Part shown: positions 1-51,808 of the stretch, piece after piece
How the letters are laid out: every line of letters starts with the position of its first letter
Numbering within the stretch: the stretch's first letter is position 1
Origin: Archaeoglobi archaeon JdFR-42
GTDB taxonomy: Archaea > Halobacteriota > Archaeoglobi > Archaeoglobales > JdFR-42
Assembly: GCA_002010305.1 (NCBI GenBank)
Contig: MTND01000022.1
Location: 174,128 to 225,935 of the forward strand
Direction of reading: 5' to 3'
DNA length: 51,808 bases
Position numbers and translations under genes: made by a program
The notes under the pieces: generated by a model
What the model saw: the letters and a program-made list of their open reading frames with translations, nothing else
Databases searched by the model: none
Told to the model about the DNA's origin: nothing

Positions 1-51
1 ATATTCTCTCACGTACATAGGAACCTCTACCTGTAAACCTTAAACTCTTCA

Positions 52-342
52 TTATTCTCTGACATCATTTGGCATTCCCGCGTTTTGTTTTGTCGTCTCA
101 TACACCCCGGCAATTACTACAGGAACTGCGATACCGATAGAAACGAGAGATACAGTGAACACAATTATTGCCCCGAACCAGCCAGTAGTTCCAAACAGTA
201 GCTCTAATATGACCACTCCAATGGGCAGGAATCCCAGAGCTAACATGAAATTGAATACAGTCTTCCATTGCATTCTTGCAGAGGTAGCCAGCGTTGCAAT
301 ATAGCAGGCCAGCCATACTATCATATAACCAGCAAGCCCCAT
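52..342 (-). CDS. Small membrane protein, unknown function (96 aa)
   Basis: The protein is very hydrophobic, with three likely membrane helices at about residues 2-20, 30-50 and 56-80 and a short charged tail. I do not recognise a family and see no catalytic motif. The start is well supported: a GGGGGTG ribosome-binding site lies about 7 nt before the ATG. The gene is downstream of gyrA on the same strand, separated by an AT-rich gap (343-565) in which I see no other gene. It is therefore probably transcribed separately. Function cannot be inferred from the sequence or the context. Confidence 0.6.
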   Translation of the reverse strand: MGLAGYMIVWLACYIATLATSARMQWKTVFNFMLALGFLPIGVVILELLFGTTGWFGAIIVFTVSLVSIGIAVPVVIAGVYETTKQNAGMPNDVRE

Positions 343-565
343 ATCTACACCCCCTTTCTTTTATCCTTTCTCTTATTGGACATAGGTTTATAGCTAATTA
401 TTTATCAATTTATCGGTTTATTTTTATGAATTAATAATTTTATTTTTTTTAATCAAACAGTTTTTAGAGAGCTTCATGATAAATCATATTAAAAACCAGA
501 TAGGGTCATTTACATTGAAAGGACATCTGTCTAATAACTCGTATAATCATTCTTTTTTCAACATC

Positions 566-4827
<4,262 letters not shown>

Positions 4828-4842
4828 TCAGTAAAAGATATT

Positions 4843-5037
4843 TTAATCGTCCCCTTCAAGATTTTCAAAATATATGCTGTATATTTTTTCTATCCGCTCT
4901 TTAGCTTTTAAAAGCTTTTTTTTCAGAATTTTTTCCCGATCCTCCTCAAGTTCGAAAGATGGAGCAGTCTCAATCCAAATCTGCTCTACATCTATCAGAT
5001 CTTTGATGGCATGTCTAGTGAGGTCAACTACTTTCAT
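4843..5037 (-). CDS. Hypothetical 64-aa protein leading the gyrBA operon
   Basis: This is a small, charged protein, acidic at the end and lysine-rich in the middle (about residues 36-50), probably helical, with no cysteine or membrane segment. No family is recognised. It is likely real: GGTGG lies just before the ATG, a TATA box stands about 34 bp upstream of the start, and only 24 nt separate it from gyrB. Placement as first gene of the gyrB-gyrA transcript suggests a role tied to gyrase expression or activity. That is inference from position only. Confidence 0.6.
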   Translation of the reverse strand: MKVVDLTRHAIKDLIDVEQIWIETAPSFELEEDREKILKKKLLKAKERIEKIYSIYFENLEGDD

Positions 5038-5066
5038 GTCTCCACCGTTCTAACATTGGTGTAGGT

Positions 5067-5076
5067 ATTAATAAAC
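5067..5076 (-). promoter_or_regulatory. TATA box for the small gene-gyrB-gyrA operon
   Basis: Read on the minus strand, this stretch is GTTTATTAAT, preceded by a purine-rich BRE-like AAACAAA. Archaeal transcription would start about 25 bp downstream, near 5045, giving a very short leader that still contains the GGTGG site before the ATG at 5037. Confidence 0.45.
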
Positions 5077-5127
5077 TTTGTTTCTTTTTTATTAACTGAA
5101 AATATCTCATCTCTTGTTTTTACAGAA

Positions 5128-5658
5128 TTACGCTCCATCAAGGCTAAAATAACTGTCGATCCCCATCCAGTATCCATCTCCGCTTACGTGATCTTTGAGG
5201 TACTTAATCCAGTTGTAATGTTTTTCCTCCTCTCTGGCCAGTATCTCAAGAATTCTTTTCGCTTTCCTCCCTTCAACCTCTCTTACCTTTTTGAGATAAT
5301 AGTCTCTGGACTCTATTTCAAGTTTTTCTGCCTGTGATAGAATTTCTATATCTGTTTCTGATGCCCTTACCCTGGTGATGTACCCAGGCAGTGGAGGGAA
5401 AAGAGTCGGCTCATGTAAGGTATCTAAAGACACTGATATATCCTTTCCTTTGGTACTGGTGATATCTTCGAATATCCCCTTAATAAACTTGTAATGCCTC
5501 TCTTCCTCTGTTGCAAGGAAAGTGAGAGTCTGTTTACCAACAGGGTCCTCTATCATGGTAGAAGATTTAGAATAAAAAGACATCCCCCTTTTTTCCAGTT
5601 GAAGTCCAAATTTAAGGACCTGTAACAGAGTATCGTAGTCTTCCATTAACTCCACCAT
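5128..5658 (-). CDS. Ferritin-like (rubrerythrin-type) diiron protein
   Basis: The protein is a predicted four-helix bundle with the repeated diiron signature of rubrerythrins. LEKRGMSFY at about residue 22 and ATEEERHYKF at about residue 50 form the first half. EIESRDYY at about residue 114 and AREEEKHYNW at about residue 140 form the second, giving two E...ExxH pairs. There is no C-terminal rubredoxin domain, so it is an erythrin-like protein rather than a full rubrerythrin. Such proteins usually reduce peroxide or handle iron in anaerobes; the substrate here is unknown. The start could be ATG 5658 (AAGGA about 10 nt upstream) or ATG 5646 (GGTGGAG immediately upstream). It follows the methionine-synthase-like gene by 18 nt and is probably co-transcribed with it. 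Confidence 0.75.
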   Translation of the reverse strand: MVELMEDYDTLLQVLKFGLQLEKRGMSFYSKSSTMIEDPVGKQTLTFLATEEERHYKFIKGIFEDITSTKGKDISVSLDTLHEPTLFPPLPGYITRVRASETDIEILSQAEKLEIESRDYYLKKVREVEGRKAKRILEILAREEEKHYNWIKYLKDHVSGDGYWMGIDSYFSLDGA

Positions 5659-5676
5659 TCTTTCTATTCCTTGATT

Positions 5677-6690
5677 TTATTTATTCTTGCTGGTCTCTTT
5701 TCTGAATTCATCTAGGGCCTTTCGAACATTGCTTAGTAATGTAATAGCACTCTCCTGGGTTGGCCATGAGCCAAGGCCACAATCAGGCCCGATATATCTT
5801 AGGAGCACCCCAAATCTGTCATACGCTCTCATCAGCCTTTTTTTGATGATTGACACACTCTCCATGGTAGAAATAGCACTGGATATTCTCTCTTTCTCTT
5901 TCCACAAGTTTACTCCATGAGTAGAGTTATATTCAGAAATCAGACCATCGATATCGGTTCTTGCTATTCCTATCCTCAGATGTTTTCCAGCATCATCTAT
6001 CATTTCTGGATCAACGAATTCAATATTCATGGGATTCAATGCACTTTCGATTCCTATGACATCAATAGCCTTGACTTCAAGGAAATAGGTGTAAAAGACT
6101 GGAGAGTGAAGATGAATCTGTACGTCTATTCTATCAAAATGAAAAATTTCCATTACATCTTTTATCAAGTCTTCTTCTGGTTGTAATTGAGGATTAAGAC
6201 CAAGACTCGGCTCGTCAATGCTCACCACACTAACATTCACACTTCTTTGAGCGTTTTTGATGAAATTTCTCAAGGAATAAGCGAGGTTCATGAGAACATC
6301 AGGGTATATGGTCTCTCCGAATTTATTATAAAATAATTCGAAAGGTCCTGTAACACACATCCGAAGTTCGTCTGAGTACTTCATTCCTTTAATAGCCTTC
6401 AGTTCAAGAATTTCCGCTTTGTTCTCAGGTATCAGGTATGGTTCTACCCAGTTCTCTTCTCTTTCTATTATATTCATAAATTGTTGAACCATATCTTGAA
6501 ACTGAGGATAGTTGGGAACTTCGATACCAGCCTTTATTTTCATAAGAAAAGCTTTTTCCACCATTTTCAAGTACTCAACTTCGTTGTCTTTGACAGCCCT
6601 TTCTACCCATTCTTTTGTTATACCTTCGGGAAGAGGAAAGCTACCAATATCGTCAAAGATGATGGAATTCCCACGATTTTCAGATTTCAT
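5677..6690 (-). CDS. Short (core) MetE-type methionine synthase, probably methylcobalamin-dependent
   Basis: The 337-residue protein matches only the C-terminal catalytic half of MetE. It starts with the family-typical DIGSFPLP and has zinc-ligand regions IHLHSP near residue 192 and PDCGLGSW near residue 303. Archaeal enzymes of this short type transfer a methyl group from methylcobalamin or a corrinoid protein to homocysteine, because they lack the N-terminal folate-binding half of MetE. The donor protein is not encoded nearby. The start ATG is preceded by AGGAGG and overlaps the upstream phospholipase-D-like gene by 11 nt, so the genes are co-transcribed. The assignment to the UroD/MetE-like family is firm; the exact methyl donor is inferred. 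Confidence 0.8.
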   Translation of the reverse strand: MKSENRGNSIIFDDIGSFPLPEGITKEWVERAVKDNEVEYLKMVEKAFLMKIKAGIEVPNYPQFQDMVQQFMNIIEREENWVEPYLIPENKAEILELKAIKGMKYSDELRMCVTGPFELFYNKFGETIYPDVLMNLAYSLRNFIKNAQRSVNVSVVSIDEPSLGLNPQLQPEEDLIKDVMEIFHFDRIDVQIHLHSPVFYTYFLEVKAIDVIGIESALNPMNIEFVDPEMIDDAGKHLRIGIARTDIDGLISEYNSTHGVNLWKEKERISSAISTMESVSIIKKRLMRAYDRFGVLLRYIGPDCGLGSWPTQESAITLLSNVRKALDEFRKETSKNK

Positions 6691-8002
6691 CTCTTCCTCT
6701 TTCCTCCTTTCTTTTCATGATGGCCAACCAGGAGTTTTTTGCATCGAGCATTTCTTCGGTTAATTCAACACTTTCAAAGGAATTCCATACCATTTCAAAA
6801 TAACTGGCACCTTCTTCAGCAAGACTCTCGTTTTCAGCCCAAATCCCAACCTCATAGTTTTCCCATAATCCGGTTTGGGTTAGATTAGCAGAGGTAATCA
6901 GAATCCTCTTTCGATCTACCACTACCATTTTGCTGTGTATATTATCATTTATTTTGACAACTCCAGGGGGAAACATTTCCAGAAAGCGTTTGAGGGTGAA
7001 TTTTTGCTTTCTATCCTCGTATACTTCTTCCACACTCTCAAACTGTCTGCGTTCATAACAGGGCCATGTGAGTACCCTCACTCGTACACCCCTGTCCAGT
7101 GCTGGCTTCAATTCTGCCGTAAGCCAGTCTGTATAGTAGATAAGTGGGAAAGTAATCAGAATCTCTTCTTTAGCATCTTTAAGCATCTCTCTGAGCCTTG
7201 CAACTGTATCACTGGCCCCAGGGAATACCTTTGTAATCCCCATCTGCTTCAGTTTAATTTCAGAGGTTCGTGAGGTGTAGTACAGGATCATAAAAGCTGT
7301 AAGAAGAATGACAAACCCTATGACATTAAAGGTGACGGGATTCAGCATCTCTTCGAACTCAACAAAGGTAGCTATCTGGCTCTGTGGATGTTCAAATCTC
7401 CATATGATTTGTTTTACTCCGGCAATTCCATAGATGATCACAGCATCAGAACTGATGGATGTAACCCTGTATGTATACCATATGCTATTCGGAAAGTATA
7501 TTTTAACTCCCATGTCATTAAGGCGGGTTCCCTGCTCAGGATTTCCAAGATTAGCAAATTCTATATCTCTGAATCGATAAAAGTTCCCTCCCAGCATTTC
7601 GCTTATTCCGGATACGTCCCCTGTTATTGTAATTGTGTAGTCCTCAAATGGAGTTAATGTTCTCTTGAAACTGAGAGTGATCACAGATGTGGCTCCAGTC
7701 TGTTTTATATCGTAAGTAACAAAACCAGCGGGAGCATCTGTCACTTTAATGTTTGTAGCTCTAATAGTGGTAGAAAATACATAGTCCAGAGTGAAACTGC
7801 TGGACTCGTTTATATTCTTGAAAGTATAGGTTATGATCTCTTTTCCATCTATCGGGTTTTCCATAAGATATTCAATTTGATAAGATATGAGTACGTCTTC
7901 TCCGCTAACTACTGGAATCAGGACATATATTATCATGATAAGCAGCAAAGTCCGGATCAGCAGTCTACGTTCATTGATAGTGGCGCTGATTGCGTTTAAC
8001 AT
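6680..8002 (-). CDS. Membrane-anchored protein with a single phospholipase-D-like domain
   Basis: With the ATG at 8002 (GGAGTG ribosome-binding site about 6 nt upstream) the protein has 440 residues. In order, it has a short positive N-terminus and a signal-anchor helix (about 14-33), an extracytoplasmic beta-rich domain (about 35-220), a second membrane helix (about 228-245), and a cytoplasmic phospholipase-D-like domain. That domain carries one HxKxxxxD motif, HSKMVVVD, near residue 355, followed by SANLT. One HKD motif implies dimerisation, as in Nuc-type PLDs. A longer reading frame extends to 8119, but it would run past the divergent radical-SAM start and lacks a ribosome-binding site. 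Substrate unknown: a phospholipid or nucleic acid is possible. Confidence 0.7.
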   Translation of the reverse strand: MLNAISATINERRLLIRTLLLIMIIYVLIPVVSGEDVLISYQIEYLMENPIDGKEIITYTFKNINESSSFTLDYVFSTTIRATNIKVTDAPAGFVTYDIKQTGATSVITLSFKRTLTPFEDYTITITGDVSGISEMLGGNFYRFRDIEFANLGNPEQGTRLNDMGVKIYFPNSIWYTYRVTSISSDAVIIYGIAGVKQIIWRFEHPQSQIATFVEFEEMLNPVTFNVIGFVILLTAFMILYYTSRTSEIKLKQMGITKVFPGASDTVARLREMLKDAKEEILITFPLIYYTDWLTAELKPALDRGVRVRVLTWPCYERRQFESVEEVYEDRKQKFTLKRFLEMFPPGVVKINDNIHSKMVVVDRKRILITSANLTQTGLWENYEVGIWAENESLAEEGASYFEMVWNSFESVELTEEMLDAKNSWLAIMKRKEERGRDEI

Positions 8003-8052
8003 CTTAACACTCCAATAGTGTAAATACTGTTTGTAGCTGGATTGTGTTGTAG

Positions 8053-8066
8053 TTATATTTATTAAT
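8053..8066. promoter_or_regulatory. Divergent promoter between PLD-like gene and RaSEA
   Basis: The AT-rich block TTATATTTATTAA can act as TATA box in both directions. Rightwards its centre is about 33 bp before the RaSEA ATG, giving a leader of at most a few bases. Leftwards it would start transcription near 8031, leaving a short leader containing GGAGTG before the ATG at 8002. Confidence 0.45.
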
Positions 8067-8089
8067 TTTGTGTTAAAAACTTTCTGAAA

Positions 8090-9040
8090 ATGAAACCTGT
8101 TGCATTCTGGATAGAACAAGAGCGTATTGACGATGAACTCATACCATGCCTCACCGTTATACTAAAGACCCGAGGATGTTGGTGGTCCAAGGAGAGAGGT
8201 TGCTATATGTGTGGATTCAAGAGAGACACATCAGAGTCTGTTAAAGCTGAAGATATAATTGCTCAAATTGAACATGCTGTAAACAATGCAGAAAAATTTG
8301 AAATGGTGAAGATTTTCACATCGGGCAGTTTTTTCGACAGTAGAGAAGTCCCAGAATGGGTGAGAAAGCAGATTTATGGAATTTTTTCAGGTAACATAAA
8401 AAGGCTGACAGTTGAAAGCAGGCCTGAATTTATCCGTGATGAGATACTCAATGAGATTCAGGATGATTTCGAGGTGGAAGTAGCTTTTGGACTGGAGTCT
8501 GCCAGTGATACCGTGAGAGATATAAATATAAACAAGGGCTTCTCTTTTTCAGACTACATCAGAGCTGTTGAAACCGTAAGGAATTATGGATTTCGTGTTA
8601 AAACGTACCTGTTGCTAAAACCCCCTTTGTTAACTGAAGGGAAAGCCCTCAAGGATGTGATCGAATCAGCCAGAATCATTAAGGATGTAACAGATACCAT
8701 CTCTCTTAACATTTGTAACGTCCAGAAAGATACGGTGCTAGAAAAATTATGGTATGATGGGCTGTACAGACCTCCTTGGTTGTGGACAGCAATTGAAGCT
8801 CTTATCACCATTAGCAACATGGATATTCACGTAATCTCTGATCCAGTGGGTGGAGGAAAACGGAGAGGCCCTCATAACTGCTTCAAATGTGATGGAGAAG
8901 TTATAAAAGCCATACGAGAGTTCTCCCTCCTTCAGGATATTAACATATTGGAAGATGTGAGGAATACCTGTCACTGCTATTTTCTGTGGGAGAAAGTTCT
9001 TGATCTTGAGGATATTGCGGGAGTCCCCTTGGTGGAGTAG
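8090..9040 (+). CDS. Archaeosine biosynthesis radical SAM enzyme RaSEA
   Basis: The protein belongs to the Elp3-like radical-SAM family long known as a conserved archaeal MiaB-like protein and since shown to be RaSEA. RaSEA works with the lysine transferase ArcS to convert preQ0-lysine at G15 of tRNA into archaeosine. The [4Fe-4S] cysteines are visible in CWWSKERGCYMC (Cx7Cx2C) near residues 31-42. SAM-binding glycine/serine motifs follow, including FTSGSFFD near residue 75 and GLESASD near residue 130. A C-terminal Cys region with HNCFKC and CHCYF is also present. ArcS is not in this window. No ribosome-binding site precedes the ATG, consistent with leaderless transcription. The next gene is about 95 nt downstream. 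Confidence 0.85.
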   Translation: MKPVAFWIEQERIDDELIPCLTVILKTRGCWWSKERGCYMCGFKRDTSESVKAEDIIAQIEHAVNNAEKFEMVKIFTSGSFFDSREVPEWVRKQIYGIFSGNIKRLTVESRPEFIRDEILNEIQDDFEVEVAFGLESASDTVRDININKGFSFSDYIRAVETVRNYGFRVKTYLLLKPPLLTEGKALKDVIESARIIKDVTDTISLNICNVQKDTVLEKLWYDGLYRPPWLWTAIEALITISNMDIHVISDPVGGGKRRGPHNCFKCDGEVIKAIREFSLLQDINILEDVRNTCHCYFLWEKVLDLEDIAGVPLVE

Positions 9041-9135
9041 GGTGCTAAATCTGGAATGAAAGAATAGATCCTCCTTTCACGGGTGGAGTAATAGAAATAA
9101 AAAAGTATTTGAGTTAACAGAAAAAATCATGGCTT

Positions 9136-10398
9136 GTGAAAGTGGCAATCGTTGGAGGAGGACTTACTGGTCTTTCGGCTGCCTTGGATTTGATGGATAA
9201 AACTGATGTGGTGATATATGAGAGGGAAAGGGTTCTAGGGGGGTTGGCAAGTTCCTACTACCAACAAGGGTATCATATAGAGGTATTTTACCACCATCTT
9301 TTTACTCAGGATACATGTGTAATGAATCTTTTAAAGAAATTGGGTCTTGAGAAAATCCTTGAATGGCGAGTAGCAAGAGTAGGGTACGCATTCGATTCCA
9401 AGGTGTATCCTCTTAACACCCCGCTGGAAATCATGAAGTTCCCATATCTAACTCTTTTTGACACTATACGATTATCGAGTTTTGTTCTGAAAGCTAGGTA
9501 TATGAATAAAGAAAAATTTGATGGTATTAGTTGTGTTAGAGGAATAAAAGAAAATCTGGGAGAAAGATTATACAATAACTTTTTTGAGCCCTTGCTTAGA
9601 AGTAAATTTGGAAATAATGCGGAAAAAGTATCTTATGCTTGGTTACTGGCCAGAGTAGCAGTAAGATCAAATCGAGGGTTACGTGGCGAGAAGCTTGGAT
9701 ATCTGAGGGGTGGCTTTCAACAGATGATTGATAGAATGGTAAAGAGAATTGAAATGAAGGGTACAATTAAAATTGGAGAGGGAGTTAAAAGGATAAAAAG
9801 GGATGACCAGGTTTTCATTCTTGAAACAGACATGGGGATAGAAAAATTCGATGCTGTTATATCAACAGTACCTCTTCCAGTGTTGCGTCAGATTGCAGCC
9901 TTTAAACTGGATCTACCAGATATTAAGTATCAGAGTTCGATCTGTGGCTTGTTCGCTTTAGAAAACCAGTTGCTGGATGATATTTACTGGCTTAATGTGA
10001 GGGGGGATTATCCTTTTGGAGCTGTGATAGAGCACACAAACCTCATGCCCTTAAGTGATTATGGAGAGCATTTGATATATACAGCCAGCTATACAGATCA
10101 GAACAGTCCTTTTATGTCAATGAGATCGGAAGATATAGCCAGACTGCATATCAGGGGACTTGAGAAACTGGGAGAAGTTAAGGTCATATGGGGAAAAGTC
10201 GCAAAAGCTCAATACTCTGGTCCTATATATGAAATGGGCTATATGAAAAAAATGCCCGGATATAGAACCGGTATGAAGGGGTTGTATATAGCAGGTATGT
10301 TCTCACAACCAAATTACCCTGAACGAAGTATGGAAGGATCTATTAAAGCAGGAAAAGAATGTGCAAAAGTTCTTATAAAGGACTTCTTCCGGGAATAA
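9136..10398 (+). CDS. FAD-dependent amine-oxidase/protoporphyrinogen-oxidase-like protein
   Basis: The N-terminus MKVAIVGGGLTGLSAA is a dinucleotide-binding fold for FAD, followed by GGLASSY near residue 36. The C-terminal FAD-binding block GLYIAGMFSQP...SMEGSIKAG is typical of the flavin amine oxidase superfamily, which includes protoporphyrinogen oxidase, phytoene desaturase and UDP-galactopyranose-mutase relatives. The length of 420 residues is normal for these. The start is GTG at 9136; an upstream ATG at 9129 is out of frame. The substrate is unknown, and archaeal members of this subgroup are often linked to sugar or isoprenoid chemistry. The 3' end overlaps the convergent membrane-protein gene by 26 bp. 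Confidence 0.75.
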   Translation: MKVAIVGGGLTGLSAALDLMDKTDVVIYERERVLGGLASSYYQQGYHIEVFYHHLFTQDTCVMNLLKKLGLEKILEWRVARVGYAFDSKVYPLNTPLEIMKFPYLTLFDTIRLSSFVLKARYMNKEKFDGISCVRGIKENLGERLYNNFFEPLLRSKFGNNAEKVSYAWLLARVAVRSNRGLRGEKLGYLRGGFQQMIDRMVKRIEMKGTIKIGEGVKRIKRDDQVFILETDMGIEKFDAVISTVPLPVLRQIAAFKLDLPDIKYQSSICGLFALENQLLDDIYWLNVRGDYPFGAVIEHTNLMPLSDYGEHLIYTASYTDQNSPFMSMRSEDIARLHIRGLEKLGEVKVIWGKVAKAQYSGPIYEMGYMKKMPGYRTGMKGLYIAGMFSQPNYPERSMEGSIKAGKECAKVLIKDFFRE

Positions 10399-10795
10399 AT
10401 CCGTTCATATGCCATGGATAGGGCATAAAGGCTGACCAGATTAACATGCCTATGGCCCCGAGGAATATCATCACTATGAAGAAGGCCACAATAGAAAATA
10501 ACCACGCGATAAAGACTTTGCCCCAGGTAGTGTCGAAGACGACCTTCAGCACCCATAAGTATAGGATGAGAGCTATTAAAGGTGCTACAAATCCAATGAA
10601 TGGAATCGAACCAACTATTCCCATGGATATAGATGCCAGAATTCCGCCAGCCAATGCACTGATGACTGCTTTTCCGATAGTGGCATTCTTTATCCCGGCG
10701 AGTTTGCTCCCAATCCATATGAAGAATGCAGTTACCAAAAGATACAATACGAAAAACAATGCGAAAAGCCCTACAGTCACGTAAGGAAGGAACAT
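10373..10795 (-). CDS. Four-helix membrane protein, unknown function
   Basis: The 140-residue protein is hydrophobic throughout, with likely membrane helices at about residues 6-28, 42-62, 66-86 and 96-120. It is glycine/isoleucine-rich and has no recognised motif. Its end overlaps the convergent FAD oxidoreductase gene. Upstream lies a TATA-like sequence (minus strand ACTTTATAC at about 10806-10814) and, just beyond, the perfect palindrome at 10831-10851, so transcription may be controlled there. A longer reading frame in another phase (10314-10877) covers the same DNA but has poor composition. Family not recognised. Confidence 0.5.
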   Translation of the reverse strand: MFLPYVTVGLFALFFVLYLLVTAFFIWIGSKLAGIKNATIGKAVISALAGGILASISMGIVGSIPFIGFVAPLIALILYLWVLKVVFDTTWGKVFIAWLFSIVAFFIVMIFLGAIGMLIWSAFMPYPWHMNGFIPGRSPL

Positions 10796-10830
10796 GGTAT
10801 TGGGTATAAAGTAGAAGTAGAAAAAGGTTA

Positions 10831-10882
10831 TTGTAAAGCGTAGCTTTACAAATTATCAACTCAACATATATTGACAATATGG
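10831..10882. repeat. Two-hairpin dispersed element, copy 1
   Basis: A perfect inverted repeat (arms TTGTAAAGC and GCTTTACAA around GTA, 10831-10851) is followed directly by a second one (ATTATCAA 10852-10859 with TTGACAAT 10871-10878) and by ATATGG. The same order of parts occurs at 26704-26750. The element lies upstream of the membrane-protein gene ending at 10373 and may be an operator, a structured RNA or a small dispersed repeat. The rest of the 10796-11157 gap is AT-rich and holds no gene that I can support. Confidence 0.55.
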
Positions 10883-11157
10883 AAATTATCTGGCTGGTGA
10901 AACCGGATTTGGGTTAGCGAATAGATTGGATAAATGTAGAATCTTACAAAAAATCGAAGAGTTTTTGAAGATACATATTGAGATATCTTGAAATTAACTC
11001 TTCATAGAATTTATTGTACTGGGATATATGGTCTCTTTACAATATTCTCAAATAAAATGTAAGAGAAAGTAAGAAAAGTAGCTGAAAATGAAATAAATAG
11101 GGAGTCATCCCCAAAAACCTTTAATTAAAAAATTTTAGGAGTTTGTACTATACTCAA

Positions 11158-11640
11158 TCATAGTTTTACCAGATGTTTCTCATAATCGACTACGACGTAT
11201 TTTTTGCCTTTTTGAATTACTTTATGCCCTTCCATCTCTAGAAGCATCTTTTGCCCCTCTATTCCACTTGGATATTTATCGTTTATAATCCCACCTGTTT
11301 TTAATGTTCGCCAGTAAGGAGTGATATTTCTCTCACCTTCTAATGCCGCCTCTTCAGCTGCATTAGCTGCAATCCAGGCGAAAATTCCAGTAGTGATCGG
11401 ACAACAAATTGTAGCGCCATGTTTTTTTGCAAGTATCTCGCGGATTTCATTGATGGTGATGAGTTTACCTTCAGGAACTTTTCTCATAATTTCATCTACT
11501 TCAGTAGGTGCTGGAATAACAACTGTACCCGTCCCCCATCTTTTACTCATTTTTTCAGTAATTTTCTCTACTTTTGGAAGGTCTTTACTGTCTGCTAATT
11601 TCTCTCGCCAGGATTTACGTGGTTTAGATTTTTTCCCCAT
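11158..11640 (-). CDS. MGMT-like wHTH family protein without the alkyl-acceptor site
   Basis: The 160-residue protein starts with a lysine/arginine-rich segment. It then has a domain resembling the DNA-binding winged helix of O6-methylguanine-DNA methyltransferases: EVDEIMRKVPEGKLITINEIREILAKKHG near residues 47-75, then CCPITTGIFAWIAANAAEE near residues 79-97. The usual acceptor motif PCHRV is replaced by CCPITTG, so a repair reaction of the Ogt type is not assured. Similar proteins are widespread in bacteria and archaea as MGMT-family proteins of unknown role. It stands alone with gaps on both sides. The ATG is followed by a typical start MGKKSKPRKSW. Family membership is fairly sure; function is not. 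Confidence 0.7.
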   Translation of the reverse strand: MGKKSKPRKSWREKLADSKDLPKVEKITEKMSKRWGTGTVVIPAPTEVDEIMRKVPEGKLITINEIREILAKKHGATICCPITTGIFAWIAANAAEEAALEGERNITPYWRTLKTGGIINDKYPSGIEGQKMLLEMEGHKVIQKGKKYVVVDYEKHLVKL

Positions 11641-11782
11641 CTTTTTTATTCCCCATATTAAACTATTCTCAGCTTTTTAAATTTTTTTCTTCGTTTTCAG
11701 TAAATGTTCATCTATTCCATTTAAGTTAACTTAAAAAGATATATAAATTCAGAATCAAATTGTTTTTCCCTCTATCCGTATT

Positions 11783-12748
11783 TTATTCCTTATCTCCTTT
11801 CAGGGATGTAATTGATGAAAAATAGTTTTTCATATTCTGAAAAGCATTCATAGCTCTTCCCATGTTGGTGTTTGCATGGCCAATCTGACGGTAAGCTCTC
11901 TCTAATGCTGTATCAAGCTCCTCCATGTGTTTGCTCATACCATCAATTTTGTTCTGTATTTCCTCTGCCTTTTCAGAGATCTCTTCAGCCTTTATTTTGG
12001 CAGAAACCAGACTGAGATACGCTGGCAAGATGGAGGGAGAAACCATTATAACTCCGGATTTAGCCGCCTCTACCAGTACCTCTGATGATTCAGAAGCAAT
12101 TTTGAAGTATATCAGGTCTGATGGTACGAACATGAAAGCAAAGTCTAGGGTATTTCCTCTGCTTACGTATTTTTTTCTCACATCGTCTATATGTCGGTAT
12201 ACGTCTCTAAGAAAGGCATCCCAGTATTGGTCTTTTTCTTCCCCTCTCGCCTCTCCGTATCGTTTCAGATTCTCTAAAGGGAATTTGGAGTCTATGCAGA
12301 GGTAATGGGTTTCATCCACCATTATACAGGCATCTGGTGTTCCACATCCGGGAATATTATGCTGAAATTTAAGTCTGGTATGAGGAAACAGATCTTTTAG
12401 CAAACCCTCGAGCTGCAATTCTCCGAATCTGGCTCGTTGATGTTTTACAGCAAACATGGTTTTCAAATCTGTAGTGAGGTCTTTGAGCTCTCTGGTCGTG
12501 TTCTTGAGAACACCCATATCTTCCTGCAAACCCAATTGTTTCATGGATTTTGCAAAAGCCCCCTCTAATGTGTTCACATTTTTGGATATAGCTGAAGAAA
12601 AAACAGCCTCAAACATTCCACTGGAGTTCTGCAGAGATCTTACTACCGCTCCTTCTACCTCTCTGGTAATGTTACCTCTCTTGAGTAACAGAGCGATTAC
12701 GATCAGTAAAAGGATGAAGATCAACAAAGAAAATGGGTCTATTGCCAT
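11783..12748 (-). CDS. rmuC: RmuC-family DNA recombination protein
   Basis: The protein has an N-terminal membrane helix (about residues 5-23) and a coiled-coil stretch (about 30-95). The RmuC nuclease-like core follows, with GELQLEGLLKD near residue 107 and the PD-(D/E)xK-like GTPDACIMVD...CIDSKFP near residues 135-156. A C-terminal coiled coil covers about residues 250-305. RmuC limits inversions and other rearrangements at inverted repeats, probably as a nuclease. At 321 residues it is shorter than E. coli RmuC (about 475). GGGGGAG lies 5 nt before the ATG. A TATA-like stretch is at about 12788-12803, so it is probably a single-gene transcript. Confidence 0.85.
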   Translation of the reverse strand: MAIDPFSLLIFILLLIVIALLLKRGNITREVEGAVVRSLQNSSGMFEAVFSSAISKNVNTLEGAFAKSMKQLGLQEDMGVLKNTTRELKDLTTDLKTMFAVKHQRARFGELQLEGLLKDLFPHTRLKFQHNIPGCGTPDACIMVDETHYLCIDSKFPLENLKRYGEARGEEKDQYWDAFLRDVYRHIDDVRKKYVSRGNTLDFAFMFVPSDLIYFKIASESSEVLVEAAKSGVIMVSPSILPAYLSLVSAKIKAEEISEKAEEIQNKIDGMSKHMEELDTALERAYRQIGHANTNMGRAMNAFQNMKNYFSSITSLKGDKE

Positions 12749-12983
12749 TCTATCTCCCCCTGTATCATAATATCATGGTATTGGGCTTTATTTAATAATT
12801 TTTCTCTCTCTATTGCTATCGATTTCTTATTACAGAGTCGTCTAGGAGTTAAGTAACTTTCCTTGAACTTATTATGTTCTTTTAGTACGAGTGGACTTTG
12901 CTCTTCTTCTGTTATTTTGATGAGAATGGGTCTATTAGGGTTTAATTAAGGTTCAGATATGGCATTAATACCAACTAAATCAG

Positions 12984-13067
12984 TGCGGGGGGTGGGATTT
13001 GAACCCACGGACTCCTTCGAGACAGGGTCCTAAGCCCTGCGCCTTTACCAAGCTCGGCAACCCCCGC
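12984..13067 (-). tRNA. tRNA-Leu (anticodon UAG)
   Basis: On the minus strand the 7-bp acceptor stem GCGGGGG/CCCCCGC is followed by a D arm GCCGAGC...GGC. The anticodon arm is CAGGG-CTTAGGA-CCCTG (anticodon UAG). A long variable arm of class II type and the T arm GTGGG-TTCAAAT-CCCAC follow. The discriminator is A, as usual for leucine tRNA. The CCA end is not encoded and no intron is seen. Confidence 0.96.
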
Positions 13068-13086
13068 CCAGTCTAATGCGCTCGTT

Positions 13087-13133
13087 TGATCTGCAATGAG
13101 ATATCTCCTGTTGTCAATACCTCCTCACTGCAT
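13087..13133. repeat. 47-bp repeat, copy A, next to tRNA-Leu
   Basis: This 47-bp stretch, containing the palindrome GAGATATCTC, matches the copy at 41009-41055 at 42 of 47 positions and is related to 41131-41177. It begins 20 bp from the 5' end of tRNA-Leu, and the other copies lie beyond the 5' end of tRNA-Thr. The rest of the 13068-13491 gap is AT-rich with no supportable gene. A reading frame of 79 codons that begins inside the repeat looks accidental. A small CTTTAC-A-GTAAAG palindrome at 13490-13502 covers the stop codon of the next gene. Confidence 0.7.
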
Positions 13134-13491
13134 GGTTGTTTATGTATATTTCTCTCCGTACCTCTTGCATGAGGGGCCCATATATCTTTTATGGTATTAT
13201 AAGAAAGAATGCAGAAGTTTAGACGACATCGAAGAGGAAAATACTCAGACTAAAAGAAGGATAGAAATGGCTATTCTAGAGATCTCTCGTCAACTGATAG
13301 TTCAACGCAGTATAACTCATTTAAACATTTTATAAACAGTAATCTGTGTTGCTTCCGTAAGTGTCTTTCTATATGAACAATATTTCACTTTAGACAACAA
13401 ATCTCAATAAAATTATAATCGAGCCTTTATTACCCACTCCTATACGACTAATAAAACTTCTCAGTTTGGTCATAAAGTATTAACAGAGCCT

Positions 13492-14196
13492 TTACAGTAA
13501 AGCCCTTTTAATCTCTGCTACTGTACCTAAGGATACAATATCATCTTCAATAGCATATACTTCTGCTAGTTCAACATCCCTTCCTTTCAGTAAAGGAGAC
13601 ATGAAATCAGGATTGGATATTATATCAGTACCTCGCATCAGGGGGGAAAAAGCAGGGATAACAATTATTTCATCAAATCTGATAAAACAGGAGTATTTAT
13701 AACTCCCCCCTATCTCATCTCTGAGTTTAATGGCGGGATGTTCATGAGCTATGATCATTTTTTCTGCGTCAAATTTTACCTTTATATGTCCGTGGAACAC
13801 AGCATAATCACTAATCTCAAAAACATCTACCATTTCCACATTCCGGTATTTCCTCACAATAGATGGGAGGAAGTTATCGTGGTTCCCTCTCACGATTATA
13901 GTCTTCTCAACTCTTTCCGTCACCATGGATAAAAGAGCCTTAACGTCCTTCCATTCCACTGGCAGATTCTGGCTGAACTCGTGTTTAACATCCCCATTGA
14001 TAACCAATGTGTTTACCCCTACTTCAATCAGTTTCTTAACATTTTCTAGAATTTCCCCTATCTGGACTGTGGGAATGCTTATTCCCGTATTCTGTAGGAC
14101 ATTTTCATACCCTAAGTGGAGATCAGCTATTATGGCAATGTCGTCTAAAATCACAGCTTTAAAGGGGTTTAACACAAGATCATCCACTTTGAGCAT
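13492..14196 (-). CDS. Calcineurin-like metallophosphoesterase, Lhr-associated
   Basis: The metal-binding motifs of the family are in order: DLHLGYE near residue 25, GDVKHE near 67, GNHD near 104 and AHEHP near 150. The closest grouping is the archaeal SbcD-related/PdeM-like phosphoesterases of about 230 residues. These act on phosphodiesters or nucleic-acid ends; the physiological substrate is not established. The gene overlaps the 3' end of the Lhr helicase gene by 17 bp and is certainly in one transcript with it. In bacteria a related phosphoesterase is coupled with a DEXH helicase, exonuclease and ligase, so a shared DNA-repair role is plausible. Confidence 0.82.
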   Translation of the reverse strand: MLKVDDLVLNPFKAVILDDIAIIADLHLGYENVLQNTGISIPTVQIGEILENVKKLIEVGVNTLVINGDVKHEFSQNLPVEWKDVKALLSMVTERVEKTIIVRGNHDNFLPSIVRKYRNVEMVDVFEISDYAVFHGHIKVKFDAEKMIIAHEHPAIKLRDEIGGSYKYSCFIRFDEIIVIPAFSPLMRGTDIISNPDFMSPLLKGRDVELAEVYAIEDDIVSLGTVAEIKRALL

Positions 14197-16777
14197 TGTT
14201 AATGACCTCCATCACCCGCGCATGCAATCTCTGAATGAAAGCTTTCCTATCCTCCATTAACACGATATCTGATTCTCCCATTGCTACGAGATTAAAGGCG
14301 AAAGGTGATGGGGTGGGAAGGTCTTTTAAAGTAACCTTCACTTCTTTCTTTTTCACTTTATTGAGGTAATCGATAGCATTGTCAATTTCCATGGCATCCT
14401 CCATAACCTCTCTGTATACTTCTTTCAGTATTGGAAAATTTGGATCAATTTTTTTAATAACTCGCATCAGAGTCTCTGAATCCATTTGTTGCCTCCAGAC
14501 ACTCTTCTCTCGTCCAAGGTAATTTCTTAGAACGAGTAGAGATCTAACAGCTACATGCCTGAATCGTCTTTTCAATATTTCAGATCTATCTAGAGCTATA
14601 ATTAGATCTTCCTGAAAGTTATCTACAGAGAACATCTGAAGCAATTCTTCCTGAGACATCTCTTTCGATATTGTAAGCATAAATCCATTATCTCCTATGG
14701 CCATTCTGACATTCGCGCCTTTTTTCTTCCCAGCACGATATCCGAAAACCCTGGCAAGGGCGTTATTACTCCTTCTGCCTACAACAGTGTGGAAGACATA
14801 ATTATGCAGCTTTTTTTCATCTATGAAATGTTCTACAATCAACTCTCTATCTGTCGAAACATCTGAGATGAAAGACTGTTCTCTGAAATATCGCACAATA
14901 GCTCTGGCCGTTACGTCTTCCAGATGATATGTAGATATGAGCCATTCAGTGATATCTTCGTCAAACAACCGTTCTTTTACAGCTCTCCGGAATTCTTGGA
15001 TTTTCCATCCTAGATCGTAAGAGAGGGGTAACTGTTCAGAAAACCAGCTGGGAACTGTAGGCCTCTCGCCAATCACTTCTTCCACCACAATCCTCATCCC
15101 TCTAGATCTCAGAAAGCGATAAGTTTTCCCTCCCAGAACAAATATGTCCCCTAGCACAAGTCTTTCAGCAAATTCTTCCTCAATCTTACCGATTCGCCGA
15201 CCATCTTTTGTTACTACCCTTATGGCCACTTCATCTGGGATAACGCCCACATTCAGGTAATATATTGGGCGAGCCATTCTGCCCCTTTTTCCAAATTCAT
15301 TACTATCAAAATCCACCCATATTTTACCGTAAACCTTCTTTTTTTCTAGCTGACTATATGAACCACTAAGATAGTTGAGAACTGATATGAACTCGTCTTT
15401 TGTGAGGTTTCTGAAAGGATATGCTCTCTTTATGACTTTCAGAGCCTCATCGATATTCCATACTTTTTCCAAGGCCATTCCTAAGATGTGCTGGACAAGA
15501 ACATCCAGTGGTTTTTCAGGGATTCTAACCCTGTCTAGGTTTCTATCCATGGCCTCTTTAGTTAACACTGTGCATTCTACCAGATCGTCCTGATCCAGAA
15601 CAAGTATTCTACCATAGGATTGTTCATGGAGTTTGTGACCGCTTCTCCCAACTCTTTGCAGAGCTCGGCTTATACTTTTAGGTGAACCCAAGAGAATCAC
15701 CTGATCCACGTATCCAATGTCGATACCCAGCTCAAGGGAAGTGGAACAAACGACACATCTCATTTCACCTTTTTTCAGTCTTTCTTCTATATCCAGCCTT
15801 ATTTGTTTTGAAAGTGAGGAATGGTGCGCACCTATTTCCTCAACAAACTCTTCTCCGAGACGTTTTCTCAGATTGTATACCACTCTTTCTGTGGCGCTTC
15901 GAGTGTTTGTGAAAATAAGAGTAGTTCGAGCAGATTGGATCATTTCTATTATTTTTTCGTACATAAGCTCACTCATCCGGTCACTGGGAGTATAGATCAA
16001 ATCCTCTACAGGAGATACTACTTTGATGTCAATGGACTTTGAAAAGGAGACATCCACAACTATACAATCTCTCCAGTCTCCATTATCAAGACCAACAAGA
16101 AATCTGGCTACCTCTTCAATTGGGTGTATGGTAGCTGAAAGACCTATTCGTACCATTTTCCCTTTCTGTCTCTCTTCAAGTCTCTCCATGGATAGAGTAA
16201 TATGACTCCCTCGCTTGTTTTCAGCCAGAGAATGAATTTCATCGATAATAAGGTATCTGATATTCTCCAGATTTTTTGAAAATTTAGGGGTAGAGAGAAG
16301 GATAGCGAGACTCTCTGGGGTGGTTATAAGAATATGAGGTGGTTTTCTGGTCTGATTCTGACGCTCTTTTTGGTCAGTATCTCCTGTTCTCACACCAATC
16401 CTGATGGGCTGTATTTCCATATTCTCTTCGGCTGCAAGCTGATATATTTCTGCAAGAGGTTCTTCCAGATTGCGTTTAATGTCGTTGTTTAGGGCTTTAA
16501 GGGGTGACACATACAGAATATACACGGAGTCTTCAAGGGCTCCTCTCTTGGCAAGCATCACTAGCTCGTTTATTGCAGCAAGGAAAGCGCTTAAAGTTTT
16601 TCCACTACCTGTAGGAGAACATATCAGAATGTTATTCTTTCTATGAGCTTCAACTATGGCGTATTTTTGTGGTGGAGTGAATGAGACATATTTTCTCCTG
16701 AACCACTTCCTCACCAGATCATCTAATATGGCAAAAACTTCATCATCGCTATATTCAATACCATTTATGATTGCCAT
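14180..16777 (-). CDS. lhr: Lhr-family superfamily-2 ATP-dependent helicase
   Basis: The 865-residue protein has the two RecA domains of SF2 helicases. These show a Q-motif-like FTPPQKYAI near residue 36, Walker A CSPTGSGKT near 53, DEIH near 175, SAT near 214, motif V STSLELGIDIG near 345 and motif VI QRVGRSGH near 380. They are followed by the winged-helix and Lhr-specific C-terminal regions, including a DUF1998-free C-terminal domain to the end. Archaeal Lhr unwinds DNA and RNA:DNA hybrids 3' to 5' and is linked to replication-coupled repair and recombination. A TATA-like AATATAAAC on the minus strand (about 16799-16807) stands about 26 bp before the ATG, with no clear ribosome-binding site, so the mRNA is probably leaderless. 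The phosphoesterase gene follows with an overlap. Confidence 0.92.
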   Translation of the reverse strand: MAIINGIEYSDDEVFAILDDLVRKWFRRKYVSFTPPQKYAIVEAHRKNNILICSPTGSGKTLSAFLAAINELVMLAKRGALEDSVYILYVSPLKALNNDIKRNLEEPLAEIYQLAAEENMEIQPIRIGVRTGDTDQKERQNQTRKPPHILITTPESLAILLSTPKFSKNLENIRYLIIDEIHSLAENKRGSHITLSMERLEERQKGKMVRIGLSATIHPIEEVARFLVGLDNGDWRDCIVVDVSFSKSIDIKVVSPVEDLIYTPSDRMSELMYEKIIEMIQSARTTLIFTNTRSATERVVYNLRKRLGEEFVEEIGAHHSSLSKQIRLDIEERLKKGEMRCVVCSTSLELGIDIGYVDQVILLGSPKSISRALQRVGRSGHKLHEQSYGRILVLDQDDLVECTVLTKEAMDRNLDRVRIPEKPLDVLVQHILGMALEKVWNIDEALKVIKRAYPFRNLTKDEFISVLNYLSGSYSQLEKKKVYGKIWVDFDSNEFGKRGRMARPIYYLNVGVIPDEVAIRVVTKDGRRIGKIEEEFAERLVLGDIFVLGGKTYRFLRSRGMRIVVEEVIGERPTVPSWFSEQLPLSYDLGWKIQEFRRAVKERLFDEDITEWLISTYHLEDVTARAIVRYFREQSFISDVSTDRELIVEHFIDEKKLHNYVFHTVVGRRSNNALARVFGYRAGKKKGANVRMAIGDNGFMLTISKEMSQEELLQMFSVDNFQEDLIIALDRSEILKRRFRHVAVRSLLVLRNYLGREKSVWRQQMDSETLMRVIKKIDPNFPILKEVYREVMEDAMEIDNAIDYLNKVKKKEVKVTLKDLPTPSPFAFNLVAMGESDIVLMEDRKAFIQRLHARVMEVINNAQSG

Positions 16778-16838
16778 CTTCTATGGCTTATGTATCTTGG
16801 TTTATATTGATTTTGATGGTCCCTTCTTTTCACAAAAA

Positions 16839-16846
16839 TTTATAAA
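16839..16846 (+). promoter_or_regulatory. TATA box of the nucleotidyltransferase-to-EamA operon
   Basis: TTTATAAA preceded by an A-rich BRE (ACAAAAA) is a strong archaeal promoter. The start site would be near 16870, giving a leader of about 20 nt with GGTGA before the first ATG. Confidence 0.6.
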
Positions 16847-16890
16847 TGAAGGGATGATAAAAGAAAATCAACACAATACGGTGATTTATG

Positions 16891-17892
16891 ATGAAAGCTC
16901 TTATCCTTGCCGGTGGTTATGCAACTAGGCTATGGCCCCTTACAAAAAATAAGCCAAAGTCCTTACTTCCAGTCGGCAACAAACCCCTGATCGATCATAT
17001 CATTGAAAAATTAAACCCTCTCAATCTGGAAATTATAGTGTCTACCAACAAGCGATTTGAAAAAGACTTCAGACAATGGTCTGTTGGCAGGGAAATTGAG
17101 CTGATAATTGAGGACACAACATCTCAGGAAGAGAAACTGGGTGCAGTGAAAGCGTTATCGGAGATTATGGCAAATCTAGAAGAAGATCTCTTGCTGGTTG
17201 CTGGAGATAACCTGTTCTCCTTCGATTTATCACCTATGGTAGATTTTTATAATGTAAAGAAAAAAATTGTGACTGCTATATTTGATGTAGTGGATCCCGA
17301 TCTGGTTAAGAGGTATGGAGAGGCGGATCTTGGCCCTGACAAACGAATAACTAGGTTTATAGAGAAACCAGAAAAACCAAAGGCAACGACTGTAGGCGTA
17401 GGCATCTACGTTTTTCCAAGGAATTCTTTTCATAATGTTTTCGATTATGTCGAGAAAAATAATATGGCTGACAATCTAGGAGCTCTTATCTCTTGGTTGG
17501 CTGAAAAGACAGATGTGTATGGTTATGTATTCGAAGGTAGCTGGTATGATATCGGGAACCCAGATACGTATCTTGAGGCTAACAGGTTTTTCATTGAGCA
17601 CAACATTAGTAAAAACGCATCTATCGACAGGATAGCTAAAGTGATACCTCCATGTGTTATAGAGGATGGAGTTGAAATCTTAGGGAGGAGTCTCATAGGA
17701 CCCTATGCATATATAGGAAAAGGATGTCTGATAGAAAGTTCTGATGTGAGCGATTCGATTATTTTTAATTCTACTGTTATAAGAGATTCTACTATCTGGA
17801 GAAGTATGATTGATGAGAACTGTGAAATAAGGCATCTGGAACTGAGAAAATCTATTGTTGGTGGTCATGCAAAAATACAGAGGGGAGAGTGA
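16891..17892 (+). CDS. Sugar-1-phosphate nucleotidyltransferase (NDP-sugar pyrophosphorylase)
   Basis: The N-terminal domain has the signature KALILAGGYATRLWPLT and the metal-binding/product region VAGDN near residue 112. The region GSWYDIGNPDTYLEAN near residue 212 is typical of glucose-1-phosphate thymidylyl/uridylyltransferases. A left-handed beta-helix of isoleucine-rich hexapeptides follows (about 240-330). The enzyme activates a sugar 1-phosphate for glycan or glycolipid synthesis; the nucleotide and sugar cannot be read from sequence. Two adjacent ATGs exist (16888 and 16891). GGTGA has the better spacing to the second, which also gives the family-typical start. It is the first gene of a long operon with HARP, hisS and cofactor genes. 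Confidence 0.85.
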   Translation: MKALILAGGYATRLWPLTKNKPKSLLPVGNKPLIDHIIEKLNPLNLEIIVSTNKRFEKDFRQWSVGREIELIIEDTTSQEEKLGAVKALSEIMANLEEDLLLVAGDNLFSFDLSPMVDFYNVKKKIVTAIFDVVDPDLVKRYGEADLGPDKRITRFIEKPEKPKATTVGVGIYVFPRNSFHNVFDYVEKNNMADNLGALISWLAEKTDVYGYVFEGSWYDIGNPDTYLEANRFFIEHNISKNASIDRIAKVIPPCVIEDGVEILGRSLIGPYAYIGKGCLIESSDVSDSIIFNSTVIRDSTIWRSMIDENCEIRHLELRKSIVGGHAKIQRGE

Positions 17893-17893
17893 G

Positions 17894-18547
17894 TTGAAGC
17901 AGAGATTTGTTGTTGACACTACAGCACTGACTGATGTGGAAATCCGAAAACTGGAAGGATATGAGAGTCTCTGCTCCTCTATGTCTCAAATCCTCGATTT
18001 GATAGCTGAAGCACGACTTAAACTGGAGATAAGCTGTTATGTGCCATATCCTACAGTTTACACAGAAATAATGGATTTCGTCAAGAGGTATGAATGCGGA
18101 AATGAAGTTGCGGTTAAAATTGATACCTGGCTGGTTAAAAAGACTCCCAACAGGTATGAAGTTACCGTTCCTGCTGCCATATTTTTTGATTATATTGACT
18201 ATATGAGGGAGAAAATCAATAAGGGAAGAAGGGTCGCTGAAGAGGCTATGTGGGAAGTTTCTGTTGTAACTCAAAAACTTAAAGGTAAGAACAAGCTCGA
18301 GATCCAAGAAGATGTTGGAAAGATTATTGGGAAGTTTAGAGAAAAATATCGGGCAAGTCTGAGACATGGAATCCTCGATAGCGCCCCTGATATTGATGTT
18401 CTGCTTCTCGCCAAAGAACTAGAGGCTGGTGTAGTCTCTTCTGATTTAGGAATCAAGAAATGGGCAGAGAAAATGGGATTGAGATATGTGGAAGCTTCAA
18501 AATTCCCGAGGATGATAAAGGAATACCTTAAAAAACTGGGTGAATAA
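17894..18547 (+). CDS. HARP: protein-only RNase P homologue (PIN domain, 'RNA ligase partner' family)
   Basis: The 217-residue protein matches the family once called RNA ligase partner/UPF0278, now known as HARP (homologues of Aquifex RNase P). These remove the 5' leader of pre-tRNA. PIN-type acidic residues are visible: VVDTTALTD near residue 7, PDIDVLL near 174 and SSDLGIKKW near 192. A helical insert between them is of the kind that drives oligomer formation in HARPs. The start is TTG at 17894, one base after the previous stop, preceded by GGGGAGAGTGAG; longer in-frame starts would lie inside the upstream gene. hisS follows immediately. Work on other archaea showed HARP is not their main RNase P, so the role here is open. 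Confidence 0.82.
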   Translation: MKQRFVVDTTALTDVEIRKLEGYESLCSSMSQILDLIAEARLKLEISCYVPYPTVYTEIMDFVKRYECGNEVAVKIDTWLVKKTPNRYEVTVPAAIFFDYIDYMREKINKGRRVAEEAMWEVSVVTQKLKGKNKLEIQEDVGKIIGKFREKYRASLRHGILDSAPDIDVLLLAKELEAGVVSSDLGIKKWAEKMGLRYVEASKFPRMIKEYLKKLGE

Positions 18548-18548
18548 C

Positions 18549-19787
18549 ATGATTTCAAAGCCAAGAGGTACGAGAGACTTTCTTCCAGATGAGATGGAGA
18601 AACGAAAGGTTCTAGAAAACATAATGCGAGATGTGGCAGAAAGATATGGATACAGAGAAGTGAGCACTCCTACCTTTGAGCATCTTGAATTATTTACGAA
18701 AAAATCAGGGGAAAGCATTCTTAAAGAAATATATCATTTCAAGGATAAGAGCGGAAGGGATCTAGCTTTACGACCGGAATTAACTGCTGCAGTGACGAGA
18801 ATGATACTAGAAGAATGTCATGCCATGCCCCGACCTCTGAGGTTTTACTATTTCTCTAACTGTTTCAGATATGAGAGACCTCAGAAGGGTAGATATCGGG
18901 AGTTTTGGCAGTTTGGTGTAGAACTTGTGGGTAGTTCTATGCCACAGGCAGATGTTGAAGTTATTGCTCTTGCTTATGACATAATGAAATCAGCAGGTGT
19001 GGATTTCTCCCTTCATGTGGGACATGTAGGGATTTTACGGGATATGCTTAAAGACTTTAAAGGAGAAACTGCTCAATTAATGCGTTTAATAGATAAAAAG
19101 GATCATAAAGGGTTACAAGAGTCCCTTGAAAGTTTAAATGCTCCTGAAGAACTGATCGAAAAAACTCTCACATTTACCAAGCTACTGGGTGGTCCAGAGA
19201 TTCTGGATGAAGCAGAAACAATTGCTGGGTCATCAGAACACATCGATTATCTAAGGGGTGTATGTGAGATGCTGGATCTTCTCAAGCTAGATTATAGTGT
19301 CGATCTTGGGATTGCTCGGGGACTAGATTATTATACTGGAGTGGTATTTGAAGCGTATGCGGAAGGATTGGGTGCCCAGAATCAGATATGTGGAGGTGGG
19401 AGTTACAGACTGGCTCATCTGTTTGGTAGTAGGGATATCCCCTCAACTGGATTTGCTCTTGGTTTCGACCGAATTGCAGAGCTGTCTCAATTTAAGAAAG
19501 AAGAGAGGGGGCTTATAGCGGTGGTATCCGTAAAGGGATATGAAAAAGAGGCAATTAAAACTGCAAGAGAATTAAGAACCAGATATCAGGTCGTTACAGA
19601 CGTTATGGGGAGAAATATGAAGAATCAGCTCTCCAATGCAAGCGATATTGGGGCAAAGCTGGCCGTAATTATAGGGAAAGAGGAAGTGGAACAGGGATTT
19701 ATTACTGTGAAAAATCTGGAAACAGGTAAGCAGTGGAAAAGTAGCATTGACGAGTTAATCAGTGGGTATGAGCAATTTCTAGAATAA
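18549..19787 (+). CDS. hisS: Histidyl-tRNA synthetase
   Basis: This class II synthetase charges tRNA-His. Visible signatures are PRGTRDFLP at the N-terminus, motif 2 with FRYERPQKGRYREFWQFG near residue 110, the histidine-specific GLDYYTGVVFEAY near residue 256 and motif 3 GFALGFDRI near residue 300. A C-terminal anticodon-binding domain covers about residues 320-412. The ATG at 18549 is preceded by GGGTGA inside the end of the HARP gene, so translation is probably coupled. A GTG at 18540 is the alternative start. The length of 412 residues is normal. Confidence 0.96.
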   Translation: MISKPRGTRDFLPDEMEKRKVLENIMRDVAERYGYREVSTPTFEHLELFTKKSGESILKEIYHFKDKSGRDLALRPELTAAVTRMILEECHAMPRPLRFYYFSNCFRYERPQKGRYREFWQFGVELVGSSMPQADVEVIALAYDIMKSAGVDFSLHVGHVGILRDMLKDFKGETAQLMRLIDKKDHKGLQESLESLNAPEELIEKTLTFTKLLGGPEILDEAETIAGSSEHIDYLRGVCEMLDLLKLDYSVDLGIARGLDYYTGVVFEAYAEGLGAQNQICGGGSYRLAHLFGSRDIPSTGFALGFDRIAELSQFKKEERGLIAVVSVKGYEKEAIKTARELRTRYQVVTDVMGRNMKNQLSNASDIGAKLAVIIGKEEVEQGFITVKNLETGKQWKSSIDELISGYEQFLE

Positions 19788-19800
19788 ATGATTTGTAACC

Positions 19801-20529
19801 ATGGTTGTTAAGTCGTATCTGGGTGGTTTAGGGTTTTTAACAACTTTTCCTGTAGGAAGGTCAGAAGACCATCTGGAAGCTTTTTTGAGACATTTAGAGC
19901 TGTTTCCTTTAGTAGGTCTTACAGCAGGTACTGTAATGGGTATCATCACATTGGTTATTAGACATTACACACCTGAATTCCTGTTTTTGGGGTTGATAGC
20001 TTATATTGCAGTGGAAGGGATTAACCATTTAGATGGTCTAGCTGACTTTGCAGATGGGTTGATGGTTCATGGAGATAAAGAAGCAAGGGTAAAAGCTATG
20101 AAAGACGTAAACACAGGCGTAGCGGGTACAGTATCGGTAGTAGTATATCTTCTCTCTCTCCTCTATCTATTTTCCAGCATTGAGCAAATTTTTATTGGGA
20201 TAGTTCTTGCTCAGGTGTATGCTAAACTTGCTATGCTTTTCCTCCTTACCACTAGGAAAGCTATGGTGGAGGGTTTAGCCTCTCATTTTCAGAGATTTGC
20301 TTCTGTTAATAGGCTGTACATTGGTTTGATAATTTCTGCCGTTATATCCTTAGTTCTGTACCCACTTAGCCTAGTGGTATTTCTCTTATCACTGGTCATT
20401 ACAATTGTTTTTGGTATAATATCACAATTGAAATTCGGTGGTATATCTGGAGATATACTTGGAGCATCCAACTGCTTGGTGTTTGCATCATCTCTTCTTG
20501 TTTTTGGGTTGATGGATGTGATACTGTGA
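19801..20529 (+). CDS. cobS: Adenosylcobinamide-GDP ribazoletransferase (cobalamin synthase)
   Basis: CobS joins adenosylcobinamide-GDP with alpha-ribazole (phosphate) in the last stage of cobalamin synthesis, in the membrane. The family signature is clear near residue 80: NHLDGLADFADGLM, followed by GDKEARVKAMKD. About six membrane helices are predicted in the rest of the 242 residues. cobY follows with a 4-nt overlap, so the two steps of nucleotide-loop assembly are encoded together. This supports an active corrinoid metabolism, as expected for an organism with methyltransfer enzymes. Confidence 0.92.
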   Translation: MVVKSYLGGLGFLTTFPVGRSEDHLEAFLRHLELFPLVGLTAGTVMGIITLVIRHYTPEFLFLGLIAYIAVEGINHLDGLADFADGLMVHGDKEARVKAMKDVNTGVAGTVSVVVYLLSLLYLFSSIEQIFIGIVLAQVYAKLAMLFLLTTRKAMVEGLASHFQRFASVNRLYIGLIISAVISLVLYPLSLVVFLLSLVITIVFGIISQLKFGGISGDILGASNCLVFASSLLVFGLMDVIL

Positions 20530-21113
20530 AAGCTCTTATAATGGCAGGGGGTAAAGGGACACGATTAGGAAAAAATAAGAAACATCATCTTGGTTACGCA
20601 GACATAACTGAAAAGCCCCTGATGAAAGTAAATGGCAAAGAACTTATCATGTATATCATCGAAACTCTCAAAACTCTCGATTCCGTAGATAGTATTGTTG
20701 TTGCAACCTCACCCAATACACCTCTAACCAGACGATTTCTTGAGAAAAAGGGCATAACTGTAATTGATACCCCCGGGATAGGATATATAGAGGATATGAG
20801 AGAAGTAACGGCTGTTATTAAAGAAAAAAATCCCATTCTGGTGGTATCAGCCGATCTGATTCTATTCGATGGCAGAGTTATTGAAGATTTTATCCATGCC
20901 TTTAATAATGTGCCGCTTCCTGCTGGAGCGATATATTGTATAGATGAGAATCGTATCCTGACACCGGTGGGTATCAATATAGTTCACCCGGGTATGATGG
21001 ATCAGGAGCAGGAAGAACTTGCGTTTATAATCCCTGAAGGTGTGGTTGTAAATATTAATACCATGGAAGATAAGAAACGAGTGGAAGAACGGATGGGCAG
21101 GCAAAAATTGTAG
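20526..21113 (+). CDS. cobY: GTP:adenosylcobinamide-phosphate guanylyltransferase
   Basis: CobY is the archaeal replacement of bacterial CobU. It transfers GMP to adenosylcobinamide phosphate. The nucleotide-binding start KALIMAGGKGTRLG and EKPLMKVNGKELIMY near residue 30 mark the nucleotidyltransferase fold. VVSADL near residue 104 provides the metal-binding acidic pair. The start is GTG at 20526, overlapping the cobS stop as GTGA, so translation is coupled. The length of 195 residues fits the family. Confidence 0.9.
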   Translation: MKALIMAGGKGTRLGKNKKHHLGYADITEKPLMKVNGKELIMYIIETLKTLDSVDSIVVATSPNTPLTRRFLEKKGITVIDTPGIGYIEDMREVTAVIKEKNPILVVSADLILFDGRVIEDFIHAFNNVPLPAGAIYCIDENRILTPVGINIVHPGMMDQEQEELAFIIPEGVVVNINTMEDKKRVEERMGRQKL

Positions 21114-21148
21114 AAAAAAATTGATATGAAGGAAGAGGGGAACTGTGG

Positions 21149-21799
21149 ATGGAAAATGAGAGAATGAAAGAATTGAGAAAAAGACTGGTCGATTCCTTAA
21201 GCAAATACTATAATCTAAATGAAAAAGTAGTTCAGGCCATGAATAAGGTACCTAGACATCTGTTTGTACCAGAAGCTCTGCAAAAAAGTGCTTACGAAGA
21301 TACCCCACTCCCAATAGGAGAAGGGCAGACCATCAGTGCCCCTCATATGGTAGCCATTATGTGTAATCTTTTGGATTTAAAGGAGGGACATAAAGTTCTG
21401 GAAATTGGAGCAGGCTCAGGATACCATGCAGCAGTCATTGCAGAGATAATAGGAAATAAGGGAGAGGTCATAGCTGTAGAGAGGTATGAGAGTCTGGCGG
21501 AGAGAGCTAGGAGAAATCTAGAAAAAGCTGGCTATACCAATGTGAAAGTAGTAGTTGGGGATGGGAGTCTTGGTTATAAAGAATATGCTCCTTATGATAG
21601 AATCAATGTAACATGTTCAGCTCCGGGTATTCCTCCTCCACTCATTGAACAACTTAAAAAAGGAGGAAAAATGATTATTCCTATCGGGAGACATTACCAG
21701 GAGCTGTATCTGGTAGTCAAAAAAAATGGTGTGGAGAAGAGCCCTAAAGGAGGGGTTATGTTTGTTCCTCTTGTAGGGAAATATGGTTTTGATCAGTAG
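21149..21799 (+). CDS. pcm: Protein-L-isoaspartate O-methyltransferase
   Basis: Pcm repairs damaged aspartyl and asparaginyl residues by methylating L-isoaspartate with S-adenosylmethionine. The family signatures are PRHLFVPE near residue 34, [13 protein letters not shown] near 58, SAM motif [15 protein letters not shown] near 83 and the region [10 protein letters not shown] near 132. At 216 residues it has the normal archaeal length. It starts 35 nt after cobY on the same strand with a purine-rich stretch upstream, and is followed by nadE, so it belongs to the same long operon. Confidence 0.94.
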
Positions 21800-21825
21800 A
21801 AAACAGGTTGAAAGAGGCGGGTACC

Positions 21826-22617
21826 ATGAAATGGACGGCGATAAGTGAATATATTCAAGAGTTCATTCGGGAGAAAGTTTCCGAAGCTGGAGCGAAAGGA
21901 GTGGTGATTGGGTTAAGTGGTGGAGTGGACTCCACAGTCACTGCCCATCTTGCAGTAAAGGCCCTCAGTCCTGAAAGGGTGTATGGTCTCATATTACCTG
22001 AAAAAGGAATAACCTCGCAAAGAGATATTGAAGATGCACGAATGGTGGCAGAAAGTCTGAAGATCCAGTACAGAGAAATTAACATAGGGGATATACTCGA
22101 GTGTTACAAGCACTCCCTTGAGATATATGATCCAAAAAATAAACTTCCAACTGGGAATTTAAAGGCCAGAATAAGAATGACTGTGCTATACTATCATGCC
22201 AATTCAATGAACAGGCTGGTGGCAGGAACAGGCAACAAGACAGAGCTTATGGTTGGATACTTTACTAAATATGGAGACGGAGGAGTTGATATCCTTCCTC
22301 TCGGAGGACTTTATAAAACTGATGTGTATGGTCTGGCAGAACATCTGGGTGTGCCTGACAGGATAATACGGAAAACCCCCACAGCGGGATTATGGCCGGG
22401 ACAGACCGATGAAGAAGAGATGGGTATCACATATCGGGAACTAGATAGTATCCTGAAGGAAATCGAGTCTGGTGATGACATATACAGGATATCCAAAATA
22501 ACAGGGTTCTCATTGGATATGGTGGAGAAAGTCTTTAAAATGGTAGAGGAGAGCAGCCACAAGAGACTGTTACCTCCATCTGCTGAGATACCGGATGATT
22601 TAAAGGAGGAAAGATAA
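21826..22617 (+). CDS. nadE: NH3-dependent NAD+ synthetase
   Basis: NadE converts deamido-NAD to NAD using ammonia and ATP. The N-type pyrophosphatase P-loop GLSGGVDSTV is near residue 29. Further family blocks are TGNKTELMVGYFTKYGDGG near residue 133 and PTAGLWPGQTDEEEMG near residue 185. There is no N-terminal glutaminase domain, so free ammonia is the nitrogen donor. The ATG at 21826 is chosen because GAGGCGGG precedes it; a TTG at 21808 would add six residues. The stop codon overlaps the next start by one base (TAATG). Confidence 0.94.
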   Translation: MKWTAISEYIQEFIREKVSEAGAKGVVIGLSGGVDSTVTAHLAVKALSPERVYGLILPEKGITSQRDIEDARMVAESLKIQYREINIGDILECYKHSLEIYDPKNKLPTGNLKARIRMTVLYYHANSMNRLVAGTGNKTELMVGYFTKYGDGGVDILPLGGLYKTDVYGLAEHLGVPDRIIRKTPTAGLWPGQTDEEEMGITYRELDSILKEIESGDDIYRISKITGFSLDMVEKVFKMVEESSHKRLLPPSAEIPDDLKEER

Positions 22618-23039
22618 TGAGAGGAGAACTTCTGGCCTTAACAGCAGCCCTTATGTGGGGCCTTGCTCCCCTGCTGGATAGAGTAGCGATTGTCAATACC
22701 ACACCATTTGTTGCTAATTTTTTCAGAGCGTCAGGGGCTTTTACGGTATTGTTGATTTACGCATTACTCTCAGGTGGACTGAAAGAAGCTATGAATCTTG
22801 ATATAAAATCCATCTCCTTTTTTGTTCTGGCTGGTATAATGGCAGGAGCTATAGCAGTCTTGGCGTATTACCAGGCTCTCAAGTTCATAGGGGCTGGAAG
22901 AACCGTCCCCCTCACTTCCATCTACCCCCTCGTAACTGTTGTGTTTGCGGCCATGCTCCTTGGAGAACGACTCACTCTTACCACATATCTGGGTGCAGTG
23001 CTTATAGTGGCTGGAGTTATTCTGATTGGAATTGAATGA
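22617..23039 (+). CDS. Half-size EamA-family (DMT) transporter
   Basis: The 140-residue protein is a single EamA domain with about four to five membrane helices (about residues 3-20, 30-50, 63-83, 90-108 and 115-138). It includes the family-typical GAGRTVPLTSIYPLVTVV near residue 96 and the ending LGAVLIVAGVILIGI. Full-size members have two such domains; short ones act as dimers. The substrate is unknown. It overlaps nadE by one base and ends the plus-strand operon. The following 23040-23168 holds no gene. Confidence 0.85.
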   Translation: MRGELLALTAALMWGLAPLLDRVAIVNTTPFVANFFRASGAFTVLLIYALLSGGLKEAMNLDIKSISFFVLAGIMAGAIAVLAYYQALKFIGAGRTVPLTSIYPLVTVVFAAMLLGERLTLTTYLGAVLIVAGVILIGIE

Positions 23040-23168
23040 GAACTTGTTGAGATGGAACTGTAATGTTTGATGTTATATATGGAGGTCTTATTTCTATCTC
23101 AGTAGAATAAGTTCTGGCAAGACCCTCACTTTGGCTACCACTGTCCAGCCTTTTTCAGGAGATTCTTG

Positions 23169-23444
23169 CTATTCAGGCAAATCATTCCATCGATTTGAAG
23201 GATCTTTCTCCAGATATTTTTTCCTTAACCCTTCAGTAAGATCCACCTCATACAAGTTTGCTAGAGAAATGAGAACAAACAGACAATCCACAAGTTCTTC
23301 ATCTACATTAGTCTTCTTTCGTATCGCCCTTGCAAGCTCTCCCACCTCTTCTATCATCACAGAAAGAAGAAACAAGTCTCCTGATTTACAGTCTATATGG
23401 TAATATCTCTTTTTAACCTCTCCCTGAATCTTTCTCAGATGCAT
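23169..23444 (-). CDS. MazG-like nucleotide pyrophosphohydrolase
   Basis: With the ATG at 23444 the protein has 91 residues. It shows the MazG-type metal-binding pair of helices: EEVGELARAIR near residue 32 and EELVDCLFVLISLAN near residue 49. Such all-alpha NTP pyrophosphatases hydrolyse (d)NTPs or modified nucleotides to monophosphates. A longer form starting at TTG 23468 is possible, but MHLRKIQGEV matches the usual N-terminus of archaeal relatives. It lies 45 nt after the shikimate kinase gene on the same strand, so it may be co-transcribed. Confidence 0.8.
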   Translation of the reverse strand: MHLRKIQGEVKKRYYHIDCKSGDLFLLSVMIEEVGELARAIRKKTNVDEELVDCLFVLISLANLYEVDLTEGLRKKYLEKDPSNRWNDLPE

Positions 23445-23489
23445 GAAATAATAATATGTAGCTTTCAATAATATCTTTCGGGTAACCCC

Positions 23490-24305
23490 CTATTGAATAC
23501 CAACCGTTTGAGTTCTGATAATTCTCCCTGGAACGTTTTTCCAGATATTTATTATCTCATCCACGTTCTCCTCATCACAGAGACATATGTAGGCTGGACC
23601 ATTTCCAGATAGATTAACAAGCTCAAATCCTTTTTCTCGCAACATCTCAACAGGTTCAGTAGGATATCCAAGTATTCTACAGAAAAAGTCTGTGTTTATT
23701 TTCATGGCTTCTGGAATATTGCCTGCCTGAGCATGCTTAATTGCTTTTTCAATAATTTTTCCATGTTTCCTGATAGCATTATAACTAACTTTTTGCTTTT
23801 CCCAGGGTGGAATGAGTATTACACACTGGTAGTCTATTTCCCAATGCATAAGAGTTTTCATCTTGAGATTGTCTGTGATGGCTATACCTCCAAGAAGAGA
23901 TACGAAAGCATCATCATATGCTCCTGTATAGCTGATCCCATACTCCAAAGAAAGTCTAGCGTTGAGTTTTACCACGTCTTCAGGTTTCATGGAGCAATTT
24001 AGATTCCAGCATAAGGAAGTTATAAGAGAGTTAACAATAGCACTGCTGCTACCAAGTCCAGATTTTACCGGAATATCTGATATTATCTGGATACGAGCTC
24101 CTGTGTTTCCAGAAAAAGATTCTATTATTGCATTACAGATCTTGCAGTCAGTTCTTTTCCCATTTATGTAGGTCTCGATCACCCCCTCAGTGTTAAAGTC
24201 GATCTCACATATTGTTGTTAGATTCAGGGCAAAGGCGCATCCTTTTCCTGTGGCAAGGGCATTCACAACAGTACCGGACGCATATCCTATACCATATTTT
24301 TTCAT
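23490..24305 (-). CDS. aroK: Archaeal (GHMP-type) shikimate kinase
   Basis: This enzyme phosphorylates shikimate for aromatic amino acid synthesis. Archaea use a GHMP-kinase enzyme unrelated to bacterial AroK. Signatures are GYASGTVVNALATGKG near the N-terminus, the ATP-binding KSGLGSSSAIVNS near residue 82, GAYDDAFVSLLGGIAITDN near residue 128 and the C-terminal SGNGPAYICL near residue 234. The length of 271 residues is typical. Homoserine or mevalonate kinase is less likely because of the GAYDDA and TDN motifs. The gene is divergent from the citrate-cleavage cluster, and the 24306-24484 region between them carries operator-like palindromes. Confidence 0.88.
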   Translation of the reverse strand: MKKYGIGYASGTVVNALATGKGCAFALNLTTICEIDFNTEGVIETYINGKRTDCKICNAIIESFSGNTGARIQIISDIPVKSGLGSSSAIVNSLITSLCWNLNCSMKPEDVVKLNARLSLEYGISYTGAYDDAFVSLLGGIAITDNLKMKTLMHWEIDYQCVILIPPWEKQKVSYNAIRKHGKIIEKAIKHAQAGNIPEAMKINTDFFCRILGYPTEPVEMLREKGFELVNLSGNGPAYICLCDEENVDEIINIWKNVPGRIIRTQTVGIQ

Positions 24306-24368
24306 AGTATCTGCTGTCCTTTAATTTCTGGTATTATTTCACAGTTTCTTTTCAGTTTTAATATGATT

Positions 24369-24410
24369 TTGTAAATCTTTGACTTACAATTTGTAAGCAT
24401 ACATTTACAA
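24369..24410. promoter_or_regulatory. Operator-like array of TTGTAA/TTACAA half-sites
   Basis: Four half-sites alternate in direction: TTGTAA (24369), TTACAA (24385), TTGTAA (24391) and TTACAA (24405). The middle two form the perfect palindrome CTTACAATTTGTAAG at 24383-24397. The array ends 7 bp before a TATA-like TTTATA (24418-24423) serving the citryl-CoA synthetase gene, and it is also upstream of the divergent aroK. A position next to the TATA/BRE suggests a regulator-binding site. Confidence 0.55.
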
Positions 24411-24484
24411 CTATTACTTTATACCATAACTAGACATATGTCTATAATAATTCTTATTTACCTTCTATCAGATAATGCTGGGTT

Positions 24485-25630
24485 ATGAGACTGCTTGAAT
24501 ATCAGGCTAAGGATTTTCTCTCAAAAGCTGGATTCACGGTTCCTGACGGATTTGTAGTTGAAAAAAATACAGTCGAAAGGGATCTGGGGGAATTATACTG
24601 TAAAATTTCATTTCCGGTAGTTGCAAAAGTTCAAATTCCGATGGGTAGGAGAGGATTGGCAGGGGGTGTTAGAATCATCTCTCATCAGGATGAGCTGGTA
24701 CCTGTGTTGAGAGATATGTTCAACAGGAAATATTATGGCTTTTACCCAGAGAAAATGTTGTTGGAAAATAAGATAGATTATAACCGGGAGTTATATCTGG
24801 GTGTTACTTATGACTCTGGTAGACGAGGTCCTGTTCTGATCTTTTCACTGGCTGGAGGAATCGAAGTAGAAAGGGGAGAAAGTAAAATTCTTGAGCTGAC
24901 CACCATGTATGGTAATTATCCTTATCGCATTAAAAATTTCTTCATAAAATGTGGTCTGAAGGGAAAGCAACTCATAACAGTAACAGAGCTGGCCAGAAAA
25001 ATGATCGATGTATTCTTTAACAATAATCTAACTCTCCTTGAGATCAACCCTTTCTTTGAAACCGAAAAGGGATACGTGGTAGGAGATGCCCGTATTGAGG
25101 TGGATGATGAAAGCAATCAGCTTGGTTATGAAAATGAATTCAAATCTGAATTTGAAAAGAGAGCAGAAAAGATAGATAGTCTGGATTACCGGGGAACGGC
25201 AAGATTGGTGGAATTTTCTGGAGATATAGGTCTCATAATTGGTGGAGGGGGTGCAAGTCTAACCATTTTCGATGCTGTGATTAGATACGGCGGTTCTCCA
25301 GCCAACTACTGTGAAGTTGGAGGCAATCCGACTGTGAAGAAAGTCACAGAAATCACAAAACTAATCCTATCCAGAAAAGTTAAAGGTCTTCTTGTTATTA
25401 CCAATGTATTAAACAATACCAGAGTAGACCTTATTGCCAGAGGGGTTATCAAAGGTATTCTGGAATGTGGCATGGATCCAAAAAAGGTTATTGGGATTTT
25501 CAGGGTTCCGGGAGCCTGGGAAGAAGAAGGAAAGAAAATTTTGGCTAAATATGGCATACCTTTCGCTGGAAGAGAAGTCTCTCTGGATGAAGCAGTGAAA
25601 AAGGGACTTGAACGTTTGAGGGGAGAATAA
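24485..25630 (+). CDS. Citryl-CoA synthetase-like ATP-grasp (beta) subunit, SucC superfamily
   Basis: The 381-residue protein has the SucC layout: an ATP-grasp domain (LLEYQAKDFL start, ELYLGVTYD near residue 101, EINPFFETEKG near 187) and a ligase domain from about residue 245. SucC-type enzymes carry NGAGLAM and a FGGIVRCD loop in the ligase domain. Here these positions read GGGGASL near residue 257 and NNTRVD near residue 306. GGGAS and the N-x-T loop are features of ATP-citrate lyase, where they contact citrate, and FRVPG corresponds to its citrate-binding arginine region. With the partner subunit it would make citryl-CoA from citrate, CoA and ATP. Plain succinate-CoA ligase remains possible but fits less well. 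It is followed one base later by the alpha subunit gene. Confidence 0.75.
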   Translation: MRLLEYQAKDFLSKAGFTVPDGFVVEKNTVERDLGELYCKISFPVVAKVQIPMGRRGLAGGVRIISHQDELVPVLRDMFNRKYYGFYPEKMLLENKIDYNRELYLGVTYDSGRRGPVLIFSLAGGIEVERGESKILELTTMYGNYPYRIKNFFIKCGLKGKQLITVTELARKMIDVFFNNNLTLLEINPFFETEKGYVVGDARIEVDDESNQLGYENEFKSEFEKRAEKIDSLDYRGTARLVEFSGDIGLIIGGGGASLTIFDAVIRYGGSPANYCEVGGNPTVKKVTEITKLILSRKVKGLLVITNVLNNTRVDLIARGVIKGILECGMDPKKVIGIFRVPGAWEEEGKKILAKYGIPFAGREVSLDEAVKKGLERLRGE

Positions 25631-25631
25631 A

Positions 25632-26516
25632 ATGCTGAGGGAATTGAATTCTCGTACAAAGGTGATTGTTCAGGGTATTACTGGAAGAGAAGCTATGGTC
25701 TTCACTAAGGATATGCTAGATTATGGAACCAATGTAGTGGGCGGAGTAACTCCTGGTAAAGGTGGAATGAAAGTCCATGGTCTTCCAGTGTATGATGGTG
25801 TAAATGAGATAGATGCTGAGGTCTCAGTTATATCAGTCCCCCCTGCCTTTGCAAAAGATGCTGTGATGGAAGCCATTGAGGCAGGAATTAAACTGGTAGT
25901 TCTGGTTACTGAGCGAATACCAAGGAAAGATGTGGCTGAAATACTGGAATTCAACAGGGAAATGGGGGAGGAAACGAAAATAGTGGGACCAAACTCTCTT
26001 GGAGTCATAAAGCCTGAGAGGGTTAAAGTAGGTATGATCGGAGGAAGTATTGAGGCTACCAGAAAGGCCTACACAAAGGGAAATGTGGCGATACTTTCCC
26101 GCAGTGGGGGCATGACAACAGAACTGGCCAGTTTGCTTACTCAACAAGATATAGGGCAGAGTATATGTGTGAGTATTGGAGGAGACCCCATGGTGGGAAC
26201 CACTTTTCAAGATGCAATCATAGAACTCGAAAAAGATAAAGACACGAAAGGTTTCCTTCTTTTCTGTGAGCCAGGTGGGTTACAGGAAGAATTACTGGCC
26301 GAATATATTATAGAGAGGGGCATATCAAAGCCAGTATGTGCCTTTATAGCTGGAAAATTTGTTGACTCCCTTCCGGGTAGACGATTTGGCCACGCTGGAG
26401 TTATAGTCCATGGGAAAAAGGGCTCGGTAGAGGAGAAAAAAAGATTATTTGAGCAGGCAGGAGTTATTGTTTGTGAAACCCTATCCAAGATTCCAGAAGT
26501 GGTGGAGGAATTCTGA
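25632..26516 (+). CDS. Citryl-CoA synthetase-like alpha subunit, SucD superfamily
   Basis: The 294-residue protein has the CoA-binding Rossmann domain (VIVQGITGREA start and GGVTPGKGG near residue 36) and the ligase domain carrying the phosphohistidine in RRFGHAGVIVHGKKG near residue 250. The phosphate-loop region reads LSRSGGMTTEL near residue 156. SucD proteins read SRSGTLTYE here, while ATP-citrate lyase reads SRSGGMSNEL, so the subunit is lyase-like. Glu in FCEPGG near residue 213 matches the conserved partner of the phosphohistidine. The start codon at 25632 is one base after the beta stop, and the ferredoxin start overlaps its stop (TGATG). Both subunits are surely co-expressed. Confidence 0.75.
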   Translation: MLRELNSRTKVIVQGITGREAMVFTKDMLDYGTNVVGGVTPGKGGMKVHGLPVYDGVNEIDAEVSVISVPPAFAKDAVMEAIEAGIKLVVLVTERIPRKDVAEILEFNREMGEETKIVGPNSLGVIKPERVKVGMIGGSIEATRKAYTKGNVAILSRSGGMTTELASLLTQQDIGQSICVSIGGDPMVGTTFQDAIIELEKDKDTKGFLLFCEPGGLQEELLAEYIIERGISKPVCAFIAGKFVDSLPGRRFGHAGVIVHGKKGSVEEKKRLFEQAGVIVCETLSKIPEVVEEF

Positions 26517-26716
26517 TGGGCCTGTTTATTTCAGTCTTGGTTGATAAAGGAAGATGTAACCTTTGCAAGAAATGTCAGATATGCCCGGTTGATATTTTTA
26601 AGTTCGACAATGACATCCAGGTTGTGGATGAAGATGAATGTCTTCTGTGCAATGCATGTATAGAGGCATGTGAAACTGGAGCCATTACCATACAAAAAGA
26701 ATATGGTAAATCGTAG
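26516..26716 (+). CDS. Small 2[4Fe-4S]-type ferredoxin with unusual first cluster spacing
   Basis: The 66-residue protein has two cysteine motifs. The second, CLLCNACIEAC near residues 42-52, has the normal Cx2Cx2Cx3C spacing. The first, CNLCKKCQICP near residues 14-24, has Cx2Cx2Cx2CP, one residue shorter than usual between the third and fourth cysteine. The codons are unambiguous, so either this cluster is distorted or the reading reflects a real variant. A ferredoxin gene tucked between ligase and lyase genes, with its start overlapping the alpha-subunit stop, suggests an electron carrier for a linked oxidoreductase not encoded here. The last codons lie inside the palindrome at 26706-26722. 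Confidence 0.85.
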   Translation: MGLFISVLVDKGRCNLCKKCQICPVDIFKFDNDIQVVDEDECLLCNACIEACETGAITIQKEYGKS

Positions 26717-26778
26717 ATTTACTGATTGTCAATAAAGTTGAACAATATGGTAAACTTCGTTTACCACTTGTCAACAAA
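26704..26778. repeat. Two-hairpin dispersed element, copy 2, with an extra hairpin
   Basis: The order is as follows: inverted repeat GTAAATC-GTA-GATTTAC (26706-26722), inverted repeat ATTGTCAA (26725-26732) with TTGAACAAT (26738-26746), then ATATGG. A second, perfect 8-bp palindrome TGGTAAAC-TTC-GTTTACCA (26748-26766) follows, then TTGTCAAC. The first half has the same arrangement as 10831-10882. It covers the ferredoxin stop codon and lies upstream of the citryl-CoA lyase gene, so it could be an operator, an attenuating RNA structure or a repeat. Confidence 0.6.
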
Positions 26779-26840
26779 GATTAGAATGGTTGAAGGCAGA
26801 GAAAAATGAAATTAATAGATAGTCAAACAGGAGGAATGTT

Positions 26841-27653
26841 ATGAGTCAGAAAAAGGATTCAAATCCAAATCACTCAGTGAATGGAGGAGCGAAATTCTGG
26901 AGAACATCTATTTCGAAAGTGGAACCCAATAAGATACTCATCAGAGGATGTCCCATCGAGAAACTTATGGAAAGGACTTTTGGAGATGTTGTATATCTTC
27001 TATTTACTGGACACTTGCCATCTGGTAATGAAGGGAAAATGATCGAAGCCATTCTAATCAGCGGATGTGATCACAGCCTTGCAGCTCCTTCAGCCAATGC
27101 TGTGAGATTTGTTGCATCATCAGGGGTCCCTCTTCAGGCCAGTGTTGCAGCAGGAATAATCTCTTTGGGAGATTATCACGGAGGCGCCATAGAACAAGCT
27201 GCAAAACTTTTCCAGGAGAGTCTCAGAAATTACCATGGAGATATCGATTCTTTGGCGATAAAAATTGTTGAAAGATATAAGGCCGAAAAAAAGAGGATCC
27301 TTGGATTTGGACATCCATATCATACAAAAGATCCTAGGACTAGTAAACTCATTCAGCTTGCGGAGAAATATGGTGTCAAAGGGAAACATGTGGAGCTGGC
27401 ACTTGCCATAGAAAAAGAGTTGGAAAAAGGAGGCAAATCCATCCCTTTAAATGTGGATGGGACAATCGGGGCTATTATCTCTGATCTGGGCATAGATTAT
27501 AGATATGGAAAGGGTTTTTACGTGATTGCCAGATCTGCAGGACTTACGGCCCATGCCTATGAACAGATGATGGATCGCCCTTTCAAAGCAGTCTCCCTTG
27601 AGGAAATAGAATATGTAGGTGAAGAAGATGGATGCAACGAAAACCCTGATTGA
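26841..27653 (+). CDS. Citryl-CoA lyase (short citrate-synthase-fold enzyme)
   Basis: The protein has 270 residues, far shorter than citrate synthase (about 380-430) and equal to the lyase part of ATP-citrate lyase. The catalytic histidines are visible in CDHSLA near residue 75 and FGHPYHTKDPR near residue 154. The catalytic aspartate sits in PLNVDGTIGAIISDLG near residues 199-214. NVDG-x-IG is the citryl-CoA lyase/ATP-citrate lyase form, where citrate synthases read NVDFYSG. GDYHGGAIEQAAKLF near residue 109 also parallels the lyase. The reaction is citryl-CoA to acetyl-CoA and oxaloacetate, or the reverse. A GGAGGA site lies 6 nt before the ATG. The next gene overlaps by 26 nt. Confidence 0.82.
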   Translation: MSQKKDSNPNHSVNGGAKFWRTSISKVEPNKILIRGCPIEKLMERTFGDVVYLLFTGHLPSGNEGKMIEAILISGCDHSLAAPSANAVRFVASSGVPLQASVAAGIISLGDYHGGAIEQAAKLFQESLRNYHGDIDSLAIKIVERYKAEKKRILGFGHPYHTKDPRTSKLIQLAEKYGVKGKHVELALAIEKELEKGGKSIPLNVDGTIGAIISDLGIDYRYGKGFYVIARSAGLTAHAYEQMMDRPFKAVSLEEIEYVGEEDGCNENPD

Positions 27654-28938
27654 ACTTGTTGCCAGAGTAGATTTCAGGCAACTACCAGGAGATGTAGTGG
27701 AAAAGACAAAAATAAGTATACTTGACTGGTTTATCTGCTGTTTAGCTGGATCAGCATTACCGCAGGCAAAAAAAGCTTTTGCAGCTCTTAGTGGCATGTC
27801 AAAAGGAGCAAGTACAATCTTCGGATTTCATGTTAAAGTATCTCCATACACAGCATCCCTGATAAATGGCATTTCAGGACATTCTCTTGAGATGGACGAC
27901 ATAGATAAAAAATCTGTGGTTCACCCAGGGGTCGTTGTTATTCCATCTGCCATTGCTATAGCGGAGGAGATGGAAGCTGAAGGTAGTAATTTAATCGAAA
28001 GTGTGGTGGCAGGATATGAAGTTGTTCTCAGACTTGGGGAATGTCTGGGAAGAGATCATTACACGAAATTCCACTCTACTGCTACGTGCGGAGTTTTTGG
28101 GTCTACTGCTGCCTCAGGTAAATTACTTGGCTTGAATGATGAGCAGATGGAATGGGCTTTCGGTAATGCAGGAAGTTTTGCCACTGGTTTATGGCAGTTT
28201 ATTGAAGGGGGAGGGGAAACCAAACCCCTTCATGCTGGAAAAGCATCATCAGAAGGTATACTCGTCTCTTTACTGGCTGCAAAAAGATATTCAGGTCCAA
28301 AAGGGATCATTGAGGGTGAAAAAGGGCTTTGCACTGTGATGTCCGAACATCCAGATTATGATACATTAAGAAAAGCCGGATTCAGGATTATGGATGTGAG
28401 TTTCAAATTGTATCCGTCCTGTAGACACACTCATGCAGCTATAGATGCAGCCTTAGCTTTACGTGAACAGGTTGATGAAATCCAATCAGTCGAAATATAT
28501 ACGTATAAAGAAGCGATCCAGATAGCAGGATTTAGGAATCCGTCCACCCCTTTTGAAGGAAAATTCAGCGTTCCATACTGTGTAGCCATCGCTTTACTAG
28601 ATGGGAATGTAAGGCCAGAACAATTTGATGTCAGTAACCTCGGAAAGACTGAGGTTAGAAAGATCCTTGCAAGAACAGTTTTGAAAGAGAAAAAAGAGTT
28701 TTCTATGGCTTTCCCAGACCGCTGGATGAGTGAAGTGGTGGTTAACAACACTCTTTCTAGGCTCATCGAATTCCCAAAAGGGGATCCCGAAAACCCAGCT
28801 AGGATAGAGGATCTATGGGTCAAGTATGAGGGAATGCTTAGATACGCAGGAGTTGATGCAGATCTCACAACTATTATTGACTTCTTCACGACCTTGGAAA
28901 AGAGAACCATGGATGAACTTGGAGAATTAGTGTATTAG
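27628..28938 (+). CDS. MmgE/PrpD-family hydro-lyase
   Basis: The 436-residue protein matches the MmgE/PrpD fold. The segments are LDWFICCLAGS near residue 29, GISGHSLEMDDIDK near residue 80 (the GxxxHxxDxDD-type active-site region), YEVVLRLGE near 130, KPLHAGKASSEG near 197 and KLYPSCRHTHAAIDAA near 258. Family members include 2-methylcitrate dehydratase, which also acts as a cofactor-free aconitase-like dehydratase, and cis-aconitate decarboxylase. The start ATG 27628 is preceded by AGGTGA and lies within the end of the citryl-CoA lyase gene, so the two are translated together. A citrate or methylcitrate dehydratase role is inferred from this position. Confidence 0.85.
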   Translation: MDATKTLIELVARVDFRQLPGDVVEKTKISILDWFICCLAGSALPQAKKAFAALSGMSKGASTIFGFHVKVSPYTASLINGISGHSLEMDDIDKKSVVHPGVVVIPSAIAIAEEMEAEGSNLIESVVAGYEVVLRLGECLGRDHYTKFHSTATCGVFGSTAASGKLLGLNDEQMEWAFGNAGSFATGLWQFIEGGGETKPLHAGKASSEGILVSLLAAKRYSGPKGIIEGEKGLCTVMSEHPDYDTLRKAGFRIMDVSFKLYPSCRHTHAAIDAALALREQVDEIQSVEIYTYKEAIQIAGFRNPSTPFEGKFSVPYCVAIALLDGNVRPEQFDVSNLGKTEVRKILARTVLKEKKEFSMAFPDRWMSEVVVNNTLSRLIEFPKGDPENPARIEDLWVKYEGMLRYAGVDADLTTIIDFFTTLEKRTMDELGELVY

Positions 28939-29054
28939 TGAGCTGTTCTGGCAGTGTATTTATGAAGTAGTATAGGTGTATTTTAGAATTAAATTACAGA
29001 TTCATGGTAATATTAACAGAAAATTACTTATCTGTGAAATAACAAGAGTTATGT

Positions 29055-29321
29055 ATGACCCGGGTATGGGTTGAAAGACACAAGAAAATTAAAGAAACAG
29101 TTGAGAAAATAATTCAGGAGCGAGATTGTGGTTTTGTGAGTGATACCACAGTGGCTTCAACACTTAACATTGATCCAAGAACAGTCAGATCTCATTTTGA
29201 GATAATGAGTATAGACGGATATGGAGAGTGCCTTGAGCCAGAATGCAAGAGCTTTTGTCCAGAATATAAAATTAAAGAAATATGGAACAGAATCAGAGAG
29301 AAGAAAAGAGAACCAAGTTGA
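29055..29321 (+). CDS. Small HTH-containing protein with a cysteine cluster
   Basis: The 88-residue protein has a likely helix-turn-helix (VSDTTVASTLNIDPRTVRSHFEIM, about residues 28-51). Three cysteines follow (CLEPECKSFC, about 59-68) that could bind a metal, then a charged helix. No family is recognised with confidence. A TATA-like ATTACTTATC lies about 28 bp before the ATG without a ribosome-binding site, consistent with leaderless expression. It stands alone, just downstream of the citrate-cleavage cluster; a regulatory link to that cluster is possible but not shown. Confidence 0.55.
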   Translation: MTRVWVERHKKIKETVEKIIQERDCGFVSDTTVASTLNIDPRTVRSHFEIMSIDGYGECLEPECKSFCPEYKIKEIWNRIREKKREPS

Positions 29322-29468
29322 AGAATTTATACCATTTTTATTTACGTTTATTCTTGAATACTGGAGTGTTACAGCTAGGGTGTTACAATTGGAGGGTAAT
29401 CATGGCCTTTATGATACGTAGACAAACTTGATTTTAGAGGTATGTCTGCATAGAATATAGAATAAACT

Positions 29469-30251
29469 TCAAATTTCAAATTCAGCCACCAGCGGTGTAT
29501 GATCAGAAGGTCTTCTCTCAAGTCTCGGTTTAAGGTCTATATAACAATCTACTGATTTATCTGCCAGTAATGGTGAGACGAGAATATGATCTACTCTCCA
29601 TCCTAGATTTCTTGATACAGCATCTTTTACCCTGTAGTCAAAGAATGTGTAATGTCCTGGTTCATCCGGATGGTGTTTTCTAAAAACATCCACAAATCCA
29701 AGAGATCTCACCTGATCAAAAGCGTTTTTCACATCTTCATGGAAGCAGACATGGTTTTTCAGTCTTTTCGGGTTGTGAACGTCAATATCTTCTGGGGCTA
29801 CATTGATGTCTCCACACCATGCAACATATTTGTCCATTGAAATATGTTTCTTAAAAAACTCCTCCAATCTTTTTAACCATTCCAGTTTGTACTGATATTT
29901 GGGGCTGTCTATTTTAAAGCCCTGAGGCACATATGTATTCACAATGGTTATTCCAGAAAAATTACCCATTATCAGCCTGTCTCTGTCTTTGGGTTCAGTA
30001 TCAAGCCCAGATATCACATCCTTCGGTTCTTCGAGAGAAGCAATAGCCACTCCGTTTCTTCCTTTCCCCCCGCTGAAGACAACGTGGTATCCTATTCTGT
30101 GGAATTCGTTCTCAGGAAAGAGTCTGTTTTCAACTCTGGTCTCCTGCATGCAGAGTATATCTGGTCGGTTTTTTCTCAGCCATGGTATCACTATATGGAT
30201 TCTGGAGCGAATAGAATTTACATTAAAAGTTGCAATCGTAAATAGACTCAT
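29469..30251 (-). CDS. xthA: Exonuclease III-family AP endonuclease
   Basis: The enzyme cuts DNA at abasic sites in base-excision repair. Family motifs are in order: [11 protein letters not shown] at the N-terminus, LCMQETR near residue 36, NTYVPQG near 105, [17 protein letters not shown] near 146 and [13 protein letters not shown] at the end with the catalytic DH pair. With the ATG at 30251 it has 260 residues, the usual length. A longer frame to 30302 would add 17 atypical residues. A TATA-like TTTTTAAAT (minus strand, about 30272-30280) stands about 25 bp before this ATG, supporting the start and a leaderless message. Confidence 0.93.
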
Positions 30252-30533
30252 AAGATTCACTGGATGGGGAAATTTAAAAATATTTTGATAACTTTTTGGC
30301 AATTCCCTTTGACTTTTAGGGCAATTCTGGAATTTCAGGCGTAATGTATTACATCTAGAGAAAATTCAAGCTCTATACCGGTTACTCGATTCCAGTCTTC
30401 TGTGGAAATGTTGGATCAGTTTTTTTTAAAAAAAGAAATTATTGTGATAGTATTAGAAATAAAAACCAGCTAATGGTAGATGAGCAATGTAAACGGGGAA
30501 ACTTTTTATCCCCTGTGTATCATTAATATGTGT

Positions 30534-31181
30534 ATGGTCAGTCCAGATGATATTCGAATACGCTTAACTGAAAAAGCTCTTGCAAAACTCGAGAAATTAA
30601 TCCAGCAGATCTCTATACAAAAAAGAAAAGAATTCATTTCTGAAATTCGGAGCCTCCAGAAGTATGTTCAGGTGATTAAATACTCCTACATGCCTGCTTC
30701 GGAATTACTTGCTCTGAATGAGTTCCAGAAACTGATAAATAAGGCAAAAGAACTGAGGACGGCTATACAGGGTTTGGATAAGAGTTTTTCATTGATACAG
30801 ACAGATTATTGGCTGGAATATCTAGAGCATTTGCCCATCCTTATGGATCGGGGAGATGAAGTAAAACCCTTCGAAGGAATTCGATATTTTTCTGGAGAAA
30901 TCAAAATTAGAGAAAAGCTGGATGAGAATCTGTGGGTGTGTGGAGTTGACTGTGGATTCAGGCTGAATGTGGTAACGAATAGCAAAGAATTCTCTCCAGG
31001 AAAAAAAGTGGTCATAAGCCATCTTCCTCCAAGGATGTTTGGAAAAACCGTGAGTGAGGGTATGTTCATTGATGCATCCTTTATCAAAAAGGGAGAGTTA
31101 AATCAGGAAGAAATAAGGAGTATAGAAAATAAGCTTGGAGAGGTTTCAGCACTGATTTTAGATCTAATATCTGACAAATAG
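30534..31181 (+). CDS. Protein with a C-terminal tRNA-binding (Trbp111/EMAP-II-like) OB-fold domain
   Basis: The first half (about residues 1-105) is helical and charged. The second half (about 110-185) resembles the tRNA-binding OB-fold of methionyl-tRNA synthetase C-termini and Trbp111. It shows VCGVDCGFRLNVVTNS, PGKKVVISHLPPRMFGKTVSEGMFIDAS, including the characteristic SEGM turn. Whole-protein function is unknown; a tRNA-handling role is inferred. Possible starts are ATG 30528 and ATG 30534. A TATA-like CTTTTTATCC at about 30502-30511 is about 26 bp upstream of both and points to a leaderless mRNA, so the longer frame from 30480 is unlikely. Confidence 0.55.
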   Translation: MVSPDDIRIRLTEKALAKLEKLIQQISIQKRKEFISEIRSLQKYVQVIKYSYMPASELLALNEFQKLINKAKELRTAIQGLDKSFSLIQTDYWLEYLEHLPILMDRGDEVKPFEGIRYFSGEIKIREKLDENLWVCGVDCGFRLNVVTNSKEFSPGKKVVISHLPPRMFGKTVSEGMFIDASFIKKGELNQEEIRSIENKLGEVSALILDLISDK

Positions 31182-31206
31182 TGATAAAGAATTCCATTAA
31201 AGATCT

Positions 31207-31614
31207 TCAGGTAATATTCCAGTATATATAAACTCCGGAGACGTAGGTTATAACCCATATAGCTCCTGCAGCCCTCATCAGATTTTTAGAATCTCTTACC
31301 ATAAACCTTTTCGGAATTTTGCCTTTCATATGAAGGACTGTGAATAAAGCTAGGAATTCAGTAATGAATCCAAGAGTTATGTGAACCGGAGCATATACGA
31401 TGCCCTTTGTCATAGAGGGCACCATTACTGTAAAAACAGAAATCAGATGTATAGCGATAGCCAGTATAACTCCATTGCAATGGATTGAGACTCTTCTTTT
31501 AGAGAAATATATGGATACCAGAAGGAGATCCATAAGGATTGATTGTACTATTAAATTTATCAAAGAAATGTTGGCAGAATCGACTAAAGAGAGACTGAGT
31601 ATCATATCTATCAT
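31207..31614 (-). CDS. DUF420-like four-helix membrane protein
   Basis: The 135-residue protein has four likely membrane helices (about residues 14-38, 45-66, 75-95 and 112-132). Histidines are placed as in DUF420 proteins: AIAIHLISVFTVMVPS near residue 54, APVHITLG near 76 and VLHMKG near 93. The ending MRAAGAIWVITYVSGVYIYW also fits. Some members of that family help assemble haem-copper oxidases, which is doubtful in an anaerobe. It follows the ASCH gene by 25 nt on the same strand. No ribosome-binding site is obvious. The family assignment is tentative. Confidence 0.55.
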   Translation of the reverse strand: MIDMILSLSLVDSANISLINLIVQSILMDLLLVSIYFSKRRVSIHCNGVILAIAIHLISVFTVMVPSMTKGIVYAPVHITLGFITEFLALFTVLHMKGKIPKRFMVRDSKNLMRAAGAIWVITYVSGVYIYWNIT

Positions 31615-31639
31615 GTTTTAGATTCATACAAAGAAATAC

Positions 31640-31975
31640 TTAACCTTGGTGAGTTCTGTTCATAGAAAAGTAAATGATGGTTATGAAGGTATCCTGTGGT
31701 ATATATCCATAATGTTCTTTCAGTGCAGCTTTTAACTCTTTCAAATCCCTGAAACCATCTGTTCTCGCATCTATTTCAGTAAGTTCCCCATATCGCTTCA
31801 TCCGGATATCCACTATTTTTGCCGTTCCCATATAGCTGTTGCCAGCGTATATATCAACGATATCTCCTGGTTGAAGTCGTGTTTTTAATCTAACTGTAGA
31901 TCTTTTTTTCCCTGAACGAATAACTTCTCCATATTTTTCTGCGAAATTCAATCGTTTTCTGCCAGATTTAGTCAT
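31640..31975 (-). CDS. ASCH (PUA-like) domain protein
   Basis: With ATG 31975 the protein has 111 residues. It shows the ASCH fold features NFAEKYGEVIRSGKKRSTVRLK near residue 9, PGDIVDIYAG near 36 and the charged loop TEIDARTDGFRDLKELKAAL near 65. ASCH domains are PUA-like RNA-binding or RNA-modifying folds, and some are amidohydrolases of modified nucleosides. The start overlaps the tmcA stop by 8 nt and has GGAG 4-5 nt upstream, which favours it over the longer frame to 32032 that would overlap tmcA much further. Coupling to tmcA, which makes N4-acetylcytidine in tRNA, is notable because ASCH proteins such as YqfB hydrolyse N4-acetylcytidine. Confidence 0.75.
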   Translation of the reverse strand: MTKSGRKRLNFAEKYGEVIRSGKKRSTVRLKTRLQPGDIVDIYAGNSYMGTAKIVDIRMKRYGELTEIDARTDGFRDLKELKAALKEHYGYIPQDTFITIIYFSMNRTHQG

Positions 31976-34316
31976 ATCTCTCCACCACATCTTTCGCAAA
32001 CTCTCTAAAATCGTATATGGTGTCATGTTCACTCTTTCGATATTCCAAGGAAGCTCTTCTCCAGCTTCGTCCTTGAAGTGCCTTTACTATCAGTGCTCTT
32101 TCAAATCGATCGCTAATTGAAAGCCTGGAGTTCACACCTCTCATGAAATGGACTCTGAGGATTGCTCTAAACACATCACAGGCACCCTCATAAGAAATAA
32201 GGCCCTTAGCATAAGCTTTTAGCCTTCCTATCTGGTCAGGCGTAAGATCCAATCTGCATGTACTGTTTGGGTCTCCCCCTCGAAATAAATATGCTGCTAT
32301 TTTTGGAGGGAGATTGTAATAGGTATCATGGAGAGAGTCAAAGAATCTGGCTTTGAATTCAGTATTGAGTGCGAAAATGGCTTTTTGAGCCTTTTTGCTG
32401 AGAGGTTTTACCATGATAACGCTGTATTCTCCAGAAGCTGCATTCCTTATCGGGCTTATATGTACAGGAGAATATCCATTTTTGATCCAGAACTTCAGAA
32501 GATCTTTACTGGCTCCAAAACTCGCTCCGATCCATTCATATCTTTTTGATAGTTCTCTTTCTAGCATCTTAAGAGCATGGGTCCCTAGTCCCTTTCCCAT
32601 TATATCTGGATGTACGGCAATTCGTACTACTCTCACCCCTTTCATCTTCGCCAGCTCATCATGGGTGGGGTAGTATTTCAGGATGGTGGCCGGGATCAAC
32701 TGTCCATGTGGGATCCATCCTCTGATAATCCCTTTGATGATTTTTTCAGTTAAATTACCTTCCACAGTAAGGTGCATAGCAGCTAAAATTCCCCCATCCT
32801 CGCTCTCCATGATTCTGGCGAAGTGAAGTGGGGCATCTCCTATCAGAAGCAGATCATCCGGTCTGTTGCGATAGTGAGCGGTTATATAGGTACCCACAAA
32901 TTGTTTCAATCTATCTTCATCTTCTCCAAAAAAGGCATCTAAATTAATTTTCTCGTATCTAGTATTCATAGGGGCGAACGTCTTAATCTCCTCGGGTGTA
33001 AACTGAGCAGGTTTTGAATCCAGAAGCAGAACATCATACAACCAGTTTTCTACGGGATCTCCGGGAGCATATCTGATAGGATCCTTCAGTTCGATCTCTG
33101 CGACATTTACACCATCAATTTCTGAAAGACGTTTTTTAAATCTAATTTCAAAACCCCTACCTGCCCCCTCGTAACCATGAACGGTCGACGCAAATATAAA
33201 TCTGTTAAACTGCTTCAGGTATTTCATGAGGAGAGGAAGAGGAATTCCAGCAGCCTCATCTATGATAGCCAGATTTCCAGAACTTTCAGCCATTTGATCC
33301 GGATCCATGTATTTAATCCTTGTTTTTCCAGCCTGTATCACAAAACTTTCACGGCTTTTCCTCTTCCTCTTTTTTATTGTAATTCCACAGTCTTTCAGAG
33401 TGTTTTCCAGGAACGTAAATAGGGTTTGAGCATTTCCAAGAGATGGAGCAGTGATAGTTACACTGCCCTTGAATCCTGAAAAAACAACTCCCCCCAGAGT
33501 GATCCCGAGAGCTGCTGATTTACCCCTCCCCCTATCTGCTTTTACCAGTAATACCTGTTTCTTATCATCTCTACTCATCATTTTTTCTATGGCATGGATT
33601 AGCCTCACTTGATCCTGTGTTACAGCCTTTTTGTATATGTGGTCAGGAATCCCGGTGTTAGACGGTATCCTGATTTTCCTCTTTTTTCTTGGAGGAGATC
33701 GGAAAGGAGATGAGTAAACAACCTTACCGTTTTCTACCACCCAGATCCCTTTATGTTGGGTTAATTTACATACTAGGCGTTTTTCAAACCTTCTCTTAAC
33801 GTCTTGCAGAGATGCTGGAGGGCTAACAAGCCTCTCATGATACGGACTTACGTGAGTGTACCATCGTGAAAGTTCAGGCCCCTCAAAAAGAATTAGTCCT
33901 CCCCCTCTGACCGTCTCAACTAACCTTCCAAGAGAGTTGGGAGTTAGATAATGGGCTGAGTAAACAATCAGCAGGTCCCAGGTGGTGCCAAGAACATCTG
34001 ATGTGTCCTCTCTTCGAACTACAGAAAAAGGAATTCTTTTGTGCTCCAGCCAGTTGGTAAGATGGTTGCTATGTCTCTCATCATCTGGTACGATAAGAAT
34101 ATCTCTTTTTTTGGTATACTTCAGGAAAAGTTGCACAGTCTCCAGTAACAGGGATTCTCTTCCAGTTCCTGTTATCACAATCATTCGTCTGTGTTCTGAA
34201 TTAACTGCTTCTGCAACGGCTCTGTTTAGCTCTGTATAGGTATTCTCTGGTACCATACTCAAATCCTTCTTTCTAACTGGATGTAAAAAATTTTCTGTCT
34301 TCAGATTTTTTTCCAT
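31968..34316 (-). CDS. tmcA: tRNA(Met) cytidine acetyltransferase TmcA
   Basis: TmcA uses ATP (or GTP) and acetyl-CoA to make N4-acetylcytidine in RNA; archaeal homologues can modify many tRNA and rRNA sites. The domain order is visible: an N-terminal DUF1726-like domain, then an RNA-helicase-type ATPase with Walker A KADRGRGKSAALG near residue 258, IIDEAAGIPLPLL near 356 and STVHGYEGAGRGF near 380. A GNAT domain with RIAVHPDIMGKGLGTHAL near 568 and a C-terminal tRNA-binding tail follow. The length of 782 residues is normal for archaeal TmcA. The gene starts 3 nt after the MgtC-family gene and overlaps the ASCH gene, forming an operon. Confidence 0.94.
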   Translation of the reverse strand: MEKNLKTENFLHPVRKKDLSMVPENTYTELNRAVAEAVNSEHRRMIVITGTGRESLLLETVQLFLKYTKKRDILIVPDDERHSNHLTNWLEHKRIPFSVVRREDTSDVLGTTWDLLIVYSAHYLTPNSLGRLVETVRGGGLILFEGPELSRWYTHVSPYHERLVSPPASLQDVKRRFEKRLVCKLTQHKGIWVVENGKVVYSSPFRSPPRKKRKIRIPSNTGIPDHIYKKAVTQDQVRLIHAIEKMMSRDDKKQVLLVKADRGRGKSAALGITLGGVVFSGFKGSVTITAPSLGNAQTLFTFLENTLKDCGITIKKRKRKSRESFVIQAGKTRIKYMDPDQMAESSGNLAIIDEAAGIPLPLLMKYLKQFNRFIFASTVHGYEGAGRGFEIRFKKRLSEIDGVNVAEIELKDPIRYAPGDPVENWLYDVLLLDSKPAQFTPEEIKTFAPMNTRYEKINLDAFFGEDEDRLKQFVGTYITAHYRNRPDDLLLIGDAPLHFARIMESEDGGILAAMHLTVEGNLTEKIIKGIIRGWIPHGQLIPATILKYYPTHDELAKMKGVRVVRIAVHPDIMGKGLGTHALKMLERELSKRYEWIGASFGASKDLLKFWIKNGYSPVHISPIRNAASGEYSVIMVKPLSKKAQKAIFALNTEFKARFFDSLHDTYYNLPPKIAAYLFRGGDPNSTCRLDLTPDQIGRLKAYAKGLISYEGACDVFRAILRVHFMRGVNSRLSISDRFERALIVKALQGRSWRRASLEYRKSEHDTIYDFREFAKDVVERYD

Positions 34317-34319
34317 GTT

Positions 34320-35558
34320 TCATATGTAATGAAGTAGATTTCCAGTAACCAGAAGAGCAACAATCCCTCCAAATGCAATAATAATATCTCCAATTGCAAC
34401 CTTTTTAATGAAATCTTTTTGCCTAGATGTGGCTACAAAGATAAATTTGACCAAAATGCTGGCTAGACTGGCCACCAACACGGTAAAAGCCACGGTAAAC
34501 CCACTAATAGAGGCGGAAAGATATAAAAGAAGGGCACTTATGGTGGCACTTTCACTGCTTATCAAACCACTTATAAATCCTGAAATAATGAATCCCTGAT
34601 TTCCAAAGAATAAATTGGCAAAATAGCCAAACAGAATAATTGCGAGAAAAATTACGCCGAATTTGAGAGAATTAAAGAGACTAACTGGGGATTTAATTTT
34701 AACCTGAAAATCACTTTCTATGGTAACGCGAAAAACTCTGGTAGTAACGTAAGCGAGAATCATCATCATAGCCATGGGTCCTATGACCATTTTAAAAATT
34801 TCAAAGGATATTATACCTACCAGAGCAAGATTTCGAAGAATCATGGCAATATCTGCAACGAATACAGCAGATACCGAGATGTTTTTAAGTTTGGGAATTT
34901 CTTTGGTTCTGTTTACGATCTCTCCTACCACTGCAGTACTATTTACGAGACCTCCAAAAAAGGCCAAATAGGTAACTCCCCTTTCTCCATATCTTCTCAA
35001 AAAAATGTAGTTCATGAGGCTTAGGCCGGTTATAAGCACAACCATGAGCCATATTATACGGGGATTTATGATGTTCCATGGATCAATGTAATAGTTGGGA
35101 AGAATGGGGAACACAATGAAAGCAACAATTGCAAATTTGATCATACCTCTAACTTCTTCTTCTGTTATCTCTCCTGCAAACTCATGAAGCTCTCTTTTCG
35201 TCGCGAGAAGGGTCATGGTGATAACTCCTATCAGAATAGCTGGAATGTAAAGGCCATTACCAACTATAACACCTATTCCATAGGTTATGAGGAGGGAAGT
35301 TATGGTTGTAAGTCTAACAGTTCCCTGTTGAAGACCCAGAAGAGACAGGAAACCTGACATACCTATAACAAATACACCTCCAACAATCACCATTTCTTGA
35401 CTTATAAAACTGAATAGAGTCCCACCTATACATACCAATGAGAATGTCCTGACTCCAGCCTCTTTGTGTGCCCATTCTCGCTCAAGGCCCACCATCAGTC
35501 CAAGGGCAAGGCTTAGTCCAATTTTGATAACATAGTCGTAAATCAGGGGCTCGACCAT
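34320..35558 (-). CDS. MgtC/SapB-family membrane protein with DUF4010 domain
   Basis: The 412-residue protein has about twelve hydrophobic helices. The N-terminal MgtC/SapB domain is recognised by LALGLMVGLEREWAHKEAGVRTFSLVCIGG (about residues 16-45). The C-terminal half (from about residue 170) matches the DUF4010 arrangement, with GLVNSTAVVGEIVNRTKE near residue 205 and SGLISSESATISALLLYLS near residue 340. Proteins of this class affect magnesium or other ion homeostasis by an unclear mechanism. A TATA-like TTTATAAT (minus strand, about 35585-35592) stands about 27 bp from the ATG, so the message is probably leaderless. tmcA follows after 3 nt. Confidence 0.85.
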   Translation of the reverse strand: MVEPLIYDYVIKIGLSLALGLMVGLEREWAHKEAGVRTFSLVCIGGTLFSFISQEMVIVGGVFVIGMSGFLSLLGLQQGTVRLTTITSLLITYGIGVIVGNGLYIPAILIGVITMTLLATKRELHEFAGEITEEEVRGMIKFAIVAFIVFPILPNYYIDPWNIINPRIIWLMVVLITGLSLMNYIFLRRYGERGVTYLAFFGGLVNSTAVVGEIVNRTKEIPKLKNISVSAVFVADIAMILRNLALVGIISFEIFKMVIGPMAMMMILAYVTTRVFRVTIESDFQVKIKSPVSLFNSLKFGVIFLAIILFGYFANLFFGNQGFIISGFISGLISSESATISALLLYLSASISGFTVAFTVLVASLASILVKFIFVATSRQKDFIKKVAIGDIIIAFGGIVALLVTGNLLHYI

Positions 35559-35634
35559 TCTTTAATTAAGTATAAAAGAAGTATTATAAATAATTTTTCA
35601 ATAAAAAATTATAAGGTCTAAAAATCAAAAAAAT

Positions 35635-36159
35635 TTATTCAATGTCAATCTTTTTCTTGGTGGTCTTTGTTGGCTCCTTTTTCTTTAATATGACTTCCAG
35701 CACACCGTTTTTATAGCTGGCTTTTGAACTGTCAGGATCTACCTCTGCCGGTAGATCAACTAGCTCCGAATACTGTCTTGTCTCGCCTTTGGCTCTAATC
35801 TCCAGTGTTGTTTCAGTAGCATTGAGTTCGATATCCTCTTTCTCGACACCGGGCATTTCTGCTATTACCTGAACCTCATCATCGGTTTCGAATACATCAA
35901 CGATAGGCTTTCTTTCGTCTGTATGTGCTCGAACAGCTGCTGGAGTGTTGCCAAATTCTTGGATGTGAGGCTTCCCGTCTGGCCCTATCCGAACTGAGAA
36001 TCCATATACAAATGGTTTACCGGGTTCAACCTCTCCTGGTGCAAATTTCATAAATTCGTCGAATATCCTGTTCATTCTGTCCATCATTTTGTTGAATTCC
36101 TCATCGATATCCCCAAAAATGTCTCCAAACCACCAGTCTCTCCTCCTTCTTTTCCACAT
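35635..36159 (-). CDS. hsp20: Hsp20/alpha-crystallin small heat-shock protein
   Basis: This holdase chaperone forms oligomers that bind unfolding proteins. The N-terminus is rich in tryptophan and arginine followed by a helical segment (to about residue 45). The alpha-crystallin domain covers about residues 80-170, with PIVDVFETDDEVQVIAEMPGV near 85 and the family-typical YKNGVLEVILKK near 152. The C-terminal I-x-I anchor appears as IDIE. A strong ribosome-binding site, GGAGGTGATG, precedes the ATG. The gene follows cdc48 by 23 nt, as third gene of the hsr1-cdc48-hsp20 operon known from Archaeoglobus. Confidence 0.93.
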   Translation of the reverse strand: MWKRRRRDWWFGDIFGDIDEEFNKMMDRMNRIFDEFMKFAPGEVEPGKPFVYGFSVRIGPDGKPHIQEFGNTPAAVRAHTDERKPIVDVFETDDEVQVIAEMPGVEKEDIELNATETTLEIRAKGETRQYSELVDLPAEVDPDSSKASYKNGVLEVILKKKEPTKTTKKKIDIE

Positions 36160-36182
36160 GCTACATCACCTCCTTCTATTGA

Positions 36183-38372
<2,190 letters not shown>

Positions 38373-39050
38373 TTATTTATGGATTGTATACATGATCCTG
38401 TTCTTTTCAACCTCTTTTTTAACCACACCTGCCTTTTCCAGATCGGATAAAACTCTTTGAACATCCCGTACACTCACTCCGAGTTCTTCAGCCATTTCTT
38501 CCGGGTATCTTGTACCTTTCCCGATGGCAACCAAGATCACTCTATAGAGAGCATCTTCATATGATCTTTCAGCAAACTCAACCAGTCTATTAAAGGACTC
38601 GTTTATGGTCTCGGTCAGAGTAAACTGGATGTCTGAAAGAGTTTTCTGTACTTTTCTCAATTTTTCAAGCTGTGAAATGACATCTCTCATATCTAAGGTT
38701 GTAGACTTCATTAATTCCGTTATGATTGAATGGATTTCGAATATTTTATCAGGTATGTTCTCCACTCTCAAGGAAGATACAGCCACTCCCACCCCAAACA
38801 TATGGGGAGCAAGATCAATTTCAAGTCTGAGCTTTCTGCTAATGTAGTAATACTTCCTTCTACTCTCATCAGTAATGCTTTCTATAAGACCTGCCCTCTC
38901 AAGTTTGGATAGATGCTCGATCACTGCTTTAGGAGCCATTTTTAGGCAATAGGATATTTCACTGACGTAACAGGGTCGTCTGGACAGTAACTCAAGTATT
39001 TTCCGTCTACTCTCGTTTCCAAGAAGATCAAGGATTTCACTGATTTTCAT
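38373..39050 (-). CDS. HSR1-like ArsR-type heat-shock regulator
   Basis: The protein has an ArsR-type winged helix at the N-terminus (LDLLGNESRRKILELLSRRPCYVSEISYCLKMAPKAVIEHLSKLERAGLI, about residues 5-55). A helical middle and a second winged-helix-like C-terminal segment (about 170-225) follow. Gene order with cdc48 and hsp20 is the same as AF1298-AF1297-AF1296 of Archaeoglobus fulgidus, where the first gene encodes the heat-shock regulator HSR1. The ATG at 39050 has GAGGT 7 nt upstream; the ATG at 39056 is too close to it. Autoregulation is likely, since an HSR1-like operator overlaps the predicted transcription start. Confidence 0.82.
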   Translation of the reverse strand: MKISEILDLLGNESRRKILELLSRRPCYVSEISYCLKMAPKAVIEHLSKLERAGLIESITDESRRKYYYISRKLRLEIDLAPHMFGVGVAVSSLRVENIPDKIFEIHSIITELMKSTTLDMRDVISQLEKLRKVQKTLSDIQFTLTETINESFNRLVEFAERSYEDALYRVILVAIGKGTRYPEEMAEELGVSVRDVQRVLSDLEKAGVVKKEVEKNRIMYTIHK

Positions 39051-39069
39051 AAGCATTACCTCTTTGTTA

Positions 39070-39084
39070 CTAACTTTTATGTAG
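39070..39084. promoter_or_regulatory. Candidate HSR1 operator
   Basis: The plus strand reads CTAAC-TTTTA-TGTAG. HSR1 of Archaeoglobus is reported to bind CTAAC-N5-GTTAG. The first half matches exactly and the second at three of five bases, with the right spacing. It lies just downstream of the TATA box, over the expected start site, where a bound repressor would block RNA polymerase. Confidence 0.45.
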
Positions 39085-39090
39085 GGTATA

Positions 39091-39103
39091 CTAATATATA
39101 AAG
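39091..39103 (-). promoter_or_regulatory. TATA box of the hsr1-cdc48-hsp20 operon
   Basis: On the minus strand this reads CTTTATATATTAG, preceded by a BRE-like GTAAA. The start site would be near 39071, giving a leader of about 20 nt that contains GAGGT before the hsr1 ATG. Confidence 0.6.
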
Positions 39104-39107
39104 TTTA

Positions 39108-39260
39108 CGGTATAAGAGATATTTTGTGCAGAGAGATTTAAGATGTATACAGATGAAAGGTTAGAATCTGAATAATATTTCGGTATATAGAGAATGAATC
39201 TATTTGAATAAATTAATTAAATAGAGATTTTATTAGTATCTCTTATAAGTCTCTCTTATA
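39108..39260. repeat. TCTCTTATA repeats between hsr1 and the CbtB-like operon
   Basis: The 9-bp word TCTCTTATA occurs twice in direct order at about 39238-39260. It occurs once inverted (TATAAGAGA) at about 39111-39119, just upstream of the hsr1 TATA box. Apart from these, the 39057-39433 gap holds no gene that I can support. The CbtB-like operon has a TATA-like TTTAAATA at 39372-39379 and a GGAGGTGA site at 39422-39429. Confidence 0.4.
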
Positions 39261-39433
39261 GGTCTAGAGGACAGTTATATCAATGAAAATAACACTAGTA
39301 GTACATCATCCGGTTTATGGTGTAAAATAAGCTAGGTACTATCTCCAATAGATATGTTGTTAGCCGATATATTTAAATATAATAAAGATAACTTGATTGA
39401 AGGTAAGGAAATTTTATTAACGGAGGTGAGTGG

Positions 39434-39622
39434 ATGGTAGAAAAAAAGTACTCCAACATTTATAACAGAATTAAAATAAATCTAAGTCTACATGTTCAGC
39501 TTGCCACGATAGTGCTGTTGACTGGTGGTCTGTTATGGATGTTGTTCTTCACGCCCATCCCTGCAACTCATGACATCTTTCACGCATCTAGGCATTCCAT
39601 AGGTATTCTGGCCTGTCATTAA
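39434..39622 (+). CDS. CbtB-like small membrane protein
   Basis: The 62-residue protein has one membrane helix (about residues 22-41) and ends with a histidine-rich motif HDIFHASRHSIGILACH. This strongly resembles the C-terminal HDxxHxxRHxxxxxCH signature of CbtB, the small subunit of a predicted cobalt transporter. In other genomes CbtB pairs with the multi-helix CbtA, but no CbtA is present here. Instead two related secreted proteins and a 32-residue membrane peptide follow. GGAGGTGA lies 4 nt before the ATG. Cobalt transport is a prediction even for the family, but it would fit the organism's corrinoid needs. Confidence 0.7.
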   Translation: MVEKKYSNIYNRIKINLSLHVQLATIVLLTGGLLWMLFFTPIPATHDIFHASRHSIGILACH

Positions 39623-39652
39623 CAGAAAATATAGTATCTGAAAGGGTGGAAA

Positions 39653-40204
39653 ATGAAGAAAAATGTAATCAATGTAGCTATGCTTGTCATTTTGATGGCC
39701 GTTTTTCCAACTACAGTAGCCATATCTGATGTGACTGTCGACTTTTATACGGAACCAGAGAATCCTTATAGCTTTCAGCCTTTTTTTGCCAAAAATCAGC
39801 CGGCTAATGTGGTTGTGGAGATAAGGGATTCAGCAGGAAATCTAGTAAAAAATGTCAATATAAAGGTGGACATCGAGCATGTTAAGGGCTTTGCCAGTGG
39901 AAAAGTGTTTAACTCAGGTTTTCCATACCTTGAAGGAAAGAAAGTTTTCGGAGGAGAGTTTTTCACTCCAGATGGAAGGCTTGAATTCAGTTATATATTT
40001 CCGGTGAGGGGCAGTTATAAAGTGAATTTGAAAGTCTCTCCTGCAGAAGATTCGTCGATAACATTTGAGCCAGTACACAAGGAGTTCAATGTTAGAGTGA
40101 AGGAATGGGGATTTGAGATAAGAAATGCCGTAATTCTGGTACTCATCATGCTAGGTTTTGGAATAGTCTTGGGCGTGATATATGGTAGAGCTGGTTTAAG
40201 GTAG
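39653..40204 (+). CDS. Secreted, C-terminally anchored beta-domain protein, paralogue 1
   Basis: The 183-residue protein has a signal peptide (about residues 1-23, KKNVINVAMLVILMAVFPT) and an external beta-sandwich-like domain (about 25-150). A C-terminal membrane helix (about 158-176) is followed by a short positive tail. The segment GGEFFTPDGRLEFSYIFPVRGSYKVNLKVSP near residues 101-131 closely parallels the product of 40332-40829, so the two are paralogues. Domains with this layout occur in YtkA/FixH-like and copper-handling proteins, but I see no conserved metal ligand set. It begins 30 nt after the CbtB-like gene and is probably in its operon. Confidence 0.65.
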   Translation: MKKNVINVAMLVILMAVFPTTVAISDVTVDFYTEPENPYSFQPFFAKNQPANVVVEIRDSAGNLVKNVNIKVDIEHVKGFASGKVFNSGFPYLEGKKVFGGEFFTPDGRLEFSYIFPVRGSYKVNLKVSPAEDSSITFEPVHKEFNVRVKEWGFEIRNAVILVLIMLGFGIVLGVIYGRAGLR

Positions 40205-40216
40205 AAGGTAGGGATT

Positions 40217-40315
40217 ATGAAAACGGCAAGAGACATGTGGATTACCACCTTGTTGTTTCTGACAATACTGGTGGCATTTACCATATTTCTGAAATTTGGT
40301 GGAAATATGGATTAA
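40217..40315 (+). CDS. 32-residue single-helix membrane microprotein
   Basis: The short frame encodes MKTARDMWITTLLFLTI followed by LVAFTIFLKFGGNMD, that is one membrane helix (about residues 8-25) with a positive start. It is supported by AGGTAGGG about 6 nt before the ATG. It fits neatly into the gap between the two paralogous secreted-protein genes: 12 nt after the first and 16 nt before the second. It is below the size limit of most gene finders. No homologue is known to me. It may be a stabilising subunit of the membrane complex. Confidence 0.5.
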   Translation: MKTARDMWITTLLFLTILVAFTIFLKFGGNMD

Positions 40316-40331
40316 AGTGAGGTATAAAAAG

Positions 40332-40829
40332 ATGAAAAAGTACCTTGTAATCTGGGCTGTTATGGTGATGTATGTTATGGCTCCTGTTTTGGCACAAGAA
40401 CAGAACGATATAAAAGTTGATTTTTCAATAGATCCGAAACCAAAGGTGGGTATACCTTCAGATCTTAAAATTGCTGTAATCAATGCCACCACAGGAGAAC
40501 TTCTTACTGATGTTAAAATCGGTGTGGAGATTCTGATTGTCGAAGAAAGTGTCCAGCTGTTTTCTGGTGAGTTCTACTCTCCAGATGGTGTTCTTGAGAT
40601 GATATATCATTTCCAAGATGCCAGCGAACATACCATAAACCTCAAAATATCTCCCACAGGAGAATCTAACCTCCAATTTAATCCCATCATCAGAACTTAT
40701 CTGGTTGAAGTGGAACCGCCTGAACCTCCTACCAAAGTATGGTTCAAGACTTGGCTATTCCTTATGGGTATGCTTTTCTTGGGTATAGGTATAGGTATTC
40801 TGGGGGTGAAGGTTAAAAGATCCTTTTGA
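40332..40829 (+). CDS. Secreted, C-terminally anchored beta-domain protein, paralogue 2
   Basis: With ATG 40332 (GTGAGG about 9 nt upstream) the protein has 165 residues. It has a signal peptide (about 1-22, ending APVLAQ), an external domain (about 25-130), a proline-rich stretch EPPEPPTK and a C-terminal membrane helix (about 140-160) with a positive tail. The block GEFYSPDGVLEMIYHFQDASEHTINLKISP near residues 76-105 matches paralogue 1. The two proteins and the microprotein probably form a membrane complex with the CbtB-like protein. Function is unknown. Confidence 0.65.
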   Translation: MKKYLVIWAVMVMYVMAPVLAQEQNDIKVDFSIDPKPKVGIPSDLKIAVINATTGELLTDVKIGVEILIVEESVQLFSGEFYSPDGVLEMIYHFQDASEHTINLKISPTGESNLQFNPIIRTYLVEVEPPEPPTKVWFKTWLFLMGMLFLGIGIGILGVKVKRSF

Positions 40830-40877
40830 ATTCGTGATATTGTGTAAGGCGAGATGTAATTATAATGAGATGGATAA

Positions 40878-40949
40878 AGCCGCCGGGGGGATTTGAACCC
40901 CCGACCTGCTGATTACAAGTCAGCCGCTATACCACTAAGCCACGGCGGC
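40878..40949 (-). tRNA. tRNA-Thr (anticodon UGU)
   Basis: On the minus strand the acceptor stem is GCCGCCG/CGGCGGC, the D arm GCTTAGTGGTATAGC and the anticodon arm GCTGA-CTTGTAA-TCAGC (anticodon UGU). The T arm is GGGGG-TTCAAAT-CCCCC and the discriminator U. CCA is not encoded and there is no intron. A TATA-like AT-rich stretch lies about 34 bp beyond its 5' end. Confidence 0.96.
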
Positions 40950-40994
40950 ATCAGTCTACACATCACGACCATGACTTTAAAAAATTTTCCCTAT

Positions 40995-41248
40995 CAAACG
41001 CACTCGTTTGATCTACAATGAGATATCTCCTGTTGCCAATACCTCCCTATTGCATTCTTATCCTTTACACCCTCTTTGAGTGCCATGCGTAGCATGGTAC
41101 GGGGATGAAACGACCGCGTTTCCACTTGCCTGATACGCAATGAGGTTTTTGCTTTGTTCAATACTTTCTTAATGCATATATCTCAATCCCTTAGCTTACG
41201 TTATTGTGCCATGCGTAGCATGGTACGGGGATGAAACGACCACGTTTC
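40995..41248. repeat. Tandem hairpin repeat (two units of about 126 bp) between tRNA-Thr and the isomerase gene
   Basis: The region opens with a hairpin CAAACG-CACT-CGTTTG (40995-41010). Each unit then has a 47-bp segment (41009-41055 and 41131-41177, similar at about two thirds of positions), a variable stretch and a 43-bp segment (41080-41122 and 41206-41248, identical but for one base). The 43-bp segment holds two perfect inverted repeats, CCATGC-GTA-GCATGG and GAAACG-ACCG-CGTTTC, separated by TACGGGGAT. The last copy runs into the stop codon of the ribose-1,5-bisphosphate isomerase gene. The 47-bp part also occurs at 13087-13133 beside tRNA-Leu. Confidence 0.8.
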
Positions 41249-42167
41249 ACCCTTCAAACTCTTCCAGGGCATATCCAAGATATTCCCGGATTATCACATA
41301 AGCCATTTCGGGAGGGATAGCTCCAACTTCTGTTATTATAAGGTCTATATACTCACGAGGGGTAGTATCAAAAGCAGGATTTCTAACAGTCACATGGCTG
41401 TATTTATCTAATACCTCATCCTCGAGAACCTCAGAAGCTTCTCTCTCTTCTATACTCACCAGCTCTCCATGCAGAGTTTTGGGGCTGAATTTAAAAGTCT
41501 CTGCAGCGACAATAAAAGGAACTCGTGCCTCATGGGCAGCCAGGGCAATCTGAGAGGTTCCAATTTTGTTTATAAGAGTCCCATTGGCTGTGATGGTATC
41601 AGCTCCTACCACAACCATATCCACATCTTTCATAAAATATCTTACAGCAGAATCCACGATGAATTTTGTTGGTATACCTTCATCATCAAGCTCTTTTAAA
41701 GTTATCAATCCCTGCTTTCTTGGTCTGGACTCAGTTACATATACCTCAATTTTTTTCCCCTTTCTGAAAGCAGTTTTGATAATTGAAAGGGCAGCAGATG
41801 AATTACAGTGAGTCATCAGTGTTGAACCATTTTTTATCCTCTTCTCACCAATTCTACCAATTTGCTCGTTGGCTCTTTCTGCTCTCTCAATAAATTCATC
41901 GGCAAGACTTTTTATGGACTCTTTTTTCTCATTCACAGTAATTCCAGAGTATTTCATGACATAATGTATACCGTTGTACAGGGAAACAGCAGTGGGGCGA
42001 GTATCTAATAGTTTTGTAGCTGCTCTTGAAATAAGAGTGTCAAATTCATCTTCAGCCTCTACATTCAGCGCAAAATCTCTCAGAGCTCTAACTGCAAAAA
42101 CAGCTATTTTTGCAGCACCTCTGATTTCCATATTCTTGATTTTTTCAGCCGCTTCATCTATATTCAT
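41247..42167 (-). CDS. Ribose-1,5-bisphosphate isomerase
   Basis: This eIF2B-like enzyme converts ribose 1,5-bisphosphate to ribulose 1,5-bisphosphate. It feeds archaeal (type III) RuBisCO in the AMP/nucleoside salvage pathway. The catalytic cysteine is in MTHCNSSAAL near residue 120 and the aspartate in VGADTITANGTLINKIGT near residue 188. The C-terminal NPAFDTTPREYIDLIITEVG supports the archaeal isomerase subgroup rather than methylthioribose-1-phosphate isomerase. The ATG at 42167 is chosen because a TATA box lies 27 bp upstream, giving a leaderless message. A TTG at 42185 would intrude on the divergent promoter. RuBisCO and AMP phosphorylase are not in this window. Confidence 0.86.
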   Translation of the reverse strand: MNIDEAAEKIKNMEIRGAAKIAVFAVRALRDFALNVEAEDEFDTLISRAATKLLDTRPTAVSLYNGIHYVMKYSGITVNEKKESIKSLADEFIERAERANEQIGRIGEKRIKNGSTLMTHCNSSAALSIIKTAFRKGKKIEVYVTESRPRKQGLITLKELDDEGIPTKFIVDSAVRYFMKDVDMVVVGADTITANGTLINKIGTSQIALAAHEARVPFIVAAETFKFSPKTLHGELVSIEEREASEVLEDEVLDKYSHVTVRNPAFDTTPREYIDLIITEVGAIPPEMAYVIIREYLGYALEEFEG

Positions 42168-42190
42168 AATATGAGACACTTCCAAAGATT

Positions 42191-42198
42191 CTTATATC
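42191..42198. promoter_or_regulatory. Single bidirectional TATA box for two divergent leaderless genes
   Basis: CTTATATC reads as TATA on both strands. Its centre is about 27 bp from the dtdA ATG (42222) and about 27 bp from the isomerase ATG (42167). No second TATA is evident in the 54 bp between the start codons, and neither gene has a ribosome-binding site. Confidence 0.55.
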
Positions 42199-42221
42199 AC
42201 TATGGGGTTAAAAAACCTCCG

Positions 42222-43052
42222 ATGAAACGAAGAGCAATTGTATGCAGTGCAGCCGATCCAGCCAGTCTAAACATCAAGAGACATCTTCTGGAGATGGATT
42301 CATGGGATCAGGTGGAGTGGAAGTTGGGAAAAGCATATGAAAATGATAGATTTGTTCTTGTGGAAATATCAGAGCTCCTGATTTATGCAGATCATATAGA
42401 CCAAATGATAGTTGAAAGTGGTTTTGATGTCTCTGGTGTGATTTTTGCCTCCAAACACAGGAGTAAAGATGGTAGAAAAATTCTGACTGTACATTTCACT
42501 GGGAATCTAGATACTGCGGATTTTGGAGGTAAAAAGTATTCTCTGGCAAAACCATCTCCAGGTATGCTCAGATCTTCTTTTCTCACCCTCAAAGAATTGA
42601 CCGAAAATACGGAGTATCAGGTTACCATGGAAGCAACTCACCACGGTCCAACAGAAATATACCTCCCCTCTCTCTTCATTGAAATAGGTTCTTCGATAGT
42701 AGAGTGGGAGGATGAGGTAGCTGGAGAAATAGTTGCGAAAACCATCCTTTCCATAGATGATCAAGATTTTCCAGTTTTTGTGGGAGTTGGTGGAACCCAT
42801 TACATGCCCAGGCAAAGTGATTTACTGAAAGAAGCTAGTATAACCTTCGGCCATTGTTTTGCCAAGTACGCGATAGATGCACTTAATCAGGAAATATTTG
42901 AGAAAGCCCTTAAGATCTCTGAAGCGGAATTTGTGTATATGGATATGAAATCTCTAAACCATCCTGCGAAGAAAAAAATCCGGCAGTTCTGTGAAAATCT
43001 CTCATTTGAGATAATGGCGAGTAAAGATGTAAAAAGTCGATTTGGAGTATGA
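42222..43052 (+). CDS. dtdA: D-aminoacyl-tRNA deacylase
   Basis: DtdA (DTD2) removes D-amino acids wrongly attached to tRNA in archaea and plants. Family motifs are CSAADPASLNIKRHL near residue 8, ATHHGPTEIYLPSLFIEIGSS near 144 and GVGGTHYMPRQSD near 187. The gene gives 276 residues from the ATG at 42222, which is placed 27 bp after the TATA box and starts MKRRAIVCSA. A longer frame from 42171 would overlap the divergent gene's upstream region and is rejected. No ribosome-binding site is seen, consistent with leaderless expression. Confidence 0.92.
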   Translation: MKRRAIVCSAADPASLNIKRHLLEMDSWDQVEWKLGKAYENDRFVLVEISELLIYADHIDQMIVESGFDVSGVIFASKHRSKDGRKILTVHFTGNLDTADFGGKKYSLAKPSPGMLRSSFLTLKELTENTEYQVTMEATHHGPTEIYLPSLFIEIGSSIVEWEDEVAGEIVAKTILSIDDQDFPVFVGVGGTHYMPRQSDLLKEASITFGHCFAKYAIDALNQEIFEKALKISEAEFVYMDMKSLNHPAKKKIRQFCENLSFEIMASKDVKSRFGV

Positions 43053-43182
43053 GAGTATTCAGTAGATTGTAGTTACTGTAAAAAATAATGGAAAATATGT
43101 TTCAGGTTATGCTGCATATAAGATGGAAGGTAGATAAAAACTCTTTTATACACAGTCGAATATGCGGCATTAAGGTGAGATC

Positions 43183-44133
43183 ATGATTAGTGTAAATGAA
43201 GGTGCTCTGGATATTGTAGAAGGGATGTTGGACTGGGAAGAAGAGCTTAAAATCAAGTCTTACACTCTTAAGAATGGCTCCACAGTAATAGACTGTGGTG
43301 TTAATGTAACGGGTAGTTTAGAGGCAGGAATTGCATTCACAGAGGTTTGTATGGGCGGTCTTGGTAATGTCTCTCTTTTTACAGACTACATAGAGGGGGC
43401 TCCTTTCACTTTTATCAATGTCTACACGGATCAACCATCCATATCTTGCCTTGGAGCCCAGAAAGCTGGATGGCAGATCAAAGTGGGCAAGTATTTTGCT
43501 ATGGGCTCTGGCCCAGCAAGGGCTCTGGCTCTGAAACCCAAGAAGACCTATGAGAAAATAGAGTATGAGGATGATTTTGATTCAGCAGTCATAGCTCTTG
43601 AATCCAGTCAGTTACCAGATGAAGAAGTTATGAGATCCATAGCCAGTGAGTGCGATGTGGAAGAAGAGAATGTTTATGCCCTTGTTGCACCCACTGCATC
43701 CATTGTTGGCTCAGTTCAGGTTTCAGGTAGAGTGGTGGAAACTGCCTTGTATAAACTCAGTGAACTGGGCTATGATGTTAAAAAAGTGGTTTCTGGAATA
43801 GGTAGGGCTCCTGTTGCTCCTGTGGTAAATGATGACGTTAGGGCCATGGGAATTACCAATGACAGCATAATTTACTATGGTTCAGTTGTGCTTACAGTGG
43901 AAGAATATTCAGAAGAAATAGAACAGCTCCCTTCCAGCAGATCCAGGGATTATGGAAGGCCCTTCTATGTGATATTCAAGGAAGCCAATTACGACTTTTA
44001 CAAAATCGATCCCTATATGTTTGCTCCTGCTCAGGTCCTTATTAATGATCTTAAAGAGGGAAAATCATACGTGATAGGAACTCTTAATTCCAGAGTGATT
44101 TTAGAATCTTATGGAGTTAACAAGAAGGGATGA
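43183..44133 (+). CDS. mch: Methenyl-tetrahydromethanopterin cyclohydrolase
   Basis: Mch interconverts formyl- and methenyl-tetrahydromethanopterin in methanogenesis, methane oxidation or the archaeal Wood-Ljungdahl pathway. The 316-residue sequence matches the family throughout: [18 protein letters not shown] near residue 46, the region [23 protein letters not shown] near 92, [19 protein letters not shown] near 166, and [19 protein letters not shown] near 206. A TATA-like TTTTATAC (43144-43151) and AAGGTGA before the ATG support the start. It overlaps the following hydrolase gene as ATGA. This is the main evidence for the organism's C1 metabolism. Confidence 0.95.
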
Positions 44134-44696
44134 GAGATATAATAATCGATGGAATTCATGCAACCCTTGAAGGAAATGGTAGTTCAGCTATTCTATTATG
44201 CCCTCCTCATCCCTTGATGGGTGGAAACCGCCATGATATTCGGTTAATCAGATTATCTGAACGACTATCGGAAGAAGGTTTTTTAACTCTCCGGTTCGAC
44301 TACAGAAAACCTTATAGAAAGGGTTTAGGGGAAATAGAAGATGCAAGAATCTGTCTGAAATTTTTAGAGGAAAGATCCACAAAAACAGGGATACTGGGCT
44401 ATTCTTTTGGAAGTCTGGTAGCAAGTAATGTAGCAAATGGAGTGGATGCCCTCCTACTTCTTTCTCCTTTAAAAAAAATTGATGAAATGGAACTGAAATT
44501 GGATGTTACCTGTCCCGTGTACGTTATATATGCCCTCAGAGACCAGATTGTTGGAGTTAACGAATCAGAGGAAATTCTCGAGAGTATGGCAACCCTTAAT
44601 GGTTTCTTGGCTCTGGAAACAGATCATTTCTACTCAGGTAAACTGAAAGAGATGACAGATGGAGTAGTGGATTTTTTCAAAAATATTCTTAAATAA
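44130..44696 (+). CDS. Alpha/beta-hydrolase coupled to mch
   Basis: The 188-residue protein has the compact alpha/beta-hydrolase fold of the COG2945-type family. It shows [13 protein letters not shown] near residue 27, the nucleophile elbow GYSFGS near residue 90, the acid in ALRDQIVG near residue 131 and the histidine in ETDHFYSG near residue 165. All three members of the catalytic triad are present. The substrate is unknown. The ATG overlaps the mch stop by 4 nt, so translation is coupled; a role in tetrahydromethanopterin-linked metabolism is possible but not shown. Confidence 0.8.
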
Positions 44697-44715
44697 AATA
44701 GGAGTATTGAAATTC

Positions 44716-45105
44716 TCATCTTGCCAGATAGTGGACAATTCTCTCAACATCCACAACAGTTGGCATGTTAATCCCAGTGGATACTACACCTTTAACTCTT
44801 CCAAGTCCAGAAGGGGAAAGCCTGATTCGTGCAACGGTCATTTCCTGCTCTTCAAAAATGTTATCTCTACCAAAAACCATGGTATGTGAGAGTATCTCTT
44901 TGGATTTTAGGGCTGTTATAATGCCAGTAACTCCTCTTTCTAGGTCAAAATGCCTGACGTGAGTTATAAAGATACATTCTCCCACATCAGCCTGAAAGAG
45001 TGATGTGATATTATGGGCACTTCTGATCTCGATAGTTTTGACGTTTCCTTCCATGATATCTTCGCAAACTCTTCTTGAAATTCCAGTTATCGCGATACAT
45101 TGCAT
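44716..45105 (-). CDS. DUF473 family protein
   Basis: The 129-residue protein matches the archaeal DUF473 family by its start (CIAITGISRRVCEDIMEG), the block TIEIRSAHN near residue 24 and GECIFITHVRHFDLERGVTGIITALKSKE near residue 42. This family is found mainly in methanogens and their relatives, and its function is unknown. It lies 5 nt after the PAC2 gene on the same strand and convergent to the hydrolase gene, so PAC2 and DUF473 form a two-gene transcript. Confidence 0.8.
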   Translation of the reverse strand: MQCIAITGISRRVCEDIMEGNVKTIEIRSAHNITSLFQADVGECIFITHVRHFDLERGVTGIITALKSKEILSHTMVFGRDNIFEEQEMTVARIRLSPSGLGRVKGVVSTGINMPTVVDVERIVHYLAR

Positions 45106-45110
45106 CTACA

Positions 45111-45860
45111 TCACCCATACATTGGAAATTCTTTTCTCTCTGGCCTCTCCTGCTGTTTCATTTGCTGGGCTAGTCTGTGCATTTCTGCCTCGATTCTTTC
45201 AGCCTCTTCCAATAGTTTTTCCACGCTAATCTCCCACCCGTAAATGTTGTTAAGAGTCTTAATGACTTCAGCAGCAGATCTTGGATCTGGATTAGTTCCC
45301 CTCGTCTCTCCCAAGAGAGTCAAAGCGGGTATATCTCTAGAAGCACATTCGGTGAGTAAAGTCCCGGCCAGCCCTGATATAGTACCAAATCTGAAAATCT
45401 CAACCACATCTTTTATTTTTAAAAGAGTTTTCTCATCTGATGCAGCTCCAAATACCCTTGTCTCCTCTGACATGGTGGCTACTCCTGCTATGGAAACAAC
45501 CTCAGATACCTTAACCTTTGAAACCCACTCTACTATGGAGAGTCCAAAATCGAATACTGCACCGGGTAAAATGGGCACATCGGAGTGGATTATCACAAGT
45601 CCCAGATCTTCTTTTTCATAGATCCTGACTGGTGGAATTGCAACCCCTTCTTGCATTGCCACTATGGGAGGCAACCACCTAGATTCAATAAAGCCTATGG
45701 AATCGGGCTTCATTTCTTGTATTAAATATGATGACACTATCGTGCTTACGAGACCGATCCCAGGGAAACAGGCCATCACTGTTGGAGATGCGGACTTCAA
45801 CTCTTTTGCCATAATTCTAACTTCTATCGGAAAAAGTCCTTCCTCCATATCAGATCGCAT
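45111..45860 (-). CDS. PAC2-family proteasome assembly chaperone-like protein
   Basis: The 249-residue protein has the PAC2 fold features PTVMACFPGIGLVSTIVSSYLI near residue 26, GFIESRWLPPIVAMQEG near 56 and GAVFDFGLSIVEW near 99. The end is charged and glutamine-rich, QMKQQERPERKEFPMYG. Archaeal PAC2 homologues such as PbaB are linked to 20S proteasome assembly, with an HbYX-like tail in some. Here the tail ends PMYG rather than a clean HbYX. A TATA box 26 bp before the ATG at 45860 supports this start and a leaderless message. Confidence 0.85.
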   Translation of the reverse strand: MRSDMEEGLFPIEVRIMAKELKSASPTVMACFPGIGLVSTIVSSYLIQEMKPDSIGFIESRWLPPIVAMQEGVAIPPVRIYEKEDLGLVIIHSDVPILPGAVFDFGLSIVEWVSKVKVSEVVSIAGVATMSEETRVFGAASDEKTLLKIKDVVEIFRFGTISGLAGTLLTECASRDIPALTLLGETRGTNPDPRSAAEVIKTLNNIYGWEISVEKLLEEAERIEAEMHRLAQQMKQQERPERKEFPMYG

Positions 45861-45879
45861 AACCTATTAAAGCCCAATC

Positions 45880-45890
45880 TATATATATAA
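45880..45890. promoter_or_regulatory. Second bidirectional TATA box for two divergent leaderless genes
   Basis: TATATATATAA is nearly palindromic. Its centre is about 26 bp from the PAC2 ATG (45860) and about 27 bp from the ATG of the DUF5611 gene (45912). The arrangement mirrors that at 42191-42198. Confidence 0.55.
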
Positions 45891-45911
45891 TTTCCTTGCT
45901 CAGTGACTGTT

Positions 45912-46217
45912 ATGCGGAAGTACAGGTTTAAAAGAGGGTACCCGCCGAAGGAAGACCGGCTAGAGGAGATGTTGACCAAGTATTTCAATGGCTTCGAAAA
46001 AGATAATGGTGTGTACATTATCAGGAGTGATGCCTTCAGAGAATTGAAAATGTGGTTTGAAGGAAAACTGCTGTGTGTTGAAAGCACACCCAATCCAGAT
46101 GTCGATGAGAAAAAAGCCTTAGAGGTTGTTAGAACCTACAACAAATTTCTTGAAGAACTTACGGGTTATACAGCTAAAGAGCGAAGAAAGCATATGCAGA
46201 AAGAAGTTGAAAAATAG
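45912..46217 (+). CDS. DUF5611 family protein
   Basis: The 101-residue protein begins MRKYRFKRGYPPKEDRLEEML, a start shared by a small conserved archaeal family (DUF5611) of unknown function. The rest is a compact alpha/beta protein with FRELKMWFEGKLLCVESTPNP near residue 37 and a lysine-rich end. The ATG at 45912 is preferred over the GTG at 45903 because it stands 27 bp after the TATA box, with no ribosome-binding site. It is divergent from the PAC2 gene and shares its promoter region. Confidence 0.7.
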   Translation: MRKYRFKRGYPPKEDRLEEMLTKYFNGFEKDNGVYIIRSDAFRELKMWFEGKLLCVESTPNPDVDEKKALEVVRTYNKFLEELTGYTAKERRKHMQKEVEK

Positions 46218-46334
46218 AAAGAGTCACTATTTTTTTGTATTTGAGCATTACTGATTATGTGAATAATCCAAGTCTGATTCAGGGAAAGAGCAAACTTTAA
46301 ATATCCTCTTTCTGGTTTCATATTGGTTGATTTT

Positions 46335-48128
46335 ATGCTTTCCATAAAGTTTATTCGAGATCGTATAGAATCTTACTCTAAAAGCCTAAATATCAGATTT
46401 ATTGAGAAGTGGACCATTCTCGGATCTGTTATTGGAGTGTTCGGTGGGATTGGAGCTATCATCTTTTATCTCCTTCTTGATTTTGCTACCTCTATTGGGT
46501 TAAGATCCCTTGTTCCTGTACCCTTGGCAGGTGGAGAGGCTCCAGTTTTTCCGGCTTATTTTAATGTACCTTCATATATTCTTCCCCTTGTGGCAGGTAT
46601 TGGAGGCCTCATATCAGGGATTATAGTATTCAAACTAGCTCCTGAAACTGAAGGACATGGAACAGATCAGGTAATTGAAGCCTTTCACAGGCGGGGGGGA
46701 GTTATACGAAAAAGGGTTCCTTTTATAAAGACCATAGCCTCGGCCATTACCATTGGATCTGGTGGAAGTGCAGGAAGAGAAGGACCCATAGCCCAGATTG
46801 GGGCAGGTCTGAGCTCGATTCTTGGGTCATATCTGAATTTGTCTGAAAGAGATAGGAGGATAATGGTTATGTGTGGAGCTGCTGCAGGAATTGGATCCAT
46901 TTTCAAGGCCCCTCTTGGAGGAGCTATTTTTGGAATTGAGGTTCTTTATAAAAGAGATTTTGAATTTGAGGCTCTTGTTCCTGCTTTTATTTCATCCATC
47001 ATTGCATATACCATCTTTTCTTCTTTTTTTGGATGGAATACCGCTCACATTTTTAAAGTCCCTGAGATGGCCTTTACCAACCCACTGGAACTCAATCTAT
47101 ATGCAAGCCTTGGTATAATCTCTGGTCTTGTAGCCGTCTTATATGTAAAGATATTCTATGGTATAAGAAATTTTTTCAGAAAGTTCAATGCTCCCCCCTA
47201 TCTTAAACCCTTCATAGGTGGATTGCTGGTAGGTGTTGGAGGGATTTTTTTCCCTCAGATACTTGGAGTCGGATATGGTTGGGTTCAAAAAGCTATAGAT
47301 GGTCAGATGCTGATTACTACCATGTTTATTGTGGCGTTCCTTAAGATATTGGCTACCTCTTTTACTGTCTCTTCTGGTGGTAGTGGTGGAGTATTTGCTC
47401 CATCTCTGGTAGTGGGAGCCATGCTGGGAGGAGGTTTTGGATACATGCTGAGCAACGTAATGCCATCGATGGTGGTTTACCCATCTGCTTATGTTCTTGT
47501 AGGAATGGCAGCCGTTATAGCGTCAGTTGCAAAGGTACCGGTGGCGGCAATCATAATGGTTAGTGAAATGACAGGAGGGTATGGATTGCTCCCCCCCCTC
47601 ATGCTCGCTTCTGCTCTGGCTTATGTGGTATCAGGATCATTTACTATCTATGAAAAGCAAGTGGAAAGTCGTTTACAATCTCCTGTTCACAGAAGAGAGA
47701 TGACAGTAGATGTTCTCGAGCAAATCAGAGTTAGGGAAGCTATGAATATGGATGTAGTCACTTTAAACCCAGAAACCACGGTGTCAGAGGTCCTCGATAT
47801 AATTAATAGAACGGGTCATATTGGCTATCCAGTGGTTGAGAATGGAAAACTGGTGGGTATTGTTACCTTTGAAGATGCTGAAAAAGTACCTGTAGAAATG
47901 AGGGATTCGACTCTGGTGGAGAAGATAATGTCGACTAACCTTGTTACGGTATATCCAGATGAAACTCTTGAAGAAGCGTTGAATAAGCTGGTATCACATA
48001 ATATAGGGAGGCTTCCAGTGGTAAACAGGGATAATGATCAGAAACTTATTGGAATTCTGACGAAATCAGATATAATTCGGGCTCATGCCAGATATGGTAT
48101 AGGTCAGGAACTGGAAAGATCTTTTTAG
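46335..48128 (+). CDS. ClC-family chloride channel/transporter with two CBS domains
   Basis: The N-terminal part (about residues 20-435) has the many helices of the ClC fold. The motifs GSGGSAGREGP near residue 142 (where most members read GSGIP at an earlier site), AGIGSIFKAPLGGAIFGIE near residue 180 and SGGSGGVFAPSL near residue 345 are present. The glutamate of GREGP, the gating/proton glutamate in transporters, is kept, so Cl-/H+ exchange is more likely than a pure channel. Two CBS domains (about 455-510 and 525-590) probably sense nucleotides. The ATG at 46335 is chosen; a TTG at 46323 is also possible. A TATA-like TTTAAATA is at 46296-46303. Confidence 0.92.
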   Translation: MLSIKFIRDRIESYSKSLNIRFIEKWTILGSVIGVFGGIGAIIFYLLLDFATSIGLRSLVPVPLAGGEAPVFPAYFNVPSYILPLVAGIGGLISGIIVFKLAPETEGHGTDQVIEAFHRRGGVIRKRVPFIKTIASAITIGSGGSAGREGPIAQIGAGLSSILGSYLNLSERDRRIMVMCGAAAGIGSIFKAPLGGAIFGIEVLYKRDFEFEALVPAFISSIIAYTIFSSFFGWNTAHIFKVPEMAFTNPLELNLYASLGIISGLVAVLYVKIFYGIRNFFRKFNAPPYLKPFIGGLLVGVGGIFFPQILGVGYGWVQKAIDGQMLITTMFIVAFLKILATSFTVSSGGSGGVFAPSLVVGAMLGGGFGYMLSNVMPSMVVYPSAYVLVGMAAVIASVAKVPVAAIIMVSEMTGGYGLLPPLMLASALAYVVSGSFTIYEKQVESRLQSPVHRREMTVDVLEQIRVREAMNMDVVTLNPETTVSEVLDIINRTGHIGYPVVENGKLVGIVTFEDAEKVPVEMRDSTLVEKIMSTNLVTVYPDETLEEALNKLVSHNIGRLPVVNRDNDQKLIGILTKSDIIRAHARYGIGQELERSF

Positions 48129-48251
48129 GGTAATATGGGGAAGGTATATGAGAATATTGGTATCTATTGTTGTGTCTAGAAACAGATTTTTATGGTATTT
48201 TATAGAGAAACTATAAATCTCTATCAGGAATATATTAGACGGGGTCTTAGA

Positions 48252-50261
48252 TTGAAAAAAACCAACCGTCTTGCAAATCAGACATCCCCGTATTTGAGGG
48301 AGCATGCCACGAACCCGGTAGATTGGTATCCATGGGGAGACGAGGCTTTACAGGTAGCAAAAGAAAAGAATAAATCCGTCCTTCTAAGTATTGGTTACAG
48401 TGCATGTCACTGGTGCCATGTAATGGCTAGAGAGAGCTTTGAGGACGAGAAAACAGCCGCGTTAATGAATAAACTGTATGTTAATATAAAAGTTGACAGA
48501 GAAGAACGCCCGGATCTGGATGATTATTACCAGAAAGTGGCTCATATAATGGGAGTCCAGGGTGGATGGCCCCTCACAGTATTTTTAACTCCAGATCTCA
48601 AACCTATTTTTATTGGAACCTATTTTCCTAAAGAAAGACGGTTTGGAATGCCCTCTTTTCGTGAAATACTGATTGGTGTGGAGAGAATATACAGAGAAAA
48701 ACAGGATAAAATCCAGGAGATACAGCAAACCATTGATAGTGTTATGATGGAAATGGTCTCTCCAGAGCCGGGAGAAATTACAGTCGATATTCTGAGCTCA
48801 GCTCTTATTCCAGTAATGAGTCTATACGATTATGCCAATTGTGGGTTTGGAACTTCTCCTAAATTTCCATCGTACCCATTACTCAGCTATCTGCTATCAG
48901 TTTCTTCAATCTTGGGGAGAAAAGATGTCATGGAGGCGATTCTCGGTACCCTAAATGCCATGGCAAGGGGAGGGATTTATGATCATATTGGAGGAGGATT
49001 TCATCGATATTCTGTCGATGCAGAATGGAGAATACCTCATTTTGAAAAAATGCTCTATGACAACGCCCTTCTGGCAATTTTATATTTGAAGGCTTTCATG
49101 GTTACTGAGAAAAAACACCTTCTCCAGGTAGCTGAAGAAACTCTCAGATACCTCGAAAGAGAGATGAAACATCCTGAGGGTGGTTATTTCTCATCCCAGA
49201 ATGCCGAGACTGAAGGGGAAGAAGGGAAATATTATGTGTGGAGTAAGGAAGAGCTAGTCAAACTTCTTGATGAGGAAGAAGAACTTCTCTCTAAAGCATA
49301 TGGAGTCACATCTGGAGGGAATTTTAACGGGAAAAATGTGCTGTATAGATATATGGATGATGATGAACTAGCTAAGGAGTTCGATATTTCTAAAAAAGAG
49401 GTTGTAATGAGGTTGGAAAAAAGTAGAAGAATTCTCTATGATTACAGAAAATCCAGGCACATCCTTGAAAAAGATGAAAAGATTATTGTATCCTGGAATG
49501 GTATGGTTATGGAGGCTTTATTTCTGGCAGGTGGTGTTACAGGAAATCAAAGATATGTAAATTTAGCTTTTGAAGTTCTGAACTTTATTTTCAAAAAAAT
49601 GTTTATAGACGGAGAATTCAGGCATGTGTATCTCGAAGAGCCAGGAAACACACAGGCCTTTCTTGAAGATTATGCTTTTCTGGTTTCGGGCATTCTCGAG
49701 GGTTATAGAACAACAGGGAGAGTAGATCTGCTGGAAAAAGCTGTTGAACTTGCGGATAGAATCATTGATGAGTTATATGATGAAGATATTTCGGCATTTA
49801 CTACCTCTCCAGAAGGACTACCTCCTCTTTTTGATGGAGCTATTCCTTCGCCAAACTTTGTGATGGCTAAAAATCTTCTCAAAATCTATTATCTAACGGG
49901 AAGGGAAGACCTGCTGGATATAGGAGAAAAAATATTGAAGGCCTACATAGGAAAAGCTCAAAAAAATCCAACTAGTTTTGCATCTCTGTTTGAAAGTGTA
50001 GCCCTCTATTTGAACCCAGTTGTGGTGGCCATTACAGAAGGGAAAGGTATGGAGAAATTAGCCTCTATAGCAAGAAAGGAATTTGAAGCATATATGGTGG
50101 CCGTTGAAACAAATTCACCCCTTCTGGATGAATTGTTCAGGGATAAGAAAAGGATATCTGAGCGAGCTCTTGCATATGTATGTATGGGACAAAAATGCTT
50201 GTCTCCATGCGATACACCCACTGGCTTGGTGAATACTCTCAGAGATCTTTGGGGAAGATAA
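48252..50261 (+). CDS. YyaL/DUF255 thioredoxin-domain protein
   Basis: The N-terminal thioredoxin-like domain (about residues 1-150) begins [28 protein letters not shown]. It has the redox motif [11 protein letters not shown] near residue 52 and [16 protein letters not shown] near residue 100. The rest is an (alpha/alpha)6-barrel like that of six-hairpin glycosidases and N-acylglucosamine epimerases, with [28 protein letters not shown] near residue 237. The role is unknown in all domains of life. TTG 48252 is the likely start (669 residues), because TATA-like sequences occupy 48193-48219. An upstream ATG at 48192 would add 20 residues. Confidence 0.85.
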
Positions 50262-50319
50262 TTTCTCAAAAGTGGCAATCAGAACTCGTGGGTAAAATGG
50301 TCTGATGCTATCAGAATTA

Positions 50320-50341
50320 TGCTATTATCCAGCAAATAGCA
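50320..50341 (+). terminator. Possible hairpin after the YyaL-type gene
   Basis: A 7-bp inverted repeat, TGCTATT and AATAGCA around an 8-nt loop, lies 59 nt after the stop codon. It could help end transcription, though archaeal terminators usually need only a T-rich stretch, which is absent on this strand. Confidence 0.25.
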
Positions 50342-50398
50342 TTAAAAAGTAAAAAAATACATATACTGGGTAACTGGACTTCATCATGGGGATTCACC

Positions 50399-51460
50399 AT
50401 GACAAATTATGAAATAGCTGTTATACCTGGGGATGGAGTTGGTCCGGAAGTGGTTAATGAAGGCATCAAAGTTCTCAGGGCTGTGGAAGAGCTGTATGAT
50501 GGTATAAATTTTGAATTCGTCGAAATAGACGCTGGAGCTCATGTCTATAAGGAGAAAGGATATGAGATACTTCCTGATGACTTTGAGAGATGTAGAGATG
50601 CGGATGCAATATACTTGGGGGCAATAGGTCTGCCTGGAGTGAACAGGCCAGATGGGACCATTGTTGGAAGCGAGGTTCTCCTCGCTCTTCGATTTAAATT
50701 AGATTTATATGTGAATTTAAGACCTATAAAACTATATCCTGGTGTTAAAACCCCTCTTGCAGATAAAAAACCAGAAGACATTGATTTCTATGTGGTCAGG
50801 GAGAACACAGAGGATGTTTATGCGGGGATAAAGGGCAGAGTTAGGGAAGATGTAGCCTGTGATGTTAAGGTAACCACCAGAAAAGGGGCCGAAAGGATCA
50901 TCCGATATGCTTTTGAGCTGGCCAGACGTGAAGAGAGGAAAAGAGTGACATGCTGTGATAAGAGCAATGTTATCGGTAGCTGTGCTTTTTTCAGAGAGAT
51001 TTTCACTGAAATATCGAAGGAATATCCTGAAATAGAAACTGATTACGCCTACGTTGATGCTATCACTCAGTGGTTCGTCAGGACTCCTGAATGGTATGAG
51101 GTGGTAGTAGCTCCGAATATGTTCGGGGATATAATCTCAGATCTGGGTGCAGCCATAGCAGGGGGTATGGGCATTGCTCCATCAGCCAATATCGGGGATG
51201 AGCATGCCATGTTTGAACCCGTCCATGGATCCGCTCCAAAGTACACAGGTCAGTATAAGGTAAATCCAGTCGCTGCCGTTCTCTGTACGAAGATGATGAT
51301 GGATTATTTTGGCCGTCAGGATGTTGCCAGGTTAATTGATCAAGCTGTAACAGAGGTTTTGAGAGAAGGTAAAGTCAGGACCTATGACCTGGGTGGTAAT
51401 TCAAAGACCTACGAGGTTGGAGATGCCATAGTAAAAAAGATGAAAGAACTGTATGAGTGA
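50399..51460 (+). CDS. Isopropylmalate/isocitrate dehydrogenase-family enzyme
   Basis: The 353-residue protein belongs to the beta-decarboxylating dehydrogenases. Visible blocks are IAVIPGDGVGPEVVNEGIKVL at the N-terminus, the substrate-arginine region ALRFKLDLYVNLRP near residue 98, YVVRENTEDVYAG near 130, DKSNVIG near 187 and MFGDIISDLGAAIAGGMGIAPSANIG near 241. The last matches the metal and NAD site. RENTE resembles isocitrate, homoisocitrate and tartrate/malate dehydrogenases more than classic LeuB, so the substrate is uncertain: 3-isopropylmalate, methylmalate/homoisocitrate or D-malate. The gene stands alone, with a start shortly after a TATA-like ATACATATAC. The 51461-51688 gap to the convergent gene holds nothing that I can support. 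Confidence 0.8.
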   Translation: MTNYEIAVIPGDGVGPEVVNEGIKVLRAVEELYDGINFEFVEIDAGAHVYKEKGYEILPDDFERCRDADAIYLGAIGLPGVNRPDGTIVGSEVLLALRFKLDLYVNLRPIKLYPGVKTPLADKKPEDIDFYVVRENTEDVYAGIKGRVREDVACDVKVTTRKGAERIIRYAFELARREERKRVTCCDKSNVIGSCAFFREIFTEISKEYPEIETDYAYVDAITQWFVRTPEWYEVVVAPNMFGDIISDLGAAIAGGMGIAPSANIGDEHAMFEPVHGSAPKYTGQYKVNPVAAVLCTKMMMDYFGRQDVARLIDQAVTEVLREGKVRTYDLGGNSKTYEVGDAIVKKMKELYE

Positions 51461-51688
51461 TGGTTTGTCCAGTATTTCTCTGGGTCTTCAAAGCCATCCT
51501 ATCTAATTCTTTTAAAGTATAGGGTAGGCTATGGCAATTAACTCTTGCTCCACTGAAGAGTACGGAGCATCCTAAAATCAAAAACAGGCAAAATAACCAT
51601 ACTGATTTAGAGATCTATTCTTATAGGAGTGCCCTTTTCTAAGTGGTTTTAACTCAACTACTATAGAAAATAAAAATGTTAAGTCTTT

Positions 51689-51808
51689 TTACTCCTTTTT
51701 CCCAGCGATTTCCTCTACTGCCCTCTCATCCTCCAGAGTACTCGTGTCTCCTATTTCCTCTCCCCTCTCCACGGCCCTCATGATCCTCCGCATGATCTTC
51801 CCGCTACG
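51689..51808 (-). CDS. acs: Acetyl-CoA synthetase, C-terminal end (cut by the window edge)
   Basis: Only the last 39 codons lie in the window. They begin [17 protein letters not shown] and continue [18 protein letters not shown]. This matches the end of AMP-forming acetyl-CoA synthetase, including the acetylatable catalytic lysine in SGKIMRR. The enzyme makes acetyl-CoA from acetate, CoA and ATP. The rest of the gene lies beyond the right edge. It is convergent with the dehydrogenase gene. Confidence 0.85.

Follow-up and report, generated by a model that had tools for sequence, protein, structure and literature searches.

What does a five-gene operon of Archaeoglobi archaeon JdFR-42, in which a two-subunit CoA ligase is combined with a citrate-synthase-fold protein, act upon? 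The window, i.e. the whole stretch of DNA analysed, comprises 51,808 nt of the forward strand (assembly GCA_002010305.1, contig MTND01000022.1, positions 174,128-225,935). A preliminary description had read three of the genes as a split ATP-citrate lyase in a compact operon. The operon is larger than was described: a ferredoxin gene had been missed, and the MmgE/PrpD gene overlapping that of the lyase also belongs to it. The features, in window coordinates, are:

24485..25630, + strand: beta subunit of an NDP-forming acyl-CoA synthetase, 381 aa; predicted citramalate-CoA ligase beta
25632..26516, + strand: alpha subunit, 294 aa; carries SRSGGMTTE and GHAG, the phospho-His motif; predicted alpha chain of the citramalate-CoA ligase
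26516..26716, + strand: small ferredoxin, 66 aa, overlapping the alpha stop codon; conserved cassette member
26697..26779, no strand: intergenic repeat pair with 42-44 bp spacing and a palindrome
26841..27653, + strand: acyl-CoA lyase of citrate synthase fold, 270 aa; predicted to cleave citramalyl-CoA
27628..28938, + strand: MmgE/PrpD protein, 436 aa, with a GTG alternative start at 27619; overlaps the lyase gene

Domain calls are ATP-grasp_2 and Citrate_bind for beta, CoA_binding and Ligase_CoA for alpha, and Citrate_synt for the lyase. The motifs and coordinates underlying the earlier reading are real: IGGGGASLT and NNTRVD (beta), SRSGGMTTEL (alpha) and NVDGTIG (270-aa lyase) all occur in the translations, and the contrasting motifs were confirmed in E. 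coli SucC and GltA. Structural modelling, which had been proposed as a check, confirmed the folds, but the AlphaFold models do not discriminate between substrates.

Beta and alpha retain the two-subunit ligase fold, the phospho-His motif and the SRSGGM active-site motif. Both score below the cut-offs of the respective subfamily models, beta with 207 bits for SucC (cut-off 376) and alpha with 303 bits for SucD (cut-off 353). The best PDB match of beta is H. thermophilus CcsA (6hxq_B, 5.4e-42), with E. coli SucC narrowly behind (4.9e-40). In trees, neither subunit falls inside the SucC/SucD/Mtk clade (support 100/99 in both trees), in agreement with the earlier expectation that these are not succinate- or malate-CoA ligases. 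They do not group with the citryl-CoA synthetases CcsA/CcsB either, and form clades of their own. The window clade of the unrooted beta tree is supported at 100/99, and a 100/99 branch divides it from CcsA plus DPANN/CPR sequences. A common clade for the cassette-bearing organisms is recovered with each of beta, alpha and lyase.

Asn310/Thr312 of beta are equivalent to Asn346/Thr348 of human ACLY, Arg340 to Arg378, and Val341 occupies the position of Arg379. The Asn346-x-Thr348 loop (ACLY numbering) is kept, as NNT in the window beta and as N/S-N-T/S across its clade. The second Arg of R-R-x-G-P, i.e. ACLY Arg379, is presumably a citrate ligand and is found in all four known structures of citrate enzymes examined (human, Chlorobium, Methanosaeta, H. 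thermophilus). Arg occupies this position in 17 of 18 citrate-type betas; all five betas that group with the window's own lack it and have V, V, S, G and G. Elsewhere, Ser is found in one citrate-type sequence (L078) and Leu in SucC. Arg379 has been listed among the residues surrounding an inhibitor pocket that adjoins the citrate site (PMC9504748). Loss of this Arg by itself is no exclusion of citrate as substrate.

With 288 bits, the lyase exceeds the 245-bit cut-off of the NCBIfam 'citryl-CoA lyase' model, and H. thermophilus Ccl (6hxp) is both its best PDB sequence match (1.2e-49) and the fold match of its predicted structure. The short citrate synthase fold and the catalytic His113, His158, Asp206, Arg166 and Arg231 are retained. 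In the pocket, GH-P and PFKAV stand in place of GH-R/K and P-x-R-R, with loss of basic residues, among them one of the P-x-R-R motif. The window lyase lies in a separate 11-row clade (support 97/87, inner order weak) outside Aquificota Ccl, and GH-P is found in 10 of these 11 lyases; it is seen too in distant lyases with no assigned substrate. Lyases with GH-R adjoin CitF (citrate lyase alpha) or aconitase at 19 of 37 loci, those with GH-P at 0 of 20. Among plasmids, the best matches were distant lyases of <40% identity. Thus a ligase-plus-lyase pair of the ATP-citrate-lyase type is upheld, while citrate as its substrate is argued against by the separate clades, by Val in place of Arg379 and by the missing GH-R/K and P-x-R-R basic residue.

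The MmgE/PrpD protein is nearer to iminodisuccinate epimerase (best PDB match, 5e-39) than to 2-methylcitrate dehydratase (1.7e-10). It keeps residues that are absent from E. coli PrpD and is epimerase/isomerase-like, unlike 2-methylcitrate dehydratase. His, Tyr, His, Lys and Lys form the active site of the P. aeruginosa methylsuccinate isomerase of this family (PMC12290011). All five are apparently present in the window protein, as mapped by motif rather than by direct alignment, and they are common to several family activities.

Cassette membership is kept across phyla. In two of the closest bacterial relatives, Aerophobetes L023 and Actinomycetes L027/L171, the beta-alpha-ferredoxin-lyase cassette lies beside glutamate mutase (GlmS and GlmE, with MutL in addition in L171), and methylaspartate ammonia-lyase is located in the same cluster. 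Among 26 genomes that encode a lyase of this family, full-length GlmE occurs only in these two, one from Aerophobetes and one from Actinomycetes, in both linked to the cassette; a third has only a GlmE fragment of 88 positions. The linkage comes from two metagenome genomes, and a phylum-wide search found no further cassettes in the phylum of L023. Glutamate mutase and methylaspartate ammonia-lyase produce mesaconate, which is one hydration away from citramalate. The methylaspartate pathway leads from glutamate through mesaconate and (S)-citramalate to pyruvate and acetate (PMC4682846). Pocket residues together with the genes adjoining the closest relatives suggest citramalate rather than citrate.

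The archaeon itself differs from these bacteria. Targeted searches of the JdFR-42 genome found neither glutamate mutase nor methylaspartate ammonia-lyase, and GlmE above cut-off was found in none of 59 genomes of the class; glutamate fermentation was therefore rejected as the source of citramalate in the archaeon. The genome has two further SucCD pairs, and SucCD adjoins a 2-oxoacid oxidoreductase. In other Archaeoglobales, a SucCD-like ligase, a ferredoxin-like protein, a CitE/RipC-type lyase, an MmgE/PrpD protein and a fumarate-reductase-like flavoprotein are encoded together in a parallel operon, which resembles the bacterial itaconate/methylsuccinate cluster. The latter contains a CoA transferase, a hydratase, a CitE-like citramalyl-CoA lyase and an MmgE/PrpD methylsuccinate isomerase (PMC12290011).

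From the gene content, gene order, clades and residues described above we infer that the operon probably specifies ATP-driven citramalate cleavage by an ADP-forming citramalate-CoA ligase and a citrate-synthase-fold citramalyl-CoA lyase, a prediction made from sequence. Beta and alpha would activate citramalate by way of phospho-histidine and then citramalyl-phosphate to citramalyl-CoA, with release of ADP, and the lyase would split citramalyl-CoA into acetyl-CoA and pyruvate by retro-Claisen chemistry. The ferredoxin, a constant partner in the cassette, may accept electrons from the oxidation of pyruvate. The MmgE/PrpD protein probably acts upstream on a related C5 dicarboxylate, e.g. as a methylsuccinate isomerase or at a mesaconate/citramalate step.

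Citrate is the main rival substrate. True two-enzyme cleavage as in Hydrogenobacter, in which Ccs and Ccl convert citrate via citryl-CoA to acetyl-CoA and oxaloacetate and MmgE/PrpD would act on a tricarboxylate, is consistent with the H. thermophilus best matches of beta and lyase, the 6hxp fold match, the citrate-type NNTR loop and SRSGGM, and the lyase score above the family cut-off. It is nevertheless rather unlikely in view of the missing Arg379, the GH-P and PFKAV of the lyase, the position of all three proteins outside the characterised citrate clades, the lack of aconitase or CitF beside any of the 20 GH-P loci, and the linkage of the cassette to glutamate mutase in relatives. Less probable still is a reading in which the cassette handles a different dicarboxylate, hydroxylated or branched (itaconate, malate, a 2-alkylmalate), or builds citramalate out of acetyl-CoA and pyruvate. 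Such reactions are generally reversible, and without the glutamate route the archaeon may use a different substrate than its bacterial relatives; however, breakdown of C5 dicarboxylates fits both the parallel operon of the archaea and the linkage seen in bacteria, and two other SucCD pairs are already present.

The PrpD-family gene overlapping the lyase gene would also fit 2-methylcitrate cleavage to propionyl-CoA and oxaloacetate, with MmgE/PrpD as the dehydratase. This is very improbable, since the protein is closer to the epimerase, with residues missing from E. coli PrpD, and the genome has no methylisocitrate-lyase superfamily protein; a 2-methylcitrate cycle was rejected for want of both a true dehydratase and a methylisocitrate lyase. 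An ordinary succinate-CoA or malate-CoA ligase next to a citrate-synthase-like protein by chance would explain why SucC and SucD models match the subunits, below cut-off, yet it is hardly credible given the tree positions, on which SucCD/Mtk membership was rejected, the conserved cassette and the genome's own SucCD beside the oxidoreductase.

Among known systems, a two-subunit NDP-forming ligase with a separate citrate-synthase-fold lyase is shared with H. thermophilus CcsAB (6hxq) and Ccl (6hxp), as are the phospho-His motif, the NNTR loop and the catalytic lyase residues. Unlike these, the window proteins form separate clades, have lost the Arg379 equivalent, show GH-P/PFKAV where H. thermophilus Ccl has GHR/SKR, and are accompanied by ferredoxin and MmgE/PrpD. 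The methylaspartate pathway of Clostridium tetanomorphum uses the citramalate lyase CitDEF, a citrate-lyase-like complex, in contrast to the ATP-dependent CoA ligase and citrate synthase fold of the window, and its upstream enzymes are missing from the archaeon. The itaconate/methylsuccinate cluster converges, like the route predicted here, on the cleavage of citramalyl-CoA to acetyl-CoA and pyruvate and also includes an MmgE/PrpD protein, but with a transferase instead of a ligase and a CitE TIM barrel instead of a citrate synthase fold. MtkAB with malyl-CoA lyase follows the same ligase-plus-lyase logic on a hydroxy-dicarboxylate; unlike the window ligase, Mtk lies inside the SucCD clade, and its partner lyase is CitE-like.

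On balance it seems that ATP-driven cleavage of citramalate by a system not described before is used by some bacteria for glutamate fermentation and by Archaeoglobi in a branched C5-dicarboxylate pathway, and that part of the database 'citryl-CoA lyases' are not citrate enzymes. A full-text literature search, judged by title and abstract, found no named citramalate-CoA ligase. Homologues of Ccs/Ccl and ATP-citrate lyase are used in genome surveys as markers of the reductive TCA cycle and autotrophy. Should the clade act on citramalate, these assignments would be mistaken in Archaeoglobi, Aerophobetes and others; the Arg379 position and GH-P would help to correct them, and the final step of the methylaspartate pathway would gain a variant that uses a CoA ligase.

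Elsewhere in the window, the tetrahydromethanopterin C1 pathway remarked upon earlier finds support in Mch at 43183-44133. Within the intergenic repeat region 26697-26779 lies the palindrome GGTAAAC-TTC-GTTTACC (26749-26765); repeat pair and palindrome are a possible operator or RNA hairpin.

All three proteins and motifs of the preliminary description, which had proposed a split ATP-citrate lyase at 24485-27653, are present there. By Pfam and NCBIfam, beta is an ATP-grasp/citrate-binding protein, alpha a CoA-binding/ligase protein and the third a short lyase with a citrate-synthase fold; beta and alpha do not reach the NCBIfam SucC/SucD cut-offs, and the lyase reaches that for citryl-CoA lyase. 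The compact three-gene operon described earlier belongs to a larger unit with two added genes:

26516-26716, same strand as the rest of the unit: ferredoxin, 66 aa, overlapping the alpha stop codon
27628-28938, same strand as the rest of the unit: MmgE/PrpD, overlapping the lyase gene end

Since the five genes lie on one strand in the order beta, alpha, ferredoxin, lyase, MmgE/PrpD, they likely form an operon. The operon, on a 226-kb contig of a 2.15 Mb, 99.6% complete genome, is no assembly artefact, because G209, a genome of the same family, also carries a beta gene at one contig end and a lyase-MmgE/PrpD pair at another. Few genomes of the host's phylum have the lyase (3 of 295). Between the ferredoxin and lyase genes (26697-26779) are two repeats with a spacing of 42-44 bp, one containing a perfect palindrome, GGTAAAC-TTC-GTTTACC, with no other copy in the window.

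AlphaFold models support the folds but say nothing on substrate: the lyase (pLDDT 90) best matches 6hxp, the citryl-CoA lyase (Ccl) of Hydrogenobacter thermophilus, and beta (pLDDT 89) matches succinyl-CoA synthetase and 6hxq_B, from citryl-CoA synthetase (CcsA), about equally. Trees with a midpoint or citrate-synthase root, not read for branching order among groups, place beta and alpha outside SucCD/Mtk, as first proposed, but also outside the citrate-type clade. A six-row beta clade (support 100/99) comprises the window, G209, Aerophobetes L023, Actinomycetes L027 and two Mnemosynella sequences, apart from 21 SucC/Mtk rows (100/99); a 100/99 branch lies between it and the H. thermophilus CcsA and DPANN/CPR synthetase sequences. 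The seven-row alpha clade (100/99) is apart from SucD/Mtk and the citrate type, and the eleven-row lyase clade (97/87) from Aquificota Ccl.

The beta pocket of the human, Chlorobium, Methanosaeta and H. thermophilus enzymes combines N-x-T with R-R-x-G-P (human N346, T348, R378, R379). Window-clade betas retain the N-x-T side as N/S-N-T/S, and the window lyase retains its catalytic residues. The second Arg stands in 17 of 18 citrate-type betas; all five window-clade betas have another residue there (V, V, S, G, G). Arg379 grips a citrate carboxylate, and citramalate has one carboxylate fewer. The lyase reads GH-P in place of GH-R/K and PFKAV in place of P-x-R-R. Its neighbourhood follows the GH-R or GH-P residue: in raw counts, kinship ignored, CitF (citrate lyase alpha) or aconitase is nearby in 19 of 37 GH-R loci and 0 of 20 GH-P loci, and GlmE, MAL or MmgE/PrpD in 3 of the 20. 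Citrate cleavage is a less likely alternative. Gene content, order, clades and residues are observed; from them we favour, with moderate confidence, a citramalate-CoA ligase of the ADP-forming kind paired with a citramalyl-CoA lyase of citrate-synthase fold, and infer the substrate, the reaction direction and what ferredoxin and MmgE/PrpD do.

Relatives (80 loci from 85,000 species genomes) also bear on citramalate. The ferredoxin-containing cassette is shared with Aerophobetes (L023) and an Actinomycetes MAG (L027); two Mnemosynella genomes have the order lyase-beta-alpha-ferredoxin, and deltaproteobacterium L073 a partial cassette (lyase, alpha, ferredoxin). In both bacteria (L023, L027/L171) glutamate mutase GlmS/GlmE adjoins the cassette, with methylaspartate ammonia-lyase in the same cluster; L171 adds the MutL reactivase, its two gene sets being divergently transcribed. 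Among 26 lyase-bearing genomes, full-length GlmE is confined to these. In the established methylaspartate pathway, glutamate mutase and methylaspartate ammonia-lyase yield mesaconate; hydration turns this into (S)-citramalate, which citramalate lyase splits into pyruvate and acetate (PMC4682846). The cassette is the obvious candidate for the citramalate cleavage step. Its ferredoxin lacks cysteines of the first cluster in Mnemosynella and L073, with the second cluster kept (L015 8308-8508, L139 2712-2912, L073 7791-7997). Mnemosynella also has a second window-clade lyase (L016 5861-10780, L025 1902-6813), preceded by two genes that resemble FAD-linked 2-hydroxyacid dehydrogenases and by split iron-sulfur subunits.

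As the glutamate route (GlmE, MAL) was not found in the window's genome, methylsuccinate or mesaconate are candidate citramalate sources in the archaeon. The window MmgE/PrpD, of a family found in 9 of 59 Archaeoglobi genomes, has iminodisuccinate epimerase (5e-39) as its nearest match, followed by Bacillus IRG1 and cis-aconitate decarboxylase, and resembles 2-methylcitrate dehydratase only weakly; no methylisocitrate lyase superfamily member occurs in the window's genome. The window protein appears to retain the residues proposed for methylsuccinate isomerase (PMC12290011), several absent from E. coli PrpD. Five loci examined from the same taxonomic order place MmgE/PrpD in a parallel operon, a candidate methylsuccinate/mesaconate degradation operon:

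L158 5124-12621: parallel operon, other Archaeoglobales
L159 4932-12930: parallel operon, other Archaeoglobales
L160 1968-9998: parallel operon, other Archaeoglobales
L161 4132-11847: parallel operon, other Archaeoglobales
L165 860-10607: parallel operon, other Archaeoglobales

It comprises the beta subunit of a SucCD-like ligase, a ferredoxin-like protein, the ligase's alpha subunit, a lyase of CitE/RipC type, MmgE/PrpD, DUF1847, an unknown protein and a fumarate-reductase-like flavoprotein. L159, L160 and L161 show the frame of the ferredoxin-like protein, which in L158 and L165 is hidden behind an antisense frame. In this operon a TIM-barrel enzyme would perform the comparable lyase step, and in the window operon the citrate-synthase fold would do so. 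The ligase of the parallel operon falls in another clade of the beta tree, which makes the logic parallel and not a case of orthology.

The window's genome also encodes a genuine citrate synthase, class I fumarase and two further SucCD pairs, one adjoining 2-oxoacid oxidoreductase. Its third SucCD-like pair (L022 10115-12107) has an unusual pocket loop, NLDLAISSAA versus NIFGGITRCD, and groups with a G209 pair. Operons of split citryl-CoA synthetase and lyase whose residues are of the citrate type (L054, L056, L060, L065, L080, L085, L088, L096 and others) occur in DPANN archaea, Patescibacteria and a Heimdallarchaeote. A third ligase clade (L055 3468-8203, L064, L050, L059, L069), with ASQEQ versus NNTR or ANFT, is paired with a GH-R lyase, some loci having an HD protein and aconitase nearby. 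CitF followed by a citrate-synthase-fold lyase (L044 3976-8544, L032 3973-7230, about 12 further Thermoplasmata or Hodarchaeum loci), often accompanied by an aconitase-like protein and one with an HD domain, resembles a hybrid citrate lyase with Ccl in place of CitE.
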